Assembly (NCBI RefSeq): GCF_003044935.1
Contig: NZ_POXP01000002.1
Coordinates: forward strand, 248,001-312,000
DNA length: 64,000 nt
Direction of reading: 5' to 3'
Source of the DNA: Neisseria subflava
GTDB taxonomy: Bacteria > Pseudomonadota > Gammaproteobacteria > Burkholderiales > Neisseriaceae
In this document: positions 1 through 64,000 of the stretch, one piece after another
Layout of the letters: every line of letters begins with the position of its first letter
Numbering within the stretch: the stretch's first letter is position 1
Made by a program: the position numbers and the translations under genes
The notes under the pieces: model-generated
What the model was told of the DNA's origin: nothing
Databases searched by the model: none
Seen by the model: only the letters and a program-made list of their open reading frames with translations

Positions 1-623
1 TTCATGGCGGCAAAACCGCCAACGCCCAAAGTGCTGATCGCGCCTTCTGCACCGCCGGCAATCATCACGTCTGCGTCGCCGTATTTAATCAGTCGCGCAG
101 AGTCGCCGATGGAGTGTGCGCCGGTTGTACAGGCAGAAACCATGCCGTAGCTCGGGCCGCGGTAGCCTTTGAGAATGGTGACGTGGCCAGAAATCAGGTT
201 GATCAGCGAGCCTGGGATAAAGAAAGGATTGATTTTGCGCGCGCCGCCTTCGATAACGGCTTTGCCGGTCGCTTCGATGCTGGGCAGGCCGCCGATACCG
301 GAGCCGATGTTGACACCGACGCGGTCTTTGTCGAGGGTTTCCAAATCGTCCAAGCCTGAATCATTGATGGCTTGCAGGGCGGCGGCGATACCGTAATGGA
401 TAAACACGTCCATGCGGCGCGCTTCTTTCGCGCTGATGTATTGGCCGATGTCGAAATCACGCACTTCGCCGGCGATTTGGCTGTTGATGTCGGATGCGTC
501 AAAGCGGGTAATCCGTCCGATGCCGCTTTTGCCTGCGAGCAGATTGCTCCATGCGGTGGCGACGTCGTTGCCGACCGGTGATACTTGGCCAAGACCTGTG
601 ATGACTACTCTTCTCTGACTCAT
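1..623 (-). CDS. fabF: 3-oxoacyl-ACP synthase II (FabF), C-terminus cut by window edge
   Basis: This gene encodes the condensing enzyme that elongates acyl-ACP with malonyl-ACP in type II fatty acid synthesis in the cytoplasm. The start is the ATG at 623-621, giving an N-terminus MSQRRVVITGLG typical of the family. About 207 residues are visible. They include the thiolase-fold nucleophile context VSACTTGAHSIG near residue 163, with the active-site Cys. The remaining half, with the two catalytic His residues, lies beyond the left edge. acpP lies directly upstream on the same strand, 162 bp away, the common acpP-fabF order, so the substrate carrier and the enzyme are probably co-expressed. An AT-type DUS sits between them near 700. 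Confidence 0.95.
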   Translation of the reverse strand, partial: MSQRRVVITGLGQVSPVGNDVATAWSNLLAGKSGIGRITRFDASDINSQIAGEVRDFDIGQYISAKEARRMDVFIHYGIAAALQAINDSGLDDLETLDKDRVGVNIGSGIGGLPSIEATGKAVIEGGARKINPFFIPGSLINLISGHVTILKGYRGPSYGMVSACTTGAHSIGDSARLIKYGDADVMIAGGAEGAISTLGVGGFAAM

Positions 624-785
624 GATAATCTCGCTGTTGGTTGTCGGGATTTTCGCGGCAGCCTTGCTCTTTTTCTTCGTGAAAACGGGCAAAACTCATG
701 CCGTCTGAAATTTCAGGGGTTTAATAATAAGGTAAAAGCCTCTATTGCGATGGCGCAGCAGAGGCTGGATGTTTGGTGCGACCGA

Positions 786-1022
786 TTAGCCTTGGTGGGC
801 GTTGATGTAGTCGATAGCCAATTGTACGGTAGTGATTTTTTCAGCGTCTTCGTCAGGGATTTCGCAGCCGAAAGCTTCTTCCAAAGCCATCACCAGTTCT
901 ACGGTGTCCAGAGAGTCAGCACCCAAATCGTCTTGGAAAGAAGATTCGTTTTTCACTTCGGCTTCGTTTACGCCCAGTTGTTCAGCAACAATTTTTTTAA
1001 CTTGTTGTTCGATGTTTGACAT
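786..1022 (-). CDS. acpP: Acyl carrier protein
   Basis: This is a 78-residue acidic carrier protein for fatty acid and lipid A synthesis. The 4'-phosphopantetheine attachment motif GADSLD is intact, with the modified serine at residue 37, and the sequence is full length for the family. It precedes fabF on the same strand. It should not be confused with the second, capsule-linked carrier protein at about 50.8 kb, which has a DltC-like LIDS motif instead of GADSLD. Confidence 0.98.
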
Positions 1023-1231
1023 GTCAGTCGTTCCTTTTCGCCTTGCGGCAGGTTGTTTAAGGGAAATAATTCGTCGGTATTGTACCGAATTCGGATAGAG
1101 TTTTCCATCTAATCCTGCATTTTAGCACAGATTATTCTGGAAAAACCTGTTGTTGCGCATATTAGCATATGCTGATTTTAACCTACAAGCGGGAATTTGT
1201 TTTTCCTTGGTATCAATAAGTTAATAAGCGG

Positions 1232-1276
1232 AAAGGTCGTCTGAAAACTGATTTCCCCGTTTTCAGACGACCTTTT
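1232..1276. terminator. Inverted DUS-variant hairpin between divergent genes
   Basis: AAAGGTCGTCTGAAAAC pairs with its complement 10 bases later and is followed by TTTT. It looks like a Rho-independent terminator built from the AGGTCGTCTGAA uptake variant. Neither flanking gene reads into it, so its role as a terminator here is unclear. Confidence 0.6.
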
Positions 1277-1304
1277 ATTCAATCAAGGCAGATTTGGGAT
1301 AACC

Positions 1305-1419
1305 CAAGTAGCGTGGGCTTTCCCCACGAAATCCACCATCCAACAACTAAATCCGACAACAGTCACATAGACTTTCATTTTGGCATTCATCTCGTGGGTA
1401 AAGCCCACATTACGGCTTG
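1305..1419. repeat. Short inverted-repeat element (GTGGGCTTT arms)
   Basis: The left arm at 1305-1330 and the right arm at 1391-1419 share CAAG...GTGGGCTTT(C/A)CCCACGA in opposite orientation, with about 60 bp between. Each arm also has its own small dyad (GTGGG...CCCAC). Similar GTGGGCTTTNCCCAC elements are dispersed in Neisseria intergenic regions. I see no transposase. Confidence 0.5.
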
Positions 1420-1606
1420 CTGTAACGGCAACTTTGCCCTTCCTTCATCTAACGGAGGGAAAGTTTGCGGACGTATGCTAATATAGTATATTGCGGGAAG
1501 TGTGCCTGTCAGATTTAGCCGTAATGGCAAGGCATTATTTCATTACTCAAAAATTCTTTATGAATTAGATGCTTAAAATAAACTATTAAAACTTTAGGAT
1601 ACGCAT

Positions 1607-3064
1607 ATGCAAGATCAGGAAGAAAGTAAAAATCAGGAAATACAAGAAAAGCAGAAACAAGAAGACAATGGTGCCATGACCAAGTTGCAAGATGTGTTCA
1701 ATCTTGCGCATGACCAAGCTCATCCCGATAAGATCGATGCCACCATCCGCGCCAATACTCGGGTGACCGGAACCAGTATGTGGGTATTGATGTTTGCCAT
1801 TGCCGTGTCGAGTATCGGTCTGAATGTAAACAGCACGGCAGTAGTGATCGGAGCGATGTTGATTTCGCCGTTGATGGGGCCGATAGTCGGTATGGGTTAC
1901 GGTTTGGCGGTAGGGGATACTGCGCTGATCCGTCAAGCCGTGCGCAATATTATTATATTCGTCGTCATCAGCTTGATTACCGCTACGTTGTATTTCCTGT
2001 TAACCCCGCTTAAAGAGGCGCAAAGCGAGATTTTGGCGCGTACTCAGCCGACCCTTTGGGATGTGTTGATTGCCTTCTTCGGCGGTAGTGCGGGTATTGT
2101 GGCGCTGACCCGAAAAGAGGGAGGCAATGCCATACCGGGTGTGGCGATTGCTACCGCATTGATGCCGCCCCTGTGTACTGCGGGCTACGGACTGGCACAT
2201 GGCAACTGGCACTACTTTCTCGGTGCTTCATATCTTTTTGCCATCAACTGCGTGTTCATCGCTTTTGCGACCTTGTTGTTTTCCAAGCTGCTCAAGCTGC
2301 CGCGCAGGGGGTTGGTAAAGGAATCCAAACGCCGGTTGCACAGCATCATTATTACTGCCGTCGTACTTGCTGTCATGATTCCGAGCGGCTATATGGCATC
2401 AGGACTGGTGCGTCAGGAAATCTTCAACACCAGAGCCAATGCTGCCATTGCCACTGCGAAGCAACAGGAAGGTTTTTTCGTGCTGCGTAAGATGTTGAAC
2501 CATAGAGAAAATAAAGTCAGTCTGGTTGTCAATGGAACGGGCAATGCCGAGAAAATTTCCGCCTTGCTGGTGAAAAGCCTTGAAGCGTCAGGTGTGAAAG
2601 AGCCGAAGGTCAACGTGGTCTATGCGGGAGGGGACAATGCCAAAATCGAAGAATTGCTGGCAAGCCAAAACAACCCGGTTCAGCAGCAAAATGAGCTGAA
2701 AGAGCAACAGGCCTATATCGATACCGTACTGGCAGGCAAAGCCTCCGATATCGACGATGCAGCGGTACTTAAGGAATTAAAAGCCCAATATCCGGAAGCG
2801 GAAAAAATCGTTGTCGGACGCGGCTTGGCTTGGGATAAAGCGCAAACAATGCCTGTTTCCGAACAGTCTGAAAGCCAAAAAAACGCAGAACCGAAGACAG
2901 ATACATATGACGATATCGTCGTTGTCTCTCTCGAATTGGAGCAGCCACTACCTGCCAAAGATCACGAGCGGATACAGGCGTGGTTAAACCAGCGTTATGA
3001 GGGTAAGGTAGTGCGCATATTGCAAACGCACAAGTCTCAGACAGATAAACCGTCTAACGAATAA
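1607..3064 (+). CDS. DUF389 (TIGR00341-type) inner membrane protein
   Basis: This is a 485-residue membrane protein of unknown function. A charged Gln/Glu/Lys-rich N-terminus of about 60 residues is followed by several hydrophobic segments. The second carries the conserved DUF389 signature NSTAVVIGAMLISPLMGPI near residue 75, and a later one carries AIATALMPPLC near residue 185. After about residue 270 the protein is soluble and mixed in charge, with a long tail that is probably cytoplasmic or periplasmic. It stands alone, with no co-directional neighbour. DUF389 proteins have no settled role; I make no functional claim beyond membrane location. Confidence 0.8.
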   Translation: MQDQEESKNQEIQEKQKQEDNGAMTKLQDVFNLAHDQAHPDKIDATIRANTRVTGTSMWVLMFAIAVSSIGLNVNSTAVVIGAMLISPLMGPIVGMGYGLAVGDTALIRQAVRNIIIFVVISLITATLYFLLTPLKEAQSEILARTQPTLWDVLIAFFGGSAGIVALTRKEGGNAIPGVAIATALMPPLCTAGYGLAHGNWHYFLGASYLFAINCVFIAFATLLFSKLLKLPRRGLVKESKRRLHSIIITAVVLAVMIPSGYMASGLVRQEIFNTRANAAIATAKQQEGFFVLRKMLNHRENKVSLVVNGTGNAEKISALLVKSLEASGVKEPKVNVVYAGGDNAKIEELLASQNNPVQQQNELKEQQAYIDTVLAGKASDIDDAAVLKELKAQYPEAEKIVVGRGLAWDKAQTMPVSEQSESQKNAEPKTDTYDDIVVVSLELEQPLPAKDHERIQAWLNQRYEGKVVRILQTHKSQTDKPSNE

Positions 3065-3108
3065 TCGCCTTCAGGCTTTATCCATTTCCGAGAGATCATT
3101 GATTGTTC

Positions 3109-3324
3109 CTAGTACACCAAATCCGCCTCAAACACGCCTCTCAAGGCGTTGGAGAGGCGGATTTTTTCTGTGCGTTCGAGCATATCGCGGGTGATGTGTG
3201 TTTCGATGATGGTGTCCGCGCCCAAGTAGGTTTGCAGCTGCTGCAACACGGCTTGGCGCATGATGCCGTTGAGGATATCCAAATCCAGAGACGGGGTGAG
3301 ACGGGTGTTTTTGTGCATGTTCAT
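3109..3324 (-). pseudogene. Remnant of PabC-like (aminotransferase class IV) C-terminal domain
   Basis: A 71-residue open frame reads TPSLDLDILNGIMRQ and ends with IRLSNALRGVFEADLVY. These resemble the last part of 4-amino-4-deoxychorismate lyase domains, for example the C-terminal domain of PabB-PabC fusions (TPPL-x5-LPGxxR near the cofactor site, then LxNALRG at the end). The rest of that enzyme, including the PLP lysine, is absent. It has an ATG but is far too short to be functional. It abuts another gene fragment upstream, so I read it as a decayed scar. The family assignment rests on motif memory only. Confidence 0.5.
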
Positions 3325-3384
3325 GTTTCAGTATTCTCCTGGAAATACTGTAAACAACGCTACTAGTTTCTACAGCATCGAGTT

Positions 3385-3497
3385 GATAACGTTCGCCCAC
3401 ACCGGCAAGGTTTTCTGCGCCAAGGACGAGTTTGAGTTTCTCAAAGTCGATTTGGTCTTCGCAAAAGACTTCGGGAAAGATTTGTTTGAGTTTTAAT
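3385..3497 (-). pseudogene. Remnant of type III-like DNA methyltransferase N-terminus
   Basis: Reading leftward, the frame gives LKQIFPEVFCEDQIDFEKLK followed by LVLGAE...GERYQLD. This resembles the N-terminal segment of Mod-type site-specific DNA methyltransferases (LKxLFPExFxEGKIDxExLK-x-LLG...ERYxLxW). The match stops after the ERYQLD block and runs without a stop into the pabC-like fragment in another frame. No catalytic motifs remain. Only the fragment boundaries are uncertain. Confidence 0.5.
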
Positions 3498-3624
3498 ATA
3501 TTGTTTTGTTTGAAATTATTTTCTAAATCGTGTATAATTTTTCAGTTCGGTTGCCATAATTGCGTCTTCCATCAATGATTACTTACAAAGTGTCCATTTT
3601 ATCGGGATATGTTGAAAGTTAAAA

Positions 3625-3680
3625 GAAAAGAAGGCCGTCTGAAAAACTTTAATATTCGTTTTTCAGACGGCCTTCTTTTC
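3625..3680 (-). terminator. DUS-pair terminator of the prolyl oligopeptidase gene
   Basis: A long inverted repeat (GAAAAGAAGGCCGTCTGAAAA and its complement, 13-base loop) lies just past the stop codon of the leftward peptidase gene. Its leftward read ends in an A/T-rich run. Confidence 0.75.
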
Positions 3681-3744
3681 ACTTGCCGAAACAAGAGTAT
3701 TTTGTTTCTCAACTTTACAAAACGGTCAGTCCTGCTGCTTACTT

Positions 3745-5760
3745 CTACCCTAAAAACTCTTTCAAAAACAGCAAGACGCAGGTAAGTTCGTCGGCGGATT
3801 CGCGTTGCGTGCCGTTGCCGGTATGGCCGCCGCCGTCAGGCGAGTAGAGCCAAGATTGCGGCGAGGTTTCACGCAGTTTGGCGTAGAACTTGAGCGCGTG
3901 GGCGGGATGGACGCGATCGTCGCTGAGGCTGGTGGTGATGAGCGCTGGCGGATAATCGATGCCGTCTGAAAGATTGTGATACGGCGACAATTCGCCCAGC
4001 CAGCGTTTGCAGACTTCGTATTTTTGCGGATTGCCGTATTCGTCCGTCCAGCTTGAACCGGCGGACAGCAGCGGATAACGGATCATGTCGGTCAGCGGTA
4101 CTTCGCACACCAGCGCGCCTATGCTTTGCGGCTCGCGCACGAAGGCGGCGGCGGTAATCAAACCGCCGTTGCTGCCGCCCTGCAAACCGATGTGTTTGGG
4201 CGAACTCATGCCGCGTTCGGACAAATCGCGCACGACTGCCAATAAATCATCAACGCTTTTGTGTTTACTGATTCCCTGCGCCGCCTGATGCCAGCGTGGG
4301 CCGAATTCGCCGCCGCCGCGGATGTTTGCCAATACAAAGGCATTGCCCTCTTTCAGCCAATATTTGCCGACGCTGCCCAGATAATGCGGCAATTCGGGAA
4401 TGCCGAAACCGCCGTAGGCATAAACCAAGGTCGGCGTGTCGGGCGTGGCGTTTTTGCCGACGTGGAAATAAGGAATGCGCTCGCCATCGGCCGAAATCGT
4501 CCAAAACTGCTGCACGTTGATGCCGTCTGAATCAAACTGCTGCGGCTGACGGCGCATGACGGTCAGTTCCATCACGTTCAAATCTAGCGCAAACAGCGTC
4601 AGCGGCGTAGTGAAATCGCTGGCGGCAAGGTAAACCACGTCGCCGCCCCACGGTTGGTCGGTCATTTCCAACGCACCCGAAGGCAGGCGCGGCAATTCGA
4701 CTTCCTGCCATTTGCCATCGCTAAAGCGCCATGCTTTCAGACGGCCTTGTACGTTCTCCAGCAGGCTCGCTACGACAAAACGCTTGGTCGTTTCCACGCT
4801 TTCCAATGCCTGCGTTTCATCGGGCGCAAACAAAAGCTGCGCCGCACCCAATTCACCGCGGTTTAATTTTACTGCCACCAATGCGCCGCTCGGATAGCTC
4901 TGGTTCGCGCGATTCCAGTCTTTGCGCAGCGTCAGCAAAAGATGTCCCGCCAGATAGCCGACCACGTCGCAATCATTAGGCAGGTTTAACGGTTTCGCCT
5001 CGCCTTCGGCCGACACCTGCAAATAGGTTTTGGTATAAAAACCGTCCGACGCTTCAATCAAATCAATCGGCGAACCCTGCGGGTCAAGGTAACGCCACGC
5101 GTTCACCATCATTGCGCCTTTATCGATTTGATACACCGACAGGCTTTCCTCGAAACTCTTGCCGCGCTCCACCAGCCACACTTCGCGCGGATAGCCCGAT
5201 TCGGTCAACTGGCGTTCGTCCCAGGCCGGACATACCCACACGCTGTTTTCATCGCGCCACGACACATGGTTCTTACCTGCAGGAAAGTGAAAGCCGCCTT
5301 CTACCAATTCCCCTGCTTCCAAATCCACTTCCAGCGTGTACGCCGTATCGCCGCCCGATTTGCTCAAGGTCAACAGCGCGCGGTTGGGCTTTTCCACCAA
5401 GTGCGACACCCCGCCCAAATACACATCGTCGCCGAGCAACTCGTCGAAATCCGCCACTGAAAACAGGATTTTCCACTCGGGATAGCCGGAACGGTAAGTC
5501 GCCGCGGTACACACGCGGTACACACCCTTCGGATATTCCGCGTCCTGATGGAAATGGTACATCCGCGCGCGGTGTTCCTGACAAAACGGAATCTGCCGCG
5601 TGTCCTGCAACTGCGCCAAAATGCCGTCAGACAATTCGCGCGCCTTGTCGTTTTCTAAAAAACGCGCACGCGTTTCGGCATGCGCCGCGGCGGCGAAATT
5701 TTGCGTTTCGGGAGATTCGAGGTTTTCAAAATGGAGATAGGAATCGGGGTAGGATTTCAT
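3745..5760 (-). CDS. Prolyl oligopeptidase family serine peptidase (S9A)
   Basis: This is a 671-residue cytosolic peptidase, normal length for family S9A, with no signal peptide. The first ~400 residues should form the beta-propeller that restricts access to oligopeptides. The C-terminal alpha/beta-hydrolase domain has the nucleophile motif GGSNGG (Ser530), the acid in SLSDDRVHPAHA and the His in GGGHTG near the end, so the triad is complete. It is expected to cleave short proline-containing peptides. The ATG at 5760 directly follows a DUS. It is transcribed in the same direction as ppk but a terminator separates them. Confidence 0.9.
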   Translation of the reverse strand: MKSYPDSYLHFENLESPETQNFAAAAHAETRARFLENDKARELSDGILAQLQDTRQIPFCQEHRARMYHFHQDAEYPKGVYRVCTAATYRSGYPEWKILFSVADFDELLGDDVYLGGVSHLVEKPNRALLTLSKSGGDTAYTLEVDLEAGELVEGGFHFPAGKNHVSWRDENSVWVCPAWDERQLTESGYPREVWLVERGKSFEESLSVYQIDKGAMMVNAWRYLDPQGSPIDLIEASDGFYTKTYLQVSAEGEAKPLNLPNDCDVVGYLAGHLLLTLRKDWNRANQSYPSGALVAVKLNRGELGAAQLLFAPDETQALESVETTKRFVVASLLENVQGRLKAWRFSDGKWQEVELPRLPSGALEMTDQPWGGDVVYLAASDFTTPLTLFALDLNVMELTVMRRQPQQFDSDGINVQQFWTISADGERIPYFHVGKNATPDTPTLVYAYGGFGIPELPHYLGSVGKYWLKEGNAFVLANIRGGGEFGPRWHQAAQGISKHKSVDDLLAVVRDLSERGMSSPKHIGLQGGSNGGLITAAAFVREPQSIGALVCEVPLTDMIRYPLLSAGSSWTDEYGNPQKYEVCKRWLGELSPYHNLSDGIDYPPALITTSLSDDRVHPAHALKFYAKLRETSPQSWLYSPDGGGHTGNGTQRESADELTCVLLFLKEFLG

Positions 5761-5813
5761 AGAAAAGGCCGTCTGAAAGATTGGGAAATGGGATTATAAC
5801 GGCAAAATCAAAA

Positions 5814-5846
5814 AAGGCCGTCTGAAACCTGCGTTTCAGACGGCTT
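5814..5846 (-). terminator. DUS-pair terminator of ppk
   Basis: AGGCCGTCTGAAAC and a matching TTTCAGACGGCTT flank a 6-base loop. Read leftward it is followed by a run of T. It lies between the ppk stop and the peptidase start. Confidence 0.75.
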
Positions 5847-5860
5847 AAGCATGATTCAAC

Positions 5861-7918
5861 TTAACGCCCGTATATTTTCCACAAACCTTCCTGCAAACCA
5901 AACGCAGGCTCGCTGTCTTGCGGCTGGGTACGGACGTAACTGCCGTCAGGCTGCATCAGCCAAGCCTGGGTATTGTCTTCCAAAGCCATTTCCAAACCTT
6001 CGCGGATCACGCGTTCTTTGAGTTCGGGCGTGGTAATCGGCGTGGCGACTTCAATGCGGCGGAAGAAGTTGCGCCCCATCCAGTCGGCGCTGGAGATAAA
6101 GGTATCGTCTGCACCGTTGTTATGGAAGCAATACACGCGCGAGTGTTCGAGTTGGCGGCCGATGATGGAACGGACGCGGATGTTTTCGGACAAGCCTTTG
6201 ACATCCGGGCGCAAAGTACACATACCGCGCACAATCAGGTCGATTTGTACGCCTGCCGCGCTAGCTTGATACAGCGCATCAATCACGCTCGGCTCGATGA
6301 GGGAATTCATCTTGGCGGTAATCCGCGCCGGTTTGCCGGCTTTGGCGTGGTCGGTTTCCTGCTTGATGCGGTCGATGACCATTTTGTGCAGGGTAAACGG
6401 GCTTTGATAGAGCTTGTTCAGACGGCCCGGCTTACCCAAGCCTGTGATTTCCATAAACAAAGTGTTCACATCGGCAGTGATTTGGTCGTCGGCGGTGATG
6501 ATGCCGAAGTCGGTGTAGATGCGCGATGTGCCTTGGTGGTAGTTGCCGGTACCGAGATGGGCATAACGCTTGAGCACGCCGTCTTCGCGGCGGATAACCA
6601 AAGCCATTTTGGCGTGAACTTTGTAGCCGAATACGCCGTACACGACGTGCGCACCCGCCTCTTCCAGCTGTTTCGCCCAGTTGACGTTGTTGGCTTCATC
6701 AAAACGCGCCATCAGTTCGACCACGACGGTTACTTGCTTGCCCGCCAGTGCGGCCTTCATCAATGCGCGCACAAGCTCGGAATTGCTGCCGGTGCGGTAG
6801 ATGGTCATTTTAACGGCCAACACATCCGGATCGGCAGCGGCCTCGCGTATCATTTGGACAACCGGATCGAAAGACTGATACGGGTGGTGCAGCAAAATCG
6901 GCGACTGTTTGACCAGCTTGAATACGGAGCCGTTTTTGCGCAAGGCTTTCAGACGGCCTGCATTGTGCGGCGGAAACTTCAAATCCGGCCTGTCCACCAA
7001 ATCGGGGACGGCATTGAGGCGCACCAAATTGACCGGCCCTTTGACTTGATACAGCTCGGCAGAAGTCAGCTTGAACTGGGCAAGCAGGAAGTCGTGAATG
7101 TGCGCCGGACAAGTGTCCGCCACTTCCAAGCGCACGCCGTCGCCGTATTCGCGGTCGTGCAATTCGTTTTGAATCGCGGCACGCAGGTTTTTCAAATCTT
7201 CTTCATCGACCGTCAAATCGCTATCACGCGTGAGACGGAACTGATGGCAGTCTTTAACCTTCATGCCGGGAAAGAGTTTGCCGACATGGGCGTGCAAAAT
7301 CGAAGACAAGAACACAAAACCTGCATCGCCGCCGCAAATTTCAGACGGCATAGGGACGACACGCGGCAAAATGCGCGGAGCCTGTACAATCGCCATTCCT
7401 GACGGACGGCCGAACGCATCCGTGCCTTCGAGTTCGACGGCAAAGTTGAGCGATTTGTTTAACGGGCGCGGGAACGGGTGTGACGGATCAAGGCCGATGG
7501 GCGTGAGAATGGGCAACAGCTCGTTGTCAAAATAGTTTTCGATCCATTTTTTCTGCGCGGCCGTCCATTTGTGGCGGCGATAGAAATGAATGCCGGCGCG
7601 GCTGAGTGCAGGCTGCAATACTTTGTTAAACAGGTCGTACTGCTCGCGAATCAAGGCCTGTGCCTCTTTCGCCACCGCTTCGATGGTTTCGGCCGCGGTT
7701 TTGCCGTTGTCGAGCAGCTGATGCGGGCGCAATTTGTTTTCGCGTTTCAACCACGCCATGCGCACTTCAAAAAATTCGTCCAAATTGGAAGACACGATGC
7801 ACAGGAAACGCAAACGTTCCAACAAAGGAACTTTCGTATCCTGCGCCTGAGCCAGTACACGGCGGTTGAACGCCAACAGGCTGAGTTCTCGGCAAAGAAT
7901 GCGGTTTTGCTCGGGCAT
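5861..7918 (-). CDS. ppk: Polyphosphate kinase 1
   Basis: PPK1 reversibly makes long-chain polyphosphate from ATP. The protein has 685 residues, the usual length. Two phospholipase-D-like HKD segments are present: HAKMALV with His435 (the equivalent of the autophosphorylated His of the E. coli enzyme, at the same number) and YAHLGTGNYH with His454. The N-terminal helical domain begins with LLAFNRRVLAQA. The start ATG at 7918 has a good ribosome site, AGGAG, 6 bases upstream. Divergent from fabI. Confidence 0.97.
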   Translation of the reverse strand: MPEQNRILCRELSLLAFNRRVLAQAQDTKVPLLERLRFLCIVSSNLDEFFEVRMAWLKRENKLRPHQLLDNGKTAAETIEAVAKEAQALIREQYDLFNKVLQPALSRAGIHFYRRHKWTAAQKKWIENYFDNELLPILTPIGLDPSHPFPRPLNKSLNFAVELEGTDAFGRPSGMAIVQAPRILPRVVPMPSEICGGDAGFVFLSSILHAHVGKLFPGMKVKDCHQFRLTRDSDLTVDEEDLKNLRAAIQNELHDREYGDGVRLEVADTCPAHIHDFLLAQFKLTSAELYQVKGPVNLVRLNAVPDLVDRPDLKFPPHNAGRLKALRKNGSVFKLVKQSPILLHHPYQSFDPVVQMIREAAADPDVLAVKMTIYRTGSNSELVRALMKAALAGKQVTVVVELMARFDEANNVNWAKQLEEAGAHVVYGVFGYKVHAKMALVIRREDGVLKRYAHLGTGNYHQGTSRIYTDFGIITADDQITADVNTLFMEITGLGKPGRLNKLYQSPFTLHKMVIDRIKQETDHAKAGKPARITAKMNSLIEPSVIDALYQASAAGVQIDLIVRGMCTLRPDVKGLSENIRVRSIIGRQLEHSRVYCFHNNGADDTFISSADWMGRNFFRRIEVATPITTPELKERVIREGLEMALEDNTQAWLMQPDGSYVRTQPQDSEPAFGLQEGLWKIYGR

Positions 7919-8072
7919 GGTTTACTCCTGAAACATCAGTCATTAACACCATCAAGTATAACGTTTTGCCGCCGTTCCGTCAGGTTTCAGACGGCCTCGG
8001 CAGACAACCTCATCCCTATTTGAGGCAAGACAAAGGGTTATCCGTTTTTTTCTATACCGAAACAGCGGTTTT

Positions 8073-8081
8073 TGCTATAAT
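8073..8081 (+). promoter_or_regulatory. Extended -10 promoter of fabI
   Basis: TGCTATAAT is a perfect extended -10 element, 45 bp before the fabI start. There is no good -35 box, as expected for extended -10 promoters. The same nonamer stands before rfbB. Confidence 0.6.
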
Positions 8082-8126
8082 GCGCCGTTTAATGCAACCG
8101 CAATACCACTGCTAAAGGATAAGAAA

Positions 8127-8915
8127 ATGGGCTTTTTGCAAGGCAAAAAAATTCTGATTACCGGCATGATCTCCGAGCGTTCCATCGCTTACGGCATCGC
8201 CAAAGCCTGCCGCGAACAAGGCGCGGAATTGGCATTCACTTATGTTGTCGACAAACTGGAAGAGCGCGTCCGTAAAATGGCGGCCGAACTCGGCTCCGAA
8301 CTCGTGTTCCGCTGCGACGTTGCCAGCGACGACGAAATCAACCAAGTTTTCGTTGACTTGGGCAAACACTGGGACGGCTTGGACGGCTTGGTTCACTCCA
8401 TCGGCTTCGCCCCTAAAGAAGCTTTGAGCGGCGACTTCCTCGACAGCATCAGCCGCGAAGCGTTCAACACCGCTCACGAAATCTCCGCATACAGCCTGCC
8501 TGCGCTGGCCAAAGCCGCCCGTCCGATGATGCAGGGCCGCAACGCTGCAATCGTTGCCCTGAGCTACTTGGGCGCCGTTCGTGCCATTCCTAACTACAAC
8601 GTTATGGGCATGGCCAAAGCCAGCCTCGAAGCCGGCATCCGCTTCACTGCCGCCTGCCTGGGCAAAGAAGGCATCCGCTGCAACGGTATCTCCGCAGGCC
8701 CGATCAAAACCTTGGCCGCTTCCGGCATCGCCGATTTAAGCAAACTCTTGGGCCACGTCGCTTCCCACAACCCATTGGGTCGCAACGTTACCACCGAAGA
8801 AGTCGGCAACACAGCCGCCTTCCTGCTGTCTGACCTCGCTTCCGGCATCACCGGCGAGATTACCTACGTTGACGGCGGTTACAGCATCAACGCGCTGAAC
8901 GACGAAGAGAACTAA
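8127..8915 (+). CDS. fabI: Enoyl-ACP reductase (NADH), FabI
   Basis: FabI performs the last reduction of each fatty acid elongation cycle. The 262-residue protein has the modified Rossmann motif of the family, [13 protein letters not shown] near residues 14-26, and the catalytic Tyr-X6-Lys pair at Tyr157 and Lys164 (YNVMGMAK). It is a single-gene unit with an extended -10 promoter upstream and a terminator downstream. It is the classical target of triclosan-type inhibitors. Confidence 0.97.
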
Positions 8916-8930
8916 ACAGTTTTTACGCAA

Positions 8931-8960
8931 AACGCACTTTCATCATGAAAGTGCGTTTTT
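8931..8960 (+). terminator. Rho-independent terminator of fabI
   Basis: AACGCACTTTCA, a 1-4 base loop and TGAAAGTGCGTT are followed by a T run. This one does not use uptake sequences. Confidence 0.85.
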
Positions 8961-9363
8961 TATGGCCATTACATTATGGTTTGAATGACTGCATAATCGA
9001 TAAGGCCGTCTGAAAGTCAAATACGAATACGAAACATTACCTTTACAGACTTTCAATGATTATGTTTTCAACATTATTATATTATCATTCTACCTCAATT
9101 TGAAATTCCGATAGAGCATTGATTCTAAAGATAACATTCATGTTATCTGATACTTAGCCACGGATAAAAAGTGGTGCAAAAAAGTAACAAAAAAAATTCA
9201 GACGGCCTGTTTTTCATACAAAAGGCATAGAAGCCGGACATTTTTAGCATGAAATACAAAATTTAACATTATTGAAATTTTCTTAACTAATAAAGCGTTA
9301 AGATGCCTGCCGATTAATTGAATCACATCTGATTTTGACTCAAACACATACAGGAGATTAATT
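8961..9363. other. Intergenic region between fabI and mscL
   Basis: About 400 bp, strongly A/T rich, without a credible gene. It carries one DUS near 9003 and one in the opposite direction near 9198, too far apart to make a compact hairpin. The mscL promoter must lie here, but I cannot place it; the ribosome site is CAGGAGA just before 9364. Confidence 0.6.
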
Positions 9364-9807
9364 ATGTCAATCGCTTCAGAATTTAAAGAATTTATTATGC
9401 GTGGCAACGTTGTCGACCTCGCAGTCGGTATGGTTGTCGGTACAGCATTCAGCGGCATCGTCAAATCATTGGTTGACGATATAATCATGCCTCCTATCGG
9501 TCTGCTGATCGGCGGCGTTGATTTCTCCAACCTGTTCATTACCCTGAAAGACGGCGCACAAGCCGCTCCTGCTGAAGGTTACGCCAACCTGGCAGCCGCT
9601 CAAGCAGCCGGTGCCGTTACCCTGAACATCGGTCTGTTCATCAACACTGTGATCAGCTTCCTGATCGTTGCCGCTGCCATCTTCTGCGTGGTTAAAGCCA
9701 TCAACTCTGTGAAAAAAACCGAAGCTCCTGCTGAAGAAGCACCGGCAGAGCCTAGCGAAGAAGTTCTGTTGTTGCGCGAAATCCGTGACTCTTTGAACAA
9801 AAAATAA
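9364..9807 (+). CDS. mscL: Large-conductance mechanosensitive channel MscL
   Basis: MscL forms a pentameric channel that opens under membrane tension to release solutes on osmotic downshock. The 147-residue protein has the N-terminal amphipathic helix ([18 protein letters not shown]), the pore helix TM1 with [14 protein letters not shown] and the following [10 protein letters not shown] periplasmic loop, TM2 around residues 85-110 and a cytoplasmic helix with an Ala/Pro/Glu-rich linker follow. Single-gene unit. Confidence 0.97.
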
Positions 9808-9837
9808 TCATAATACCCAAACATATACACACAAACC

Positions 9838-9870
9838 AAGGCCGTCTGAAACCATTTCAGACGGCCTTTT
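9838..9870 (+). terminator. DUS-pair terminator of mscL
   Basis: AAGGCCGTCTGAAA-CCA-TTTCAGACGGCCTTTT, a compact hairpin with a T run. Confidence 0.85.
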
Positions 9871-10017
9871 CTCATACTAATCTGGTATAACCTTTAAGTC
9901 CTTCCCATTAAAAGAATAACGCCCTTCCCTTTCTCAGCAAGTTATTCTGCTTTTTTAACCATGAAGCAACCCTCATAGCAAACACAAAGCAAATGAGCAG
10001 TGCATCTCCTTGCTAAT

Positions 10018-10051
10018 AAAAAAGCCCGATGCGTTCAACATCGGGCTTTTA
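10018..10051 (-). terminator. Rho-independent terminator of rne
   Basis: AAAAGCCCGATG and its complement flank a short loop. Read leftward the stem ends in a run of T. It lies 16 bp beyond the rne stop codon. Confidence 0.85.
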
Positions 10052-10066
10052 ACTGGAAAACCAATC

Positions 10067-12952
10067 TTAGTCTTTGCGTGTTTCCACCAAAATCATTTCG
10101 ACTGCTACGTCTTCCACTTCTACTTTAGGCACATCCGAACGGCGTGTTTTAGCAACCGGTTCTGGTTGTGGCTGCGCGGAAAAAGCGGCAACGGCTTGCG
10201 GATCGGTTTCAACGAAGATCAAATCGCCTAAGCTCTCAGGTACAACGATTGCGACAGGCGCTGCTTCAGCGACGGCTTCAGTTTGTGTGGCAACAGCTTC
10301 GGCTGGTGCTTCAACCGGTGCAACAGTAGCCGTTGCTTTCGGAGACAATACCGCAGAAATAGCTTCTTTGACGTTGTTGACCGCAGATGCAAGCAGGGCT
10401 TGTTCGGCATCAGCGCCTTCAGTTTGCGCTACGGCAGGCTCGTCTTCGCTTTCAATGGCAAATACGAATGGCTCTGCGCTGGTAACTTCAGGCTCGGATA
10501 CCACAATCACCAGCGGCTCGGCTTGGTCGCTTTCAGAAGACAACGTCGCATTTGCAGCTTCAACCGTTTCGTTCAAACCCAAAACATGCGCTACGGCAAA
10601 GAGGACTTTGTCGGCGGTATCGGTAATGTTCAGGTATTGCTCGATTTTTGCTGAAGACGGGATATTGCGTTTTTTGCTGTTGGAACGGCGGTCGTTTCGG
10701 TTGTTACGCTGACGGTTGTTGCGGTCGCGTCCTTGACGGCCATTGTTTTTCACGCCCTCTTCGTTGCGAGCGTTGTCGTCCGCTTCGACTTGTGCCTGTT
10801 CGCCATCGGTTTGAACGTTCACGTCCTCAACACGGTTTTCCGCAGATTGATGACGGTTGCGCTCGTTACGGCCGTTATTGCGGCGGCGTTTATTGCCGTT
10901 TTGTTCCGCTTGGTTTTCAGACGGCATCTCAGCCAGTGCAGCCACTTCTTGAACGTTTACGTCCTCAACCACTTCCTCAACACGGTTGCGCTCGTTGTTG
11001 CGATCATCGCGGCGGTTGTTGTTACGGTTGCGGTTGCGGCGGCTGTCTTTACGCTCGTCGTTGCGGCTTTCGCTTGATTTGTTTTCTTCAAACTTGCTGT
11101 CGGCAGCTTCGGCATTCACTTCGCGCACTTCGACTTTGCTGCCGTCGTGTTTGTTGTTGCGGCGTGGATTTTGACGGCGGCTGTTTGAACGGCGGTTACT
11201 GTTTTGGCTGCGGTTGGTTGTAGTGCGTTTTTCGGCAGGCTCTTGAGCAACTGCGGCAGGTGCAGGCTCACCGCCGAAAATGCGTTTCAACCAAGCTTTG
11301 AAGCTGTCCCACCAAGAGGCTTTTTTCTCAGGGGCGACAGTCGGTGCAGGCTGTGTATGGCGCACGCCTTTGACAGCTGGCTCAGGACGGGAAGCTTTGG
11401 CTTTTTCGCTGCCAAAAGGTTTGGCGGATTCGTCTTCTTCCGGCTCAGCGACGCGTTTGTAGCTCGGTTCGCCGTCTTCTTCTACGTCATCGATGCGGAT
11501 GCGGTTGATTTCGTAATGCGGATTTTCCAAGTGGATATTTGGAATCAGGACGACGTTCACATCCAAGCGCTCTTCCATCGCAAACAGCTCGGCGCGTTTT
11601 TCGTTCAACAGGAAGGTGGCAACATCGACAGGCACTTGTGCGTGTACTTCGCCGGTGTTGTCTTTCATTGCTTCTTCTTGAATGATGCGCAAAACGTGCA
11701 GGGCGGTGGATTCGATGCCGCGGATGACGCCTGTACCGGCACAGCGCGGACACGCAACATGGCTGCTTTCGCCCAGAGCCGGTTTCAAACGTTGGCGGCT
11801 CAACTCCAAAAGGCCGAACCGCGAAAGTTTGCCCATTTGCACGCGGGCGCGGTCTTTTTTGAGCGCGTCGCGCAGGACGTTTTCAACATCGCGTTGGTGT
11901 TTCGGATTTTCCATGTCGATGAAGTCGATGACGACCAAACCGCCCAAGTCACGCAGGCGCATTTGACGGGCAACCTCTTCGGCGGCTTCCATATTAGTTT
12001 TAAACGCAGTGTCTTCAATGTCAGAGCCTCGTGTGGCACGCGCAGAGTTGACGTCGATGGAAACCAAGGCTTCGGTGTGGTCGATCACAATCGCGCCGCC
12101 TGACGGCAGGCTGACACTGCGTGAGAACGCACTTTCGATTTGGTGTTCGATTTGGAAACGGGAGAACAGCGGCGTGTGGTCTTGATAGAGTTTCAGACGG
12201 CCTACATTGCTCGGCATGACATAGCTCATGAACTCGGCAACTTGGTCGTAAACTTCTTGATTATCCACCAGAATCTCGCCGATGTCGGGACGGAAATAGT
12301 CGCGAATCGCACGAATCAGCAGCGAGCTTTCCATAAAGAGAAGGTAAGGGTCATGATGCGCTTTGCCTGCTTCTTCAATGGCTTGCCAGAGTTGCTTGAG
12401 GTAATTTAAGTCCCATTCCAACTCTTCCGCGCTGCGGCCGATGCCGGCTGTACGGGCAATGATGCTCATGCCGCTTGGAATGTCGAGTTCGGCCATGGCG
12501 GCTTTCAACTCTTGACGCTCTTCGCCTTCGATACGGCGGGATACGCCGCCGCCACGCGGGTTGTTCGGCATCAATACCAAATAGCGGCCGGCCAGGCTGA
12601 TGAACGTGGTCAGTGCCGCGCCTTTGTTGCCTCGCTCGTCTTTTTCGACTTGGACGATGACTTCCATGCCCTCTTTGAGCACGTCCTGAATACGCGCCCT
12701 GCCGCCTTCGTAGTCGCGGAAATATGAACGCGATACTTCCTTAAACGGCAAAAAGCCGTGGCGGTCGGTTCCGTAATCGACGAAACACGCTTCCAGCGAC
12801 GGCTCGATGCGGGTAATGATACCTTTGTAGATATTGCCTTTACGCTGTTCTTTGCCCAGCGTTTCGATGTCCAAGTCCAAAAGGTTTTGGCCATCGACAA
12901 TGGCAACGCGCAGCTCTTCGGCCTGCGTTGCGTTGAATAACATTCTTTTCAT
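10067..12952 (-). CDS. rne: Ribonuclease E
   Basis: This endoribonuclease governs mRNA decay and rRNA/tRNA processing. I place the start at 12952 (MKRMLFNATQ, matching the family start) because a good GAGGTGAC ribosome site precedes it. A longer frame to 13024 exists but starts within the leader. The product has 961 residues. Residues 1-500 form the catalytic core: an S1 domain near 40-120, RNase H-like and DNase I-like parts with VVIDFIDME and the zinc link CPRCAGTG. The rest is disordered, very rich in Arg and Asn, with repeated RVE(E/D)VxxDVNVQ blocks, then an acidic Ala/Val/Glu tail: the degradosome scaffold. Confidence 0.95.
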   Translation of the reverse strand: MKRMLFNATQAEELRVAIVDGQNLLDLDIETLGKEQRKGNIYKGIITRIEPSLEACFVDYGTDRHGFLPFKEVSRSYFRDYEGGRARIQDVLKEGMEVIVQVEKDERGNKGAALTTFISLAGRYLVLMPNNPRGGGVSRRIEGEERQELKAAMAELDIPSGMSIIARTAGIGRSAEELEWDLNYLKQLWQAIEEAGKAHHDPYLLFMESSLLIRAIRDYFRPDIGEILVDNQEVYDQVAEFMSYVMPSNVGRLKLYQDHTPLFSRFQIEHQIESAFSRSVSLPSGGAIVIDHTEALVSIDVNSARATRGSDIEDTAFKTNMEAAEEVARQMRLRDLGGLVVIDFIDMENPKHQRDVENVLRDALKKDRARVQMGKLSRFGLLELSRQRLKPALGESSHVACPRCAGTGVIRGIESTALHVLRIIQEEAMKDNTGEVHAQVPVDVATFLLNEKRAELFAMEERLDVNVVLIPNIHLENPHYEINRIRIDDVEEDGEPSYKRVAEPEEDESAKPFGSEKAKASRPEPAVKGVRHTQPAPTVAPEKKASWWDSFKAWLKRIFGGEPAPAAVAQEPAEKRTTTNRSQNSNRRSNSRRQNPRRNNKHDGSKVEVREVNAEAADSKFEENKSSESRNDERKDSRRNRNRNNNRRDDRNNERNRVEEVVEDVNVQEVAALAEMPSENQAEQNGNKRRRNNGRNERNRHQSAENRVEDVNVQTDGEQAQVEADDNARNEEGVKNNGRQGRDRNNRQRNNRNDRRSNSKKRNIPSSAKIEQYLNITDTADKVLFAVAHVLGLNETVEAANATLSSESDQAEPLVIVVSEPEVTSAEPFVFAIESEDEPAVAQTEGADAEQALLASAVNNVKEAISAVLSPKATATVAPVEAPAEAVATQTEAVAEAAPVAIVVPESLGDLIFVETDPQAVAAFSAQPQPEPVAKTRRSDVPKVEVEDVAVEMILVETRKD

Positions 12953-13467
12953 AGTCACCTCGTGAACAGCGGCCGTTTGATTTGTGAATATCTTTTTCAG
13001 ACGGCCTGTCTGTCCGGTTGGCACTCTTCAAAGGCAAGATGGGAAAATCCCCGTGTAACCAGTATTTGATTTGAAATCCGCAAGGTTGCATGCTTGAGCT
13101 CAAGCCATGTGCGGACGGATTCGGATAAAGAAGGAAATAAAGAACAATGCGGCGGAAAGGTTGATGGTTCCGCTGCCGTCCGAATGCTGATGCTTCGGAC
13201 AAAATTAAGGCAGCCTACATCTTCTTATTATCGTAGCGCCGGTAATTTCGGACGGTGCTGCGCGGACTGCGTCTTACGCCCGGCCGGACGGCAGGTTCAA
13301 TTCAAACTTAATTACGGGATTGCGTTTGCCGGCTTTGAACAAACACAAGGAAATGCTTTGCGGAGTGCGTTTTTAATATAAAATCTCGTTTTAACAATAA
13401 ATCCGTTTCAGACGGCCTGCGACGGCAGGTTCGGGGCCCGAAACGGACGTTTGGGATTATAGAGAAA
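12953..13467. other. 515-bp divergent intergenic region, rne leader and rluC promoter side
   Basis: No gene is seen. A long rne 5' leader is likely, since rne of other proteobacteria is autoregulated through a long leader; that is an inference. A GATAAT-like -10 for leftward transcription lies at 13233-13228. Uptake sequences occur near 12998 and 13408, both in the TTCAGACGGCCT direction. Rightward, AATATAAAAT near 13375 could be the rluC -10. None of these promoters has a convincing -35. Confidence 0.45.
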
Positions 13468-14454
13468 ATGCACGCAATACGCAAAGATTCAGTCAGCCTG
13501 ATTGCCGTTGCCGAACACGAGGAAGGCCAACGCCTTGATAACTATCTGATAAAAATCCTCAAAGGCGTCCCGAAAAGCCATATCCACCGCATTATCCGCG
13601 CCGGAGAAGTGCGGCTGAACAAAAAACGCTGCAAACCCGACAACCGCATTCAGGCAGGCGATACCGTCCGCATTCCGCCGATACGCATCGCCGAAAAACA
13701 AAGGCCGTCTGAAAGCCAGGCCGCGCCTGCGCGCGAATTTGACATCGTTTACGAAGACGATGCGCTTTTGGTCATCAACAAACCGTCCGGCGTTGCCGTC
13801 CACGGCGGCAGCGGCGTGAGCTTTGGCGTCATCGAACAAATCCGCCGCGCCCGTCCCGAAGCGCGTTATCTCGAACTCGTCCACCGCCTTGACAAAGACA
13901 CCAGCGGCCTTTTGATGATAGCCAAAAAACGCAGCGCCTTGGTGAAACTGCACGAAGCCATCCGCAACGACCATCCGAAAAAAATCTATCTCGCACTGGG
14001 TGTCGGCAAGCTGCCAAACGACCGATTCCACGTCAAGCTCCCCCTGTTCAAATACACCGGCGCACAAGGCGAAAAAATGGTGCGCGTCAGCGAAGACGGT
14101 CAATCCGCCCACACCATCTTCCGCGTGTTAAACCGTTTTTCAGACGGCCTTTTGCACCAAGTCGGCCTATCCGACCTGACCTTTGTCGAAGCCACCCTAA
14201 AAACCGGCCGCACCCACCAAATCCGCGTCCACCTGCAATCGCAAGACTGCCCCATTGCCGGCGACGAACGCTACGGCGACTATCAGGCCAACAAACGCCT
14301 GCAGAAACTCGGTTTGAAAAGAATGTTCCTGCACGCCTCCGAGCTGCACCTCACCCATCCGCTGACCGGCGAAAAACTGATCCTGAAAGCCTCCCTGCCG
14401 CAAGAATTGGCGCAATTCGTTGTAATGTTGGAAAATCAGGAAAAGGCCGTCTGA
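13468..14454 (+). CDS. rluC: 23S rRNA pseudouridine synthase RluC
   Basis: This RluA-family enzyme isomerises uridines in 23S rRNA (positions 955, 2504 and 2580 in E. coli). The 328-residue protein has an N-terminal S4 RNA-binding domain (residues ~20-80, QRLDNYLIKILKGVPKSHIHR) and the catalytic motif HRLDKDTSGLL with Asp142. The stop codon TGA is part of an uptake sequence: the last codons AAG GCC GTC TGA A are AGGCCGTCTGAA. The HAD phosphatase gene follows after 10 bp, so the two are one operon. Confidence 0.93.
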   Translation: MHAIRKDSVSLIAVAEHEEGQRLDNYLIKILKGVPKSHIHRIIRAGEVRLNKKRCKPDNRIQAGDTVRIPPIRIAEKQRPSESQAAPAREFDIVYEDDALLVINKPSGVAVHGGSGVSFGVIEQIRRARPEARYLELVHRLDKDTSGLLMIAKKRSALVKLHEAIRNDHPKKIYLALGVGKLPNDRFHVKLPLFKYTGAQGEKMVRVSEDGQSAHTIFRVLNRFSDGLLHQVGLSDLTFVEATLKTGRTHQIRVHLQSQDCPIAGDERYGDYQANKRLQKLGLKRMFLHASELHLTHPLTGEKLILKASLPQELAQFVVMLENQEKAV

Positions 14455-14464
14455 AAGGAAATCC

Positions 14465-15115
14465 ATGAAACCCAAACTCATCATTTTCGACTGGGACGGC
14501 ACGCTTGCCGACACCACCAACCCCATCATCCACACCTTCCAGCAAAGCTTTGCCGATTGCGGCCTACCCGTTCCCGAAGCCGACCAAATCCGCCCGCTCA
14601 TCGGATACAGCCTCTCCGGCATCATTCGCCGCCTTGCCCACAACGTCAGCGAACACGTTCAGGAAACCCTGATTGAGACCTATGCCGCGCACTACCTCAA
14701 TCCCAACAATCACAACATGACCCTGTTCCCCGAGGCCCTGCCCTGCCTGCAACGCTTGAAGCAACAAGGCTATTGGCTTGCCGTAGCGACCGGCAAAGGC
14801 CGCAGCGGACTGGATAGGTCCATCGAGCAAACCGGCACCCAAGCCTTCTGGCTGGAAACCGCCTGCGCTAGCGAATATCCGTCAAAACCCGCGCCCGACA
14901 TGGTACTTGCCCTCTGCGACCGACTGGGGGTTGAACCGGAAGAGGCCGTCGTCATCGGCGACACCACCCATGACCTAGAAATGGCCGCCAACGCCAAAAT
15001 CCGCGCCATCGCAGTCACCACCGGCGCACATACTGCCAAACAGCTTTCCTCCATGCCCCATGTCGCCATGCTCAACAGCTTGGCCGAATTGCCTGACGTA
15101 TTGGAAACCTTATAA
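14465..15115 (+). CDS. HAD-IA family phosphatase, phosphoglycolate phosphatase-like
   Basis: This 216-residue soluble HAD hydrolase has all four motifs: DWDGTLADT (motif I, nucleophile Asp9), VATGK (motif II), the Lys of SKPAPD (motif III) and GDTTHDLEMA (motif IV). A helical cap lies at residues ~20-85. It is related to Gph/PGPase-type enzymes and to the HAD proteins often found next to rluC. The true substrate cannot be deduced. It is coupled to rluC with 10 bp between. Confidence 0.85.
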   Translation: MKPKLIIFDWDGTLADTTNPIIHTFQQSFADCGLPVPEADQIRPLIGYSLSGIIRRLAHNVSEHVQETLIETYAAHYLNPNNHNMTLFPEALPCLQRLKQQGYWLAVATGKGRSGLDRSIEQTGTQAFWLETACASEYPSKPAPDMVLALCDRLGVEPEEAVVIGDTTHDLEMAANAKIRAIAVTTGAHTAKQLSSMPHVAMLNSLAELPDVLETL

Positions 15116-15170
15116 ATGACAGCGTGCGTCAACTGACAAAGATTTAGATAACTAACAAATTGGACTTGAA

Positions 15171-15698
15171 ATGAAAAAATTGCTTTTTGTGTTATTGGGA
15201 CTGGCAAGCCTTAATGTTTACGCCAATGGTTGCGGTGGAGAATACCAACCTGCGACTGGAACCTGCCGTATTATTGATAGCTCTGGCCGACAGATTCTAT
15301 ATAACGTTGGAAGACCCCAATCTTCCAATAACGGTTCCACTCAACCCAAAATTATCAATATTGATGTTCCTTCAAAATACGGTGCTTGGGCATTTAATCC
15401 TAAAACTGGTATTGCAGGTGGCGCACTTGATATGAATTCTCGTGAGGAAGCAGAAAGAGAAGCCATTAAAACCTGTGAGCGAGGAGGTAAAAATAAACCA
15501 TGTAAGATAGGTGTTCGGGTACGGAATGGTTGTATTGCCGTTGCTCAAGGTAAATTGGGAGAAAAAGTAAAAACTTTCTATGGAATGGAACGTTTCCCCG
15601 GTGACGCCGAGCCATCTGCCTTGAGAAAATGTCAAGCATCTGGAAGCTCTCAATGTACTATTGTTGCTAACGAAGGTTGCTCATTGCCTAAATTCTAA
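15171..15698 (+). CDS. Secreted DUF4189 protein
   Basis: A 175-residue protein with a clear signal peptide (MKKLLFVLLGLASLNVYA, cleavage before NGCGG). The mature part has eight cysteines and the DUF4189 pattern: YGAWAFNPKTG, then a run of alternating Ala/Glu helices ending CERGGKNKPCKIG and NGCIAVAQG, and CTIVANEGC near the end. It is more A/T rich than rluC before it. DUF4189 proteins are exported, disulfide-rich and of unknown function. Confidence 0.75.
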   Translation: MKKLLFVLLGLASLNVYANGCGGEYQPATGTCRIIDSSGRQILYNVGRPQSSNNGSTQPKIINIDVPSKYGAWAFNPKTGIAGGALDMNSREEAEREAIKTCERGGKNKPCKIGVRVRNGCIAVAQGKLGEKVKTFYGMERFPGDAEPSALRKCQASGSSQCTIVANEGCSLPKF

Positions 15699-15768
15699 TA
15701 GAAATAGACCAAAGGCCGTCTGAAACGTAAACAAACATTAAATAAATAAGCATTTCCTAGGAACACCC

Positions 15769-16407
15769 ATGGCACTCCAATTTGAAATCAACGCCGTTAC
15801 CCCCTTCCGTCAAAACTGCACGCTGATTTGGGATGACGAAACCAAAGAAGCCGTTTTGACCGATGTCGGCGGCGACGTCCCTTATTTATTGCAACAAGTC
15901 CAAGAAAAAGGCCTCAAGCTGACTGCCATTTGGCTGACCCACGGCCATCTTGACCACGCAGGCGGCGTGGTTGAGCTTTTAAAAACCTGCGACGTACCCG
16001 TTCTCGGCCCGCACAAAGACGACGAATTCCTGCTCCAAACCCTTCCGCAAACAACGGCGCAATACGGCTTCCCCGTTTCTCCGTCATTCACGCCGACGCG
16101 CTGGCTGGAAGAAGGGGAAACGCTCAAGGTCGGCAACCATAGTTTCCAAGTCCTCCACATTCCCGGCCACACCCCCGGCCAAGTCGTTTTTTACAACGCC
16201 GAAAACGGTCTTTTAGTCGCAGGCGATGTTTTATTTTATGAAACCGTTGGTCGCACAGATTTTCCGCGCGGCAATCATGATGACCTCATAAACAATATCT
16301 GCGCTAAACTATTAACCCTGCCCGAAACCACGCAAGTTATAGCCGGACACGGCCGCATGACCAGCATCGGGCATGAGAAAAGGTACAATCCGTTTCTGGT
16401 TCGTTAA
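15769..16407 (+). CDS. Metallo-beta-lactamase-fold hydrolase, glyoxalase II-like
   Basis: A 212-residue cytoplasmic protein with the binuclear metal motif THGHLDHAGG near residue 57, the third-strand His in HIPGHTPGQVVFY, Asp in VAGDVLFYETVGRTDFP and the final His in VIAGHGRMT. It lacks the C-terminal substrate domain of true GloB and matches the shorter YcbL-like group. It probably hydrolyses a thioester, but the substrate is unknown. A DUS precedes it. Confidence 0.85.
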   Translation: MALQFEINAVTPFRQNCTLIWDDETKEAVLTDVGGDVPYLLQQVQEKGLKLTAIWLTHGHLDHAGGVVELLKTCDVPVLGPHKDDEFLLQTLPQTTAQYGFPVSPSFTPTRWLEEGETLKVGNHSFQVLHIPGHTPGQVVFYNAENGLLVAGDVLFYETVGRTDFPRGNHDDLINNICAKLLTLPETTQVIAGHGRMTSIGHEKRYNPFLVR

Positions 16408-16866
16408 TATGAATGTTGTATAAAGCCAACATTCTGGCATACGCAAATTATGCGTATAAAGGAAAACTGGCATACAATTTGCAGGGATAATACCCGAAAG
16501 ATTAAGTACCTAATCTCCGGCAAATGCCAAAAAGAACTAAAGCACAAAGATAACAAGGTATTACGCAATACAACCTGATTTATCGAAAACCGGACATCTC
16601 TAAACCCCAAGCCTTACTCGCAGTGAAATTGTTACAAAGTGACAATAAATGTCAGTCAGGCCGTCTGAACGGTTCTGCCGATTCAGGCGGATACAACGGA
16701 GATGAGGCGCAATGCCCTGCCGGAATGTGCCGATGTTCTGTTTGTCAAACCGTCGGGTACATCTTTAAGAAGCACAACATTATTTGGGTAAACCGGCAAA
16801 CTCGCTGCCGGCACTAACAGGCCGTCTGAAAAGTTCGGCCGGTAAAATCAATAAAAGGATTATCAA
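16408..16866. other. 459-bp intergenic region before the BamE-like lipoprotein gene
   Basis: No credible gene. Visible structure: a dyad CATACGCA-AAT-TATGCGTA near 16438-16457, the run TTGTTACAAAGTGACAA near 16628, a small CCGGCAAACTCGCTGCCGG hairpin near 16792, and uptake sequences near 16659 and 16820. The length and the dyads leave room for a regulatory RNA or a regulated promoter; I cannot show either. Confidence 0.4.
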
Positions 16867-17382
16867 ATGAAAAAAATCGCAAAAGTGGGCTTCGTCCTGC
16901 TGGCTACCGGCCTGCTGGCCGCCTGTGCTACTAAGAGCAAAATCACTCCTGAAGGCACTACAGACGAGCCACGCTTCCCTAAACCTTACTCCCTGACCTT
17001 CAACAAAGACCGTGGCACATTCCCGACTTTTGACGAGCTGGATCAAATGCGTCCTGGCCTGACCAAAGACGACATCTACAAAATCCTCGGCCGTCCTCAC
17101 TACGACGAAGGCATGGTTGGCGTGCGTGAATGGGACTACCTGTTCCACTTCTACACCCCAGGCGTAGGTGTTGACCCTGAAAACACTTCCGGCGTTGAAG
17201 GCATCACTACTTGCCAATACAAAGTGATCTTCGACAAAGACAAATTTGCACGCAGCTTCTTCTGGAATCCAGTATTCCCTAAAGATGCTGTATGTCCTCC
17301 TCCAGCACCTACACCTAAACAAGAGCCTCAAGTGATCATCCGCGAGATCATTAAAGAAGCTCCTCAACGCATCCGTCAATAA
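16867..17382 (+). CDS. BamE/SmpA-OmlA domain lipoprotein
   Basis: A 171-residue outer-membrane lipoprotein candidate. The signal peptide ends in the lipobox LLAAC (Cys20). The central part (residues ~45-110) matches the SmpA/OmlA fold: FDELDQMRPGLTKDDIYKILG-RPHY, the element shared by BamE and OsmE. After it comes a Pro-rich stretch and an amphipathic C-terminus. It may be a BamE paralogue rather than BamE itself, because it is longer and carries a Pro-rich tail. The next gene starts 8 bp after its stop. Confidence 0.75.
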   Translation: MKKIAKVGFVLLATGLLAACATKSKITPEGTTDEPRFPKPYSLTFNKDRGTFPTFDELDQMRPGLTKDDIYKILGRPHYDEGMVGVREWDYLFHFYTPGVGVDPENTSGVEGITTCQYKVIFDKDKFARSFFWNPVFPKDAVCPPPAPTPKQEPQVIIREIIKEAPQRIRQ

Positions 17383-17390
17383 GGACAAAT

Positions 17391-17819
17391 TTGAAACGGA
17401 TCCTATTAGGTATAGCCTTGGCAGCAGGCCTGAACTCTTTGGCCACTGCCGATGCTGTCAGCGACTATATCCAACGCAAAAAAGTTGTGGTCAATACAGC
17501 TAAGGCAGAGCTTTGCTTTGCCGATGACGGTCAGTGCCATCCGGTACTGATTGGCAAGACCACTCCGAAAGGCAAATTCAATATGACGCCGATGATGACC
17601 AGCAAACCGGGTTACGGTGGCGAAGTTATCGGTTTCAAAGAAGAAAATGACTTTCTGTTTGCGTTACACAGGGTATGGACGCTCAAGCCGCAGGAAAGAC
17701 GCATGGAACGCATCGCTTCTCCTCATGTGGCCGACCGCATCATAACCAATGGTTGTATCAACGTACAAAATAATGTGTACGAAAAACTGCGTCAGTATTT
17801 CATTCTGGAAATCATCTGA
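17391..17819 (+). CDS. Secreted L,D-transpeptidase-like (YkuD-related) small protein
   Basis: A 142-residue protein with a signal peptide (MKRILLGIALAAGLNSLATA). The start is TTG at 17391, chosen because AAGGAC lies correctly upstream and the signal peptide begins there. The mature part has TTPKGKF (as in YkuD TPxGxF), an ALHRVW block and the ending NGCINV, which fits the catalytic HxxxS-x-GCI(R/N)(M/V) Cys region. A serine near the Cys is replaced by Asn. It could be a peptidoglycan cross-linking enzyme or an inactive relative. It overlaps functionally with the lipoprotein gene 8 bp upstream. Confidence 0.65.
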   Translation: MKRILLGIALAAGLNSLATADAVSDYIQRKKVVVNTAKAELCFADDGQCHPVLIGKTTPKGKFNMTPMMTSKPGYGGEVIGFKEENDFLFALHRVWTLKPQERRMERIASPHVADRIITNGCINVQNNVYEKLRQYFILEII

Positions 17820-17835
17820 TGTAAGTCAGTCAAAC

Positions 17836-17867
17836 AAAGGCCGTCTGAAACTTTTCAGACGGCCTTT
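17836..17867 (+). terminator. DUS-pair terminator of lipoprotein-transpeptidase operon
   Basis: AAAGGCCGTCTGAAA-C-TTTTCAGACGGCCTTT followed by CTT; compact stem with 4-base loop. Confidence 0.8.
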
Positions 17868-18018
17868 CTTCTCAAACGAAAATTCAACGGCAATTTGCTT
17901 GCTCCGTCAGTACCAAACGAAGAATATTTAACCGCTTCATCCTCAATTCATCCTCAAACCATATCACTTTTTACCATATCCAAAGAACCAACGGTTATTT
18001 ATGCCGTTTCTAGCCCAA

Positions 18019-18027
18019 TGCTAGAAT
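18019..18027 (+). promoter_or_regulatory. Candidate extended -10 upstream of MFS gene
   Basis: TGCTAGAAT resembles an extended -10 and lies about 95 bp before the MFS start, in the otherwise empty 300-bp gap 17820-18120. No good -35 is seen. Confidence 0.35.
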
Positions 18028-18120
18028 CGCGCGTTTATATATCGGCTCGCCGAGAAATCAAATAAATAATATAGTGGCAGGAGTAGCTTTTATTCTCTGC
18101 CCCTTACACACACAAACATC

Positions 18121-19338
18121 ATGACCGATTCTTCTGCCAAATTACCCAATTTGTGGCTGCTGATTGCCGCTGCCGCCTCAATCCTGCTGATTACCATCGG
18201 AATGAGGATGACTTTAGGGCTTTTTGTCCTGCCCGTCGTCAACTCGACCGAATTGAGCATGACCCAGTTCAGCCTGATTATTGCCGTTTTCCAATTGATG
18301 TGGGGCATATCGCAACCCTTGTCCGGCGCGTTAGCCGACCGTTTCGGCGCGTTTAAGGTTTTAGCCGGCGGTACGGTTCTGTTGATTGCCGCCTGTCTAA
18401 TGGTTCCGCAAATGCCGACTTATTGGGGGCTGATGCTGGGTATCGGTTTATTGTTGGCATTCGGTACGGGTTCGGGCGGATTTTCCATCATTATGGGACA
18501 GGTCGCCGCCAAAACGCCGCCTCATCGGCGCGGCTTGGCTTCCGGCCTGGTCAATGCAGGCGGGTCCACAGGGCAATTTTTGTTCGCGCCGCTGGTTCAA
18601 GGTTTGATTGCCCTCCCCCACGTCGGCTGGACGGGGACATTTTACGTTTGGGCAGTCATTGCCATCTTGATTTTGCCGATTTCTTGGTGGCTGGCCGGCG
18701 GCAAACATGCTTCTCATACCGTCCATACCGACGACGGCGGCCAAACCCTGAAGCAGGCCGTCTGCAAGGCTTTCGCCAACCGCAGCTATATCTTGCTGCA
18801 TTTGGGTTTCTTTACCTGCGGTTTCCACATCGCCTTTTTGGTTACCCACCTACCGACCGAAATTTCACTTTGCGGCCTCCCCGCTACGGTCGCTTCGACC
18901 TCCATTGCCATTATTGGTTTGGCAAACATCGCCGGCTGTATTTTTTCAGGCTGGTGTACCGGCAGATTTTTGGGCAAATACGTCCTCTTCGGTTTATATG
19001 CTTCGCGTGTCGCCATGATATTGATTTATCTGGCCGCACCTAAAACCGATTTGAACTTCTATCTTTTCGCCGCCGGACTCGGTTTCACTTGGTTGGCAAC
19101 CGTCGCCCCCACCGCCGCCATTACCGGCAAACTTTTCGGTACGCGCTACTTGGCCACCCTCTTCGGGTTGACCATGTTGAGCCACCAAATCGGCGGCTTT
19201 TTGGGTTCATACATCGGCGGCATCGTTATCACGCGCTTCAACGATTACGGCTGGATGTGGTACGCCGACGCAGTCTTGGCAGGCGCGGCCGCCCTGTTGA
19301 ATTTACTGATTCATGAACGGAAAGAGGCTGCCGTCTGA
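18121..19338 (+). CDS. Major facilitator superfamily transporter
   Basis: A 405-residue inner-membrane protein with about 12 hydrophobic segments. The loop between helices 2 and 3 reads GALADRFGAFKVLAGG, the MFS GxLADRxGxRxVL signature. The pattern of a long TM1 with GMRMTLGLFVLPV and RRGLASGLVNAGGSTGQ in TM5 resembles oxalate/formate or monocarboxylate-type MFS members. The substrate is unknown. The gene ends in GCTGCCGTCTGA, so its stop codon coincides with a near-DUS (9 of 10 bases). Confidence 0.8.
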   Translation: MTDSSAKLPNLWLLIAAAASILLITIGMRMTLGLFVLPVVNSTELSMTQFSLIIAVFQLMWGISQPLSGALADRFGAFKVLAGGTVLLIAACLMVPQMPTYWGLMLGIGLLLAFGTGSGGFSIIMGQVAAKTPPHRRGLASGLVNAGGSTGQFLFAPLVQGLIALPHVGWTGTFYVWAVIAILILPISWWLAGGKHASHTVHTDDGGQTLKQAVCKAFANRSYILLHLGFFTCGFHIAFLVTHLPTEISLCGLPATVASTSIAIIGLANIAGCIFSGWCTGRFLGKYVLFGLYASRVAMILIYLAAPKTDLNFYLFAAGLGFTWLATVAPTAAITGKLFGTRYLATLFGLTMLSHQIGGFLGSYIGGIVITRFNDYGWMWYADAVLAGAAALLNLLIHERKEAAV

Positions 19339-19488
19339 CACGGAAACTTTGACATTTCAAGGCCATCTGAACGTGTTATCGATACCTTCAGACGGCCCAT
19401 TGTTTAAAAACGAATAACATGATAACCTTTTAATAACGGATGAAATAATTCGTCCGATATTTCTACAAAGCAAAAAGGACTCTATCTT

Positions 19489-19953
19489 ATGAACCGTCGT
19501 CAATTTATCGGCAGCGCTGCTGCTGTTTCCCTCACCGCCGCCGCTTCTTTCGCCCGCGCTCACGACCATGCCGGCCATGCACACCATGCCGGTCATGCTG
19601 GTCACGCGCATTCTGCACCACGCGCCTACGAAGCTGCGCGCAAAGCGGCCGCACATTGCGTTGAAGCCGGTCAAATCTGTTTGGCACACTGCATTGCCCT
19701 GTTGAGCGAAGGCGATACCTCCATGAAAGACTGCGCAGCCGGCGTCAATCAAATGTTGGCACTGTGCGGCACCTTGCAAAACCTTGCCGCCCAAAATTCA
19801 CGCTTGACTCCGTCTTTGGCAAAAGTGTGCATCGAAGCCTGCAAACAATGTGCTGCCGCCTGCAAAGAACACGCCAGCCACCACGCTGAATGCAAAGCCT
19901 GCTACGAATCTTGCTTGGCTTGCATTAAAGAATGCGAAAAAATTGCCGCTTAA
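19489..19953 (+). CDS. Csp1-like four-helix-bundle copper storage protein, Tat-exported
   Basis: A 154-residue protein with a twin-arginine signal (MNRRQFIGSAAAVSLTAAAS). A His-rich linker follows (HDHAGHAHHAGHAGHAH). The rest is helical with 14 cysteines in CxxxC-type spacing (HCVEAGQICLAHC, CIEACKQCAAAC, CKACYESCLACIKEC). This is the layout of Csp/DUF326 proteins, which fill a four-helix bundle with Cu(I). Tat export places it in the periplasm, as for Csp1, unlike cytosolic Csp3. It probably buffers copper. It forms its own unit, 150 bp after the MFS gene. Confidence 0.87.
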   Translation: MNRRQFIGSAAAVSLTAAASFARAHDHAGHAHHAGHAGHAHSAPRAYEAARKAAAHCVEAGQICLAHCIALLSEGDTSMKDCAAGVNQMLALCGTLQNLAAQNSRLTPSLAKVCIEACKQCAAACKEHASHHAECKACYESCLACIKECEKIAA

Positions 19954-19963
19954 TCAATATTAA

Positions 19964-19998
19964 AAAAGACCGTCTGAATTTCAGACGGCCTTTTATTT
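19964..19998. terminator. Bidirectional DUS-pair terminator
   Basis: AAGACCGTCTGAA-TTTCAGACGGCCTT, compact, with A run on the left and T run on the right. It serves the csp-like gene and the convergent acetyltransferase gene. Confidence 0.8.
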
Positions 19999-20014
19999 TG
20001 CTGTTTTGTTTACG

Positions 20015-20548
20015 CTATTCGGCTGCAAGCTCTTGCTCATCCAGCAGTTTTTTCCGAACAATCGCAGGATTGCCCGCAGCCACGCAATAAGGCGGCACAT
20101 CTTTGGTAACCACCGAACCTGCGCCGATTACCGCGCCCTTGCCGATGGTAACGCCGCCCATGATAATCGCACGCCGGCCAATCCAAACATCATCTTCAAT
20201 CACAATCGGGCGGATGTCCGTATAGCCTTCAAAGCGGCGGGTTTCAGGGTTGAATTTGTGGTTGGTCGAATAAAACAGGCATTCCGGCCCCATCATCACG
20301 TTCTTGCCGAGGGTCAGGCCGTGGCAGATTTCGCAATTGACGCCGATACCCGAATTGTCGCCGATTACCGTATCCGGAAAAACATATCCGCCTTTTTCAA
20401 TATTGACGTTTTTGCCGATGTTAGGGGAAATGCACGCAGCCAAAGCAGCACGGAATTTTTGCGCAATTCTGCCGAATGGTTTGCAATAAGACGGAGGCAA
20501 CATTCCTCCCCAAACACGCAAAATGCACGTCAATATCCTTTTCCACAT
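20015..20548 (-). CDS. Hexapeptide-repeat acetyltransferase (CysE/NodL/maltose acetyltransferase type)
   Basis: A 177-residue left-handed beta-helix acyltransferase. I start it at 20548 (MWKRILT), where AGGAGA lies about 9 bases upstream; an in-frame ATG at 20572 would add 8 residues. Hexapeptide repeats run from ISPNIGKNV to VTIGKGAVIGAGSVV. The acetyl-transferase histidine is likely in FYSTNHKF, and the ending VAAGNPAIVRKK is typical. The acceptor may be a sugar; it stands alone, so the substrate is not known. Confidence 0.8.
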   Translation of the reverse strand: MWKRILTCILRVWGGMLPPSYCKPFGRIAQKFRAALAACISPNIGKNVNIEKGGYVFPDTVIGDNSGIGVNCEICHGLTLGKNVMMGPECLFYSTNHKFNPETRRFEGYTDIRPIVIEDDVWIGRRAIIMGGVTIGKGAVIGAGSVVTKDVPPYCVAAGNPAIVRKKLLDEQELAAE

Positions 20549-20740
20549 TAATTCCGTCTCCTGTTCGTACAAGCGTAAATATTATTCAGACTATTATTCT
20601 TCTTAAAGTTTCACATCTAGAGGAGGTTTTACATCCTCTTTTCAGTTAGATTACAGCCCGATTACACAACATTTGGTTTGAAACTCTATTCTAAACTGTT
20701 CTCGTCTGTTGCGAAACTGCCCTGCATACAAAATATCCTC

Positions 20741-20769
20741 TTGACGAAACAGCCAAAAATAGCGAAAAT
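20741..20769 (+). promoter_or_regulatory. Candidate rpmE promoter
   Basis: TTGACG (-35) and GAAAAT (-10) are 17 bases apart, about 60 bp before rpmE. The -10 is weak. Confidence 0.4.
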
Positions 20770-20829
20770 CCTACGCTTAACTGAAGTACAGGCAAAACCC
20801 CTGTGCCCGCTTAATCGAAAGGAAATCAA

Positions 20830-21045
20830 ATGAAACAAGGTATTCACCCGAACTACCACGAAATCAACGTTACCTGCTCTTGCGGCAACAAATTCGTAAC
20901 CAAATCCGCAATGGAGAAAGACAGCTTCAACGTTGAGGTTTGCTCTCTGTGCCACCCTTTCTACACCGGTACTCAAAAAATCGTCGACACTACCGGTCGC
21001 GTGGACAAATTCAACAACAAATTCGGCAACCTGTTCAAACGCTAA
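20830..21045 (+). CDS. rpmE: 50S ribosomal protein L31, zinc-binding form
   Basis: A 71-residue ribosomal protein. Cys16, Cys18, Cys38 and Cys41 are present (CSC and CSLC), so this is the C+ zinc-containing form rather than the zinc-free paralogue used under zinc shortage. The sequence starts [12 protein letters not shown], typical. Ribosome site AAAGGAAA precedes the ATG. Confidence 0.97.
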
Positions 21046-21058
21046 TTGCCACTTTGTC

Positions 21059-21087
21059 AAAAAGACTGCTTCGTGCAGTCTTTTTTG
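21059..21087 (+). terminator. Rho-independent terminator of rpmE
   Basis: AAAAAGACTGC-TTCG-TGCAGTCTTTTTT: a stable hairpin with a UUCG loop and T run. A DUS inverted pair follows directly at 21092-21126. Confidence 0.9.
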
Positions 21088-21280
21088 CATTCAGGCCGTC
21101 TGAAACATTTCTTTCAGACGGCCTGAGCTTTTTGTCGTCAACCAAATGCCATATCCTTCCAAACACCCGATAAAAACGAGCCATAAGCATTATTTTACAA
21201 AGCTCTCCGGTCCGGCATATCGCGCAAACCCGTCAAACCCTGTACCATTGCTATTCAAACCAACCGTTTTTTGACCTTCC

Positions 21281-22939
21281 ATGCTGACTTACACACCGCC
21301 CGATCCGCACCGCCCCCAAAAAACCCATGAAAAACCATGGCTTCTGCTGCTGATGGCCTTTGCCTGGCTGTGGCCGGGCGTGTTCTCGCATGACTTGTGG
21401 AATCCTGCCGAACCCTCCCTCTTTACCGCCTCCGAATCCATGAAAAACGGCGGCAGCCTGTTGGTTGCACAAATCTTCGGCCAACCCGATTTCACCCTCT
21501 CCCCTGCTTTTTTATGGGCGGCAACCGCATTCCAAACCCTGTTTTCGCCTTGGGCGGCCGATACCTATGATGCCGCGCGTTTTGCCGGCGTGGTATTCAC
21601 TGCCATCGGACTGACCGCCTGCGGATTTGCTGGTTTCAACTTTCTCGGCAGACATCACGGCCGCAGCGTTGTCTTAATCCTTATCGGCAGCATCGGTTTG
21701 CTGCCCATCGCCCACTTCCTCAATCCCATGTCGGCCGCTTTTGCCGCATTTGGATTGATTCTGTGCGGCTTTTCACTGGCACGCCGCCGCGTCATTATTG
21801 CCATTTTGCTGTTGTGCGGCGGTTGGGTTTTACTCTCCCTTTCCTCAGGCTATCTGCTGACCGCGGCCATGATGTTTTTGGCACTTGCCCTGTCGTTCCA
21901 TTCTACTTGGCAAAGCAAACGCTATCTGCTGACCCTGATTGGCGCCATCGTCGTTTCCCTGCCCCTGCTGATTCTGTATCCGCTGGTTTTATCAAAAACC
22001 AATCCCGAATGGTTTGATATTTGGTTCAACCATTATTCCTTAGGCGTATTCGGCGGTTTCCATCAGATTCAGACGGCCTTCAACCTACCCTATTATCTGA
22101 AAAACCTGCTGTGGTTTGCCTTGCCTGCTTGGCCGCTGGCGGCATGGACACTCAGCCGCACGCGTATCCACGATAAAAACTGGGGCATTCTGAGCCTGTC
22201 GTGGCTGATTATCATGACAGCCCTACTCGCCATCAATCCGCAACGCCTGCAAGACAACCTCGTTTGGCTGTTGCCGCCGCTTGCCCTGCTCGGCGCGGCA
22301 AAACTGGACGGCCTGCGTCGCGGTGCAGCGGCATTTATCAACTGGTTCGGCATCATGGCATTCGGTTTGATTGCCGTGTTCCTGTGGCTGGGCTTCTTCG
22401 CCATGAACTACGGCTGGCCTGCCAAACTGGCCGAACGCGCCGCCTATTTCAGCCCGTATTACATCCCCGACATCGATCCGATTCCGATGGCCGTCGCCCT
22501 TCTGTTTACCCCGTTATGGCTTTGGGCGATTACGCGTAAAAACATCCGTGGCCGCCAAGCCGTAACCAACTGGGCAGCCGGCGTTACCTTGGCCTGGGCC
22601 TTGCTGATGACCCTGTTTTTACCGTGGCTCAACGCCGCCAAAAGCCATGCGCCGGTGGTACACCAAATGGAAACCGCACTTTCTTCCGAATTGAAACAGC
22701 AGCTTTCAGACGGCCTCGAATGTATCAGCATCGACAGCCAAGACCAGCGCACACGAATCGCATGGACACAATACAGCCATATTAAAACCACGACCGACAA
22801 CCCATCCTGCCGCTACCGCCTCATCCGCCAAGCCGCCAATGTCGGTGCACCTTCGGGTTGGCAAACCTTGTGGCAAGGCGCAAGACCGCGCAACAAAGCC
22901 GAGACTTTCCTATTACTGGAAAAAACTGCGGCGCAGTAA
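21281..22939 (+). CDS. GT-C-fold membrane glycosyltransferase, ArnT-like
   Basis: A 552-residue membrane protein with about 11-12 hydrophobic segments. The first periplasmic loop reads HDLWNPAEPSLFTASESM, fitting the W-x-x-D/E-x-x-Y/P...E pattern of GT-C enzymes such as ArnT and PMT, in which an acidic residue is catalytic. The C-terminal 100 residues are soluble and probably periplasmic. Such enzymes move a sugar from an undecaprenyl-phosphate carrier to lipid A, protein or glycan. The acceptor cannot be told from the sequence. Single gene; a DUS-derived ...CAGACGGCC block lies inside the coding region. Confidence 0.7.
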   Translation: MLTYTPPDPHRPQKTHEKPWLLLLMAFAWLWPGVFSHDLWNPAEPSLFTASESMKNGGSLLVAQIFGQPDFTLSPAFLWAATAFQTLFSPWAADTYDAARFAGVVFTAIGLTACGFAGFNFLGRHHGRSVVLILIGSIGLLPIAHFLNPMSAAFAAFGLILCGFSLARRRVIIAILLLCGGWVLLSLSSGYLLTAAMMFLALALSFHSTWQSKRYLLTLIGAIVVSLPLLILYPLVLSKTNPEWFDIWFNHYSLGVFGGFHQIQTAFNLPYYLKNLLWFALPAWPLAAWTLSRTRIHDKNWGILSLSWLIIMTALLAINPQRLQDNLVWLLPPLALLGAAKLDGLRRGAAAFINWFGIMAFGLIAVFLWLGFFAMNYGWPAKLAERAAYFSPYYIPDIDPIPMAVALLFTPLWLWAITRKNIRGRQAVTNWAAGVTLAWALLMTLFLPWLNAAKSHAPVVHQMETALSSELKQQLSDGLECISIDSQDQRTRIAWTQYSHIKTTTDNPSCRYRLIRQAANVGAPSGWQTLWQGARPRNKAETFLLLEKTAAQ

Positions 22940-22977
22940 GCCATACCAGCCTCAAAACTGAACATTCCCAGTCCAAC

Positions 22978-23019
22978 AAAGGCCGTCTGAAAGAACTTTT
23001 ATCCTTTCAGACGGCCTTT
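22978..23019 (+). terminator. DUS-pair terminator of GT-C gene
   Basis: AAAGGCCGTCTGAAAG... with matching CTTTCAGACGGCCTTT, 10-base loop. The open frame of the next gene extends back into it, which is one reason for choosing the later start there. Confidence 0.75.
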
Positions 23020-23077
23020 GACTCACTTTAACACCGCTTCCCGTACAATGGCCCTTTTCCCTTATCTGCCTAAAAAT

Positions 23078-23965
23078 ATGAAACCCAACCGCCTTTTACC
23101 CCTCGTCCTCTTATTGACCGCCCTCTCCGCCCATGCCAAAGATTTCATCATCTACGACCGCATGGACTACGTCGGCAAACCCGACCTGACCGCCGACAAA
23201 CTCTCCAAAGTGTTCTTGGTTTACGAAAGCGAGCTGGTCAAACCCGATCCGACGGGCAAACGCAAACACGGCGTACTCAACGAAGCGCGTATCCGCGAAT
23301 TGGCCAAACAATCGCGTCGCGAAGGCTACCGTACCATTTCTACCGACATCGAAAGCTGGTTTGCCGAAAAAGACGGCCAGCTGCTGACTCCCGACGCATT
23401 AAGAACCGACTTTGCGCGGATGTACCAAATCTTCAGAGAAGAAAATCCGCGCGCCGTCATCAGCAACTACGGCATGCCCTCCGAACACCTGCACGGCATC
23501 CGCCACTACCGCCCCAACGTTGATAACGAAGCCATCTTGGCCAAATGGCGGCAAGTCAGCAAACGCCGTGCGCCCACCGCCGCCATCAGCGACTATGCCA
23601 ATCCTGTGTTCTACATCACTTCCCCCGATTTGGTGCAATGGGAAAAAGACGTGAAAATCGCCGTTGACGACATTCATCAACGCTTTCCCAACAAAAAAAT
23701 CATCGGCTACATCTGGCCGCAATATTATTCGGCCACCAACAGCCCTTATTTCAAGCAGTTCATCGACCCCGTCCGCTGGCGCAAAATGCTCGAAATCAGC
23801 AAAAAATACACCGACGGCGTGATTATCTGGTCGGACAAGCGCGATGAAAACAACCAAATCGTGCGCTGGAACGATCCGCGCATTCAAGCCACGATGAAAG
23901 CAACTCAAGCCTTCATCAATGCCAATGCCAAAGAAATCAAGGTAGAAGGTTTGCAGAAATATTAA
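23078..23965 (+). CDS. Secreted protein with possible glycoside-hydrolase-like TIM barrel
   Basis: I start this gene at 23078, where the product begins with a good signal peptide (MKPNRLLPLVLLLTALSAHA); the longer frame from 23018 overlaps a terminator. The mature part has ~275 residues and no lipobox. Local motifs suggest a glycosidase-like barrel: ISTDIESWF (a strand ending in D-x-E), GYIWPQYYS, and VIIWSDKRD near the end. The D-x-E followed by a G-Y-x-x-P block is reminiscent of GH56 hyaluronidases, but the overall match is not secure. TACAAT at 23044 may be its -10. I cannot assign a substrate. Confidence 0.55.
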   Translation: MKPNRLLPLVLLLTALSAHAKDFIIYDRMDYVGKPDLTADKLSKVFLVYESELVKPDPTGKRKHGVLNEARIRELAKQSRREGYRTISTDIESWFAEKDGQLLTPDALRTDFARMYQIFREENPRAVISNYGMPSEHLHGIRHYRPNVDNEAILAKWRQVSKRRAPTAAISDYANPVFYITSPDLVQWEKDVKIAVDDIHQRFPNKKIIGYIWPQYYSATNSPYFKQFIDPVRWRKMLEISKKYTDGVIIWSDKRDENNQIVRWNDPRIQATMKATQAFINANAKEIKVEGLQKY

Positions 23966-23970
23966 AAATA

Positions 23971-24000
23971 AGGCGGGCATGTTTGCCCGCCTCTTTATTT
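23971..24000 (+). terminator. Rho-independent terminator
   Basis: AGGCGGGCA-TGT-TTGCCCGCCTCTTTATTT; strong G/C stem with a T-rich tail, downstream of the secreted protein gene. Confidence 0.85.
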
Positions 24001-24187
24001 ACCTACACATCTGTCTGTATGTTTGACACAACATACGACAAAATGACCGTAGCACCAACGCTTCTGCATTCTTTCACACGTTTTTACCCGTTATTCCTAA
24101 GCGCAGGCCGTCTGAAAATTGCCCGAATATCCAATACCCTTTACAATACTCGTAATTAAAATACATTTTTCGACACCCCTCTCCTGC

Positions 24188-24988
24188 ATGAGTTCCACAC
24201 CCTTCATCGAAATGAAAGACGTTGCCTTCGCATATGGCGACCGTCCTATTCTGAACAACATCAACTTCAGCATTCCACAAGGCAATTTCGCCGCCGTAAT
24301 GGGTGGTTCGGGCAGCGGTAAAACCACGCTGATGCGCCTGATTACGGGTCAAATCCGCCCACAATCGGGCAAAGTGCTGATTGAAGGGCGTGATTTGGCC
24401 GCATTTTCAGCGCAGGAGCTGTACGAACACCGCCGCCGCATGGGCGTTTTGTTCCAACACGGCGCATTGTTCACCGACTTATCCGTCTTCGACAACATCG
24501 CCTTCCCCATGCGCGAGCTGACGGATTTACCCGAAGCGGTCATTCGCGATTTAGTATTACTGAAACTGAATGCAGTCGGTTTGCGCGGCATTGAAAACCT
24601 GATGCCTTCCGAGCTTTCCGGCGGTATGTCACGCCGCGTCGCCCTTGCGCGTACGATTGCGCTCGACCCTGAAATCATGTTGTACGACGAGCCTTTTACC
24701 GGCCTCGACCCGATTTCGCTGGGCGTCATCGCCCACCTCATCAGCCGCGCCAACAAAGCCCTGCGCTCAACCAGCGTCATGGTAACGCATGATATTGAAA
24801 GGTCACTGGAAATTGTCGATCAAGTCATTTTCTTGGCACACGGCGAAATCATGTTCTCCGGCTCGCCCGAAGAAATGCGCGAACTCGACTCGCCTTGGGT
24901 ACGCCAGTTTGTCGGCGGTTTGGCAGACGGCCCTGTCGCCTACCGCTATCCGGCGCAAACGACTTTAAAACAAGACTTGCTGGGCTGA
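24188..24988 (+). CDS. mlaF: Phospholipid ABC transporter ATP-binding protein MlaF
   Basis: ATPase of the MlaFEDB complex that keeps outer-membrane lipid asymmetry. I start at 24188 (MSSTPFIEMKDVAF); a longer frame from 24119 has no support. The 267-residue product has Walker A (GGSGSGKTT, ~40-47), the Q-loop FQHGALF, signature LSGGMSRR (~143-150) and Walker B IMLYDEP (~163-169). First gene of a six-gene operon mlaFEDCBA. An inverted DUS pair separates it from mlaE. Confidence 0.95.
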   Translation: MSSTPFIEMKDVAFAYGDRPILNNINFSIPQGNFAAVMGGSGSGKTTLMRLITGQIRPQSGKVLIEGRDLAAFSAQELYEHRRRMGVLFQHGALFTDLSVFDNIAFPMRELTDLPEAVIRDLVLLKLNAVGLRGIENLMPSELSGGMSRRVALARTIALDPEIMLYDEPFTGLDPISLGVIAHLISRANKALRSTSVMVTHDIERSLEIVDQVIFLAHGEIMFSGSPEEMRELDSPWVRQFVGGLADGPVAYRYPAQTTLKQDLLG

Positions 24989-24990
24989 TG

Positions 24991-25027
24991 TTCAGACGGC
25001 CTGAAACTTAAACAAGGCCGTCTGAAA
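24991..25027 (+). repeat. Inside-out inverted DUS pair within the mla operon
   Basis: TTCAGACGGCCT and AGGCCGTCTGAA are inverted around a 13-base loop between mlaF and mlaE. There is no T run, so it is unlikely to stop all transcription, but the stem could form in the mRNA. Confidence 0.7.
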
Positions 25028-25053
25028 ACCATTTAACCAATCAACTGAAACCT

Positions 25054-25830
25054 ATGAATTTTATCCGTTCCGTCGGGGCAAAAACCCTCGGCTTCATCCA
25101 ATCGCTGGGCAGCATTACGCTGTTTTTCCTGCATATCTTGGCCAAATCAGGTACGGCGTTTGCCCGCCCGCGCCTGAGCATCCGCCAGGTTTACTTTGCA
25201 GGCGTGTTGTCTGTCCTGATTGTTGCTGTGTCCGGGCTGTTTGTCGGCATGGTGTTGGGCTTGCAGGGCTATACGCAGCTGGCAAAATTCAAATCCGCCG
25301 ATATTCTGGGCTATATGGTTGCCGCTTCCCTGTTGCGTGAATTGGGTCCCGTATTGGCGGCTATTCTGTTTGCCAGCAGCGCGGGCGGTGCCATGACCAG
25401 CGAAATCGGTTTGATGAAAACCACCGAGCAGCTTGAAGCAATGAACGTGATGGCGGTCGACCCCGTGGCACGCGTGGTTGCGCCGCGCTTTTGGGCAGGC
25501 GTGTTTTCCATGCCTTTACTGGCTTCGATTTTCAACGTTGCCGGTATTTACGGCGCGTATTTGGTCGGCGTCGAATGGCTGGGTTTGGACGGCGGTATTT
25601 TCTGGTCGCAAATGCAAAACAACATTACCTTCCATTACGACGTCCTCAACGGCTTAATCAAATCCGCCGCTTTCGGCGTAGCCGTTACGTTAATCGCCGT
25701 ACATCAGGGCTTCCACTGCGTACCGACTTCCGAAGGTATTTTGCGCGCCAGTACACGCACCGTAGTGTCTTCCGCCCTGACCATCCTCGCTGTCGACTTC
25801 ATGTTGACCGCGTGGATGTTTACCGACTAA
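25054..25830 (+). CDS. mlaE: Phospholipid ABC transporter permease MlaE
   Basis: A 258-residue inner-membrane permease of the MlaE/YrbE family. It has an N-terminal interfacial helix and about five membrane helices. The conserved family block is ELGPVLAAILFASSAGGAMTSEIGLMKTTEQ near residues 93-123, with the coupling-helix sequence TTEQLEAMNVMAVDP that contacts MlaF. Second gene of the mla operon. Confidence 0.95.
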   Translation: MNFIRSVGAKTLGFIQSLGSITLFFLHILAKSGTAFARPRLSIRQVYFAGVLSVLIVAVSGLFVGMVLGLQGYTQLAKFKSADILGYMVAASLLRELGPVLAAILFASSAGGAMTSEIGLMKTTEQLEAMNVMAVDPVARVVAPRFWAGVFSMPLLASIFNVAGIYGAYLVGVEWLGLDGGIFWSQMQNNITFHYDVLNGLIKSAAFGVAVTLIAVHQGFHCVPTSEGILRASTRTVVSSALTILAVDFMLTAWMFTD

Positions 25831-25879
25831 AGGCCGTCTGAAACGACACTTAAAAAGAATGAAACAAGGACAATAGCAC

Positions 25880-26374
25880 ATGAAAAAAAATGCTTTGGAA
25901 TTTTGGGTAGGACTGTTTGTCTTGCTGGGCGCAGCCGCTATCGGCTTTCTCGCCTTCCGCGCCGCCGGCGGACAATCGTTCGGCAAATCATCACAAACCT
26001 ACACCGTCTATGCCGATTTCAGCGACATCGGCGGCTTGAAAACCAACGCGCCGGTCAAATCCGCAGGCGTACTAGTGGGCCGCGTTGCCTCCATTCAGCT
26101 CGACCCTAAATCCTATCAGGCAAAAGTTGCTCTCAATCTGGACAGCCAATATCAGTTCAGCAGCGACGTTTCCGCACAAATTCTGACTTCAGGCCTGTTG
26201 GGCGAACAATACATCGGCCTGCAACAAGGCGGCGATACTGATTCTTTGGCGGCAGGCGACACCATTACCGTCACCAGCTCCGCCATGGTTTTGGAAAACC
26301 TTATCGGCAAATTCATGACCAGCTTTGCCGAAAAAAACGCAGATAGTGAATCTGCCGGTCAAAACGAACAATAA
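25880..26374 (+). CDS. mlaD: MCE-domain lipid-binding protein MlaD
   Basis: A 164-residue inner-membrane-anchored periplasmic protein. One N-terminal helix (LEFWVGLFVLLGAAAIGFLAF) is followed by a single MCE domain (residues ~38-115: YADFSDIGGLKTNAPVKSAGVLVGRV). MlaD forms a hexameric ring over MlaE that guides phospholipid. The C-terminus is short and polar. Third gene of the operon, 49 bp after mlaE. Confidence 0.95.
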   Translation: MKKNALEFWVGLFVLLGAAAIGFLAFRAAGGQSFGKSSQTYTVYADFSDIGGLKTNAPVKSAGVLVGRVASIQLDPKSYQAKVALNLDSQYQFSSDVSAQILTSGLLGEQYIGLQQGGDTDSLAAGDTITVTSSAMVLENLIGKFMTSFAEKNADSESAGQNEQ

Positions 26375-26406
26375 ACACATATCAACCCAATATTCAGGAC
26401 ACTCCC

Positions 26407-26997
26407 ATGAAAAAAACTTCCTTCATCAGCGCATTGAGCATCGGCGTATTGAGCATCAGCATGGCATTTGCCTCTCCTGCCGATGCAGTCAACCAAGTCC
26501 GTGAAAACTCCGTTCAAGTGCTGAAAATCCTCAACAGCGGCGATGCCAACACCGCACGCCAAAAAGCTGAAGCCTACGCCATCCCTTACTTCGACTTCCA
26601 ACGCATGACCGCTTTGGCCGTCGGCAACCCATGGCGCACTGCGACTGACGCACAAAAACAAGCGTTGACCAAAGAGTTCCAAACCCTGCTGATCCGCACC
26701 TACTCCGGCACCATGCTGAAATTCAAAAATGCCAAGGTCAACATCAAAGACAACCCGGTCGTAAACAAAGGCGGTAAAGAAATCGTTGTCCGCGCCGAAA
26801 TCAACGTTTCCGGCCAAAAACCGGTCAACATGGACTTCACCACCTACCAAAGCGGCAGCAAATACCGCGCATACAATGTCGCAGTCGAAGGCGCAAGCTT
26901 GGTTACCGTATACCGCAACCAATTCGGCGAAACCATCAAAGCCAAAGGTATCGACGGCCTGATTGCCGACTTGAAAGCCAAAAACGGCGGTAAATAA
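26407..26997 (+). CDS. mlaC: Periplasmic phospholipid shuttle MlaC
   Basis: A 196-residue soluble periplasmic carrier with a signal peptide ending SMAFA|SPADA. The Tol-Tol/Ttg2D-type pattern is present: YFDFQRMTALAVG, WRTATDAQKQALTKEFQTLLIRTYSGTM. It carries a phospholipid between MlaA in the outer membrane and MlaD. Fourth gene of the operon. Confidence 0.95.
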   Translation: MKKTSFISALSIGVLSISMAFASPADAVNQVRENSVQVLKILNSGDANTARQKAEAYAIPYFDFQRMTALAVGNPWRTATDAQKQALTKEFQTLLIRTYSGTMLKFKNAKVNIKDNPVVNKGGKEIVVRAEINVSGQKPVNMDFTTYQSGSKYRAYNVAVEGASLVTVYRNQFGETIKAKGIDGLIADLKAKNGGK

Positions 26998-27060
26998 TCC
27001 ACCCCCGCACCATGCCGCCTGATCTTCAGATGGCATGGTGCCTTACATCATAAAGACACC

Positions 27061-27339
27061 ATGCAAACAGAAATCCGCAACGGCACGCTCTACATCAGCG
27101 GCGACGTTACCGTCAAAACCCTGACTGCCTCCGCCTTTGCGCGCTACGAACAACAATGCCGTCTGAAAGAAACAGACAGCATAGACTTCAGCCAAGTAGA
27201 CAAAGCAGATTCCGCCTGCGTTTCCCTACTGCTCAACGCTCTACGCCGGACAGACAAAAAACCGACCATTCAAAACATTCCCGATTCCGTCCGCGCACTG
27301 GCCGAACTTTACGAAATCAAAGACTGGTTGCAATCATGA
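27061..27339 (+). CDS. mlaB: STAS-domain protein MlaB
   Basis: A 92-residue cytoplasmic STAS-domain subunit that stabilises and activates MlaF. The STAS signature is seen in SIDFSQVDKADSACVSLLLNALR, where the Ser/Thr after Asp is conserved. Its stop codon overlaps the mlaA start (ATGA), showing translational coupling. An AT-type near-DUS lies in the coding sequence. Confidence 0.88.
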   Translation: MQTEIRNGTLYISGDVTVKTLTASAFARYEQQCRLKETDSIDFSQVDKADSACVSLLLNALRRTDKKPTIQNIPDSVRALAELYEIKDWLQS

Positions 27340-28163
27340 AAAAAACCACCGCTTCACTCTGCCTCCTCATCAGCATAGCCTCCGCTCCCGCACTTGCCGA
27401 ACGCAATCCAGCCGACCCTTACGAAGGCTACAACCGTACCGTTTCCAAGTTCAACGACAAAGCAGACAAATACGTCCTTTCCCCTGTCGCACGCGGTTAT
27501 CGCAAAATAACGCCCAAACCGGTGCGTACCGGCGTGATCAACTTCTTCAACAACCTGCGCGATGTCGTCAGCTTCGGCAGCAACGTTCTGCGCCTTGACG
27601 TCAAACGCGCCAGCGAAGACCTCGTCCGCGTCGGCATCAACACCACCTTCGGCCTTGGCGGTTTAATCGACGTAGCCGGTGCAGGCGGTGTGCCCAGCAA
27701 TAAAAACACCCTCGGCGATACCTTCGCCTCATGGGGCTGGAAAAACAGCAACTACTTCGTCGTCCCCCTACTCGGCCCGTCTACCGTACGCGATACCGTC
27801 GGCAACGCCGTCACCACCGTCTATCCGGTTAAAAACGCCGTCTTCCACACCAGAGCAGGACGCTGGGGCACAATCGGCCTGCAAGCCATCAACACCCGTG
27901 AAGAACTGCTCGACCTGACCGACAGCCTCGAAGGCGCAGCCATCGACAAATACAGCTACACACGCGACCTTTACATGAAAGTCCGCACCCAACAAACCGG
28001 CGGCACGCTCCCTCAAAGCGAAGACGACAACATCGACATTGATGACTTAGTGGACAGCAATGCCACTTCCGAACCGGTAACAGCCCCTCAAACCGCTCCG
28101 GCAGAAATTCCCGATACAGCCAATCCCCAAACCCTGTATCAAACACCATCAGAAAACCTCTGA
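27336..28163 (+). CDS. mlaA: Outer-membrane lipid asymmetry protein MlaA (VacJ)
   Basis: The start is the ATG at 27336, overlapping the mlaB stop by 4 bases; an upstream open frame in the same phase is a shadow. The 275-residue protein has a signal peptide (MKKTTASLCLLISIASAPALA) and the VacJ pattern DPYEGYNRTVSKFNDKAD and GGLIDVAGAGGVP, GDTFASWGW. It has no lipobox Cys, unlike E. coli MlaA. The C-terminus is acidic and Pro/Ala rich. Having mlaA as the last gene of mlaFEDCB puts the whole pathway in one operon. Confidence 0.94.
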   Translation: MKKTTASLCLLISIASAPALAERNPADPYEGYNRTVSKFNDKADKYVLSPVARGYRKITPKPVRTGVINFFNNLRDVVSFGSNVLRLDVKRASEDLVRVGINTTFGLGGLIDVAGAGGVPSNKNTLGDTFASWGWKNSNYFVVPLLGPSTVRDTVGNAVTTVYPVKNAVFHTRAGRWGTIGLQAINTREELLDLTDSLEGAAIDKYSYTRDLYMKVRTQQTGGTLPQSEDDNIDIDDLVDSNATSEPVTAPQTAPAEIPDTANPQTLYQTPSENL

Positions 28164-28175
28164 TTGTTCCCAAAA

Positions 28176-28208
28176 ATAAAGGCCGTCTGAAATTCAGACG
28201 GCCTTTAT
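28176..28208 (+). terminator. DUS-pair terminator of the mla operon
   Basis: AAAGGCCGTCTGAA-A-TTCAGACGGCCTTTAT; near-perfect palindrome with T-rich end. Confidence 0.8.
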
Positions 28209-28277
28209 CCCCCAAAAGATAGCCAGTCCACCACCTTTGCTATATCATTCAACTATACAGAAACCAAGGAAAACACC

Positions 28278-28640
28278 ATGTACGAAGTCAACCGCAGCGT
28301 CTTCCTGCTTATCCCCCTCGATCCATTTTGGAACTGGCTGAAATCCCTGCCCGGCAATCACCTAGACGGCCTGACACTGGAAGACATTCAAGCCGATGCC
28401 AATTCCTACCTCGTTCGCCCATGCGAAACTGCCGACGAAGTATGGGACGAAATCGAAGCGCGTTTTGAAGATATTTTTGCTGCCGAATTGGCCGACTGGT
28501 GCGAAGACGAAAGCGAATGGCCGGATTTGGATGCCGACATTTTCAACGAATGGTTCGATATCCAACTCTCCACCGTGATTACCGACCTCGAACACGAACC
28601 AATCGCACGCGAAGAGTTCCAACCCATCAATCTCAACTGA
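28278..28640 (+). CDS. Conserved hypothetical acidic protein
   Basis: A 120-residue soluble protein without signal or membrane segment. It is very acidic and tryptophan-rich (WNWLKSLPGN, ADEVWDEIEARFEDIFAAEL, WCEDESEWPDLD, FNEWFDIQL). I do not recognise a functional family. Its TGA stop overlaps the ATG of the following thioesterase gene by one base, and that gene overlaps the next, so the three are translated as a unit. A role linked to the thioesterase or thioredoxin is possible but not shown. Confidence 0.7.
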   Translation: MYEVNRSVFLLIPLDPFWNWLKSLPGNHLDGLTLEDIQADANSYLVRPCETADEVWDEIEARFEDIFAAELADWCEDESEWPDLDADIFNEWFDIQLSTVITDLEHEPIAREEFQPINLN

Positions 28641-29023
28641 TGAAACTGACCGTCCGCAACTACCACCTTGACGGCTACGGCCACGTCAACAATGCACGCT
28701 ATCTCGAATTTCTCGAAGAAGCGCGCTGGACGTTTTTTCAAGAGCATGACCTTCTGTCCGAACTCAAAGGCATCATGCTCGTTGTTGCACGCGTTGACAT
28801 CCGCTATCGCCGCCCGTCGCTTGAAGGCGATGTTTTAACCTTCACAGGCCGTCTGAAAGACATCGGCACACGCCACATCATCCTCAGCCAAACCGCGACC
28901 CTGCCCAACGGCAAAGCCGCTATCGAAGCCGAAGTGACCCTTATGCCCGTCAGCAGCGAAAGCGGCCGCAGCATCAGCGTTCCCAAAACCTTAGCACACG
29001 TCATTCAAAACCTCGAATCATGA
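28640..29023 (+). CDS. Hotdog-fold acyl-CoA thioesterase (YbgC/FadM type)
   Basis: A 127-residue protein starting at 28640 within TGATG of the previous gene. The 4-hydroxybenzoyl-CoA thioesterase-type signature is present: DGYGHVNNARYLEFLEEAR near residues 11-29, with the catalytic Asp replaced in position by the D of LDGYGHVNN. It should hydrolyse acyl-CoA or acyl-ACP thioesters in the cytoplasm. It overlaps the TlpA-like gene by 4 bases (ATGA). Confidence 0.85.
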   Translation: MKLTVRNYHLDGYGHVNNARYLEFLEEARWTFFQEHDLLSELKGIMLVVARVDIRYRRPSLEGDVLTFTGRLKDIGTRHIILSQTATLPNGKAAIEAEVTLMPVSSESGRSISVPKTLAHVIQNLES

Positions 29024-29508
29024 AAAAAATACTCACACTCCTCATCGTTGCCACAATTGGCGCGCTTCTTGCCTTTGTCCTTATCCCCAGCAACAAAGCC
29101 ACCCCTGATTTCGCCCTGCCCGACCTGCAAGGCAAAACCATTACCAACGCCGATTTAAAAGACAAAGTTACCCTCATTAACTTCTGGTTTCCCTCCTGCC
29201 CCGGCTGCGTGAGCGAGATGCCTAAAATCATCAAAACCGCCCAAGATTATCAAGGCAAAAATTTCCAAGTCCTCGGCATTGCCCAGCCCATCGACCCTAT
29301 TGAGAGCGTCCATCAGTACGTCAAAGAATACGGCCTTCCTTTCACCGTCATGTACGATGCCGACAAAACTGCCGCAAAAGCCTTTGGCACACAGGTTTAC
29401 CCGACTTCCGTCCTGATCGACAAAAACGGAAACATCCTCAAAACCTACGTTGGCGAACCCAATTTCACCCAACTCTATCAAGAAATCGACCAAGCCCTCG
29501 CCCAATAA
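29020..29508 (+). CDS. TlpA-like periplasmic thioredoxin
   Basis: A 162-residue thiol-disulfide protein held by an N-terminal membrane helix (ILTLLIVATIGALLAFVLIP). The thioredoxin fold follows, with the active site FPSCPGCVSEMP near residue 66 and the cis-proline in VYPTSVLI. It belongs to the TlpA/ResA/DsbE group and should reduce periplasmic thiols, for example in cytochrome or copper protein assembly. Third gene of the overlapping unit. Confidence 0.88.
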   Translation: MKKILTLLIVATIGALLAFVLIPSNKATPDFALPDLQGKTITNADLKDKVTLINFWFPSCPGCVSEMPKIIKTAQDYQGKNFQVLGIAQPIDPIESVHQYVKEYGLPFTVMYDADKTAAKAFGTQVYPTSVLIDKNGNILKTYVGEPNFTQLYQEIDQALAQ

Positions 29509-29512
29509 ATCC

Positions 29513-29544
29513 AAGGCCGTCTGAAACCACATTTCAGACGGCCT
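29513..29544 (+). terminator. DUS-pair hairpin after the TlpA-like gene
   Basis: AAGGCCGTCTGAAA-CCACA-TTTCAGACGGCCT. The T run is missing, so termination strength is uncertain. Confidence 0.6.
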
Positions 29545-29561
29545 AAAACCGAAATATCCTT

Positions 29562-29567
29562 TATAAT
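29562..29567 (+). promoter_or_regulatory. Candidate -10 of obg
   Basis: TATAAT, 85 bp before obg, directly after the terminator-like hairpin. No clear -35. Confidence 0.4.
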
Positions 29568-29642
29568 AAGCAACATTTTATCCGTTCAGACACCAAGCTC
29601 CTCTATTAACAAAGGCCGTCTGAAACAACCGAATACCCATAA

Positions 29643-30806
<1,164 letters not shown>

Positions 30807-30951
30807 AAATTTCAGACGGTCTATTGGATAGAAAGGTCGTCTGAAAACATATCAACCGTATCGTGTGGGTGTAAACCTACCATGCAGATCAAGATACAAA
30901 AATATTACTTAATGAGGTATAACAGCCCAAGCCATTTAACAAAGGAAAACT

Positions 30952-31443
30952 ATGTTAAAAAAAATTTCTATTTTTATTCCGATAAGCTTATTAACTGCTT
31001 GCTCAACTATCTTACAAACAAATTCATATCAAGCCAACGGCGATACTTTTGTAACGCCCAAAAACTGGATACTGATTGATACACATGACAATCTACCTGC
31101 ATATTTACTCTCGGAAAGCCTAGAAAAATCCGTACTCACTCTACCAAACAATAAAACAGTTGTTTATTTAAGTGGAATAGTTATTACGCATTTTAATGAG
31201 GGAGGAAAAATCCATTCTTTATCTTCCCATATGATTATCGAAGATTGCCAACAACCACAGCTAACCTCTTTAGGAGGATTAGCTACGCAATATGAGCAAC
31301 CTTTACTCAGAGGTACCTCTACGCTAACAGAATCTAAACTACCATTATCATTGAAAAAAAAATCACATGCTATTGCGTGCGAATATGCACAAAAGCATAA
31401 TGTGCCGACTGAAAAAATCACATTACCAACAAAGAAACAATAA
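30952..31443 (+). CDS. AT-rich lipoprotein of unknown function
   Basis: A 163-residue predicted lipoprotein: signal peptide MLKKISIFIPISLLTACS with lipobox LTAC (Cys17). The mature part is mostly beta-like, with two Cys (DCQQPQL and IACEYA) that could pair. I know no family for it. The gene is clearly more A/T rich than obg and cysS beside it and lacks uptake sequences, which suggests acquisition from elsewhere. A run of nine A at about 31354-31362, near the 3' end of the gene, could slip and shift the frame. Confidence 0.65.
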   Translation: MLKKISIFIPISLLTACSTILQTNSYQANGDTFVTPKNWILIDTHDNLPAYLLSESLEKSVLTLPNNKTVVYLSGIVITHFNEGGKIHSLSSHMIIEDCQQPQLTSLGGLATQYEQPLLRGTSTLTESKLPLSLKKKSHAIACEYAQKHNVPTEKITLPTKKQ

Positions 31444-31521
31444 ATTATCTGTTTTTCCCATTTCAATAAAGCATACTTCTAATGCCCTAATGCATAACTT
31501 TTTTATCCAATACCAAACACC

Positions 31522-32943
31522 ATGACCACCATCTACAACACCCTTACCCGCCAAAAAGAACCCTTTACCCCCATCGACCCTAAAAACGTGCGCATGTACG
31601 TTTGCGGTATGACTGTTTACGACTATTGCCACTTAGGCCATGCCCGAGTGATGGTGGTATTCGACATGATTGCCCGCTGGCTGCGCGAGTGCGGTTATCC
31701 GCTCACTTATGTGCGCAACATCACCGACATCGACGACAAAATCATCGCCCGTGCGGCTGAAAACGGCGAAACCATCAGCGAACTGACCGCGCGTTTCATT
31801 CAGGCTATGCACGAAGATGCCGATGCTTTGGGTGTGTTGCGTCCCGACATCGAGCCGAAGGCAACGGAAAATATTCCGCAAATGATTGCCATGATTGAAA
31901 CCCTGATTCAAAACGGCAAGGCATATCCTGCCGCAAACGGCGACGTTTACTACGCCGTGCGCGAGTTTTCTGCTTACGGTCAATTGTCGGGAAAATCGTT
32001 GGACGACCTGCGCGCAGGCGAACGTGTGGAAGTGGACGGTTTCAAACGTGACCCGCTGGATTTTGTGTTGTGGAAATCCGCCAAAGCAGGCGAACCTGCA
32101 TGGGAAAGCCCGTGGGGCAACGGCCGTCCGGGTTGGCACATCGAATGCTCTGCCATGAGCGAAAACCTGTTCGGCGATACTTTCGACATCCACGGCGGCG
32201 GCGCGGATTTGCAGTTCCCGCACCATGAAAACGAAATTGCCCAAAGCGTCGGCGCGACGGGGCATACCTGCGGCCACGACCACGCGCAAACCCACCACGG
32301 TCAAAGCATTGCCAGCCACGTCAAATACTGGCTGCACAACGGCTTTATCCGTGTCGATGGCGAAAAAATGTCCAAATCGCTGGGCAACTTCTTCACCATC
32401 CGCGAAGTGTTGAAACAATATGACCCGGAAGTCGTGCGCTTCTTCATCCTGCGCGCCCACTACCGCAGCCCGTTGAACTACTCCGACGCACATTTGGACG
32501 ACGCAAAAGGTGCGCTGACCCGTCTGTACACTACATTGAAAAACACACCAGCGGCTGAGTTTGATTTATCTGAAAACGCCAACGACTACACCCGCCGCTT
32601 CTACGCCGCCATGAACGATGATTTCGGTACGGTCGAAGCGGTTGCTGTGTTGTTTGAACTGGCAGGCGAAGTGAACAAAACCAATGATGCACACCTCGCC
32701 GGCTGCCTGAAAGCCTTGGGCGGCATCATTGGCCTGCTGCAACGCGACCCGATTGAATTCCTGCAAGGCGGTGCTGTTTCAGACGGCCTGTCCAACGAGG
32801 AAATCGACGATTTGATCGCCCGACGCAAACAGGCACGCGCGGATAAAAACTGGGCGGAATCCGACCGTATCCGCGACCTTCTGAACGAACACAAAATCAT
32901 TCTGGAAGACAACGCTGGCGGTACGACTTGGCGCCGTGGTTGA
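31522..32943 (+). CDS. cysS: Cysteinyl-tRNA synthetase
   Basis: A 473-residue class I aminoacyl-tRNA synthetase. The HIGH-type motif is HLGH in [19 protein letters not shown] is exact ([10 protein letters not shown]), and zinc ligands are the Cys of MYVCGMT, the Cys of WHIECSAMS and FPHHENE. Right after ENEIAQS there is an insertion of about 16 residues rich in His ([15 protein letters not shown]) that the E. coli enzyme lacks. I believe it is shared by Neisseria, so it is probably a lineage trait. Confidence 0.95.
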
Positions 32944-32959
32944 TTTCATGGCATAGATG

Positions 32960-32997
32960 AAAGGCCGTCTGAAACTGTTTTTCAGACAGCCTTTTTA
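32960..32997 (+). terminator. DUS-pair terminator of cysS
   Basis: AAAGGCCGTCTGAAA and TTTCAGACAGCCTTTTT; one mismatch in the right arm (GACAGCC), which also breaks that uptake sequence. Confidence 0.75.
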
Positions 32998-33010
32998 ATT
33001 TTGGTATTTC

Positions 33011-33040
33011 AAAAAGGGCGCAAACATCGCGCCCTTTGTT
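33011..33040 (-). terminator. Rho-independent terminator of doxX-nitroreductase operon
   Basis: AAAGGGCGC and GCGCCCTTT flank a 7-base loop; read leftward the stem ends in TTTTT. Confidence 0.85.
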
Positions 33041-33056
33041 TAAAACATCATTTCAT

Positions 33057-33662
33057 TTATGCGCCAAATACTTTCAGACGGCCTTCGATTGGTTGGAAGG
33101 CTTTTTCACCGGCTGAAGTCGCGATACCGCCAATCACCATTTGCGCACGCAACAACCAGCTTTCCGGCAGATTCCATTCTTTGGCAATGGCCGCATCAGG
33201 CAGCGGATTGTAGTGTTGCAGATTGGCGCCGATACCGGCAGCCGCCAATGTTGTCCACACGGCATATTGAACCATGGCATTTGCCTGATCCGCCCAGATC
33301 GGGAAGTTGGCCGCATAAGATGGGAACTGCTCTTGCAAGCCTTTAACAACATCCTGATCTTCAAAGAACAAAACTGTCGCCGCGCCTGCTTTAAACAAGT
33401 TCAGTTTTTGCGCAGTAGCTTCAAACTGCTCGGCAGGGACAATTGCACGCAAAGCTTCTTCGACAAAATGCCACACTTTGGCATGTTCTTCGCCAAACAA
33501 TACGACCACTCGGGCAGATTGCGAATTGAAAGAAGACGGCGTATGCAAAACGGCGTGTTCGATAATTTTGGTTACTTCCTCATTGGACAGAGGCAGGGTG
33601 TTGTTCAATGCATAGATAGAACGACGGGTTTCAGCAGCTTGTTGCAAAACAGAATAAGTCAT
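33057..33662 (-). CDS. Nitroreductase-family FMN oxidoreductase
   Basis: A 201-residue flavoprotein of the nitroreductase superfamily, HBN1/YdgI-like group. The N-terminal FMN-binding pattern is ETRRSIYAL, and SSFNSQSARVVVL carries the second FMN contact. It probably reduces quinones or nitro compounds with NAD(P)H. The gene lies 15 bp after doxX in the same direction, with a good AAGGAA ribosome site. An uptake sequence near the 3' end encodes part of the C-terminus (IEGRLKVFGA). Confidence 0.85.
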   Translation of the reverse strand: MTYSVLQQAAETRRSIYALNNTLPLSNEEVTKIIEHAVLHTPSSFNSQSARVVVLFGEEHAKVWHFVEEALRAIVPAEQFEATAQKLNLFKAGAATVLFFEDQDVVKGLQEQFPSYAANFPIWADQANAMVQYAVWTTLAAAGIGANLQHYNPLPDAAIAKEWNLPESWLLRAQMVIGGIATSAGEKAFQPIEGRLKVFGA

Positions 33663-33677
33663 GATCTTTTCCTTAAA

Positions 33678-34073
33678 TTAATCTTTATCTTTACCAAAAA
33701 CGTTATCCAAAGCCCATGCTCCGCCGCCGGCTACTGCCAGGTACAAAAACACGAAGCAGAACAAAACGGCAGATTCCCCCTGATTGGCCAATGGAAACAA
33801 TACATTACCAGAAGACGCGTGCGCCATAAAGTAGGCAACTGCCATCTGACCGGACAAAACAAACGCGGCCGGACGCGTAAACAGGCCCAATATCAATAAG
33901 ATACCGCCGACAATTTCCAAAATACCGGCCACCAGCATCAAGCCTTCGGGCGCGCCGCCCATGGACATCGGAAAACTGAAAAACTTGGCCGTGCCATGCA
34001 GCAAAAACAGATACGCCGTCACAATGCGCAAGACAGACAATACAACAGGTTGGAATGATTTGAGGGCTGACAT
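33678..34073 (-). CDS. DoxX-family membrane protein
   Basis: A 131-residue inner-membrane protein with four hydrophobic helices. DoxX pattern: VLRIVTAYLFLLHGTAKFF, then GGILLILGLFTRPAAF. DoxX members interact with quinones or thiol oxidoreductases. It is first in the operon with the nitroreductase gene and divergent from a LysR-type regulator gene. Confidence 0.88.
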   Translation of the reverse strand: MSALKSFQPVVLSVLRIVTAYLFLLHGTAKFFSFPMSMGGAPEGLMLVAGILEIVGGILLILGLFTRPAAFVLSGQMAVAYFMAHASSGNVLFPLANQGESAVLFCFVFLYLAVAGGGAWALDNVFGKDKD

Positions 34074-34202
34074 CTTAATAATCCTTATCTTAAATGGCTA
34101 CCTGAAAGAGGTAGGGAGCAATTTCAATAAGTGCAGTATAGATAATTCCCAGTAAGAGATATATACTCGAATTATTGATATAACGTTTCCTAATAAGAAA
34201 TC
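34074..34202. promoter_or_regulatory. Divergent control region between doxX and lysR-type gene
   Basis: A 129-bp A/T-rich spacer. It holds TATACT in the leftward direction near 34139-34134, and a small dyad CTACC-TGAAAGA-GGTAG near 34099 in the doxX leader. LysR-type proteins usually bind a T-N11-A dyad in such a spacer; several A/T-rich candidates exist and I cannot choose among them. Confidence 0.45.
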
Positions 34203-35093
34203 ATGGACACCCTATTCAGCCTGAAAGTTTTCCGCCAAGTTGTGCAAAGCGGCAGTTTTACCCGTGCCGCCGATCAGCTCGACATCTCCACCGCCATGGC
34301 CAGCAAACACGTCAGCCATCTGGAAAACACCATTCAAGCCAAGCTCTTACACCGCAACAGCCGTAATCTCCACCTGACCGAATCAGGCGAAGAATACTAC
34401 CGCCAATGCAGCTACGCGCTGGATACCTTGGACACCGCCGCCCAAAAAGCGGCAGGCGGTACTGACACGCCGCAAGGTATGTTGCGCGTTACCATGCCTC
34501 TGTGGTTTGCAGGCGGCAACATGAGCGCATGGTTGGCCGAATACCGCCAGCGTTATCCCAAAGTTACGCTCGACCTCGTCCTCGACAACCGCCATATCGA
34601 CCTCATCGCCGAAGGTTTCGACCTCGCCCTGCGCGTTTCCAAAACCCCCTCCCCTTCACTGATCGTCAAACCACTGGCCAAAATCGAATTCGTCCTGCTT
34701 GCTGCACCCGACTATCTTGCCCGGCACGGCACACCCGATACGCCCGAAGCCGTCATGCGGCACCAAGCCATCCTGCCTTCCTATACCAGTCAACAAAACT
34801 GGGAAATTACCCACCGCCACACCGGAGAAAAAGCCATTCTCCACCTCTCCCCCGTTATCCGCAGCGACAACACGCTGATGATACGCGAGCTGATTAAAGC
34901 AGGCGCAGGCATAGGCTATCAGCCCCTTTGGGCGGTCCAGCAGGAATTGAAGGACGGCACATTGGTCCAACTCCTGCCCGATTACACCATCTGGACAGAC
35001 CAACTGAATGCCACCTATGTCGACAGGGCCTTTCTCAGCGCGAAAGTGCGCAGCTTTATCGACTTTCTCAATGAAAAAATATCGGAAGGATAA
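34203..35093 (+). CDS. LysR-family transcriptional regulator
   Basis: A 296-residue regulator. The winged helix-turn-helix is in residues 1-60 (FRQVVQSGSFTRAADQLDIS-TAMASKHVSHLE), followed by a linker helix and a periplasmic-binding-protein-like effector domain from ~90 to 295. It is closest in feel to the large LysR group that controls a divergent oxidoreductase. It likely senses a quinone or electrophile and regulates doxX-nitroreductase; this is inferred from gene order. Confidence 0.9.
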   Translation: MDTLFSLKVFRQVVQSGSFTRAADQLDISTAMASKHVSHLENTIQAKLLHRNSRNLHLTESGEEYYRQCSYALDTLDTAAQKAAGGTDTPQGMLRVTMPLWFAGGNMSAWLAEYRQRYPKVTLDLVLDNRHIDLIAEGFDLALRVSKTPSPSLIVKPLAKIEFVLLAAPDYLARHGTPDTPEAVMRHQAILPSYTSQQNWEITHRHTGEKAILHLSPVIRSDNTLMIRELIKAGAGIGYQPLWAVQQELKDGTLVQLLPDYTIWTDQLNATYVDRAFLSAKVRSFIDFLNEKISEG

Positions 35094-35098
35094 ACATC

Positions 35099-35132
35099 AA
35101 GGCCGTCTGAAACACTTTTCAGACGGCCTTTA
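35099..35132. terminator. Bidirectional DUS-pair terminator
   Basis: AAGGCCGTCTGAAA-CAC-TTTTCAGACGGCCTTTAA between the convergent lysR-type gene and small secreted protein gene. Confidence 0.8.
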
Positions 35133-35150
35133 ATCAAAGCAACAATCCAA

Positions 35151-35492
35151 TCAATAATTGGTCGAGCAGAACTGTTCGCGTTTGTCCGCATCAGCGGCAT
35201 AGCATGTCAAACCCATGCCTGACGCATTGCTGTTGTTCGCTTTCGCACCCGTTTTTTTGTTCACCAAAACCTTACCGTTTTTACCGATTTCAACGGTTAC
35301 GCCTTTACCGTTTTTCAACTTCCATTTCAACACTTGCGCATCAGCATTCTGACACTTATTGACTGTACAGCCGCCTTCTGTCGCAACATTGCCGTTTTTA
35401 TAAATCACGCACTGCTGCTGGCTGTCGGTACAGGCAGCATAGGCCGCAACGGAGAAACAGGAAATCAGCGCGGCAAACAAAACAGGTTTCAT
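35151..35492 (-). CDS. Small secreted Cys-rich protein of unknown function
   Basis: A 113-residue protein with a signal peptide (MKPVLFAALISCFSVAAYA, cleavage before ACTD). The mature part has six cysteines (ACTD, QCVIY, GCTVNKC, TCYAAD, FCSTNY), probably three disulfides. A basic Gly/Lys-rich middle (KLKNGKGVTVEIGKNGKVLVNKKTG) resembles a short beta hairpin repeat. I know no function. It is a single-gene unit with about 150 bp of leader sequence before the tex terminator. Confidence 0.7.
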   Translation of the reverse strand: MKPVLFAALISCFSVAAYAACTDSQQQCVIYKNGNVATEGGCTVNKCQNADAQVLKWKLKNGKGVTVEIGKNGKVLVNKKTGAKANNSNASGMGLTCYAADADKREQFCSTNY

Positions 35493-35642
35493 GGTTTGAA
35501 CTCCTAAGGTTGTGATGATGGGTTTGTAATATTTGGAACTATACGCTTGTTTGCATATACCTACTACAAAATGTATCGGTAAGATTCAATAGACGCATCA
35601 CTATATCCATTCCACCAATTATCTAATTCGCCCCATATGATA

Positions 35643-35677
35643 AAGGCCGTCTGAACATCACTTTTCAGACGGCCTTC
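35643..35677 (-). terminator. DUS-pair terminator of tex
   Basis: AAAGGCCGTCTGAA and TTCAGACGGCCTT with a 9-base loop; leftward read ends in a short T/A run. Confidence 0.7.
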
Positions 35678-35692
35678 AATTGGTTTTCTACC

Positions 35693-37966
35693 TTACCGCT
35701 TCAACTTCGCAAACGCATCCGCCATCGCCGAATTGGTCAGGGCGCGGTCGTTGCGTTGGGTTTTTCGGTCGCGGCGTTCCTGATGTCGGGTTTCAGACGG
35801 CCTGTTGCCTTTGGTTGCGCCGCCCGCTTCGTCATCCAGCCGCATAGTCAGCGCGATGCGTTTACGCGCGGCATCGACTTCCAGCACTCTCACTTTCACC
35901 ACGTCGCCGGCTTTCACCACTTCGCGCGGGTCTTGGACGAAACGATTGGACAACGCGGAGATGTGCACCAAGCCGTCCTGATGGACGCCGATGTCTACGA
36001 ACGCGCCGAAGTTGGCGACGTTGGAGACCACGCCTTCGAGTATCATGCCGACTTGCAAGTCGCTGATTTCGTGGATGCCTTCGGCGAAGGAGGCCGTCTG
36101 AAACTCACCGCGCGGGTCGCGGCCGGGTTTTTCCAACTCAGACAGGATGTCCAGAATAGTCGGCAGGCCGAAGCGCTCGTCGGTGAAATCGGACGCTTTG
36201 ATTTGCTTCACGCGCTCGCGGTTGCCGATGAGTTCGGCGGCGGTAATGCCTTGTTGCGCCAGCATTTTGGCGACGACGGGATAGGCTTCGGGGTGGACGG
36301 CGCTCGCGTCCAGCGGCTCTTTGCCGCCGTTAATCCGCAAAAATCCCGCCGCCTGCTCGAAGGTTTTTTCACCCAAACGCGGCACTTTCAGCAATTTTTT
36401 GCGGCTGTCGAACGCGCCGTTTTCATCGCGGTAGGCGACGATGTTTTGGGCAAGGGTTTGATTCAAACCGGAAATCCGCGCCAAGAGCGGGGCGGACGCG
36501 GTGTTCACGTCCACGCCGACGGCGTTCACGCAGTCTTCGACCACCGCGTCCAGCGATTTGGCGAGCTGGCTTTGGTTCACGTCGTGCTGATACTGCCCCA
36601 CGCCGATGGATTTGGGGTCGATTTTGACCAACTCGGCGAGCGGGTCTTGCAGCCTGCGAGCGATAGACACTGCGCCGCGCAGGGAAACGTCCAAGTCGGG
36701 GAACTCGCGCGCCGCCAGTTCGGACGCGGAATAAATCGACGCGCCGGCTTCGGAAACGACGATTTTGTGCAGCCCCATTTCTGGCATTCCGCGCACCAAT
36801 TCGCCCGCGATTTTGTCGGTTTCACGGCTGGCGGTGCCGTTGCCGATGGCGATGAGCTTCACGCCGTGCTGTTTAATCAGGCGCGACAGCGTTGCCAACA
36901 TGTTGTTTTCTTGATGCAAATAGACGATGACGGTATCCAGCAGCTTGCCTGTGTCGTCCACCACGGCGCATTTCACGCCGTTCTTGTAACCGGGGTCGAG
37001 ACCCAAAGTCGTCAGCCGTCCGGCGGGCGCGGCGAGCAGTAAGTCTTTGAGATTGCGGGCGAACACGGTAATCGCATCGGTATCGGCGGCTTCTTTCAAA
37101 CGATTTAGGGCTTCAAGTTCCAACGACAAAAAGATTTTTGCGCGCCAAGTCAGGCGAACGGTGTCGCGTAGCCATTTGTGGCCGTCTGAAACCTTGAAGC
37201 GGCGGGCGATGATTTGCTCGTATTCGCTTTGCTGCGTAATCGGCGTGTCATCGGGCTGGTATTTGAGCGCGATATTCAAAATGCCTTCGTTGCGGCCGCG
37301 CAATACCGCCAGCGCGCGGTGGCTGGGCATAGTGCGGATGGGTTCGCGATGGTCGAAATAATCGCTGAATTTTTCGCCTTCTGTTTCTTTGCCTTCAACG
37401 ACTTGCGCGTGGATTTCGGCTTCATTCCACAGCTTGTCACGCAGCGTACCGATGAGTTCCGCGTCTTCAGCAAACTGTTCCATCAGAATCGTGCGCGCAC
37501 CGTCCAGCGCGGCTTTGGCGTCGGGGACATTTTCGTTCAGGTAGCCCTGCGCGGCGGCTTCCACGTCCTGCGGCTGCTCGGCAAGCAACGCATCCGCCAG
37601 CGGCTGCAAACCGTGTTCGCGTGCGATTTGTGCTTTGGTGCGGCGTTTGGGTTTGTAGGGCAGATACAGGTCTTCCAGCGCGGTTTTGTTGTCGGCGGCT
37701 TCGATTTGCGCCCTGAGGTCGTCTGAAAGCTTGCCTTGCTCTTCAATACTTTTTAACACAACGGCTTTGCGCTCTTCCAATTCGCGCAGGTATTGCAGCC
37801 GCTCGGCAAGCTGGCGCAACTGCGTATCGTCCAACCCGCCCGTGGCTTCTTTACGGTAACGCGCGATAAAGGGGACGGTCGCGCCATCATCTAAAAGCTC
37901 AATGGCGGCACTGATTTGCGCGGCAGTGGCGGAGAGTTCTTGGGAAAGAATTTGAGTAATGTTCAT
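35693..37966 (-). CDS. tex: RNA-binding transcription accessory protein Tex
   Basis: A 757-residue cytoplasmic protein. I use the ATG at 37966; a TTG one codon earlier is possible. Tex domains in order: helical N-terminus ([12 protein letters not shown]), YqgF-like RNase H fold around residues 320-460 ([20 protein letters not shown]), helix-hairpin-helix ([18 protein letters not shown]) and an S1 RNA-binding domain at ~645-715 ([23 protein letters not shown]). In meningococcus tex forms region E of the capsule locus, beside the ctr genes; the same holds here. Confidence 0.95.
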
Positions 37967-37984
37967 CAATAGAATTCCAACGGA

Positions 37985-38012
37985 CAGGCCGTCTGAAATT
38001 TCAGACGGCCTG
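37985..38012 (-). repeat. Inverted DUS pair after ctrD
   Basis: CAGGCCGTCTGAAA-TTTCAGACGGCCTG, a perfect 28-base palindrome between ctrD and tex. It lacks a T run on the leftward side, so it may not stop transcription into tex. Confidence 0.8.
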
Positions 38013-38029
38013 ATTTAAAAACAATCGCT

Positions 38030-38680
38030 TTAAGGCAGCGAATTATAATATTCGTAGGCTTTGTCCATGTCTTCAAACTGGTACATATGCCCTTTTTCCA
38101 GCACCATCGCATTATCACAATATTGCTTCATGGCGCTGTGGCTATGCGATACCAAGATGATGGAACGGTCTTTGCGCTTTTCAAACAACTCGTACTTACA
38201 TTTATCGGCAAAGCGCGAGTCGCCAACTGCAATCACTTCGTCAATCAGATAGCAGTCAAACTCTACCGCCAACGACAAAGCAAATGCCAAACGTGCCTTC
38301 ATACCTGAAGAATAACGCTTGACCGGCTCATAAAGATATTGACCCAGCTCGGAAAACTCTTCGGTAAAGTTCTTCACATAATCGATGTCGACGTTGTAAA
38401 TCCGACAGATGAAACGCAAATTGTCCATACCGGTCAGACTGCCTTGAAACGCACCGGAGAATGCCAAAGGCCAAGAAATACTCATCGTACGTTTGATTTC
38501 TCCCGTGGTCGGCGGTTCAACGCCACTAATCAAACGGATGAGCGTCGATTTACCTGCACCGTTGCGGCCAAGAATACCGATTTTCTCGCCCTTCTCCATT
38601 TTGAAGTTGATATCGTGCAAGACTGTCCGCCAACCTTGGCGGGTCAGATACCGTTTGGAAACGTGTTCAACTGAAATCAT
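38030..38680 (-). CDS. ctrD: Capsule export ABC transporter ATP-binding protein CtrD
   Basis: A 216-residue ATPase, KpsT homologue, that powers capsule export. Walker A is [10 protein letters not shown] near residue 38, the signature is [14 protein letters not shown] and Walker B is [12 protein letters not shown]. Length and sequence are typical of CtrD. Its start overlaps the ctrC stop by 4 bases. Last gene of the ctrABCD operon. Confidence 0.96.
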
Positions 38681-39474
38681 TGCGGCTCAACCCCTTTGCT
38701 GAATCTCGCCACCATCGCCAAACCAAGCAGCAGCAAAACCAAGTTACACAACAAAATATACCAAGGATTTTCGTAAGTCGTGACGCTGTCGCCAAAATAT
38801 CCGGCACGGAACATTTCTGTACCATGCACCATCGGAATCATCAGCACATAGTGTTGTAACTGCTGAGGCAGGTTGTGTACGAAGAAAAACACGCCGGATA
38901 AAGGCATCATCACAAAACTGATGGTACTCCAAACCTTACCAAACGGTTCAAAGTGAAACGCCACCGAACAAATGACCAGCCCCAATCCAACGGCAAACAT
39001 TGCCATCAAAAGCCAAGCCAACAACATATAGAAAATATCTGCCGGTACATCAATCCAACCGATGATGACCAATGCGAACATAATCACGACCTGCGCAATG
39101 GTGGCGCCGGCAATCTCCAACAACATACGCGCAAAAATGGTATCCAAAACGCGTACATTTCGGTGATACAGCAAGCTTGTATTGGCCGAAATCGAACCGA
39201 TGGCACGATTAGAAGCATTACGCCACATCATCATCATCGGATAGCCTGTCAGCGTGAATGCAACGATATTCAAAGCTGACACGTTGTGCATGCGGAAAAA
39301 TTTCCACATCAACACCATAACCAAAGTCAGCAGCAAAGGTTCGACAAACAACCACAAAAAACCAATGTTATTACGACCGTAGCGAGTAATAATTTCACGC
39401 ATTAAGAGTGCGCCGATTACCCTTTTTTGAATAAGCAGCGACTCCAAAAACGATGTTTTATGTAGCTCTTTCAT
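38677..39474 (-). CDS. ctrC: Capsule export ABC transporter permease CtrC
   Basis: A 265-residue inner-membrane permease with six membrane helices, KpsM homologue (ABC-2 type). It begins with an amphipathic N-terminal part, [30 protein letters not shown], the conserved ABC-2 interface helix. It exports the lipid-linked polysaccharide with CtrD. Its ATG shares its first base region with the end of ctrB, so the two are coupled. Confidence 0.96.
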
Positions 39475-40643
39475 CAGTTTTTATGCTCACGGATACTTGC
39501 CGTCAGCAACACGGCTATGCCATAGACAATCAAACCGATGACAAACGTTGCCACGATGTTGTACAAACGGTTTGGCTCATGTGCCAAGTCAGGTTTGTTC
39601 GGCTGGGAAATCACTTCCAAATACAATTGCTGACGATCTGCTTCCGCTTTTGCACTTTCCAAAGAAGTCATCGCCGCAGCCAATTGTTTCTCAGCCAATT
39701 CGTTTTCCAAATACACGCGCTGATATTCCGCCGCCTGATTGGACAATGATCCCTCGCCACCGCCGGAAATCGCTTTCATTTGTTGCGAGATTTCTTTACG
39801 CAAGCTCTTCTCACGCGCAATCAAACCTGGAATTTGCGGGTTTTCAGGCGTAACAGCTTTTACCTGGTCAAGCTGGGTTTGAATGACAATCAACTCATCC
39901 TGCAATTTGGATACCAAACCCATTTGCACATCGGATTGCGCCTTCAAGTCGAAAATACCGTTGGAAACACGGAATTTTGTCAATTGGGCAGAAGCTTCTT
40001 TAACTTTCTCCTCAGCCGAATTGACCACTTCTTGAGCATAACGAATCGTATCCTGACGAGCACGTTCGTTCAGCTGGTTGATCAATACCTCGCCCTGTTT
40101 GAGCAAAGCATCATTGATCTTTTGAGATTCACCGGCATTGAACGATATAACGCTCAAATTGGAAATGCCTGAGACAGAGTCAAAATGGATGGATACCTTA
40201 TCGCGGTAGTATTGATAAAACGCTTCATCCTCGCCACGCAGGCCAAAACCATTAAAACGGCTGAAGATGTCGCCTTCTTTTTCATAAAAATCACGAACGG
40301 GCATTTTCTTACGCAACGCGTCCAAAGCTGAACGCGACTGCATATATTCCTGCACGGTATAAATATCGTCTTGCGCACGAGAGAAACCAGACCCCTGCAA
40401 AATGGCACCCAAGCCGTTCAAAGACGATTGGCTCTTAGGAGAGCGCACCACAAAGCTGGACTGGGATGTGAACTGATCGGAAGCAAATATTCCGTAATAC
40501 ACACCGGAACACAAAGTCGGCACGATAACCGTTACCCAAAGCAACGGATTAATCTTACGTAACCAAGACTTTTTGGCCTTTTTCTTTTCGGGAGCCGGTT
40601 GTTCCGGTTTCACATCCACATTTGCAGAAACTTGCTCAGACAT
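39474..40643 (-). CDS. ctrB: Capsule export inner-membrane protein CtrB (KpsE-type)
   Basis: A polysaccharide co-polymerase-like protein that links the ABC transporter to the outer-membrane channel. I start at 40643 (MSEQVSANV), as in meningococcal CtrB, with GGGGAAA just upstream; an ATG at 40655 overlapping the ctrA stop would add four residues. Two membrane helices (near residues 40 and 370) flank a large periplasmic coiled-coil domain (~250-340). N-terminal Pro/Lys-rich stretch is cytoplasmic. Confidence 0.95.
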   Translation of the reverse strand: MSEQVSANVDVKPEQPAPEKKKAKKSWLRKINPLLWVTVIVPTLCSGVYYGIFASDQFTSQSSFVVRSPKSQSSLNGLGAILQGSGFSRAQDDIYTVQEYMQSRSALDALRKKMPVRDFYEKEGDIFSRFNGFGLRGEDEAFYQYYRDKVSIHFDSVSGISNLSVISFNAGESQKINDALLKQGEVLINQLNERARQDTIRYAQEVVNSAEEKVKEASAQLTKFRVSNGIFDLKAQSDVQMGLVSKLQDELIVIQTQLDQVKAVTPENPQIPGLIAREKSLRKEISQQMKAISGGGEGSLSNQAAEYQRVYLENELAEKQLAAAMTSLESAKAEADRQQLYLEVISQPNKPDLAHEPNRLYNIVATFVIGLIVYGIAVLLTASIREHKN

Positions 40644-40654
40644 TATTTTCCCCA

Positions 40655-41833
40655 TTAGTTCACTAAATTATTAATACTGTTCGCACTGCTCACCACAGGT
40701 GAGAACACAAATGACAAGAACTTGCGTACTTCAGCCATCGGCGCATTCGATACGTACACCACGTCCTTATCCTTCACAGGGAAACGCTGCATCCAAAACA
40801 TAGAATTCGCATCTGCCAGGTTCAAACGGTAGACCACAGGAATCTCCGCACGATCGCCATAACCCTTTTCAACCCATTTAGATTGTTTCTCAGGAGGCAG
40901 CTCGGATAAAGGCGCATAACGGAATACAAATACACCGCGCGCATCTGCACGATAATCCTGCAAACCGCCCATACGTCCCACAGCCTCAGCCAAAGACAAG
41001 CCCTTCACAGAGAAACCAATCTGCTGCGTATGACCAACCGCACCCATAGACGTAAACGTGCTCGGATTTGTAATCATCGTGATCACGTCACCGCGACGCA
41101 ACAAAATATTTTGACGCGGATGCGCCACCAAATCTTCCAGAGCAATCGTTCTGACAACATTACCGCGTGTCAGCTGTACGTTCGTATCCTGAACATTCGC
41201 AGTCGAACCGCCCACCGCAGCCACCGCATCCAACACACGCTCGCCTGCAGCCGTCAAAGGCATACGCACACTGTTGCCCGCACGGATAACCGATACATTC
41301 GCCGCATTATTTTGCACCATGCGCACCATTACCTGCGGCTGGTTCGCCATTTTTTTCAGACGGCCTTTAATAATGTTTTGCACCTGAACCGGTGTTTTAC
41401 CAAGGACAGACACATCGCCGATAAACGGCACAGAAATCGTGCCTGAAGAGCTGACCATCTGTTCAGGCAGCTTCGTTTGCTGCGCATTACCCGAACCGGT
41501 AGACGACAAAGCTCCGCCGAACAACACAGCCGGAGGAGCTTCCCAAATCGTAATGTCCAGCACATCACCTATATTGATAGCCCCTATTGATGACGTACCA
41601 TCGCCCAACTGAGCAAATGACTGATTAACTTGCGCTTGATATAGCGACTGAGCTACCGCACCATTCACATCAATCAATTCCACCTCCGGTACTTCGGCTG
41701 TAGCCTGCTGTTGCCCCAAAGCAACAACATTTCGTGTACTTGGGCCGGAAGTAGGAAGAGAAGAGCATGCAGCCAACAGACTGACACACAACAATAACAT
41801 GCCCCTGCGGGTAAGACATTCTGCTTTCAACAT
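40655..41833 (-). CDS. ctrA: Capsule export outer-membrane lipoprotein CtrA (Wza-type)
   Basis: A 392-residue outer-membrane polysaccharide export protein. The lipobox LLAAC gives a lipidated Cys23. The Poly_export domain (NIGDVLDITIWEAPP, ~88-102), the SLBB domains and the C-terminus FVFSPVVSSANSINNL are nearly identical to meningococcal CtrA, while the N-terminal 60 residues are more variable. First gene of ctrABCD, transcribed away from the synthesis genes across a 119-bp spacer, the same arrangement as in meningococcus. Confidence 0.97.
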   Translation of the reverse strand: MLKAECLTRRGMLLLCVSLLAACSSLPTSGPSTRNVVALGQQQATAEVPEVELIDVNGAVAQSLYQAQVNQSFAQLGDGTSSIGAINIGDVLDITIWEAPPAVLFGGALSSTGSGNAQQTKLPEQMVSSSGTISVPFIGDVSVLGKTPVQVQNIIKGRLKKMANQPQVMVRMVQNNAANVSVIRAGNSVRMPLTAAGERVLDAVAAVGGSTANVQDTNVQLTRGNVVRTIALEDLVAHPRQNILLRRGDVITMITNPSTFTSMGAVGHTQQIGFSVKGLSLAEAVGRMGGLQDYRADARGVFVFRYAPLSELPPEKQSKWVEKGYGDRAEIPVVYRLNLADANSMFWMQRFPVKDKDVVYVSNAPMAEVRKFLSFVFSPVVSSANSINNLVN

Positions 41834-41870
41834 TGATTAAATCTCACTATACTTTTAATTACGCACAGCC

Positions 41871-41879
41871 ATTATAACA
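41871..41879 (-). promoter_or_regulatory. Extended -10 promoter of ctrABCD
   Basis: Read leftward, TGTTATAAT is an extended -10 about 38 bp before ctrA. The 119-bp spacer 41834-41952 also carries one DUS and must hold the promoter of the rightward synthesis genes, for which I see no clear -10. Confidence 0.55.
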
Positions 41880-41952
41880 CCTGATGAAATATTAGGCCGT
41901 CTGAAAACCTGACATAAGCATCAAAAGACATCACATTACAGCGAATACCGTC

Positions 41953-43056
41953 ATGAGAAAACTTAAAAAACTGATTCGACAACCAGGTGTATTCTTCCGC
42001 GACTATCTCAACAAAAGATACCCTGTCCGAAACGCCGAACAGCGTACAACAGAGTCTGACGAACCGGTCATTATCGACAACAGCCTGTATTTAGCCGAAA
42101 TTGAAAATAGTATCGACCTTCCCCCTATTAAAGTTGATGTCGTTTTCACATGGGTAAATAACCAAGATCCCAAATGGCAGCAACACCGCCGCCAATATAG
42201 CCCTACTGCCGAAAAAAACGCACTTCACAATAATGACGAAGCTCGTTTCAGCAACCACAACGAACTTTACTATTCACTTCACAGCGTGCGTACCTTCCTG
42301 CCGTGGGTTAACCATATCTACATCATTACCGACAACCAACGCCCCGATTGGCTCAACCCTGCCGACTATCCCAATGTCAGCATAATAGATCACAGTCAAA
42401 TCATTGACCCGCAATACCTGCCCACCTTCAATTCGCATGTAATCGAAGCACACTTGCACAACATTCCCAATCTAAATGAGCACTTCATCTATTTTAACGA
42501 TGATGTATTTGTTGCCCGACCATTACCGAAGGAACATTTTTTTCACGCCAACGGGATTGCTTCACTTTTTATTGCAGACAAAAGCCTAAAACAAATGTCC
42601 GAAAGAGGAACCGACACACCCACTCTTTCCGCCTCAAAAAACTGTATCGCACTATTACAACAGCACTACGACTGCCACATCGACCGTCCGTTAGTACACA
42701 CCTATATCCCACTGCATAAAAGCAGCTTTCAATTTGCTTGGCAGCACTACCGTACTGAGATTGAAGCCTTTTTATCCAACCGTTTCCGTTCTAACCACGA
42801 TCTCAACCTTGCCACCTTCCTCGTACCTTGGCTGATGTTTTTAAACAGGAAATCTACAGTAGGTAATGAAATATGTTATTATTTTAATATCCGCTCCAAC
42901 AAAGCGCCTGCCCAATATATCAAGCTCTTAGAAAATAAAAAAAATGGGCGGCAGCCACACTCTTTTTGTGCCAACGATTTTCACAGCCAGCAACAGATTG
43001 AAAACTACCAGGACAAACTGATTCAAATGCTGGAAAATTACTTCAAAACCAAATAA
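41953..43056 (+). CDS. Stealth-family capsule sugar-phosphate transferase
   Basis: A 367-residue cytoplasmic enzyme of the Stealth family, which makes phosphodiester links by moving hexose-1-phosphate (as in meningococcal CsaB/SacB, CslB and CsxA). Conserved regions in order: CR1 DVVFTWVN (62-69), CR2 ELYYSLHSVRTFLPWVNHIY with IITDNQRPDW (~100-135), STFxSHxIE-like FNSHVIEAHLHNIP and FIYFNDDVF (~178-186), CR3 around HTYIPLHKSSF, and CR4 with the FRSNHDLNLATFL block. It starts with KLKKLIRQPGVFFRDYLNKR, a basic motif also at the start of the next gene product. First gene of the capsule synthesis unit. Confidence 0.88.
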   Translation: MRKLKKLIRQPGVFFRDYLNKRYPVRNAEQRTTESDEPVIIDNSLYLAEIENSIDLPPIKVDVVFTWVNNQDPKWQQHRRQYSPTAEKNALHNNDEARFSNHNELYYSLHSVRTFLPWVNHIYIITDNQRPDWLNPADYPNVSIIDHSQIIDPQYLPTFNSHVIEAHLHNIPNLNEHFIYFNDDVFVARPLPKEHFFHANGIASLFIADKSLKQMSERGTDTPTLSASKNCIALLQQHYDCHIDRPLVHTYIPLHKSSFQFAWQHYRTEIEAFLSNRFRSNHDLNLATFLVPWLMFLNRKSTVGNEICYYFNIRSNKAPAQYIKLLENKKNGRQPHSFCANDFHSQQQIENYQDKLIQMLENYFKTK

Positions 43057-43074
43057 AAATAAAAGGTCAAAAAA

Positions 43075-46000
43075 ATGAACAATAAAAAATTTCGGAAGCT
43101 CTTACGAGACCCTAAACTCTTTTTCCGCGACATGTACGCCAAACGCGTAATGAAACTCAAAAAATACCTTCCCTTAAAATACGAAGGTAATAATCAATTT
43201 ACAATCGTTTCAGCCGTTTATAACGTCGAAAAATACCTTGATGAATACTTTGACAGTATCGTCAAACAAAGCTTGAATTTCAAAAAACACATTCAAATCA
43301 TTCTAGTAGATGATGGGTCAACCGACCATTCAGCAGAAATCATCAAACGATGGCAAGCCAAATTTCCTAAAAATATCCATTATTTTTACAAAGAAAATGG
43401 CGGCCAGGCCTCGGCACGCAATCTAGGTTTACAACATACACAAACGGAATGGGTAGTATTTACTGACCCTGACGATTATCTTCACCCTGACTACTTCAAA
43501 TCAGTAGATACTCAAATTAGCCAACATCCGTCGGCAGTAACCGTAGCTACCAATATGATTTTTTTCTTTGAAAATCAAAATATTATAAAAGATAATCATC
43601 CTTTAAAATTCCGTTTTGATAAAACCCACGTTATTGATGTTGCTAAGCTCGATAAATTTATCAATATGTCAGCTGCCTCCACCTTTTTCAGAGTCAGCCA
43701 TATTAAAAAACAGAATTTGGTGTTTGACCACAATGTTAAGCCAAACTTTGAAGATGGCAAATTTATTGCAGACTATTTATTAGATTTGCAGGATGCAAAA
43801 GCTGTGTTTGACAGAGATGCCGTCTATTTCTATCGCAAACGTGAAAGTGGCACATCCACTTTAGATACTTCTTGGCAAAAAGTAGAAAAGTTTTCTAATG
43901 TTTTTGAGTATGGCTTCTTGCCTATGCTTCAAAACTATAAAAACCGCTTAGGGCATGTACCCTCCTCAATACAAAAAACCGCATTATATGATATGGCTTG
44001 GTATATCCAAAAATTGCTTAATAGACCTGAACGTCTAGATTTGTTGGATGCCAAACAAAAATCACATTTTTATGATCTAATGCAGCAGGTTTTTAATTAT
44101 ATTGATCAAAAAAATATTATGGAATTTGGCTTAGCGGGAGTATGGCTATTCCATAAAGTTGGTATGCTTGGAATGTTCAAACAGAGCGAGCCACCATTCC
44201 AAATCGCCTATATTGAAAACATTGATCGTGAACGCAAACAGTTCCTTATCAGCTATTTTACCTATTTCGACCAGCCATATTCTGTGCAGGCTGATGGGCA
44301 TGATCTTATTCCTGTCTATGTAAAAAGCGTAGTTAATAAGCTAAATGAACAATTATTTGTTTACGAAAAACGTTTGTGGGTTCCCTATGGGGATGTTGCA
44401 GACAACGCCAAAATTAATATTCTACTTAACAAAAAAGCAATGCGAATTTCGATTAAAGGTAAAACCTTTATGCACGGCATCGCATTAAATGAACTTATCG
44501 GTTTATTTACGCCGTCTGAAAAATACCTTTCAGACGGCAGTTGGCTCTTGATGGACAGGGAAACCAAAGCTGACGACAACGCTGAGCATTTTTATCGTTA
44601 TATGATGCAGAACCACCCTGAACAAACTTGTTATTTCGCACTCAACAGAACCGCCTCTGACTGGAACCGTCTCGAACAAGAAGGCTTTAAACTTGTAGAA
44701 TTTGGTGGTAGAGAATACGAACAACGTTTGCGTAAAGCTGAAAAAATCATTTCCAGCCATCTAGAAAAACACATTAACAATTATTTTGGTGATTTGTACG
44801 AACACAGCAAAAAATTCGTCTTCCTTCAACATGGAGTCACCCAAAACGACCTTTCTGCATGGTTCAATACTAAAACTAATCTACATTGTTTTATTACTAC
44901 TGCCACCCCTGAATATCAAACAATCATAGCTAACCCTAGCCGCTATAAGCTAACAAAAAAAGAAACAGTGTTAGCAGGCTTTCCTCGTTATGATAGTTTA
45001 GTATCAAAAAATATTGATCAAAGTAGAAAAATCCTAATTATGCCTACTTGGAGAAACAATATTGTAGGACAAAATATTGGTCGCGGTAGCAACACACGTG
45101 CGTTAAATAGTGATTTTATGAAAACTTCCTATGCGCAACATTGGTTTAATTTTTTGCACTCTATAAATTTAAGACAATTAGCAGAAAAGTTTAACTATGA
45201 AGTTATATTTGCTCCACACCCGAATATTGAGCCTTATTTAGACTTCTTTGATATTCCTAATTACATTCAGGTTTGGAAAGGATCAAGTGCTATAGAAAGT
45301 ATACAAACCTTATTTGGCCAATCATCAATTTTAATTACTGACTATTCCTCTGTAGCCTTTGATATGGCATATCTGAATAAATCTATTATCTATTATCAAT
45401 TTGATCAAAAAGAATTTTTCTCTGGAGCCCATACCCTTCAAAGGGGATGGTTTGACTATGAAAGTTCTGGCTTTGGGCCAGTCACGTTAACTGAACAAGA
45501 AACATTTAATGAACTAGAAAATATTCTCAAAACGGGTTTAAAACCAAAATATCTTGAACGTATCCGTGCTACCTTCCCATTTCAAAAAGGTGGTAACTGC
45601 GAACGTGTGTATCAAGCTATTATCGCCCTTGATCATGCCGAAACTGTCGACAACCTACCGATTCTGGTCGATATGATTGAGCAAGCAGAAAATCATCAGG
45701 CATGGGATTTGGCTGCAAGCCGTATTCAAACTCTGCTTGATACAGGCCGTCTGAATGCGGAAGAAACAGCTGATTATCGCCATCGTTATCTGAACGCTTT
45801 ATTTGAGAGCAAACAGTTTGATACTTTGCAAAACCTGTTACCTGATTATCCCGATACCGCAGGTTACTGGAATGCGAAAATGGACTTATATATCGGTAAT
45901 GCCGTTAAAGGGGCGGAATTTTTTGCTGAAAACGAGCATATAGGAACGCAAAATGATTTACTTATAGCATTACTTGCAGCCTCGTTTCATCAAGCAAAAA

Positions 46001-46761
46001 GGCTGTCTGAAAAACTGTTTGCCCGGATAGGTACAGACTTATCCGACTCATATCAACCTTTGTTGACCGTAGCACAAAAGCTATCGGAGCAGAATTATTT
46101 TGTAGCATTGGCTTTACTGAAAACGTATATTGATAGCTTGGACGATCGCACAAAAGGTTATCTAAAACCCGAGCTATTGGCTTCTTACCTCTGCATGAAA
46201 CTTGGTAACTTACAAGGCGCGCATCAGTATTTGGTTTCTTTTGAAAACCATACTCAGAATGATCCAAGTTGCCGTATCGCCATTGCAAGACTGGCAAAAT
46301 TACGCGGTGATTCTGAAAAACTATTTACCCAGCTTAACCGTGCCTTTGAAGAAAATCTGCTCTTCATTCCTGAAGATTTAACAGTCGATTATCTGAAAAA
46401 AATGTACGCTACCGGCAACACTGACGGCGAAGGATATCTATTGGCTCAACTGCGCCAAAAATATCCTGAGAATCCGTCTTTGGCCTTGTATGAAGCTGAA
46501 AAACTAGCCCAAAACCAAGATTGGGAGTCTGTCACCAAAATATTGGCTGATTTTGCACAAACCTCACCGGAAACGATGTATCTTTATACAACTGCTTTAT
46601 GCCGTCTGAAAAACCATCAAACAGCACAACGTTATTTTGACAGTCTCTCTCTACAAGACACAGCAGCATATTGGAAACTGGCAGCTGAAATAGCCGAAGC
46701 GAAAGGTGACAAGGCATTACAGGCTGAGTGTCTGAAAAAACAATTGGCTTGTTTAGAGTAA
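43075..46761 (+). CDS. Large capsule polymerase: GT2 + TagF-like polyol-phosphate transferase + helical repeats
   Basis: A 1228-residue multidomain protein, 18 bp after the Stealth gene. Residues ~40-300 are a family 2 glycosyltransferase (VSAVYNVEKYLDEYFDSIV; DDGS at 80-83; the metal-binding DPDD at 131-134). Residues ~480-850 are a CDP-glycerol glycerophosphotransferase domain like TagF (LQHGVTQND near 584, FAPHP near 712, DYSSVAFDMAY near 756). Residues ~860-1228 look like TPR-type helical repeats. The first 20 residues carry the RKLLRDPKLFFRD motif. Such GT+TagF fusions polymerise teichoic-acid-like capsules of alternating sugar and polyol-phosphate. The gene is more A/T rich than its flanks. 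Confidence 0.87.
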   Translation: MNNKKFRKLLRDPKLFFRDMYAKRVMKLKKYLPLKYEGNNQFTIVSAVYNVEKYLDEYFDSIVKQSLNFKKHIQIILVDDGSTDHSAEIIKRWQAKFPKNIHYFYKENGGQASARNLGLQHTQTEWVVFTDPDDYLHPDYFKSVDTQISQHPSAVTVATNMIFFFENQNIIKDNHPLKFRFDKTHVIDVAKLDKFINMSAASTFFRVSHIKKQNLVFDHNVKPNFEDGKFIADYLLDLQDAKAVFDRDAVYFYRKRESGTSTLDTSWQKVEKFSNVFEYGFLPMLQNYKNRLGHVPSSIQKTALYDMAWYIQKLLNRPERLDLLDAKQKSHFYDLMQQVFNYIDQKNIMEFGLAGVWLFHKVGMLGMFKQSEPPFQIAYIENIDRERKQFLISYFTYFDQPYSVQADGHDLIPVYVKSVVNKLNEQLFVYEKRLWVPYGDVADNAKINILLNKKAMRISIKGKTFMHGIALNELIGLFTPSEKYLSDGSWLLMDRETKADDNAEHFYRYMMQNHPEQTCYFALNRTASDWNRLEQEGFKLVEFGGREYEQRLRKAEKIISSHLEKHINNYFGDLYEHSKKFVFLQHGVTQNDLSAWFNTKTNLHCFITTATPEYQTIIANPSRYKLTKKETVLAGFPRYDSLVSKNIDQSRKILIMPTWRNNIVGQNIGRGSNTRALNSDFMKTSYAQHWFNFLHSINLRQLAEKFNYEVIFAPHPNIEPYLDFFDIPNYIQVWKGSSAIESIQTLFGQSSILITDYSSVAFDMAYLNKSIIYYQFDQKEFFSGAHTLQRGWFDYESSGFGPVTLTEQETFNELENILKTGLKPKYLERIRATFPFQKGGNCERVYQAIIALDHAETVDNLPILVDMIEQAENHQAWDLAASRIQTLLDTGRLNAEETADYRHRYLNALFESKQFDTLQNLLPDYPDTAGYWNAKMDLYIGNAVKGAEFFAENEHIGTQNDLLIALLAASFHQAKRLSEKLFARIGTDLSDSYQPLLTVAQKLSEQNYFVALALLKTYIDSLDDRTKGYLKPELLASYLCMKLGNLQGAHQYLVSFENHTQNDPSCRIAIARLAKLRGDSEKLFTQLNRAFEENLLFIPEDLTVDYLKKMYATGNTDGEGYLLAQLRQKYPENPSLALYEAEKLAQNQDWESVTKILADFAQTSPETMYLYTTALCRLKNHQTAQRYFDSLSLQDTAAYWKLAAEIAEAKGDKALQAECLKKQLACLE

Positions 46762-46776
46762 TCTCTGTCTTATCTT

Positions 46777-46820
46777 AAAAAAGGCCGTCTGAAAACTTTT
46801 ATGTTTTCAGACGGCCTTTA
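46777..46820. terminator. Bidirectional DUS-pair terminator in the capsule region
   Basis: AAAAAAGGCCGTCTGAAAAC and GTTTTCAGACGGCCTTTA; it separates the rightward polymerase gene from the leftward decoration genes. Confidence 0.8.
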
Positions 46821-46832
46821 CTATTAGATGCA

Positions 46833-47882
46833 CTAATCAAGTTCTACTGTTGAATTGATATAGGTAACATGATTCATTTCTGCCAAATCCTTACCTTCAT
46901 CTATATCTGTGTATAAAACATTATTGCGTTCCCAAAATACATCTTTGCGTATGACTTTAGCCGGCACGCCTGCAATAACACAGTTATTAGGAAAATGTTT
47001 TTTCACTACCGAAAATGCACCAACAATACTACCGCTACCAATCTTTGTACCACCCCAAATTGTTGCGCCATAGGCTACCCACACTCTGTCTCCAATGGTA
47101 ACGTCTTTAGAAACATTTAAACGTTTGCCAGTATGAACATTATAAATCGGGTGTGCATCATCAGTACGGATTTGATTATTCGTGGCAAACATACAATCTT
47201 CACCAATGGACAAGGTTGTATGTTCGGCAACAGTAATATAAACCGGATTGGTACTGGTAGTTTTACTGCCGATGTTAATCGTACAGCCTACTCCCAAACA
47301 CCATTGGCCTTGCATAGAAACATTCTCGCCAATATAGACTTTGCTGTCCTTGCCTAAAAATTCCAAAAACACATTACGCAAGTTTGCATTAGGGTGGATA
47401 ACAACTTCATTCCCACCTCCTCCTAGAAATTGGAAATGACAGTTTCGCAGATTATCAGGTGCAGTAATTTTATTTCCGGAAGTATCAATATAATTGCCTG
47501 ACATCACTTCTTTTTTACGGCTGTTAACTACTGGCCGTTCAGAAAAATATTGTTCCGCACGTTCGGCCAATTTGATAAAGACTGCACAGGTTTGGGCAAA
47601 ATCCAAAGCACTGACATCATAAATGTATACATTATCCCCATCCTGCTTAGATAAACTGAAGTTTGGAAACATTTCTCCGATATTATCTATCTCACTTTTA
47701 TTACGATAAAACAGGAAAATCTTCTGCCAAACTAAATTTAAACTGACAGAAAATGGTGTTTCACGGTCAGATTTGAAATTGCAGTACACATTCTGCTGAT
47801 AATAAATATCAACAGACGTATTTTTTAATTTGATATTTTTAAGAATTTCTTGCTGAAATTCTTCAGTCGTTTTATCTATCAT
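46833..47882 (-). CDS. Left-handed beta-helix acyltransferase with extra N-terminal domain (putative capsule O-acetyltransferase)
   Basis: I start at the ATG at 47882 (MIDKTTEEFQQ), with GGGGAA upstream; a TTG at 47894 is the only alternative. The 349-residue protein has two parts. Residues ~1-115 form a domain that resembles the N-terminus of the hydrolase-like protein encoded upstream (shared RNKS...I...FP.F block). Residues ~130-340 are hexapeptide repeats with NQIRTDDAHPIY, holding the probable catalytic His as in capsule O-acetyltransferases of the NeuO/OatWY kind, and the end GVPAKVIRKDVFW. It should acylate the capsule. A terminator lies before it, so it may be expressed partly on its own. 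Confidence 0.82.
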   Translation of the reverse strand: MIDKTTEEFQQEILKNIKLKNTSVDIYYQQNVYCNFKSDRETPFSVSLNLVWQKIFLFYRNKSEIDNIGEMFPNFSLSKQDGDNVYIYDVSALDFAQTCAVFIKLAERAEQYFSERPVVNSRKKEVMSGNYIDTSGNKITAPDNLRNCHFQFLGGGGNEVVIHPNANLRNVFLEFLGKDSKVYIGENVSMQGQWCLGVGCTINIGSKTTSTNPVYITVAEHTTLSIGEDCMFATNNQIRTDDAHPIYNVHTGKRLNVSKDVTIGDRVWVAYGATIWGGTKIGSGSIVGAFSVVKKHFPNNCVIAGVPAKVIRKDVFWERNNVLYTDIDEGKDLAEMNHVTYINSTVELD

Positions 47883-47918
47883 TACATTCCCCAAACATGA
47901 TAAATATGGTTCAAATAT

Positions 47919-47958
47919 TAAAAAAATAGACAGTAAATTTTAAACTTACTGTCTATTT
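47919..47958 (-). terminator. Rho-independent terminator between hydrolase-like and acyltransferase genes
   Basis: AAATAGACAGTAA and TTACTGTCTATTT flank a 9-base loop. Read leftward it ends in seven T. It contains no DUS. It lies just after the hydrolase-like gene, so the following gene needs readthrough or its own promoter. Confidence 0.8.
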
Positions 47959-47967
47959 ACTTCGCAT

Positions 47968-49338
47968 TTAGTTCAGATTAATGTCCGAATCAGTGATATG
48001 GATGTCCAACAGCAAATTATTGATAATGGTATTGGACAAGAATACTGTGTTGCCTGAAAAATCTATGTGCTTTTGAATTTTTTCAAAGTCAAATTCACAT
48101 AATACAACTGTAGGCAATGCTTCTTTCAGCTCTTTAATATCCGGATAAAACTCTGATACCTTAGCCGATGAAATGACCACTTGATTTTCAAGGTTATGAT
48201 CAATTACATCCGGTAGCTTTTTGAAAGTCTCCAAAATCGGCGTACGGATAGAGTGCAGATACAATGGATCTTTGCCACCATAGTATTTATGGTTGCCCAA
48301 AAATGGGTCGATTGCAAAGGTTTTGTACCCACCAATTAAGCCGTGATATACCGCTCCTGTACCGCCTGATGATGCACCGCAAATGACTACGTTTTTCTTA
48401 TCTACGCCATAAATATTCATCAGGCTCTTAATGAAACGCTGGATATTGTCTTCGATATTTTCATCAAACTTTGTATTCAACCCGTGACTGCCAAACGCGT
48501 CTGATACATCAGCCATACGGATGATATAAGTATTTGGCATAATGCTGTTGCTGATAAATGGAAATGGGTGGCTATAATAACGGTCAACCATATTCTCATT
48601 GCTCTTATTGGTATAAGAGAACAACACCAATAGATTTTTCTTGTTGGCACTCAATACTTTCGGTGCTTCAACAGTATAAATAACATTTTCCAACTCATGG
48701 AAAGAGTCTGGGAAATAAGCCAAAAGATCTTTATAACTGTGCTTGTTCACACGACGGAACACACTTACACCCATTTTGTGTTCAACAGCTAAAAAGCCTC
48801 TATTATTTAGCTCATAGACATAATCACTTAGACCATGATTCCGAGCATAGCTTAGGAAAAACTCATTACTGTCGCCTTTAACACCAATGTATTCAACTTC
48901 CGGCTTATCCAAGTACTCGGCTAAATTAATGCCTTTATTTTTTTCAACATTCAGGATGTAGCACAGTTCGCTGCCAAGATAAATGGAAGTAACTTCTAAA
49001 ATCTCACTAAATTTATCCTCAATTTTTGCCCAATCGGCTTCAGCAAATTTAAAAGACAATACTGTCTTTTCTTGATTAACCGATTGCGGGTAACTTCCAT
49101 AGACTTCTGAAATATATTTCAAAAATTTTGGAAAACCAGAAATTTGAGAAACCTTGCTCTTATTACGCTCAATAAAGTTAAAGGTTTGTCCTACTACCGT
49201 ATAACTGACGCTGACAAAATAGTCGTTCAACAGAAAATCAAACACTATACTTTGATTGTTATAAATCCAAGCGTTAACCTTTTGAGGATCAATCTTGGCT
49301 TTTCGTAAGATGTTTTGCTGAATTTTATATAAATCCAT
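47968..49338 (-). CDS. Alpha/beta-hydrolase-fold putative acyltransferase/esterase of capsule decoration cassette
   Basis: I start at 49338 (MDLYKIQQN): the ATG follows the stop of the adenylation gene with one base between. An in-frame ATG at 49416 would overlap that gene and is unlikely. The 456-residue product has an N-terminal ~120-residue domain (FVSVSYTVVGQTFNF, ERNKSKVSQISGFPKF) similar to that of the acyltransferase encoded downstream, then an alpha/beta-hydrolase region with the nucleophile elbow CGASSGGTGA (Ser323). Likely acid and base are near the C-terminus (LLLDIHITDSD). The fold recalls meningococcal CsaC and Asp2, which are acetyltransferases. It may move an acyl or aminoacyl group to the capsule. 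Confidence 0.72.
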   Translation of the reverse strand: MDLYKIQQNILRKAKIDPQKVNAWIYNNQSIVFDFLLNDYFVSVSYTVVGQTFNFIERNKSKVSQISGFPKFLKYISEVYGSYPQSVNQEKTVLSFKFAEADWAKIEDKFSEILEVTSIYLGSELCYILNVEKNKGINLAEYLDKPEVEYIGVKGDSNEFFLSYARNHGLSDYVYELNNRGFLAVEHKMGVSVFRRVNKHSYKDLLAYFPDSFHELENVIYTVEAPKVLSANKKNLLVLFSYTNKSNENMVDRYYSHPFPFISNSIMPNTYIIRMADVSDAFGSHGLNTKFDENIEDNIQRFIKSLMNIYGVDKKNVVICGASSGGTGAVYHGLIGGYKTFAIDPFLGNHKYYGGKDPLYLHSIRTPILETFKKLPDVIDHNLENQVVISSAKVSEFYPDIKELKEALPTVVLCEFDFEKIQKHIDFSGNTVFLSNTIINNLLLDIHITDSDINLN

Positions 49339-49339
49339 T

Positions 49340-50779
49340 TTATAAACCCTGTTGATATTTTTCCAACAATGCTTTTTTGTCGGTTTTGTGGTTGGTGCTG
49401 ACTGGAATTTCATCAATGTGAATAAATTCAGACGGCATCATGTAAGACGGTAAATTTTGTACTAATGCGTCTTTGATCGCCTGAGTATCTGCACTTTGCT
49501 TGGCTGTATAGAAACACACCAAACGCAATACTGCGCCTGTGTTGCGCTTCAACGCCACTACTGCCACATTATCAAAGGCAAATTCCTTAAGGTTAAGGAT
49601 TTTTTCTTCAATTTCTGAAAGTTCGATACGGTAGCCATTGAGCTTAATCTGCTCGTCTTTACGGCCTTGTACATAGAACAATCCATTTCTTTCAAAACCG
49701 TAGTCACCTGTTTTATAAGTGCGGTTATCTGCACTGTGTACTACCAAGCGTTTGGCATTTTCAGTTTCGTTGTTCAGATAGCCACGCATCACATGATTAC
49801 CACTAATCCAAATCTCTTCGTCAACAATCTCTAATTTGGAATTAAGCACGGCAATGCCTACAGGCAACTCTTCTTCTGCCGCCAGCATATCAGGCGTAAT
49901 ATCAACGTAAGTTGTTGCTACAGTAGCCTCAGTCGGACCATAGGTATTGATAACACGGACACCGGGAAATTTTTGAAAAATCATATTTACTACAGGTTTG
50001 CCAAGTTTTTCGCCACAGAACAAAAATTCCTTCAAACTCGGTAAAGTAGCCTGACTACATTTAGGGTTGAGCAGCTGCTGCATGGCAAAAGAAGGCGTGG
50101 AAACCCAAGTAGTAATTTGTTGTTTGACCAAAAAATCAATCCAGGTGGCAGGATTAGAAATAGCATCACGACTGTTCATGACAATGCAACCACCGTAAGC
50201 CAAGTTGCCAAAGATTTCGTACATTGACAAATCAAACGCAAACGGAGCCTGATTCATAAACACATTAGGTGCGGCTAAATTAAGCTGCTCTTTCATCCAT
50301 TTCATCAGGTTGAATACAGCTTCACGACCGATTTGCACCCCCTTAGGTGCGCCGGTTGTTCCTGAAGTAAACATGATGTAAGCCAAATCTTTTTCAGCCA
50401 ACTCTACTTCTTCATCAGTCTGCTTTTCAAAAGTTTGCGTTGCCGAACGGTACACAAAACGTGCTTTCGACAGTTGGCAGATATTGTTCAAACGGCTTTC
50501 AGGATAAATACTATCCACCGGAATAAAAGGGATTTTGTTTAATAAGCAGGCATAAATTGCCACTGCAAAATCAATTTCTTTATGGCCGTGCAACACCAAA
50601 GGAATGTTTTTGGTAATATCTGCTATGCTTTTGTAAGCCTCGATAAATGCGGCTATTTTTACGCGCAACTCTTCCCAAGAACATTCCTGAGTATCATTAA
50701 CTAACGCTTTTCCCGAAGTTTGGCTGAAACGGTATTCCAAAAAATCATCAAGATTTTGGAATTCATTTAATTGTTTCAT
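49340..50779 (-). CDS. DltA-like amino-acid adenylating enzyme (carrier protein ligase)
   Basis: A 479-residue adenylation enzyme, near DltA length (~500). Core motifs: A3 FTSGTTGAPKGV (138-148), FAFDLSMYEIF with Asp183, FLFCGEKLG with Cys255, A5 YGPTEATVA (280-288), A7 YKTGDYG, A8 GRKDEQIKLNGYRIE and the A10 Lys in NHKTDKKAL. The Asp-to-Cys distance of 72 equals that of DltA, where that Cys favours D-alanine. It should charge the carrier protein encoded 3 bp upstream. No DltB or DltD gene is present in the window. The next gene starts one base after its stop. Confidence 0.87.
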   Translation of the reverse strand: MKQLNEFQNLDDFLEYRFSQTSGKALVNDTQECSWEELRVKIAAFIEAYKSIADITKNIPLVLHGHKEIDFAVAIYACLLNKIPFIPVDSIYPESRLNNICQLSKARFVYRSATQTFEKQTDEEVELAEKDLAYIMFTSGTTGAPKGVQIGREAVFNLMKWMKEQLNLAAPNVFMNQAPFAFDLSMYEIFGNLAYGGCIVMNSRDAISNPATWIDFLVKQQITTWVSTPSFAMQQLLNPKCSQATLPSLKEFLFCGEKLGKPVVNMIFQKFPGVRVINTYGPTEATVATTYVDITPDMLAAEEELPVGIAVLNSKLEIVDEEIWISGNHVMRGYLNNETENAKRLVVHSADNRTYKTGDYGFERNGLFYVQGRKDEQIKLNGYRIELSEIEEKILNLKEFAFDNVAVVALKRNTGAVLRLVCFYTAKQSADTQAIKDALVQNLPSYMMPSEFIHIDEIPVSTNHKTDKKALLEKYQQGL

Positions 50780-50782
50780 GAT

Positions 50783-51013
50783 TTAGCCTTTGTAATTATT
50801 TTCAACATATTGAATGATATTGGCTGAGTTTGCCAAAATATCAACCAGTTGCTCAAACGGCAAATCAACATCAAATTTTTGTTTGATGGCCATAACCAAA
50901 TCCATTGCGCTCACAGAATCAATAAGTCCCGTAGACAACAATTCTTCATTTGCTGACACTTGTTTTTGTGCAACTTGTGAAATCAACGCCAAAACTTCGT
51001 TAGATACTGACAT
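50783..51013 (-). CDS. DltC/AlmF-like carrier protein
   Basis: A 76-residue acyl-carrier-like protein, distinct from AcpP. The phosphopantetheine site is LIDSVSAMDL with Ser33, closer to DltC (LLDSMGTV) than to the GADSLD of AcpP. It is first in a leftward unit with the adenylation enzyme (gap 3 bp), so it is its likely partner. AAGGA precedes its start. It would hold the activated amino acid as a thioester in the cytoplasm. The 4'-phosphopantetheinyl transferase must be encoded elsewhere. Confidence 0.88.
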   Translation of the reverse strand: MSVSNEVLALISQVAQKQVSANEELLSTGLIDSVSAMDLVMAIKQKFDVDLPFEQLVDILANSANIIQYVENNYKG

Positions 51014-51234
51014 GGTAAGATCCTTTTATTAAAATTGAAATGATAACGCTTTGCACCCTGTGCATAACATTGTGATTATCCCATATTTTTTTACTTTTCA
51101 GGTAACTAAATATACAATAACCAAATAAAGCAATCCCTCTTTGACAACACTTACACCAAGCCATCTGAAAGCGTTTGTATTTTCAGCCAACCGGTTTCAC
51201 GACTTCCAAACACAATTTTAATTAAGGAAAACCA

Positions 51235-52251
51235 ATGACTATTCTTATCACCGGCGGTACCGGTTTTATCGGCTCGCATACCGCTATTTCGCTGATTGAA
51301 GCGGGCTACAATGTCGTAATTCTTGACAATCTGTGCAATTCCAGTATCAACATTCTGCCACGTCTAAAAAAAATCACTGGCAAAGATATTCCTTTTTATC
51401 AAGGAGATATCCGAGATCGCGCTATGCTGCAAAAGATTTTTGCCGAACATAAAATCCAAACTGTGATGCACTTTGCCGGTTTGAAAGCGGTAGGCGAAAG
51501 CAATACACTACCTATGAAATATTACAATTACAACGTATCGGGTAGCTTGATTTTGGCAGAAGAAATGGCTAAGGCAGGAGTATTTAGTATTGTATTTAGC
51601 TCATCTGCTACAGTATATGGTGACCCTGCACGTACGCCAATTACCGAAGATATGCCAGTAGGAGGTACAACCAATCCTTACGGCACATCAAAATATATAG
51701 TCGAACGTATTTTGACTGATATTCAAAAAGCCGACCCACGCTGGAGCGTGATTCTGCTACGCTATTTCAATCCTGTAGGCGCACACAAAAGTGGTTTAAT
51801 CGGAGAATACCCAAATGGTATTCCAAATAACCTCTTACCGTATATCTGCCAAGTCGCTTTGGGTAAACTGACAGAGTTGTCAGTATTCGGAAACGACTAC
51901 CCTACCCCTGATGGCACAGGTGTGCGCGATTATATCCATGTTGTTGATCTGGCCGATGGCCATTTGAAAGCTATGCAAAGCCATTCAACCAAGTCCGGTG
52001 TACATATATTTAATTTAGGCACAGGTAACGGCTATTCCGTACTAGATATGATCAAAGCCTTTGAAACTGCTTCAGGCCTGAAAGTTCCTTATCGAATTAA
52101 AGACCGTCGCCCTGGTGATATTGCTGTTTGTTACGCCGACCCTGCCTACACCAAAGCGCAGACCGGTTGGGAAACCAAACGCAATTTGGCGCAGATGATG
52201 GAAGACTCATGGCGTTGGGTCAGCAACAACCCAAATGGCTACGACGATTAA
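51235..52251 (+). CDS. galE: UDP-glucose 4-epimerase GalE
   Basis: A 338-residue cytoplasmic enzyme that interconverts UDP-glucose and UDP-galactose for LOS and capsule sugars. NAD motif [11 protein letters not shown] (7-17), catalytic Tyr-X3-Lys in YGTSKY near residue 148, and the Ser/Thr of FSSSATVYG. In meningococcus galE opens region D; the order galE-rfbB-rfbA-rfbC is preserved here. TTGACA at 51141-51146 in the 221-bp divergent spacer could be a -35, but I see no matching -10. Confidence 0.96.
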
Positions 52252-52263
52252 GTTGACTTAATA

Positions 52264-52300
52264 CAGGCCGTCTGAAAGAGATGTTTTCAGACGGCCTCTT
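52264..52300 (+). terminator. DUS-pair terminator of galE
   Basis: CAGGCCGTCTGAAAGA and TTTTCAGACGGCCTCTTTAT. Confidence 0.7.
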
Positions 52301-52324
52301 TATCTGAAAAACACACATTCTGTC

Positions 52325-52333
52325 TGCTATAAT
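52325..52333 (+). promoter_or_regulatory. Extended -10 promoter of rfbB
   Basis: TGCTATAAT, identical to the nonamer before fabI, 26 bp before the first rfbB ATG. rfbBAC is thus expressed apart from galE. Confidence 0.55.
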
Positions 52334-52358
52334 CCGTTTATATTATTTTGACTATCCT

Positions 52359-53435
52359 ATGAAACTTATGAAAAAAATCCTTGTTACCGGCGGTGCGGGC
52401 TTTATCGGTTCTGCCGCTGTCCGTCATATTATCCAAAACACCCAAGACTCTGTCGTCAATGTCGATAAGCTGACTTATGCCGGCAATTTGGAATCTTTGA
52501 CTGAGGTAGCCAATAATCCTCGCTATGCTTTTGAGCAAGTAGATATTTGCGACCGTGCAGAACTCGACCGCGTATTCGCACAACACCAGCCAGATGCCGT
52601 GATGCACTTGGCTGCGGAAAGCCATGTCGACCGCTCTATCGATTCGGCAGGCGAATTTATCCAAACCAATATCGTCGGCACATTCAATCTGCTTGAAGCG
52701 GCCCGCGCCTACTGGCAACAAATGCCGTCTGAAAAGCGCGAAGCCTTCCGCTTCCACCATATTTCTACCGATGAAGTCTATGGCGATTTGCACGGTACGG
52801 ACGATTTGTTCACCGAAACCACGCCATACGCGCCGTCCAGCCCCTACTCTGCTTCTAAAGCGTCCAGTGACCATCTCGTCCGCGCATGGTTGCGTACTTA
52901 CGGTTTGCCGACCATCGTAACCAACTGCTCCAACAACTACGGCCCTTACCATTTCCCGGAAAAACTCATTCCGCTGATGATTCTGAACGCGCTTGACGGC
53001 AAACCGCTGCCCGTTTACGGCGACGGTATGCAAATCCGCGACTGGCTGTTTGTCGAAGACCACGCACGCGCGCTGTATCAGGTTGTTACCGAAGGTGTTG
53101 TCGGCGAAACCTACAATATCGGCGGCCACAATGAAAAAGCCAATATTGAAGTCGTCAAAACCATCTGCGCCCTGCTGGAAGAGCTTGTTCCTGAAAAACC
53201 GGCCGGCGTGGCGCGTTATGAAGATTTGATTACTTTCGTACAAGACCGTCCCGGCCATGACGTGCGCTACGCCATTGATGCAGCCAAAATCGGCAGGGAG
53301 CTGGGCTGGAAACCTCAAGAAACATTCGAATCCGGCATCCGCAAAACAGTGCAATGGTATTTGGACAACAAAACCTGGTGGCAAAACGTATTGAACGGTA
53401 GCTACCGTTTGGAACGTTTAGGCACCGGAAAATAA
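52359..53435 (+). CDS. rfbB: dTDP-glucose 4,6-dehydratase RfbB
   Basis: A 358-residue short-chain dehydrogenase-type enzyme converting dTDP-glucose to dTDP-4-keto-6-deoxyglucose. NAD motif [11 protein letters not shown] near residue 11, the TDE triad [11 protein letters not shown] and [14 protein letters not shown] with Tyr/Lys. A second ATG three codons later (52368) could also start it. First of rfbBAC. The pathway lacks rfbD, as in meningococcus, so the end product is not dTDP-rhamnose unless the gene is elsewhere. Confidence 0.96.
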
Positions 53436-53436
53436 G

Positions 53437-53476
53437 TTTTCAGACGGCCTGTTCCCATATTAGGCCGTCTGAAAAT
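53437..53476 (+). repeat. Inside-out inverted DUS pair between rfbB and rfbA
   Basis: TTTTCAGACGGCCT and AGGCCGTCTGAAAA around a 12-base loop, without a T run. It lies inside the rfbBAC unit. Confidence 0.7.
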
Positions 53477-53508
53477 CATGCAAACACACACTACTCAGGA
53501 GAAAACCC

Positions 53509-54375
53509 ATGAAAGGCATCATCCTTGCCGGCGGCAGCGGCACACGCCTCTACCCCATCACGCGCGGCGTATCCAAACAACTGCTGCCCGTGTACGACAA
53601 GCCCATGATTTACTATCCCCTGTCCGTATTGATGCTGGCAGGAATCCGCGATATTTTGGTAATTACCACGCCTGAAGACAACGCCTCTTTCAAACGCCTG
53701 CTCGGCGACGGCAGCGATTTCGGCATTTCCATCAGTTATGCCGTGCAACCCACTCCGGACGGCTTGGCACAGGCATTTATCATCGGTGAAGAATTTATCG
53801 GTAATGATAATGTCTGCTTGGTTTTGGGCGACAATATTTTCTACGGCCAATCGTTTACGCAAACATTGAAACAGGCCGCCGCCAAGACCCACGGCGCAAC
53901 CGTATTCGGTTATCAGGTCAAAGACCCCGAGCGTTTCGGCGTGGTTGAATTTGACGAAAACTTCAACGCCCTGTCTATCGAAGAGAAACCGCAACAGCCA
54001 AAATCCGATTGGGCGGTAACCGGCTTGTACTTCTACGACAACCGCGTCGTCGAGTTCGCCAAACAAATCAAACCGTCCGCCCGCGGCGAATTGGAAATTT
54101 CCGACCTCAACCAAATGTATTTGGAAGACGGTTCATTGTCGGTACAACTTTTGGGACGCGGTTTTGCATGGCTGGACACCGGCACTCACGAGAGCCTGCA
54201 CGAAGCTGCTTCATTCGTCCAAACCGTGCAAAACATCCAAGACCTGCAAATCGCCTGCCTGGAAGAAATCGCTTGGCGCAACGGTTGGCTTTCCGATGAA
54301 AAACTGGAAGAGCTGGCGCACCCGATGGCGAAAAACCAATACGGCCAATATTTGCTGCGCCTGTTGAAAAAATAA
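53509..54375 (+). CDS. rfbA: Glucose-1-phosphate thymidylyltransferase RfbA
   Basis: A 288-residue nucleotidyltransferase making dTDP-glucose from dTTP and glucose-1-phosphate. The N-terminal signature [17 protein letters not shown] and the metal-binding LGDNIFYG are intact; length is typical. SD AGGAGAAAA precedes the ATG. Second gene of rfbBAC. Confidence 0.96.
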
Positions 54376-54381
54376 TGTTTG

Positions 54382-54412
54382 AGGCCGTCTGAAACTTTTC
54401 AGACGGCCTTTA
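54382..54412 (+). terminator. DUS-pair hairpin between rfbA and rfbC
   Basis: GAGGCCGTCTGAAA-C-TTTTCAGACGGCCTTT. With its T run it could reduce rfbC expression from the rfbB promoter. Confidence 0.6.
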
Positions 54413-54428
54413 GATGAAAGATAAAACG

Positions 54429-54968
54429 ATGAACATCATTGATACCGCCATTCCTGACGTAAAACTGCTTGAGCCGCAAGTCTTCGGCGACGCGCGCGGC
54501 TTTTTTATGGAAACCTTCCGCGACGAGTGGTTCAAAACCCAAGTCTGCAACCGCACCTTTGTGCAGGAAAACCACTCCAAATCCAGCAAAGGCGTATTGC
54601 GCGGCCTGCACTATCAAACTGAAAACACACAAGGCAAACTCGTGCGCGTGGTTGTCGGCGAAGTATTCGACGTAGCCGTCGATATGCGTAAAGGCTCCCC
54701 CACTTTCGGCAAATGGGTAGGCGAGATCCTGTCCGCAGAAAACAAACGCCAACTGTGGGTACCCGAAGGTTTCGCACACGGTTTCTATGTACTGAGCGAC
54801 GAAGCCGAGTTCGTCTATAAATGCACGGATTATTACAATCCCAAAGCCGAACACTCGCTGATTTGGAATGATCCGACCGTCGGCATTGACTGGCCGTTGC
54901 AAGGCGAGCCGAACCTGTCGCCTAAAGACTTGGCAGGCAAAGTATTGGCCGAAGCCGTCACGTTTTAA
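54429..54968 (+). CDS. rfbC: dTDP-4-dehydrorhamnose 3,5-epimerase RfbC
   Basis: A cupin-fold epimerase acting on dTDP-4-keto-6-deoxyglucose. I start at 54429 (MNIIDTAIPDV), matching the meningococcal start; an ATG at 54414 would add five residues. The active-site His lies in GVLRGLHYQ and the Tyr in FAHGFYVLS. Last gene of rfbBAC. Its product dTDP-4-keto-rhamnose has no visible reductase gene in this window. Confidence 0.93.
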   Translation: MNIIDTAIPDVKLLEPQVFGDARGFFMETFRDEWFKTQVCNRTFVQENHSKSSKGVLRGLHYQTENTQGKLVRVVVGEVFDVAVDMRKGSPTFGKWVGEILSAENKRQLWVPEGFAHGFYVLSDEAEFVYKCTDYYNPKAEHSLIWNDPTVGIDWPLQGEPNLSPKDLAGKVLAEAVTF

Positions 54969-54979
54969 AAAATAATTCG

Positions 54980-55017
54980 GGCCGTCTGAAAGAATGTTCC
55001 TCTTTTCAGACGGCCTA
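54980..55017 (+). terminator. DUS-pair hairpin between rfbC and ctrE
   Basis: GGGCCGTCTGAAAGA and TCTTTTCAGACGGCCT; no T run, so weak as a terminator. Confidence 0.5.
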
Positions 55018-55053
55018 CAATCCATTAATAACAATAATCGACGAAAACGCATT

Positions 55054-57108
55054 GTGAAAAACGCCTACATCCCCTCTCGCGGCATCCGCAAAATCCCCCA
55101 TCTCTCCATCCTATTGCCTGAATTTCATATCTGCAAAGACGGAAAAGGAGCAGAGGCTGTTGTCGGCTGGGGTTTGCGCCCAACGACACACAAAGCGCGT
55201 GCTTTTGCCGCTGAACACCAGCTTCCCTTTATTGCTTTGGAAGACGGTTTTTTACGTTCGCTCAGCCTGGGCGTCGCCGGCTATCCGCCCTACTCCATCG
55301 TCTATGACGACATCGGTATCTACTACGACACCACGCGTCCTTCGCGTTTGGAACAACTGATTCTCGCCGCTGATACCATGCCGTCTGAAACCTTGGCTCA
55401 GGCGCGACAGGCGATGGATTTCATACTGCGACATCATCTATCCAAATACAACCACGCGCCCGAACTTTCAGACGATCATCCTTTGCGTTCCCCATCCAAA
55501 CCCGAAACTGTCCTTATCATTGATCAAACCTTCGGCGATATGGCCATCCAATATGGCGGCGCAGATGCCTCTACGTTTGAACTGATGTTTCAGACGGCCT
55601 TGAATGAAAATCCGCAAGCCGATATCTGGGTAAAAACCCATCCCGATGTTTTGTGCGGCAAAAAACAAGGCTATCTGACCCAGCTGGCGCAGCAACACCG
55701 CGTCCATCTTTTGGCAGAAGACATCAATCCGATTTCTTTGTTGCAAAACGTCGATAAAGTTTATTGCGTTACCTCACAAATGGGCTTTGAGGCACTTTTG
55801 TGCGGCAAACCACTGACCACCTTCGGCCTGCCGTGGTATGCCGGATGGGGCGTGAGCGACGACCGCCATCCAAAAATCGACAGCCTTGTTCAAACCCAAC
55901 GCCGCGCCCGCCGCAACTTGCTGCAACTCTTCGCAGCAGCCTATCTGCAATACAGCCGCTACCTCAACCCCAATACCGGCGAAGCAGGCAGCCTCTTTGA
56001 TGTCATCGACTATCTGGCGACGGTCAAACGCAAAAACGACAAATTACGTGGTGAGTTATATTGCGTCAGCATGTCTTTGTGGAAACGCGCGGTTGCCAAA
56101 CCGTTCTTTAACGTACCTTCATGCCGTCTGAAATTTATCTCCTCTACCCAAAAACTGGCAGGGGTCAAACTGTCCGATGATGCACGCATCCTAGCTTGGG
56201 GCAACGGCAAAGAGACCATCGTCCGTTTTGCCGAACAACACCACATCCCCCTGTTGCGCATGGAAGACGGCTTTATCCGCTCGGTCGGGCTTGGTTCTAA
56301 TTTAGTCCCGCCGCTGTCGCTCGTTACCGACGATATGGGCATTTATTTCAATGCCGAAACCCCGTCACGTCTTGAACACATCCTGCAAAACCAAAACTTC
56401 AACGATCAAGACTTTCAGACGGCCTTGAAGCTGCAAAAAATGCTGACCGAAAACCACATCAGCAAATACAACGTCGGCAGCTCAGACTTCACCGCCCCAT
56501 CAACCGACAAAACCGTAATCCTCGTTCCCGGCCAAGTTGAGGATGACGCGTCTATCCGCTACGGTTCGCCCCAAATCTATCGCAATCTGGATCTGCTCCG
56601 TACTGTACGCGAATGCAATCCCGATGCCTATATCATCTACAAACCGCATCCCGATGTAGTCAGCGGTAACCGTATCGGCCAGATTTTTCCTGAAGATGCT
56701 GCACGATATGCCGACCAAACCGCCGAACAAGCCGATATCCTGACCTGTCTCCAATACGCAGACGAAGTACATACCATGACTTCGCTGACCGGTTTTGAAG
56801 CCTTGTTGCGTGGCAAAAAAGTCAGCTGCTACGGCCTGCCTTTCTATGCAGGCTGGGGGCTTACCCAAGATCTGCTCCCCATTCCGCGCCGCAGCCGCAG
56901 GCTTGAGCTTTGGCAGCTGATTGCCGGTACGCTCATACACTATCCCGACTATATCCATCCCGAAACCCATCAGGCCATCAATGCGGAAACCGCTGCCCAA
57001 ATCCTGATACGACAAAAAAATATGCAAAAAAACAACAACGGATTACATCGCGGGTACTTTGCTAAAAAATTAGGTAAAATCAAACAACTATATCGATCTT
57101 TCAAATAA
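55054..57108 (+). CDS. ctrE: Capsule Kdo-linker glycosyltransferase CtrE (LipA, KpsC-type)
   Basis: I start at the GTG at 55054 (product MKNAYIPSRGIRKIPHL), matching meningococcal LipA; the longer frame from 54994 begins inside a DUS hairpin. The 684-residue protein contains two related halves, each with ALEDGFLRS.../RMEDGFIRSVGLG, SRLEQLI/SRLEHIL and YGLP(W/F)YAGWG motifs. This is the dual beta-Kdo transferase layout of KpsC. It builds the poly-Kdo linker on phosphatidylglycerol, the base of the capsule chain. It acts with CtrF at the inner membrane. Confidence 0.94.
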   Translation: MKNAYIPSRGIRKIPHLSILLPEFHICKDGKGAEAVVGWGLRPTTHKARAFAAEHQLPFIALEDGFLRSLSLGVAGYPPYSIVYDDIGIYYDTTRPSRLEQLILAADTMPSETLAQARQAMDFILRHHLSKYNHAPELSDDHPLRSPSKPETVLIIDQTFGDMAIQYGGADASTFELMFQTALNENPQADIWVKTHPDVLCGKKQGYLTQLAQQHRVHLLAEDINPISLLQNVDKVYCVTSQMGFEALLCGKPLTTFGLPWYAGWGVSDDRHPKIDSLVQTQRRARRNLLQLFAAAYLQYSRYLNPNTGEAGSLFDVIDYLATVKRKNDKLRGELYCVSMSLWKRAVAKPFFNVPSCRLKFISSTQKLAGVKLSDDARILAWGNGKETIVRFAEQHHIPLLRMEDGFIRSVGLGSNLVPPLSLVTDDMGIYFNAETPSRLEHILQNQNFNDQDFQTALKLQKMLTENHISKYNVGSSDFTAPSTDKTVILVPGQVEDDASIRYGSPQIYRNLDLLRTVRECNPDAYIIYKPHPDVVSGNRIGQIFPEDAARYADQTAEQADILTCLQYADEVHTMTSLTGFEALLRGKKVSCYGLPFYAGWGLTQDLLPIPRRSRRLELWQLIAGTLIHYPDYIHPETHQAINAETAAQILIRQKNMQKNNNGLHRGYFAKKLGKIKQLYRSFK

Positions 57109-57244
57109 ACACCATCTAAATTAACGACACGTCATAAACTTGCCTCTATTGCGGCATCATTGCCTTTGCATCGTTAATTCTCTTGGCGTATGCTTGAAAG
57201 TTCAACCTAAAACTATTACATAAAAAACAAAACCACATTGCGAC

Positions 57245-58504
57245 ATGAAACAGACCGTCCTCAAAAACAACCTGCAAAACCTGCTTGAAAGCGCAGAAAA
57301 TATCCTGCTGCTTCAAGGACCTGTCGGCAATTTTTTTCTGCGTCTTGCCAATTGGCTGACTGAAAATGGCAAAACTGTACATAAATTCAACTTTAATGCA
57401 GGCGACGACTATTTTTATCCGCCCACTCAAGCGCATACCGTTGTTTTTAACGACAACTACGATGCCTTTCCTGAATTTTTGCAAGAATACATCGTTCAAC
57501 ATCACATCCAGGCCGTTGTCTGCTTTGGTGACACACGCCCTTATCACGTCATTGCAAAACGCATTGCAAACGAAAACCAAGCCAGTTTCTGGGCGTTTGA
57601 AGAAGGCTATTTCCGCCCCTACTACATCACCTTAGAAAAAGACGGCGTCAACGCATTTTCCCTATTACCGCGCCGTGCCGACTTTTTTTTGGAACAATTC
57701 CCTAAGCTTGCCCAGCAGGAATACAAAGCGCCGACGCCGGTACGCGGCGGGTTTATGCCCATGGCCAAAAATGCCGTCCGTTACTATATCGAATTGTTCC
57801 GCAACCCGAACAAGTACCCAAACTACATCCACCACCGCGCATCCAATGCCGGCCATTACCTCAAACTGTGGTCAATCTCCATCCTCAAGCGTTTGAACTA
57901 CTACATTGAAGACATCCAAATCGCCAAACGCGTGGAGGCGGGCAAATACGGCAAATTTTTTATTGTTCCCTTGCAGGTATTCAACGACAGCCAAGTCCGC
58001 ATCCATTGTGACTTTTCCAGCGTCCGCAGCTTCCTGCTCCATATTTTAGCCTCCTTTGCCGCGCACGCGCCTGCCGATACCAACCTCATCATCAAGCATC
58101 ATCCGATGGACCGCGGCTTTATCGACTACTCGTGCGACATCAAACGCTTTATCAAAAAACACCCCAAACTCAAAGGCCGTATCACTTACGTCCATGATGT
58201 CCCCCTGCCCGTTTTCCTGCGCCATGGCCTCGGTATGGTCACCATCAACAGTACCAGCGGCCTGTCCGGACTGATTCACAATATGCCAGTTAAGGTTCTC
58301 GGCCGTGCCTATTATGATATTCCCGGCATTACTGACCAAAATACCTTGGCGGAATTTTGGAATCATCCGACACCGCCTGACAAAGAGCTGTTCCATACCT
58401 ACCGAATGTACCACCTCAACGTGACCCAAATTAACGGTAATTTCTACAGTCAGGTCTTTTTCCCTAACAAAAAAACCTCCGACTCTTCCACTCCAACAAC
58501 CTGA
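57245..58504 (+). CDS. ctrF: Capsule Kdo-linker transferase CtrF (LipB, KpsS-type)
   Basis: A 419-residue KpsS-family enzyme that adds the first Kdo to lysophosphatidylglycerol, priming the capsule linker. Typical blocks: LLLQGPVGNFFLRLANWL (~18-35), WAFEEGYFRPYYITLEKDGVN, KHHPMDRGF and NSTSGLSGL near residue 340. A run of eight T at about 57682-57689 lies inside the coding region and could be prone to slippage. It follows ctrE after 136 bp. Confidence 0.94.
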   Translation: MKQTVLKNNLQNLLESAENILLLQGPVGNFFLRLANWLTENGKTVHKFNFNAGDDYFYPPTQAHTVVFNDNYDAFPEFLQEYIVQHHIQAVVCFGDTRPYHVIAKRIANENQASFWAFEEGYFRPYYITLEKDGVNAFSLLPRRADFFLEQFPKLAQQEYKAPTPVRGGFMPMAKNAVRYYIELFRNPNKYPNYIHHRASNAGHYLKLWSISILKRLNYYIEDIQIAKRVEAGKYGKFFIVPLQVFNDSQVRIHCDFSSVRSFLLHILASFAAHAPADTNLIIKHHPMDRGFIDYSCDIKRFIKKHPKLKGRITYVHDVPLPVFLRHGLGMVTINSTSGLSGLIHNMPVKVLGRAYYDIPGITDQNTLAEFWNHPTPPDKELFHTYRMYHLNVTQINGNFYSQVFFPNKKTSDSSTPTT

Positions 58505-58875
58505 CTTAGCGAAAGAAAAGTTTAGGCCGTCTGAAATGTTTTTCAGACGGCCTGAAGCAATCAATATACCTTAGCTACTGCCATGTAAATAAAACACAAA
58601 AACCTGCATTTATCATTAACAATAAATTACAAAGACAGTATAATGACCGAGCTGTCATGAGCGCATACCGACTCAAGCTGAGCCTTTTGTAACACACAAA
58701 ATATGGATGTATCCCTAGGCAAAACAATATAACAAGCCAAACATCCTAAAGATAAGCCAGCAAGACAATACACTCTACAAAACTATGCCGAGCAAAATTT
58801 TTACAAAGCTCTCAACCGGTATCGCCGCCCATATGCCGCAACATCCGTCTTCCACTTTATATCCGCCCGCAAACC
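58505..58875 (+). promoter_or_regulatory. Intergenic region with promoter of the Sel1-repeat gene
   Basis: About 370 bp without a gene. A DUS pair at 58523-58553 closes the capsule locus. TTAACA (58616-58621) and TATAAT (58639-58644) are 17 bases apart, a good sigma-70-type promoter for the downstream gene. If used, it leaves a leader of about 225 nt. Confidence 0.55.
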
Positions 58876-60282
58876 ATGACCGCTGCTCCTGAAATCCTCT
58901 ACCGGCAAGCCGCCGCCCTTTTGGAACAATCCAATACTACCCAAGCCCTGCCCCTGCTGCAACAGGCCGCAGAGCAGGGATATACGGAAGCTGCTTTCGT
59001 ATTGGGCGACCATCTGCTGCAAAACGGTCATCCGGAGCAGGCACTTCCATGGCTGGAAGCCGCCGCGGCCCAACGCCATCCCAAGGCACTCTTTATCCTG
59101 CTGCAACAACGCGAACGCAACGGTACCCCGACTGGACATCTTCTTAACGAATACGCCTGGCTGGGTGAGCAAGGTCACCTTGAAGCCCAATTAATCCTCA
59201 TGCGTTACCATGCGCAACGCAACGATCCACAATCGCTCTACTGGGCAGAGCTTGCCGCCGCGCAATATGCCGCGCCTGCATATTACCATCTGGCACGTCA
59301 TCATCAACGCCAAGGCGACGTTGCAACAGCCATCGAACAATACGAAAAAGCGGCCGCGCTCGGCGTGACTGTCGCCTACTGGCAACTCGGTCAAATTTAC
59401 TTCTACGGCACAGGTGTCAACCCCAACCACGGACAAGCCGAACAATACCTCGAACAAGCCGCGCAAGCCGGCCACATCGCCGCACAAATCCTGCTGGCCG
59501 ACCTTCTTGCCGCCCAACGCAAACCCGAAGCCTTAGAATGGTATCGTCGTGCCGCCGATAAGGAGCAAGCGGAAGCACAGGCCAAGCTGGCCCAATACGC
59601 CCTGACCGGCGAACTTTCCGAACGCGATCCGTTCCAAGCGGCACGATATGCCAAAGCCGCTGCCGAGAAAAACCATCCCGAAGCGCTGAAAATCATGGGC
59701 GACCTCTACCGCTACGGCCTCGGCATTAAAGCTGACAACCATGTCGCGCATGATTACTACCACCGTGCTGCCGCGCTGGGTTCTGCCGCTGCCGCACAAA
59801 AACTCATCAGCGACGCCGCGCTGTACCATCCGCAACAATACGAACAAATCAAAACAGCCGCCCTGCAACAGCAACAAACCGAAACCATCTACCATTTGGC
59901 AGAAGCACAAGCCCACGCCATCGGCCGTCCTGCCGACTACAATGCCGCGCGCAAAAATTACATGGAAGCGGCCGAGTTCCATCATAAAAATGCGGCGGCA
60001 GCCTTAGGTCGCATCTACCATTACGGCCTCGGTACGGCACAAGACCCTCGGGCGGCCGCCCACTGGTACGCCATCGCTGCCGAACAAAACCACCCTTCCG
60101 CCCAATACCACCTCGCCTGTTTTTACTATCACGGACAAGGTGTAAGCTGCCATGTTCCGACCGCCTGCTACTGGCTGCAGGCCGCCATCAGCAACGGCCA
60201 CACTTCGGCCGAATCATTAACATCCCTATTAGAACAATGGCGCCACGAAGTGCACCATACCATCGGACAAAAGGCCGTCTGA
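58876..60282 (+). CDS. Sel1-like repeat (TPR-related) protein
   Basis: A 468-residue soluble protein made of Sel1-like repeats, about 36 residues each (pattern LGxxYxxGxGVxxDxxxAxxWYxxAA), for example QIYFYGTGVNPNHGQAEQYLEQAA and RIYHYGLGTAQDPRAAAHWYAIAA. No signal peptide. Such proteins scaffold protein interactions; no specific partner can be inferred. The last codons AAG GCC GTC TGA form a DUS, so the stop codon is part of it. Confidence 0.85.
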   Translation: MTAAPEILYRQAAALLEQSNTTQALPLLQQAAEQGYTEAAFVLGDHLLQNGHPEQALPWLEAAAAQRHPKALFILLQQRERNGTPTGHLLNEYAWLGEQGHLEAQLILMRYHAQRNDPQSLYWAELAAAQYAAPAYYHLARHHQRQGDVATAIEQYEKAAALGVTVAYWQLGQIYFYGTGVNPNHGQAEQYLEQAAQAGHIAAQILLADLLAAQRKPEALEWYRRAADKEQAEAQAKLAQYALTGELSERDPFQAARYAKAAAEKNHPEALKIMGDLYRYGLGIKADNHVAHDYYHRAAALGSAAAAQKLISDAALYHPQQYEQIKTAALQQQQTETIYHLAEAQAHAIGRPADYNAARKNYMEAAEFHHKNAAAALGRIYHYGLGTAQDPRAAAHWYAIAAEQNHPSAQYHLACFYYHGQGVSCHVPTACYWLQAAISNGHTSAESLTSLLEQWRHEVHHTIGQKAV

Positions 60283-60303
60283 AAATATTTACACTCGCAT
60301 TTT

Positions 60304-60332
60304 TTGACAATCTTTAACTATTCCCCTAATAT
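60304..60332 (+). promoter_or_regulatory. gltS promoter
   Basis: TTGACA (60304-60309) and TAATAT (60327-60332) with 17-base spacing, close to consensus. Leader of ~160 nt to a very strong ribosome site, AGGAGGTGA at 60485-60493, before the ATG at 60500. Confidence 0.7.
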
Positions 60333-60499
60333 TTGCCAGTTATTTTTCACGGACACGTCATTGTTTTCATTTCTTTCTGAAAACGCCTTGTCCGCGCATC
60401 AATACCATGACACTCGGCGGATAACGCCAAGCGTTGAAACACACTACATCCGGAACAAAAACGGATGCTCGGAAAAACATTTCTAGGAGGTGAAACAAC

Positions 60500-61714
60500 A
60501 TGGAATGGGAATTCAACAGTTATTACACACTGATTGCCGCCACGCTCGTGTTGCTGGTTGGTAAATTTCTGGTTCAAAAAATCAAATTCTTAAGAGACTT
60601 CAATATTCCCGAGCCGGTCGCCGGCGGTTTGATTGCCGCTATCGTCCTGTTCGCCCTGCACGAAGCCTACGGCGTCAGCTTCAAATTTGAAAAACCGCTG
60701 CAAGATGCGTTCATGCTTATCTTCTTTACATCCATCGGTTTGAGCGCCGACTTCTCCCGTTTGAAAGCGGGCGGTTTGCCTTTGGTTATCTTTACCGCCG
60801 TGGTGGGTGCATTTATCATCGTCCAAAACTTTGTCGGTGTCGGCTTGGCGAGCGCATTGGGCTTGGATCCGCTGATTGGCCTGATTACCGGTTCGATTAC
60901 CCTGACCGGTGGTCACGGTACCGCCGGTGCATGGGGTCCTGACTTTGAAAGCAAATTCGGCCTGACCGGCGCAACCGGCTTAGGTATGGCTTCTGCAACA
61001 TTCGGCCTGGTATTCGGCGGTTTGATCGGTGGTCCTGTTGCACGCCGTCTGATCAACAAAATGGGCCGTAAACCTATCGTCAAAACTGCCAAATCCGACG
61101 ACAACGATGCTACTGATGACATCTTCGAACAAGCACAGCGCACCCGCCTGATTACGGCTGACTCCGCTGTCGAAACGCTCGCGATGTTTGCCGCATGTTT
61201 GGCTTTTGCCGAAATCGTGGACAGCTACGACAAAGCCTTCTTCGACTTGCCTAAATTCGTATGGTGTCTGTTTGCAGGCGTGGTCATCCGCAACGTCTTG
61301 ACTGCCGCCTTCAAAGTCAATATGTTTGACCGCGCCATCGACGTATTCGGTAACGCCTCCCTGTCCCTCTTCCTGTCTATGGCTCTTCTGAACCTGAAAC
61401 TGTGGGAATTGACCGGTCTGGCAGGCCCTGTAACCATCATCTTGGCCGTACAAACCGTCGTGATGATTCTGTACGCCACTTTCGTTACCTACGTCTTCAT
61501 GGGTCGCGATTACGACTCTGCCGTATTGGCAGCCGGTCACTGCGGCTTCGGTTTGGGTGCCACCCCGACTGCCGTTGCCAACATGCAGTCCATTACCCAA
61601 ACTTTCGGCCCGTCTCACAAAGCCTTCTTGATTGTGCCTATGGTGGGTGCGTTCTTCGTTGACTTGCTCAACGCCGCCATCCTCTCCGGCTTCATCAGCG
61701 TCATCAAAGGCTGA
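60500..61714 (+). CDS. gltS: Sodium/glutamate symporter GltS
   Basis: A 404-residue inner-membrane Na+/glutamate symporter of the ESS family. Two homologous halves carry re-entrant Gly-rich loops: GSITLTGGHGTAGAWG (~133-148) in the first and HCGFGLGATPTAVANM (~347-362) in the second, both hallmark motifs. About ten membrane helices. A strong promoter and ribosome site suggest high expression. Confidence 0.96.
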   Translation: MEWEFNSYYTLIAATLVLLVGKFLVQKIKFLRDFNIPEPVAGGLIAAIVLFALHEAYGVSFKFEKPLQDAFMLIFFTSIGLSADFSRLKAGGLPLVIFTAVVGAFIIVQNFVGVGLASALGLDPLIGLITGSITLTGGHGTAGAWGPDFESKFGLTGATGLGMASATFGLVFGGLIGGPVARRLINKMGRKPIVKTAKSDDNDATDDIFEQAQRTRLITADSAVETLAMFAACLAFAEIVDSYDKAFFDLPKFVWCLFAGVVIRNVLTAAFKVNMFDRAIDVFGNASLSLFLSMALLNLKLWELTGLAGPVTIILAVQTVVMILYATFVTYVFMGRDYDSAVLAAGHCGFGLGATPTAVANMQSITQTFGPSHKAFLIVPMVGAFFVDLLNAAILSGFISVIKG

Positions 61715-61728
61715 TACGTCTGACATAG

Positions 61729-61766
61729 AAAAGCACTTGCCGCATTTACTTGCTGCAAGTGCTTTT
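61729..61766 (+). terminator. Rho-independent terminator of gltS
   Basis: AAAAGCACTTGC, a 13-base loop and GCAAGTGCTTTTGTT; not DUS-based. Confidence 0.85.
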
Positions 61767-61819
61767 GTTATGATAAGCACGTCAGGCCGTCTGAAAGGCC
61801 GTCATCTTCAGGAGTACCC

Positions 61820-62842
61820 ATGTACAAAAAAACCGCTTCCGTATTGATTTTAAGCACGATTCTTCTTGCCGCATGCAGCAAAGAAGAGCCGAAAGCCGCG
61901 CTTGATTGCGCCCAACCGGCCACACTGCAAAACATCCGTACCACCATCGAAGACACCCTCAAACAACAAGCGCGCTCCTTTGCCCGCAATGACAACCGCC
62001 AATTCGTCGATGCCGACAAAATCATCGCCGCCGGCCTCGAATTAGAAACCCTGCTTGAAGACCCCAAAGAAACCGAAGACGACGGCAAAGCCATCTGCCG
62101 TGCCAACCTCAAAATCCGCATTCCCGACACCATCCTCAAGACGGCCATAGACAACAGCCCGCTGATTTACGGCAGCACCCCGTTGTCCGACATGCTCGAA
62201 CAAAAACTGATGGGCAGCAACCTGACCTTTGAAAACAACACGTTCAGCACCACCCTGCTCTACACCCCCGACAAAGACGGCAAACTGATTCTCGAAGACA
62301 ACACCCTGAGCACCACCGCCCAAACCCTTTCCGCTACCCTGCTGCCCTACGGCGTGAAAAGCATTGTTATGATAGACGGCAAGCCTGTATCCAAAGAGCA
62401 GGCCATCAAGCTGCTGCAAAACCAAAACACGGAAGAGCCGCCGACTGTCAATCCGCAAGACATCCTTGAAAACAACGCCGCCAGCCAAGCTGCCGGCCTG
62501 ACCGATGACGGCGACGATTCAGATTACGAAGTCCTGCGCCCCGACCATGAAACCCAACGCAACGAGCCGCCCGGCCTCAGCCAAAGCGAACTCGACAACG
62601 CGCGCGCGCAAAACCGTCAGGCGGACGGCGAAATCAACGACCTCTGGGGCGGCTTAGACAGCGATGTCAAACAACAAATCCTCGGCGAACAACGCGCCTG
62701 GATTCAAAGCAAAAAACTCAACTGCCAACAAGCAGCCGCGTCCGCAGACAACTCCGCACAAGCAGAATACCTGCGCCTGCAGTGTGAGACCCGCATGACC
62801 CGCGAACGTACGCAATACCTGCGCGGCTATTCCATCAACTAA
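61820..62842 (+). CDS. Lipoprotein with C-terminal LprI-like (DUF1311) domain
   Basis: A 340-residue lipoprotein (MYKKTASVLILSTILLAAC, lipidated Cys19). Residues ~30-200 are a mixed, possibly duplicated domain (TTLLYTPDKDGKLILEDN). The last ~90 residues have the LprI/DUF1311 pattern: LGEQRAWIQSKKLNC...YLRLQCETRMTRERTQYL, the fold of a secreted lysozyme inhibitor. A role as a lysozyme inhibitor or envelope-stress lipoprotein is possible but not shown. Confidence 0.75.
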   Translation: MYKKTASVLILSTILLAACSKEEPKAALDCAQPATLQNIRTTIEDTLKQQARSFARNDNRQFVDADKIIAAGLELETLLEDPKETEDDGKAICRANLKIRIPDTILKTAIDNSPLIYGSTPLSDMLEQKLMGSNLTFENNTFSTTLLYTPDKDGKLILEDNTLSTTAQTLSATLLPYGVKSIVMIDGKPVSKEQAIKLLQNQNTEEPPTVNPQDILENNAASQAAGLTDDGDDSDYEVLRPDHETQRNEPPGLSQSELDNARAQNRQADGEINDLWGGLDSDVKQQILGEQRAWIQSKKLNCQQAAASADNSAQAEYLRLQCETRMTRERTQYLRGYSIN

Positions 62843-62849
62843 AACCGAT

Positions 62850-62877
62850 AAGGCCGTCTGAACATTCAGACGGCCTA
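62850..62877 (+). terminator. DUS-pair hairpin after the LprI-like gene
   Basis: AAGGCCGTCTGAA-CA-TTCAGACGGCCT, without T run; weak terminator candidate. Confidence 0.5.
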
Positions 62878-62896
62878 CAAGAAAGCACATCACATC

Positions 62897-63892
62897 ATGC
62901 AATACCGAATCCACCGTGAAGGCAATGCCCAAAACACACCCTCTTCAGCCTCCACACCCGTCGACAACTGGGAGCGCAACACCCTGCGTGAAGTCCTCCT
63001 CGCCGCCTACCAAGAACAGCGCCGCGCCCGCATTTGGCGCAATATCTGGCGCGGTGTCGCCGTCCTCATCTTCCTCAGCCTGATCTTCGGCTTCGCAGAA
63101 GAAGAAGGAAAAACCACGAGCATCCAAGCCCGCAGCGAACACACCGCCGTTATCGACCTGACCGGCGAAATCGGCAACGACATCGACGACCAAGTCCAAA
63201 TCCTGCGCGACAGCATGGAAGCCGCCTACAACAACGGCAACGCCAAAGCCATCATCATCCGTGCCAACAGCCCTGGCGGTTCGCCTGTCGTGTCCAACAC
63301 GGCCTTTAACGAAGTCCGCCGCCTCAAAGCCGAACACAAAGACATCCCTGTCTACCTCGTTGCCGAAGACATGTGCGCTTCCGGCTGCTACTACATTGCC
63401 GCCGCAGCCGACAAAATTTACGCCGACCCTTCCAGCATTGTCGGCAGCATCGGCGTGATCGGCGGCGGTTTCGACTTTACCGGCCTGATGGACAAAGCCG
63501 GTGTCAAACGCCGTCTGAAAACCGCCGGCAGCAACAAAGGTATGGGCGACCCTTTCACGCCTGAAACCCCGGCACAAACCCAAATTTGGGAAACCATGTT
63601 GGGCGATATTCACCAAGAATTTATCAAAGCCGTCAAACTCGGCCGCGGCGCAAGGTTGAAAGACAAACAGTATCCTGACGTTTTCAGCGGCCGCATCTAT
63701 ACTGGCAAAGAAGCCAAACAGGTCGGCCTGATTGACGACTTCGGCAGCATTTACAGCGTTGCCCGCGATGTCGTCAAAGCCCCCGAGCTGGTCAACTACA
63801 CGCCGCAAGACGATTTCAGCAAAATGCTCAGCCGCCGCTTCGGTGCGGAAGTGAAGGCTAAAGTCAAAGAAACTTTGTCTGAAATTTGGTAA
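62897..63892 (+). CDS. S49-family signal peptide peptidase (SppA/SohB-like)
   Basis: A 331-residue membrane-anchored serine protease. One helix near residues 50-65 (GVAVLIFLSLIFGF) is followed by the crotonase-like S49 fold. The nucleophile is Ser162 in MCASGCYYIAAAADKIYADP and the general base is likely Lys208 in RRLKTAGSNKG, the Ser/Lys dyad of the family. NSPGGSP is conserved. It degrades cleaved signal peptides or other membrane peptides. Its single-domain length fits the short SppA rather than the 67-kDa form of E. coli. Confidence 0.9.
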   Translation: MQYRIHREGNAQNTPSSASTPVDNWERNTLREVLLAAYQEQRRARIWRNIWRGVAVLIFLSLIFGFAEEEGKTTSIQARSEHTAVIDLTGEIGNDIDDQVQILRDSMEAAYNNGNAKAIIIRANSPGGSPVVSNTAFNEVRRLKAEHKDIPVYLVAEDMCASGCYYIAAAADKIYADPSSIVGSIGVIGGGFDFTGLMDKAGVKRRLKTAGSNKGMGDPFTPETPAQTQIWETMLGDIHQEFIKAVKLGRGARLKDKQYPDVFSGRIYTGKEAKQVGLIDDFGSIYSVARDVVKAPELVNYTPQDDFSKMLSRRFGAEVKAKVKETLSEIW

Positions 63893-63904
63893 ACCAAAAA
63901 ACCC

Positions 63905-63951
63905 AAAGACCGTCTGAAACCCAAAACATGGGGCTTCAGACGGCCTTTTTA
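63905..63951 (+). terminator. DUS-pair terminator of the S49 peptidase gene
   Basis: AAGACCGTCTGAAACCC and GGGCTTCAGACGGCCTTTTT with an 8-base loop. Remainder of the window to 64000 holds no gene. Confidence 0.8.
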
Positions 63952-64000
63952 TATGGTTTTTAAAATAAAACGCTGATTATTGTCCAAGCATCCATCGGCT

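Follow-up and report, generated by a model that had tools for sequence, protein, structure and literature searches.

A four-gene cassette in a Neisseria capsule locus

The DNA analysed here (the window) is a stretch of 64,000 nucleotides from Neisseria subflava, and all coordinates are positions within it. The following features are relevant:

41953-43056, + strand: Stealth-family hexose-1-phosphate transferase (PF11380, PF17101)
43075-46761, + strand: capsule polymerase with GT-A (GT2), TagF-like and TPR parts (PF00535, PF04464)
46833-47882, - strand: LbH, left-handed beta-helix transferase, 349 aa from ATG, with a capsule O-acetyltransferase-type catalytic domain; optional
47538-47882, - strand: LbH N-domain, approximately residues 1-115; a homologue of the HYD N-domain
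47924-47958, - strand: intrinsic-terminator-like hairpin between HYD and LbH (16-bp stem, loop of 3, T-run)
47968-49338, - strand: HYD, putative capsule acyltransferase of the XcbB/CpsF family with an alpha/beta-hydrolase fold, 456 aa from ATG (NF033892)
48973-49338, - strand: N-domain of HYD (about residues 1-122, some 120 residues), candidate carrier-docking domain
49340-50779, - strand: stand-alone DltA-like adenylation enzyme (A-domain), 479 aa (AMP-binding, E 1.6e-52)
50783-51013, - strand: carrier protein, PCP/DltC-like, 76 aa (PP-binding, PF00550, E 3.3e-8)
51235-52251, + strand: galE

The leftward unit of carrier, DltA-like, hydrolase and beta-helix genes that had been outlined in a preliminary description was borne out: all four genes are intact, with gaps of 3 bp between the carrier and A-domain genes and 1 bp between the A-domain and HYD genes, and they lie, as described, between the capsule polymerase gene and galE. 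The locus, a Neisseria capsule locus, also holds ctrA-D, rfbBAC and ctrE/F. No gene for an MBOAT (DltB-type) protein or for DltD was seen within it. The carrier, A-domain and HYD genes are coupled. The longest HYD reading frame (482 aa) begins within the A-domain gene, at a TTG upstream of the ATG that gives the 456 aa used here. The distance from HYD to LbH is 85 bp and contains the hairpin, so LbH need not share a transcript with the other three genes. By eye, a hairpin-like inverted repeat also precedes LbH in another locus (L111).

The carrier and the adenylation enzyme

The phosphopantetheine attachment residue of the carrier, Ser33, lies in the motif GLIDS; it is invariant in five Neisseriaceae carrier homologues, and GLIDS also occurs in the carrier of the Pasteurellaceae genome G565. 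The carrier matched the DltC models at E 6e-8, but its scores fell short of their cut-off. Similarly, the A-domain scored 353 and 363 bits against the DltA equivalog TIGR01734 and PRK04813, under the cut-offs of 560 and 476, while its best single-domain PDB matches were DltA structures. By these scores, it is a homologue of DltA and not DltA proper.

The substrate pocket of the A-domain, DLYSLCTVA in the five Neisseriaceae copies compared, agrees with that of Bacillus cereus DltA (DLMSLCTVA) in 8 of 9 residues, Asp197 and Cys269 (B. cereus DltA numbering) among them, and the sole difference is Met201 to Tyr. Because of this agreement, D-alanine is most likely the amino acid loaded in Neisseria. 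However, owing to the Met201 to Tyr change, and to the pocket of the G565 enzyme, which differs and does not match the D-Ala pocket, D-alanine is not certain. A positive charge on the product would require the acid to be an amino acid bearing a free amine.

HYD belongs to a known family of capsule enzymes

HYD had been proposed to be a new kind of transferase. This is not supported, as HYD scored 235.6 bits against the XcbB/CpsF model NF033892 (cut-off 125), and a relative of it, PDB 9hvz (E 3e-25), is represented by structures deposited with acetyl-CoA; our literature search found no paper for 9hvz. The putative nucleophile, Ser323 in the motif GASSG, and His424 are invariant in both long and short members. 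In the AlphaFold2 model of HYD, Ser323 is located at a strand/helix elbow, and the top Foldseek match of this model was CsaC (6yuv), the O-acetyltransferase of the serogroup A meningococcal capsule; the models of HYD and LbH are of moderate confidence (mean pLDDT 68 and 62). HYD thus resembles CsaC and 9hvz in its hydrolase-type fold, its Ser-His active site and its capsule locus. In contrast to HYD, CsaC, which uses acetyl-CoA, and 9hvz both lack the N-domain. Novelty, if any, would therefore lie in the donor and in the added N-domain rather than in the transferase family.

The grouping of carrier, A-domain and HYD genes is conserved

Of 46 Neisseria genomes, 6 have the carrier, A-domain and HYD genes next to one another, as do a further genus of Neisseriaceae and one genus of Pasteurellaceae; the arrangement was seen in these two bacterial families only. 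HYD adjoins the A-domain and carrier genes in all eight loci found, and the 1-bp gap between the A-domain and HYD genes is present in both the window and G565. Clearly, the grouping of these genes is not a matter of chance.

The polymerase carries a hexose-phosphate motif

The polymerase encoded next to the cassette probably makes the acceptor polymer. Its architecture matches that of Cps1B/Ccs2 (PMC5974469), and it carries at residues 585-587 the motif QHG, which is the hexose-phosphate motif of TagF-like polymerases (PMC11666461). QHG was present at the motif position in all eight Neisseriaceae polymerases read, and WHG in the Pasteurellaceae loci; G565 combines a WHG polymerase with a cytidylyltransferase-like gene. 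The PDB matches of the Stealth-family protein were GlcNAc-1-phosphotransferases and CpsY. A glycerol-3-phosphate cytidylyltransferase was not found in the 100% complete genome, where the best candidate was HldE-like (41 bits, cut-off 165). The polymer had been proposed to be a teichoic-acid-like capsule, but with QHG rather than WHG, and with no detectable glycerol-3-phosphate cytidylyltransferase, such a polyol-phosphate backbone is not supported and was rejected for the window locus.

An N-terminal domain common to HYD and LbH accompanies the carrier

HYD and LbH, two transferases of unrelated folds within one cassette, carry homologous N-domains. In a search of 912 ORFs, a profile of the HYD N-domain picked up that of LbH (E 1.2e-4), hhalign aligned the two at E 4e-6 (probability 87%), and the order of helices and strands is similar in the N-domains of both AlphaFold2 models. 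The similarity is modest, and was borderline prior to the inclusion of the G565 sequence. The best Foldseek match for the LbH model, the C-terminal domain of T4 MotA (E 7e-3), was too weak to be used; the lists for HYD were filled by matches to the hydrolase domain, so that its N-domain was hardly probed there.

The N-domain of HYD is present in 8 of 8 carrier loci (seven from Neisseriaceae, one from Pasteurellaceae) and in 0 of 4 intact carrier-free loci with a HYD homologue (G432, G482, G459 and G057); the difference gave a Fisher p of 0.002, in which the genomes are not independent. The XcbB/CpsF genes that lack the N-domain, unlike HYD, have no carrier pair alongside. The domain is rare: among 398 genomes of the phylum it was detected only in the genome of the window itself, and among 140 Pasteurellaceae the clear scores were limited to G565 and one broken gene, an LbH with the N-domain at a contig end in G474. 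As judged from this co-occurrence, docking of the carrier, or tethering of the enzymes to it, is the most likely role of the N-domain.

The N-domain could instead bind the polymer (the acceptor), or assemble the enzymes on the capsule machinery, with its link to the carrier being coincidental whether or not HYD and the carrier cooperate. The small number of independent lineages is consistent with such a role, as is the multi-domain nature of other Neisseria capsule enzymes, such as the fusion protein of G008. We consider it rather unlikely, however, since the N-domain is common to two carrier lineages despite their different polymerase types (QHG in Neisseriaceae; WHG and the cytidylyltransferase-like gene in G565), and since the HYD homologues of carrier-free loci lack it. 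A general capsule-enzyme domain of Neisseria was also considered and rejected: the repeated domain of the G008 fusion looked alike by eye, but showed no significant relationship (shuffle z at most 2.2).

LbH is an optional member of the cassette

The closest solved structures to LbH were NeuO (3jqy, E 3e-31) and OatWY (2wlc, E 6e-31), and comparison with the OatWY structure (VIA Z 17.4, rmsd 11.5, 183 residues aligned) places its catalytic domain in the OatWY/NeuO subfamily. LbH resembles OatWY/CssF and NeuO in this domain and differs from them in the extra N-domain that it has in common with HYD. Contrary to HYD, which is absent from none, LbH is missing from 4 of the 8 carrier loci (G022, G036, G434 and G565), and homologues 55-58% identical to it occur away from any carrier gene. 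The beta-helix acyltransferase, which had been counted as a part of the cassette, is thus optional and, judging by its relatives, probably an ordinary, separate O-acetyltransferase, to which carrier use may or may not apply.

If the N-domain docks the carrier, both HYD and LbH might use it to transfer the same acyl group, each to a different hydroxyl. Both enzymes carry the domain, and the HYD and LbH homologues of a carrier-free locus (L063) lack it. Such double use seems unlikely to us, as G474 has the N-domain of LbH while HYD was not found there, and as the LbH relatives of known function use acetyl-CoA. Quite unlikely is a reversal of roles, in which the loaded carrier would serve LbH, and HYD would be an ordinary acetyl-CoA-dependent O-acetyltransferase like CsaC and its XcbB/CpsF relatives. 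The N-domain of LbH and the deposition of the solved HYD relative with acetyl-CoA fit this assignment, but the absence of LbH from half of the carrier loci, its position behind the terminator, and its OatWY/NeuO-type catalytic domain with close homologues elsewhere speak against it. That HYD is an editing (type II) thioesterase clearing misloaded carriers, with the amino acid going elsewhere, is highly improbable: in peptide synthetase clusters, stand-alone alpha/beta hydrolases of that type do occur together with pairs of A-domain and carrier, but HYD gave no Pfam thioesterase match (PF00975) in a scan at E 1, it strongly matches a capsule family that occurs in carrier-free capsule loci, and the cassettes without LbH would be left with no transferase at all.

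A proposed cytoplasmic route of capsule acylation

Taken together, these comparisons make it fairly probable that the carrier, the A-domain and HYD constitute a single line of acyl transfer to the capsule, located in the cytoplasm. In this line, the A-domain would use ATP to activate an amino acid and would then charge the carrier with it at the phosphopantetheine; HYD would take the acyl group from the carrier onto Ser323 and transfer it to one of the hydroxyls of a capsule polymer that has not yet left the cytoplasm; and CtrABCD would export the decorated polymer afterwards. The A-domain and carrier would thus replace acetyl-CoA as the donor of a capsule acyltransferase. Polymers of group 2 capsules are completed in the cytoplasm and then exported by an ABC transporter, so a DltB/DltD step is not needed. 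The direct use of an aminoacyl-carrier by the hydrolase in the cytoplasm, as first suggested, gains comparative support from the invariant gene partnership, the acyltransferase-type family of HYD, the DltA-like pocket and an explanation for the missing DltB/DltD, whereas the teichoic backbone and the new transferase kind that came with the suggestion are not supported. As XcbB/CpsF proteins elsewhere act without a carrier, HYD could still use acetyl-CoA.

The proposed line has in common with the DltABCD system of Gram-positives a DltA-like adenylation enzyme with a near-identical pocket and a separate small carrier. It differs in the scores under the DltA and DltC cut-offs, in the lack of visible DltB and DltD genes in the locus, and in a transfer that is probably intracellular, onto a Gram-negative capsule, by an enzyme of alpha/beta-hydrolase fold. 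With AlmEFG of Vibrio cholerae it shares the combination of adenylation enzyme, carrier and acyltransferase, and the modification of a surface glycan in a Gram-negative. AlmG, however, is of the LPLAT type and the Alm system acts with glycine on lipid A, whereas here an XcbB/CpsF enzyme would act on a capsule; no AlmG-type LPLAT was encountered beside the A-domain/carrier pair, the transferases of the cassette being of the XcbB/CpsF and LbH families.

A broader proposal, to which we give an even chance, is that an XcbB/CpsF enzyme swapped acetyl-CoA for an aminoacyl-carrier by means of a docking domain, giving cytoplasmic aminoacylation and a zwitterionic capsule in Gram-negatives, and that different lineages attach different acids by having different A-domain/carrier pairs. 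If so, capsules would be aminoacylated inside the cell by a soluble donor system, a simple alternative to membrane-bound machines such as Dlt and Alm, and Gram-negatives would have a new route to alter the charge of their coat. Zwitterionic capsules would be predicted for common commensals of the mouth and would probably matter for antimicrobial peptides and for the recognition of such capsules, and the unnamed N-domain would gain its first function.

In a literature search that covered mostly freely accessible papers, no case of a Gram-negative capsule aminoacylated from a carrier came up. The genes themselves appeared in listings of 2018 and 2020 under the label 'D-Ala-D-Ala ligase'. In the former (Clemence 2018, PMC6202450), NEIS2941, NEIS2942, NEIS2943 and NEIS2974 of N. 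subflava, N. elongata subsp. elongata and N. oralis are given as glycosyl transferase, acetyltransferase, alpha/beta-hydrolase and ligase, the last named 'D-alanine-D-alanine ligase', and NEIS2942 is reported to be missing in some isolates. By order and description these are the genes analysed here, but the carrier is unlisted there and no pathway is proposed; the proposed route, if true, would correct a label that has hidden it since 2018.

The Cassette and Its Locus

The four leftward genes of the cassette are present as in the preliminary description, including the gaps of 3 bp between carrier and A-domain and 1 bp between A-domain and HYD. HYD and LbH are spaced by 85 bp, with a strong terminator-like hairpin between them at 47958-47924.

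50783-51013, leftward: carrier, small PCP/DltC-like protein
49340-50779, leftward: A-domain, stand-alone DltA-like adenylation enzyme
47968-49338, leftward: HYD, XcbB/CpsF-family putative capsule acyltransferase of alpha/beta-hydrolase fold
46833-47882, leftward: LbH, left-handed beta-helix transferase
38030-41833, -: ctrA-D

The surrounding locus is a Neisseria capsule locus, in the order ctrA-D, Stealth gene, GT2/TagF-like/TPR polymerase, cassette, galE, rfbBAC and ctrE/F. DNA uptake sequences are frequent in the window, consistent with the genus Neisseria, and the genus-mates that searches returned agree with this. The GC content of the cassette genes is 35-41% vs 49% for the window.

HYD scored 236 bits against the NCBIfam XcbB/CpsF model (cut-off 125 bits) and has a relative in the PDB (9hvz/9hwh/9hwi/9i87) deposited as an XcbB/CpsF protein, with acetyl-CoA in the name of one entry; together these rule out an orphan hydrolase. 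Long and short family members alike keep Ser323 and His424 without exception. The best Foldseek match of the HYD AF2 model was CsaC, which O-acetylates the serogroup A capsule of meningococci (VIA-align Z 11.9, rmsd 4.0, 188 aligned), although many esterases score equally.

HYD Is the Constant Partner of the Carrier

Six of 46 Neisseria genomes carry HYD, and the same six carry a DltA-like A-domain, always adjoining and accompanied by a carrier. A seventh case was found in another Neisseriaceae genus (G434), and the eighth, G565, came from scanning 140 Pasteurellaceae genomes; it has the order carrier, A-domain, HYD and the 1-bp A-domain/HYD gap of the window, its HYD being 38% identical. Since the cassettes of G022, G036, G434 and G565 have no LbH, the constant partner is HYD rather than LbH. 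In G022 and G036, the two Neisseria cassettes lacking LbH, the Stealth gene beside ctrA is reduced or frameshifted (L028:14188-14457, L030:14025-14468). G025 and G036 have a further Stealth gene near the rfb genes (L029:2432-3553, L030:2034-3155), with 51% identity to that of the window; in G025 it adjoins ctrE.

The first ~115-120 residues of HYD, a candidate docking domain (N-domain), are present in 8/8 proteins from loci with the A-domain/carrier pair vs 0/4 from pair-free loci (G432, G482, G459, G057), whose homologues, like 9hvz, have about 340-355 aa and lack these residues (Fisher p 0.002, which overstates the independence of the genomes). The association covers two bacterial families with differing polymerase types. 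A profile of the HYD N-domain, G565 included, matched that of LbH over nearly its full length (E 1.2e-4; 912 ORFs, 21 loci); hhalign gave E 4e-6 and probability 87%, and in both AF2 models the region reads helix, four strands, helix, strand(s), helix. It is missing from LbH homologues in G432, G008, G037 and G035, and from the G036 copy outside the cassette. Among 398 genomes of the phylum it was found only in the window's own, and among the 140 Pasteurellaceae genomes it was clear only in G565 and G474.

In G474 the LbH with the N-domain is a broken gene some 140 bp away from the end of its contig, and HYD was not found in that assembly, so G474 speaks neither for nor against the link to the carrier. 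This contig (L111:132-1195) stops just before the HYD position and carries broken genes for Stealth, polymerase and N-domain LbH that are similar to those of the window (about 66-83% identity), which suggests either that the genes recently passed from one family to the other or that the assembly is at fault.

Proposed Activation of the Acid

The carrier has a PP-binding domain with Ser33. The closest solved structures to the A-domain are of DltA (that of B. cereus is ~43% identical across 192 core columns), and its pocket reads DLYSLCTVA (DLMSLCTVA in DltA). Both Asp197 and Cys269 of DltA are retained; in DltA structures these residues bind the amine and contribute to D/L discrimination. For Neisseria, D-Ala is the likeliest acid. 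In G565 the pocket is a different one (DVFSFAGII), so the acid is probably not the same in all lineages.

G013 and G022 carry another allele of the pair (75% and 63-66% identity) beside a HYD that is still 91-96% identical; the donor pair thus seems to move as one unit. The divergent allele lies at L026:480-2157 and L028:7176-8853, with the same pocket residues.

The Polymer and the Proposed Pathway

The window polymerase combines GT-A, TagF-like and TPR domains, as do Cps1B and Ccs2 (PMC5974469). Its TagF-like domain has QHG, a variant assigned to GT-B hexose-phosphate transferases, glycerol-phosphate polymerases having WHG (PMC11666461), and the genome yielded no glycerol-3-phosphate cytidylyltransferase. 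The teichoic-acid-like capsule first proposed therefore gives way to a poly(oligosaccharide phosphate) backbone as more likely. G565 differs, with WHG and a gene for a cytidylyltransferase-like domain; this domain forms one protein with a GFO/IDH/MocA oxidoreductase, and TagF-like genes lie on either side (L098:16631-17962). Export genes are ctr in the window and, read by eye, an ABC-type ATPase and permease beside the G565 cassette. What both loci share is probably a polymer that is finished in the cytoplasm and exported by an ABC transporter, for which DltB/DltD would not be needed.

In the proposed pathway, an amino acid would be loaded on the carrier with ATP, the acyl group would pass to Ser323 of HYD with the N-domain docking, HYD would hand it to a capsule hydroxyl, and the decorated capsule would then be exported. 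Protein families, gene anatomy, co-occurrence and residues are all that the analysis shows directly; substrate, transfer and docking are inferred from them.

The cassette genes were listed in 2018 for N. subflava, N. elongata subsp. elongata and N. oralis, the A-domain being named 'D-alanine-D-alanine ligase', and some isolates lacked the acetyltransferase (PMC6202450); a 2020 listing again has 'd-ala-d-ala ligase' (PMC7643975), and neither text mentions an acyl carrier. G013, which shares a contig with L064, is N. elongata subsp. elongata ATCC 25295. No earlier report of this pathway was found in the literature searched. What would be new here is the coupling of activation like that of Dlt/Alm to a capsule transferase like CsaC/XcbB.

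Relatives of LbH

The catalytic domain of LbH is closest to OatWY and NeuO. Two Neisseria genomes have homologues (56-58%) that occur by themselves and not within a capsule cassette (L077:9058-10176, with another N-terminal region, and L078:9141-9755). The capsule locus of the Neisseria genome G008 encodes a 1193-aa fusion (L076:7664-11245, - strand) of a GT32-like domain, an LbH domain (55% to that of the window) and a PIG-L-like deacetylase motif, with two copies of an unnamed domain of ~110 aa (residues 277-388 and 1086-1193).
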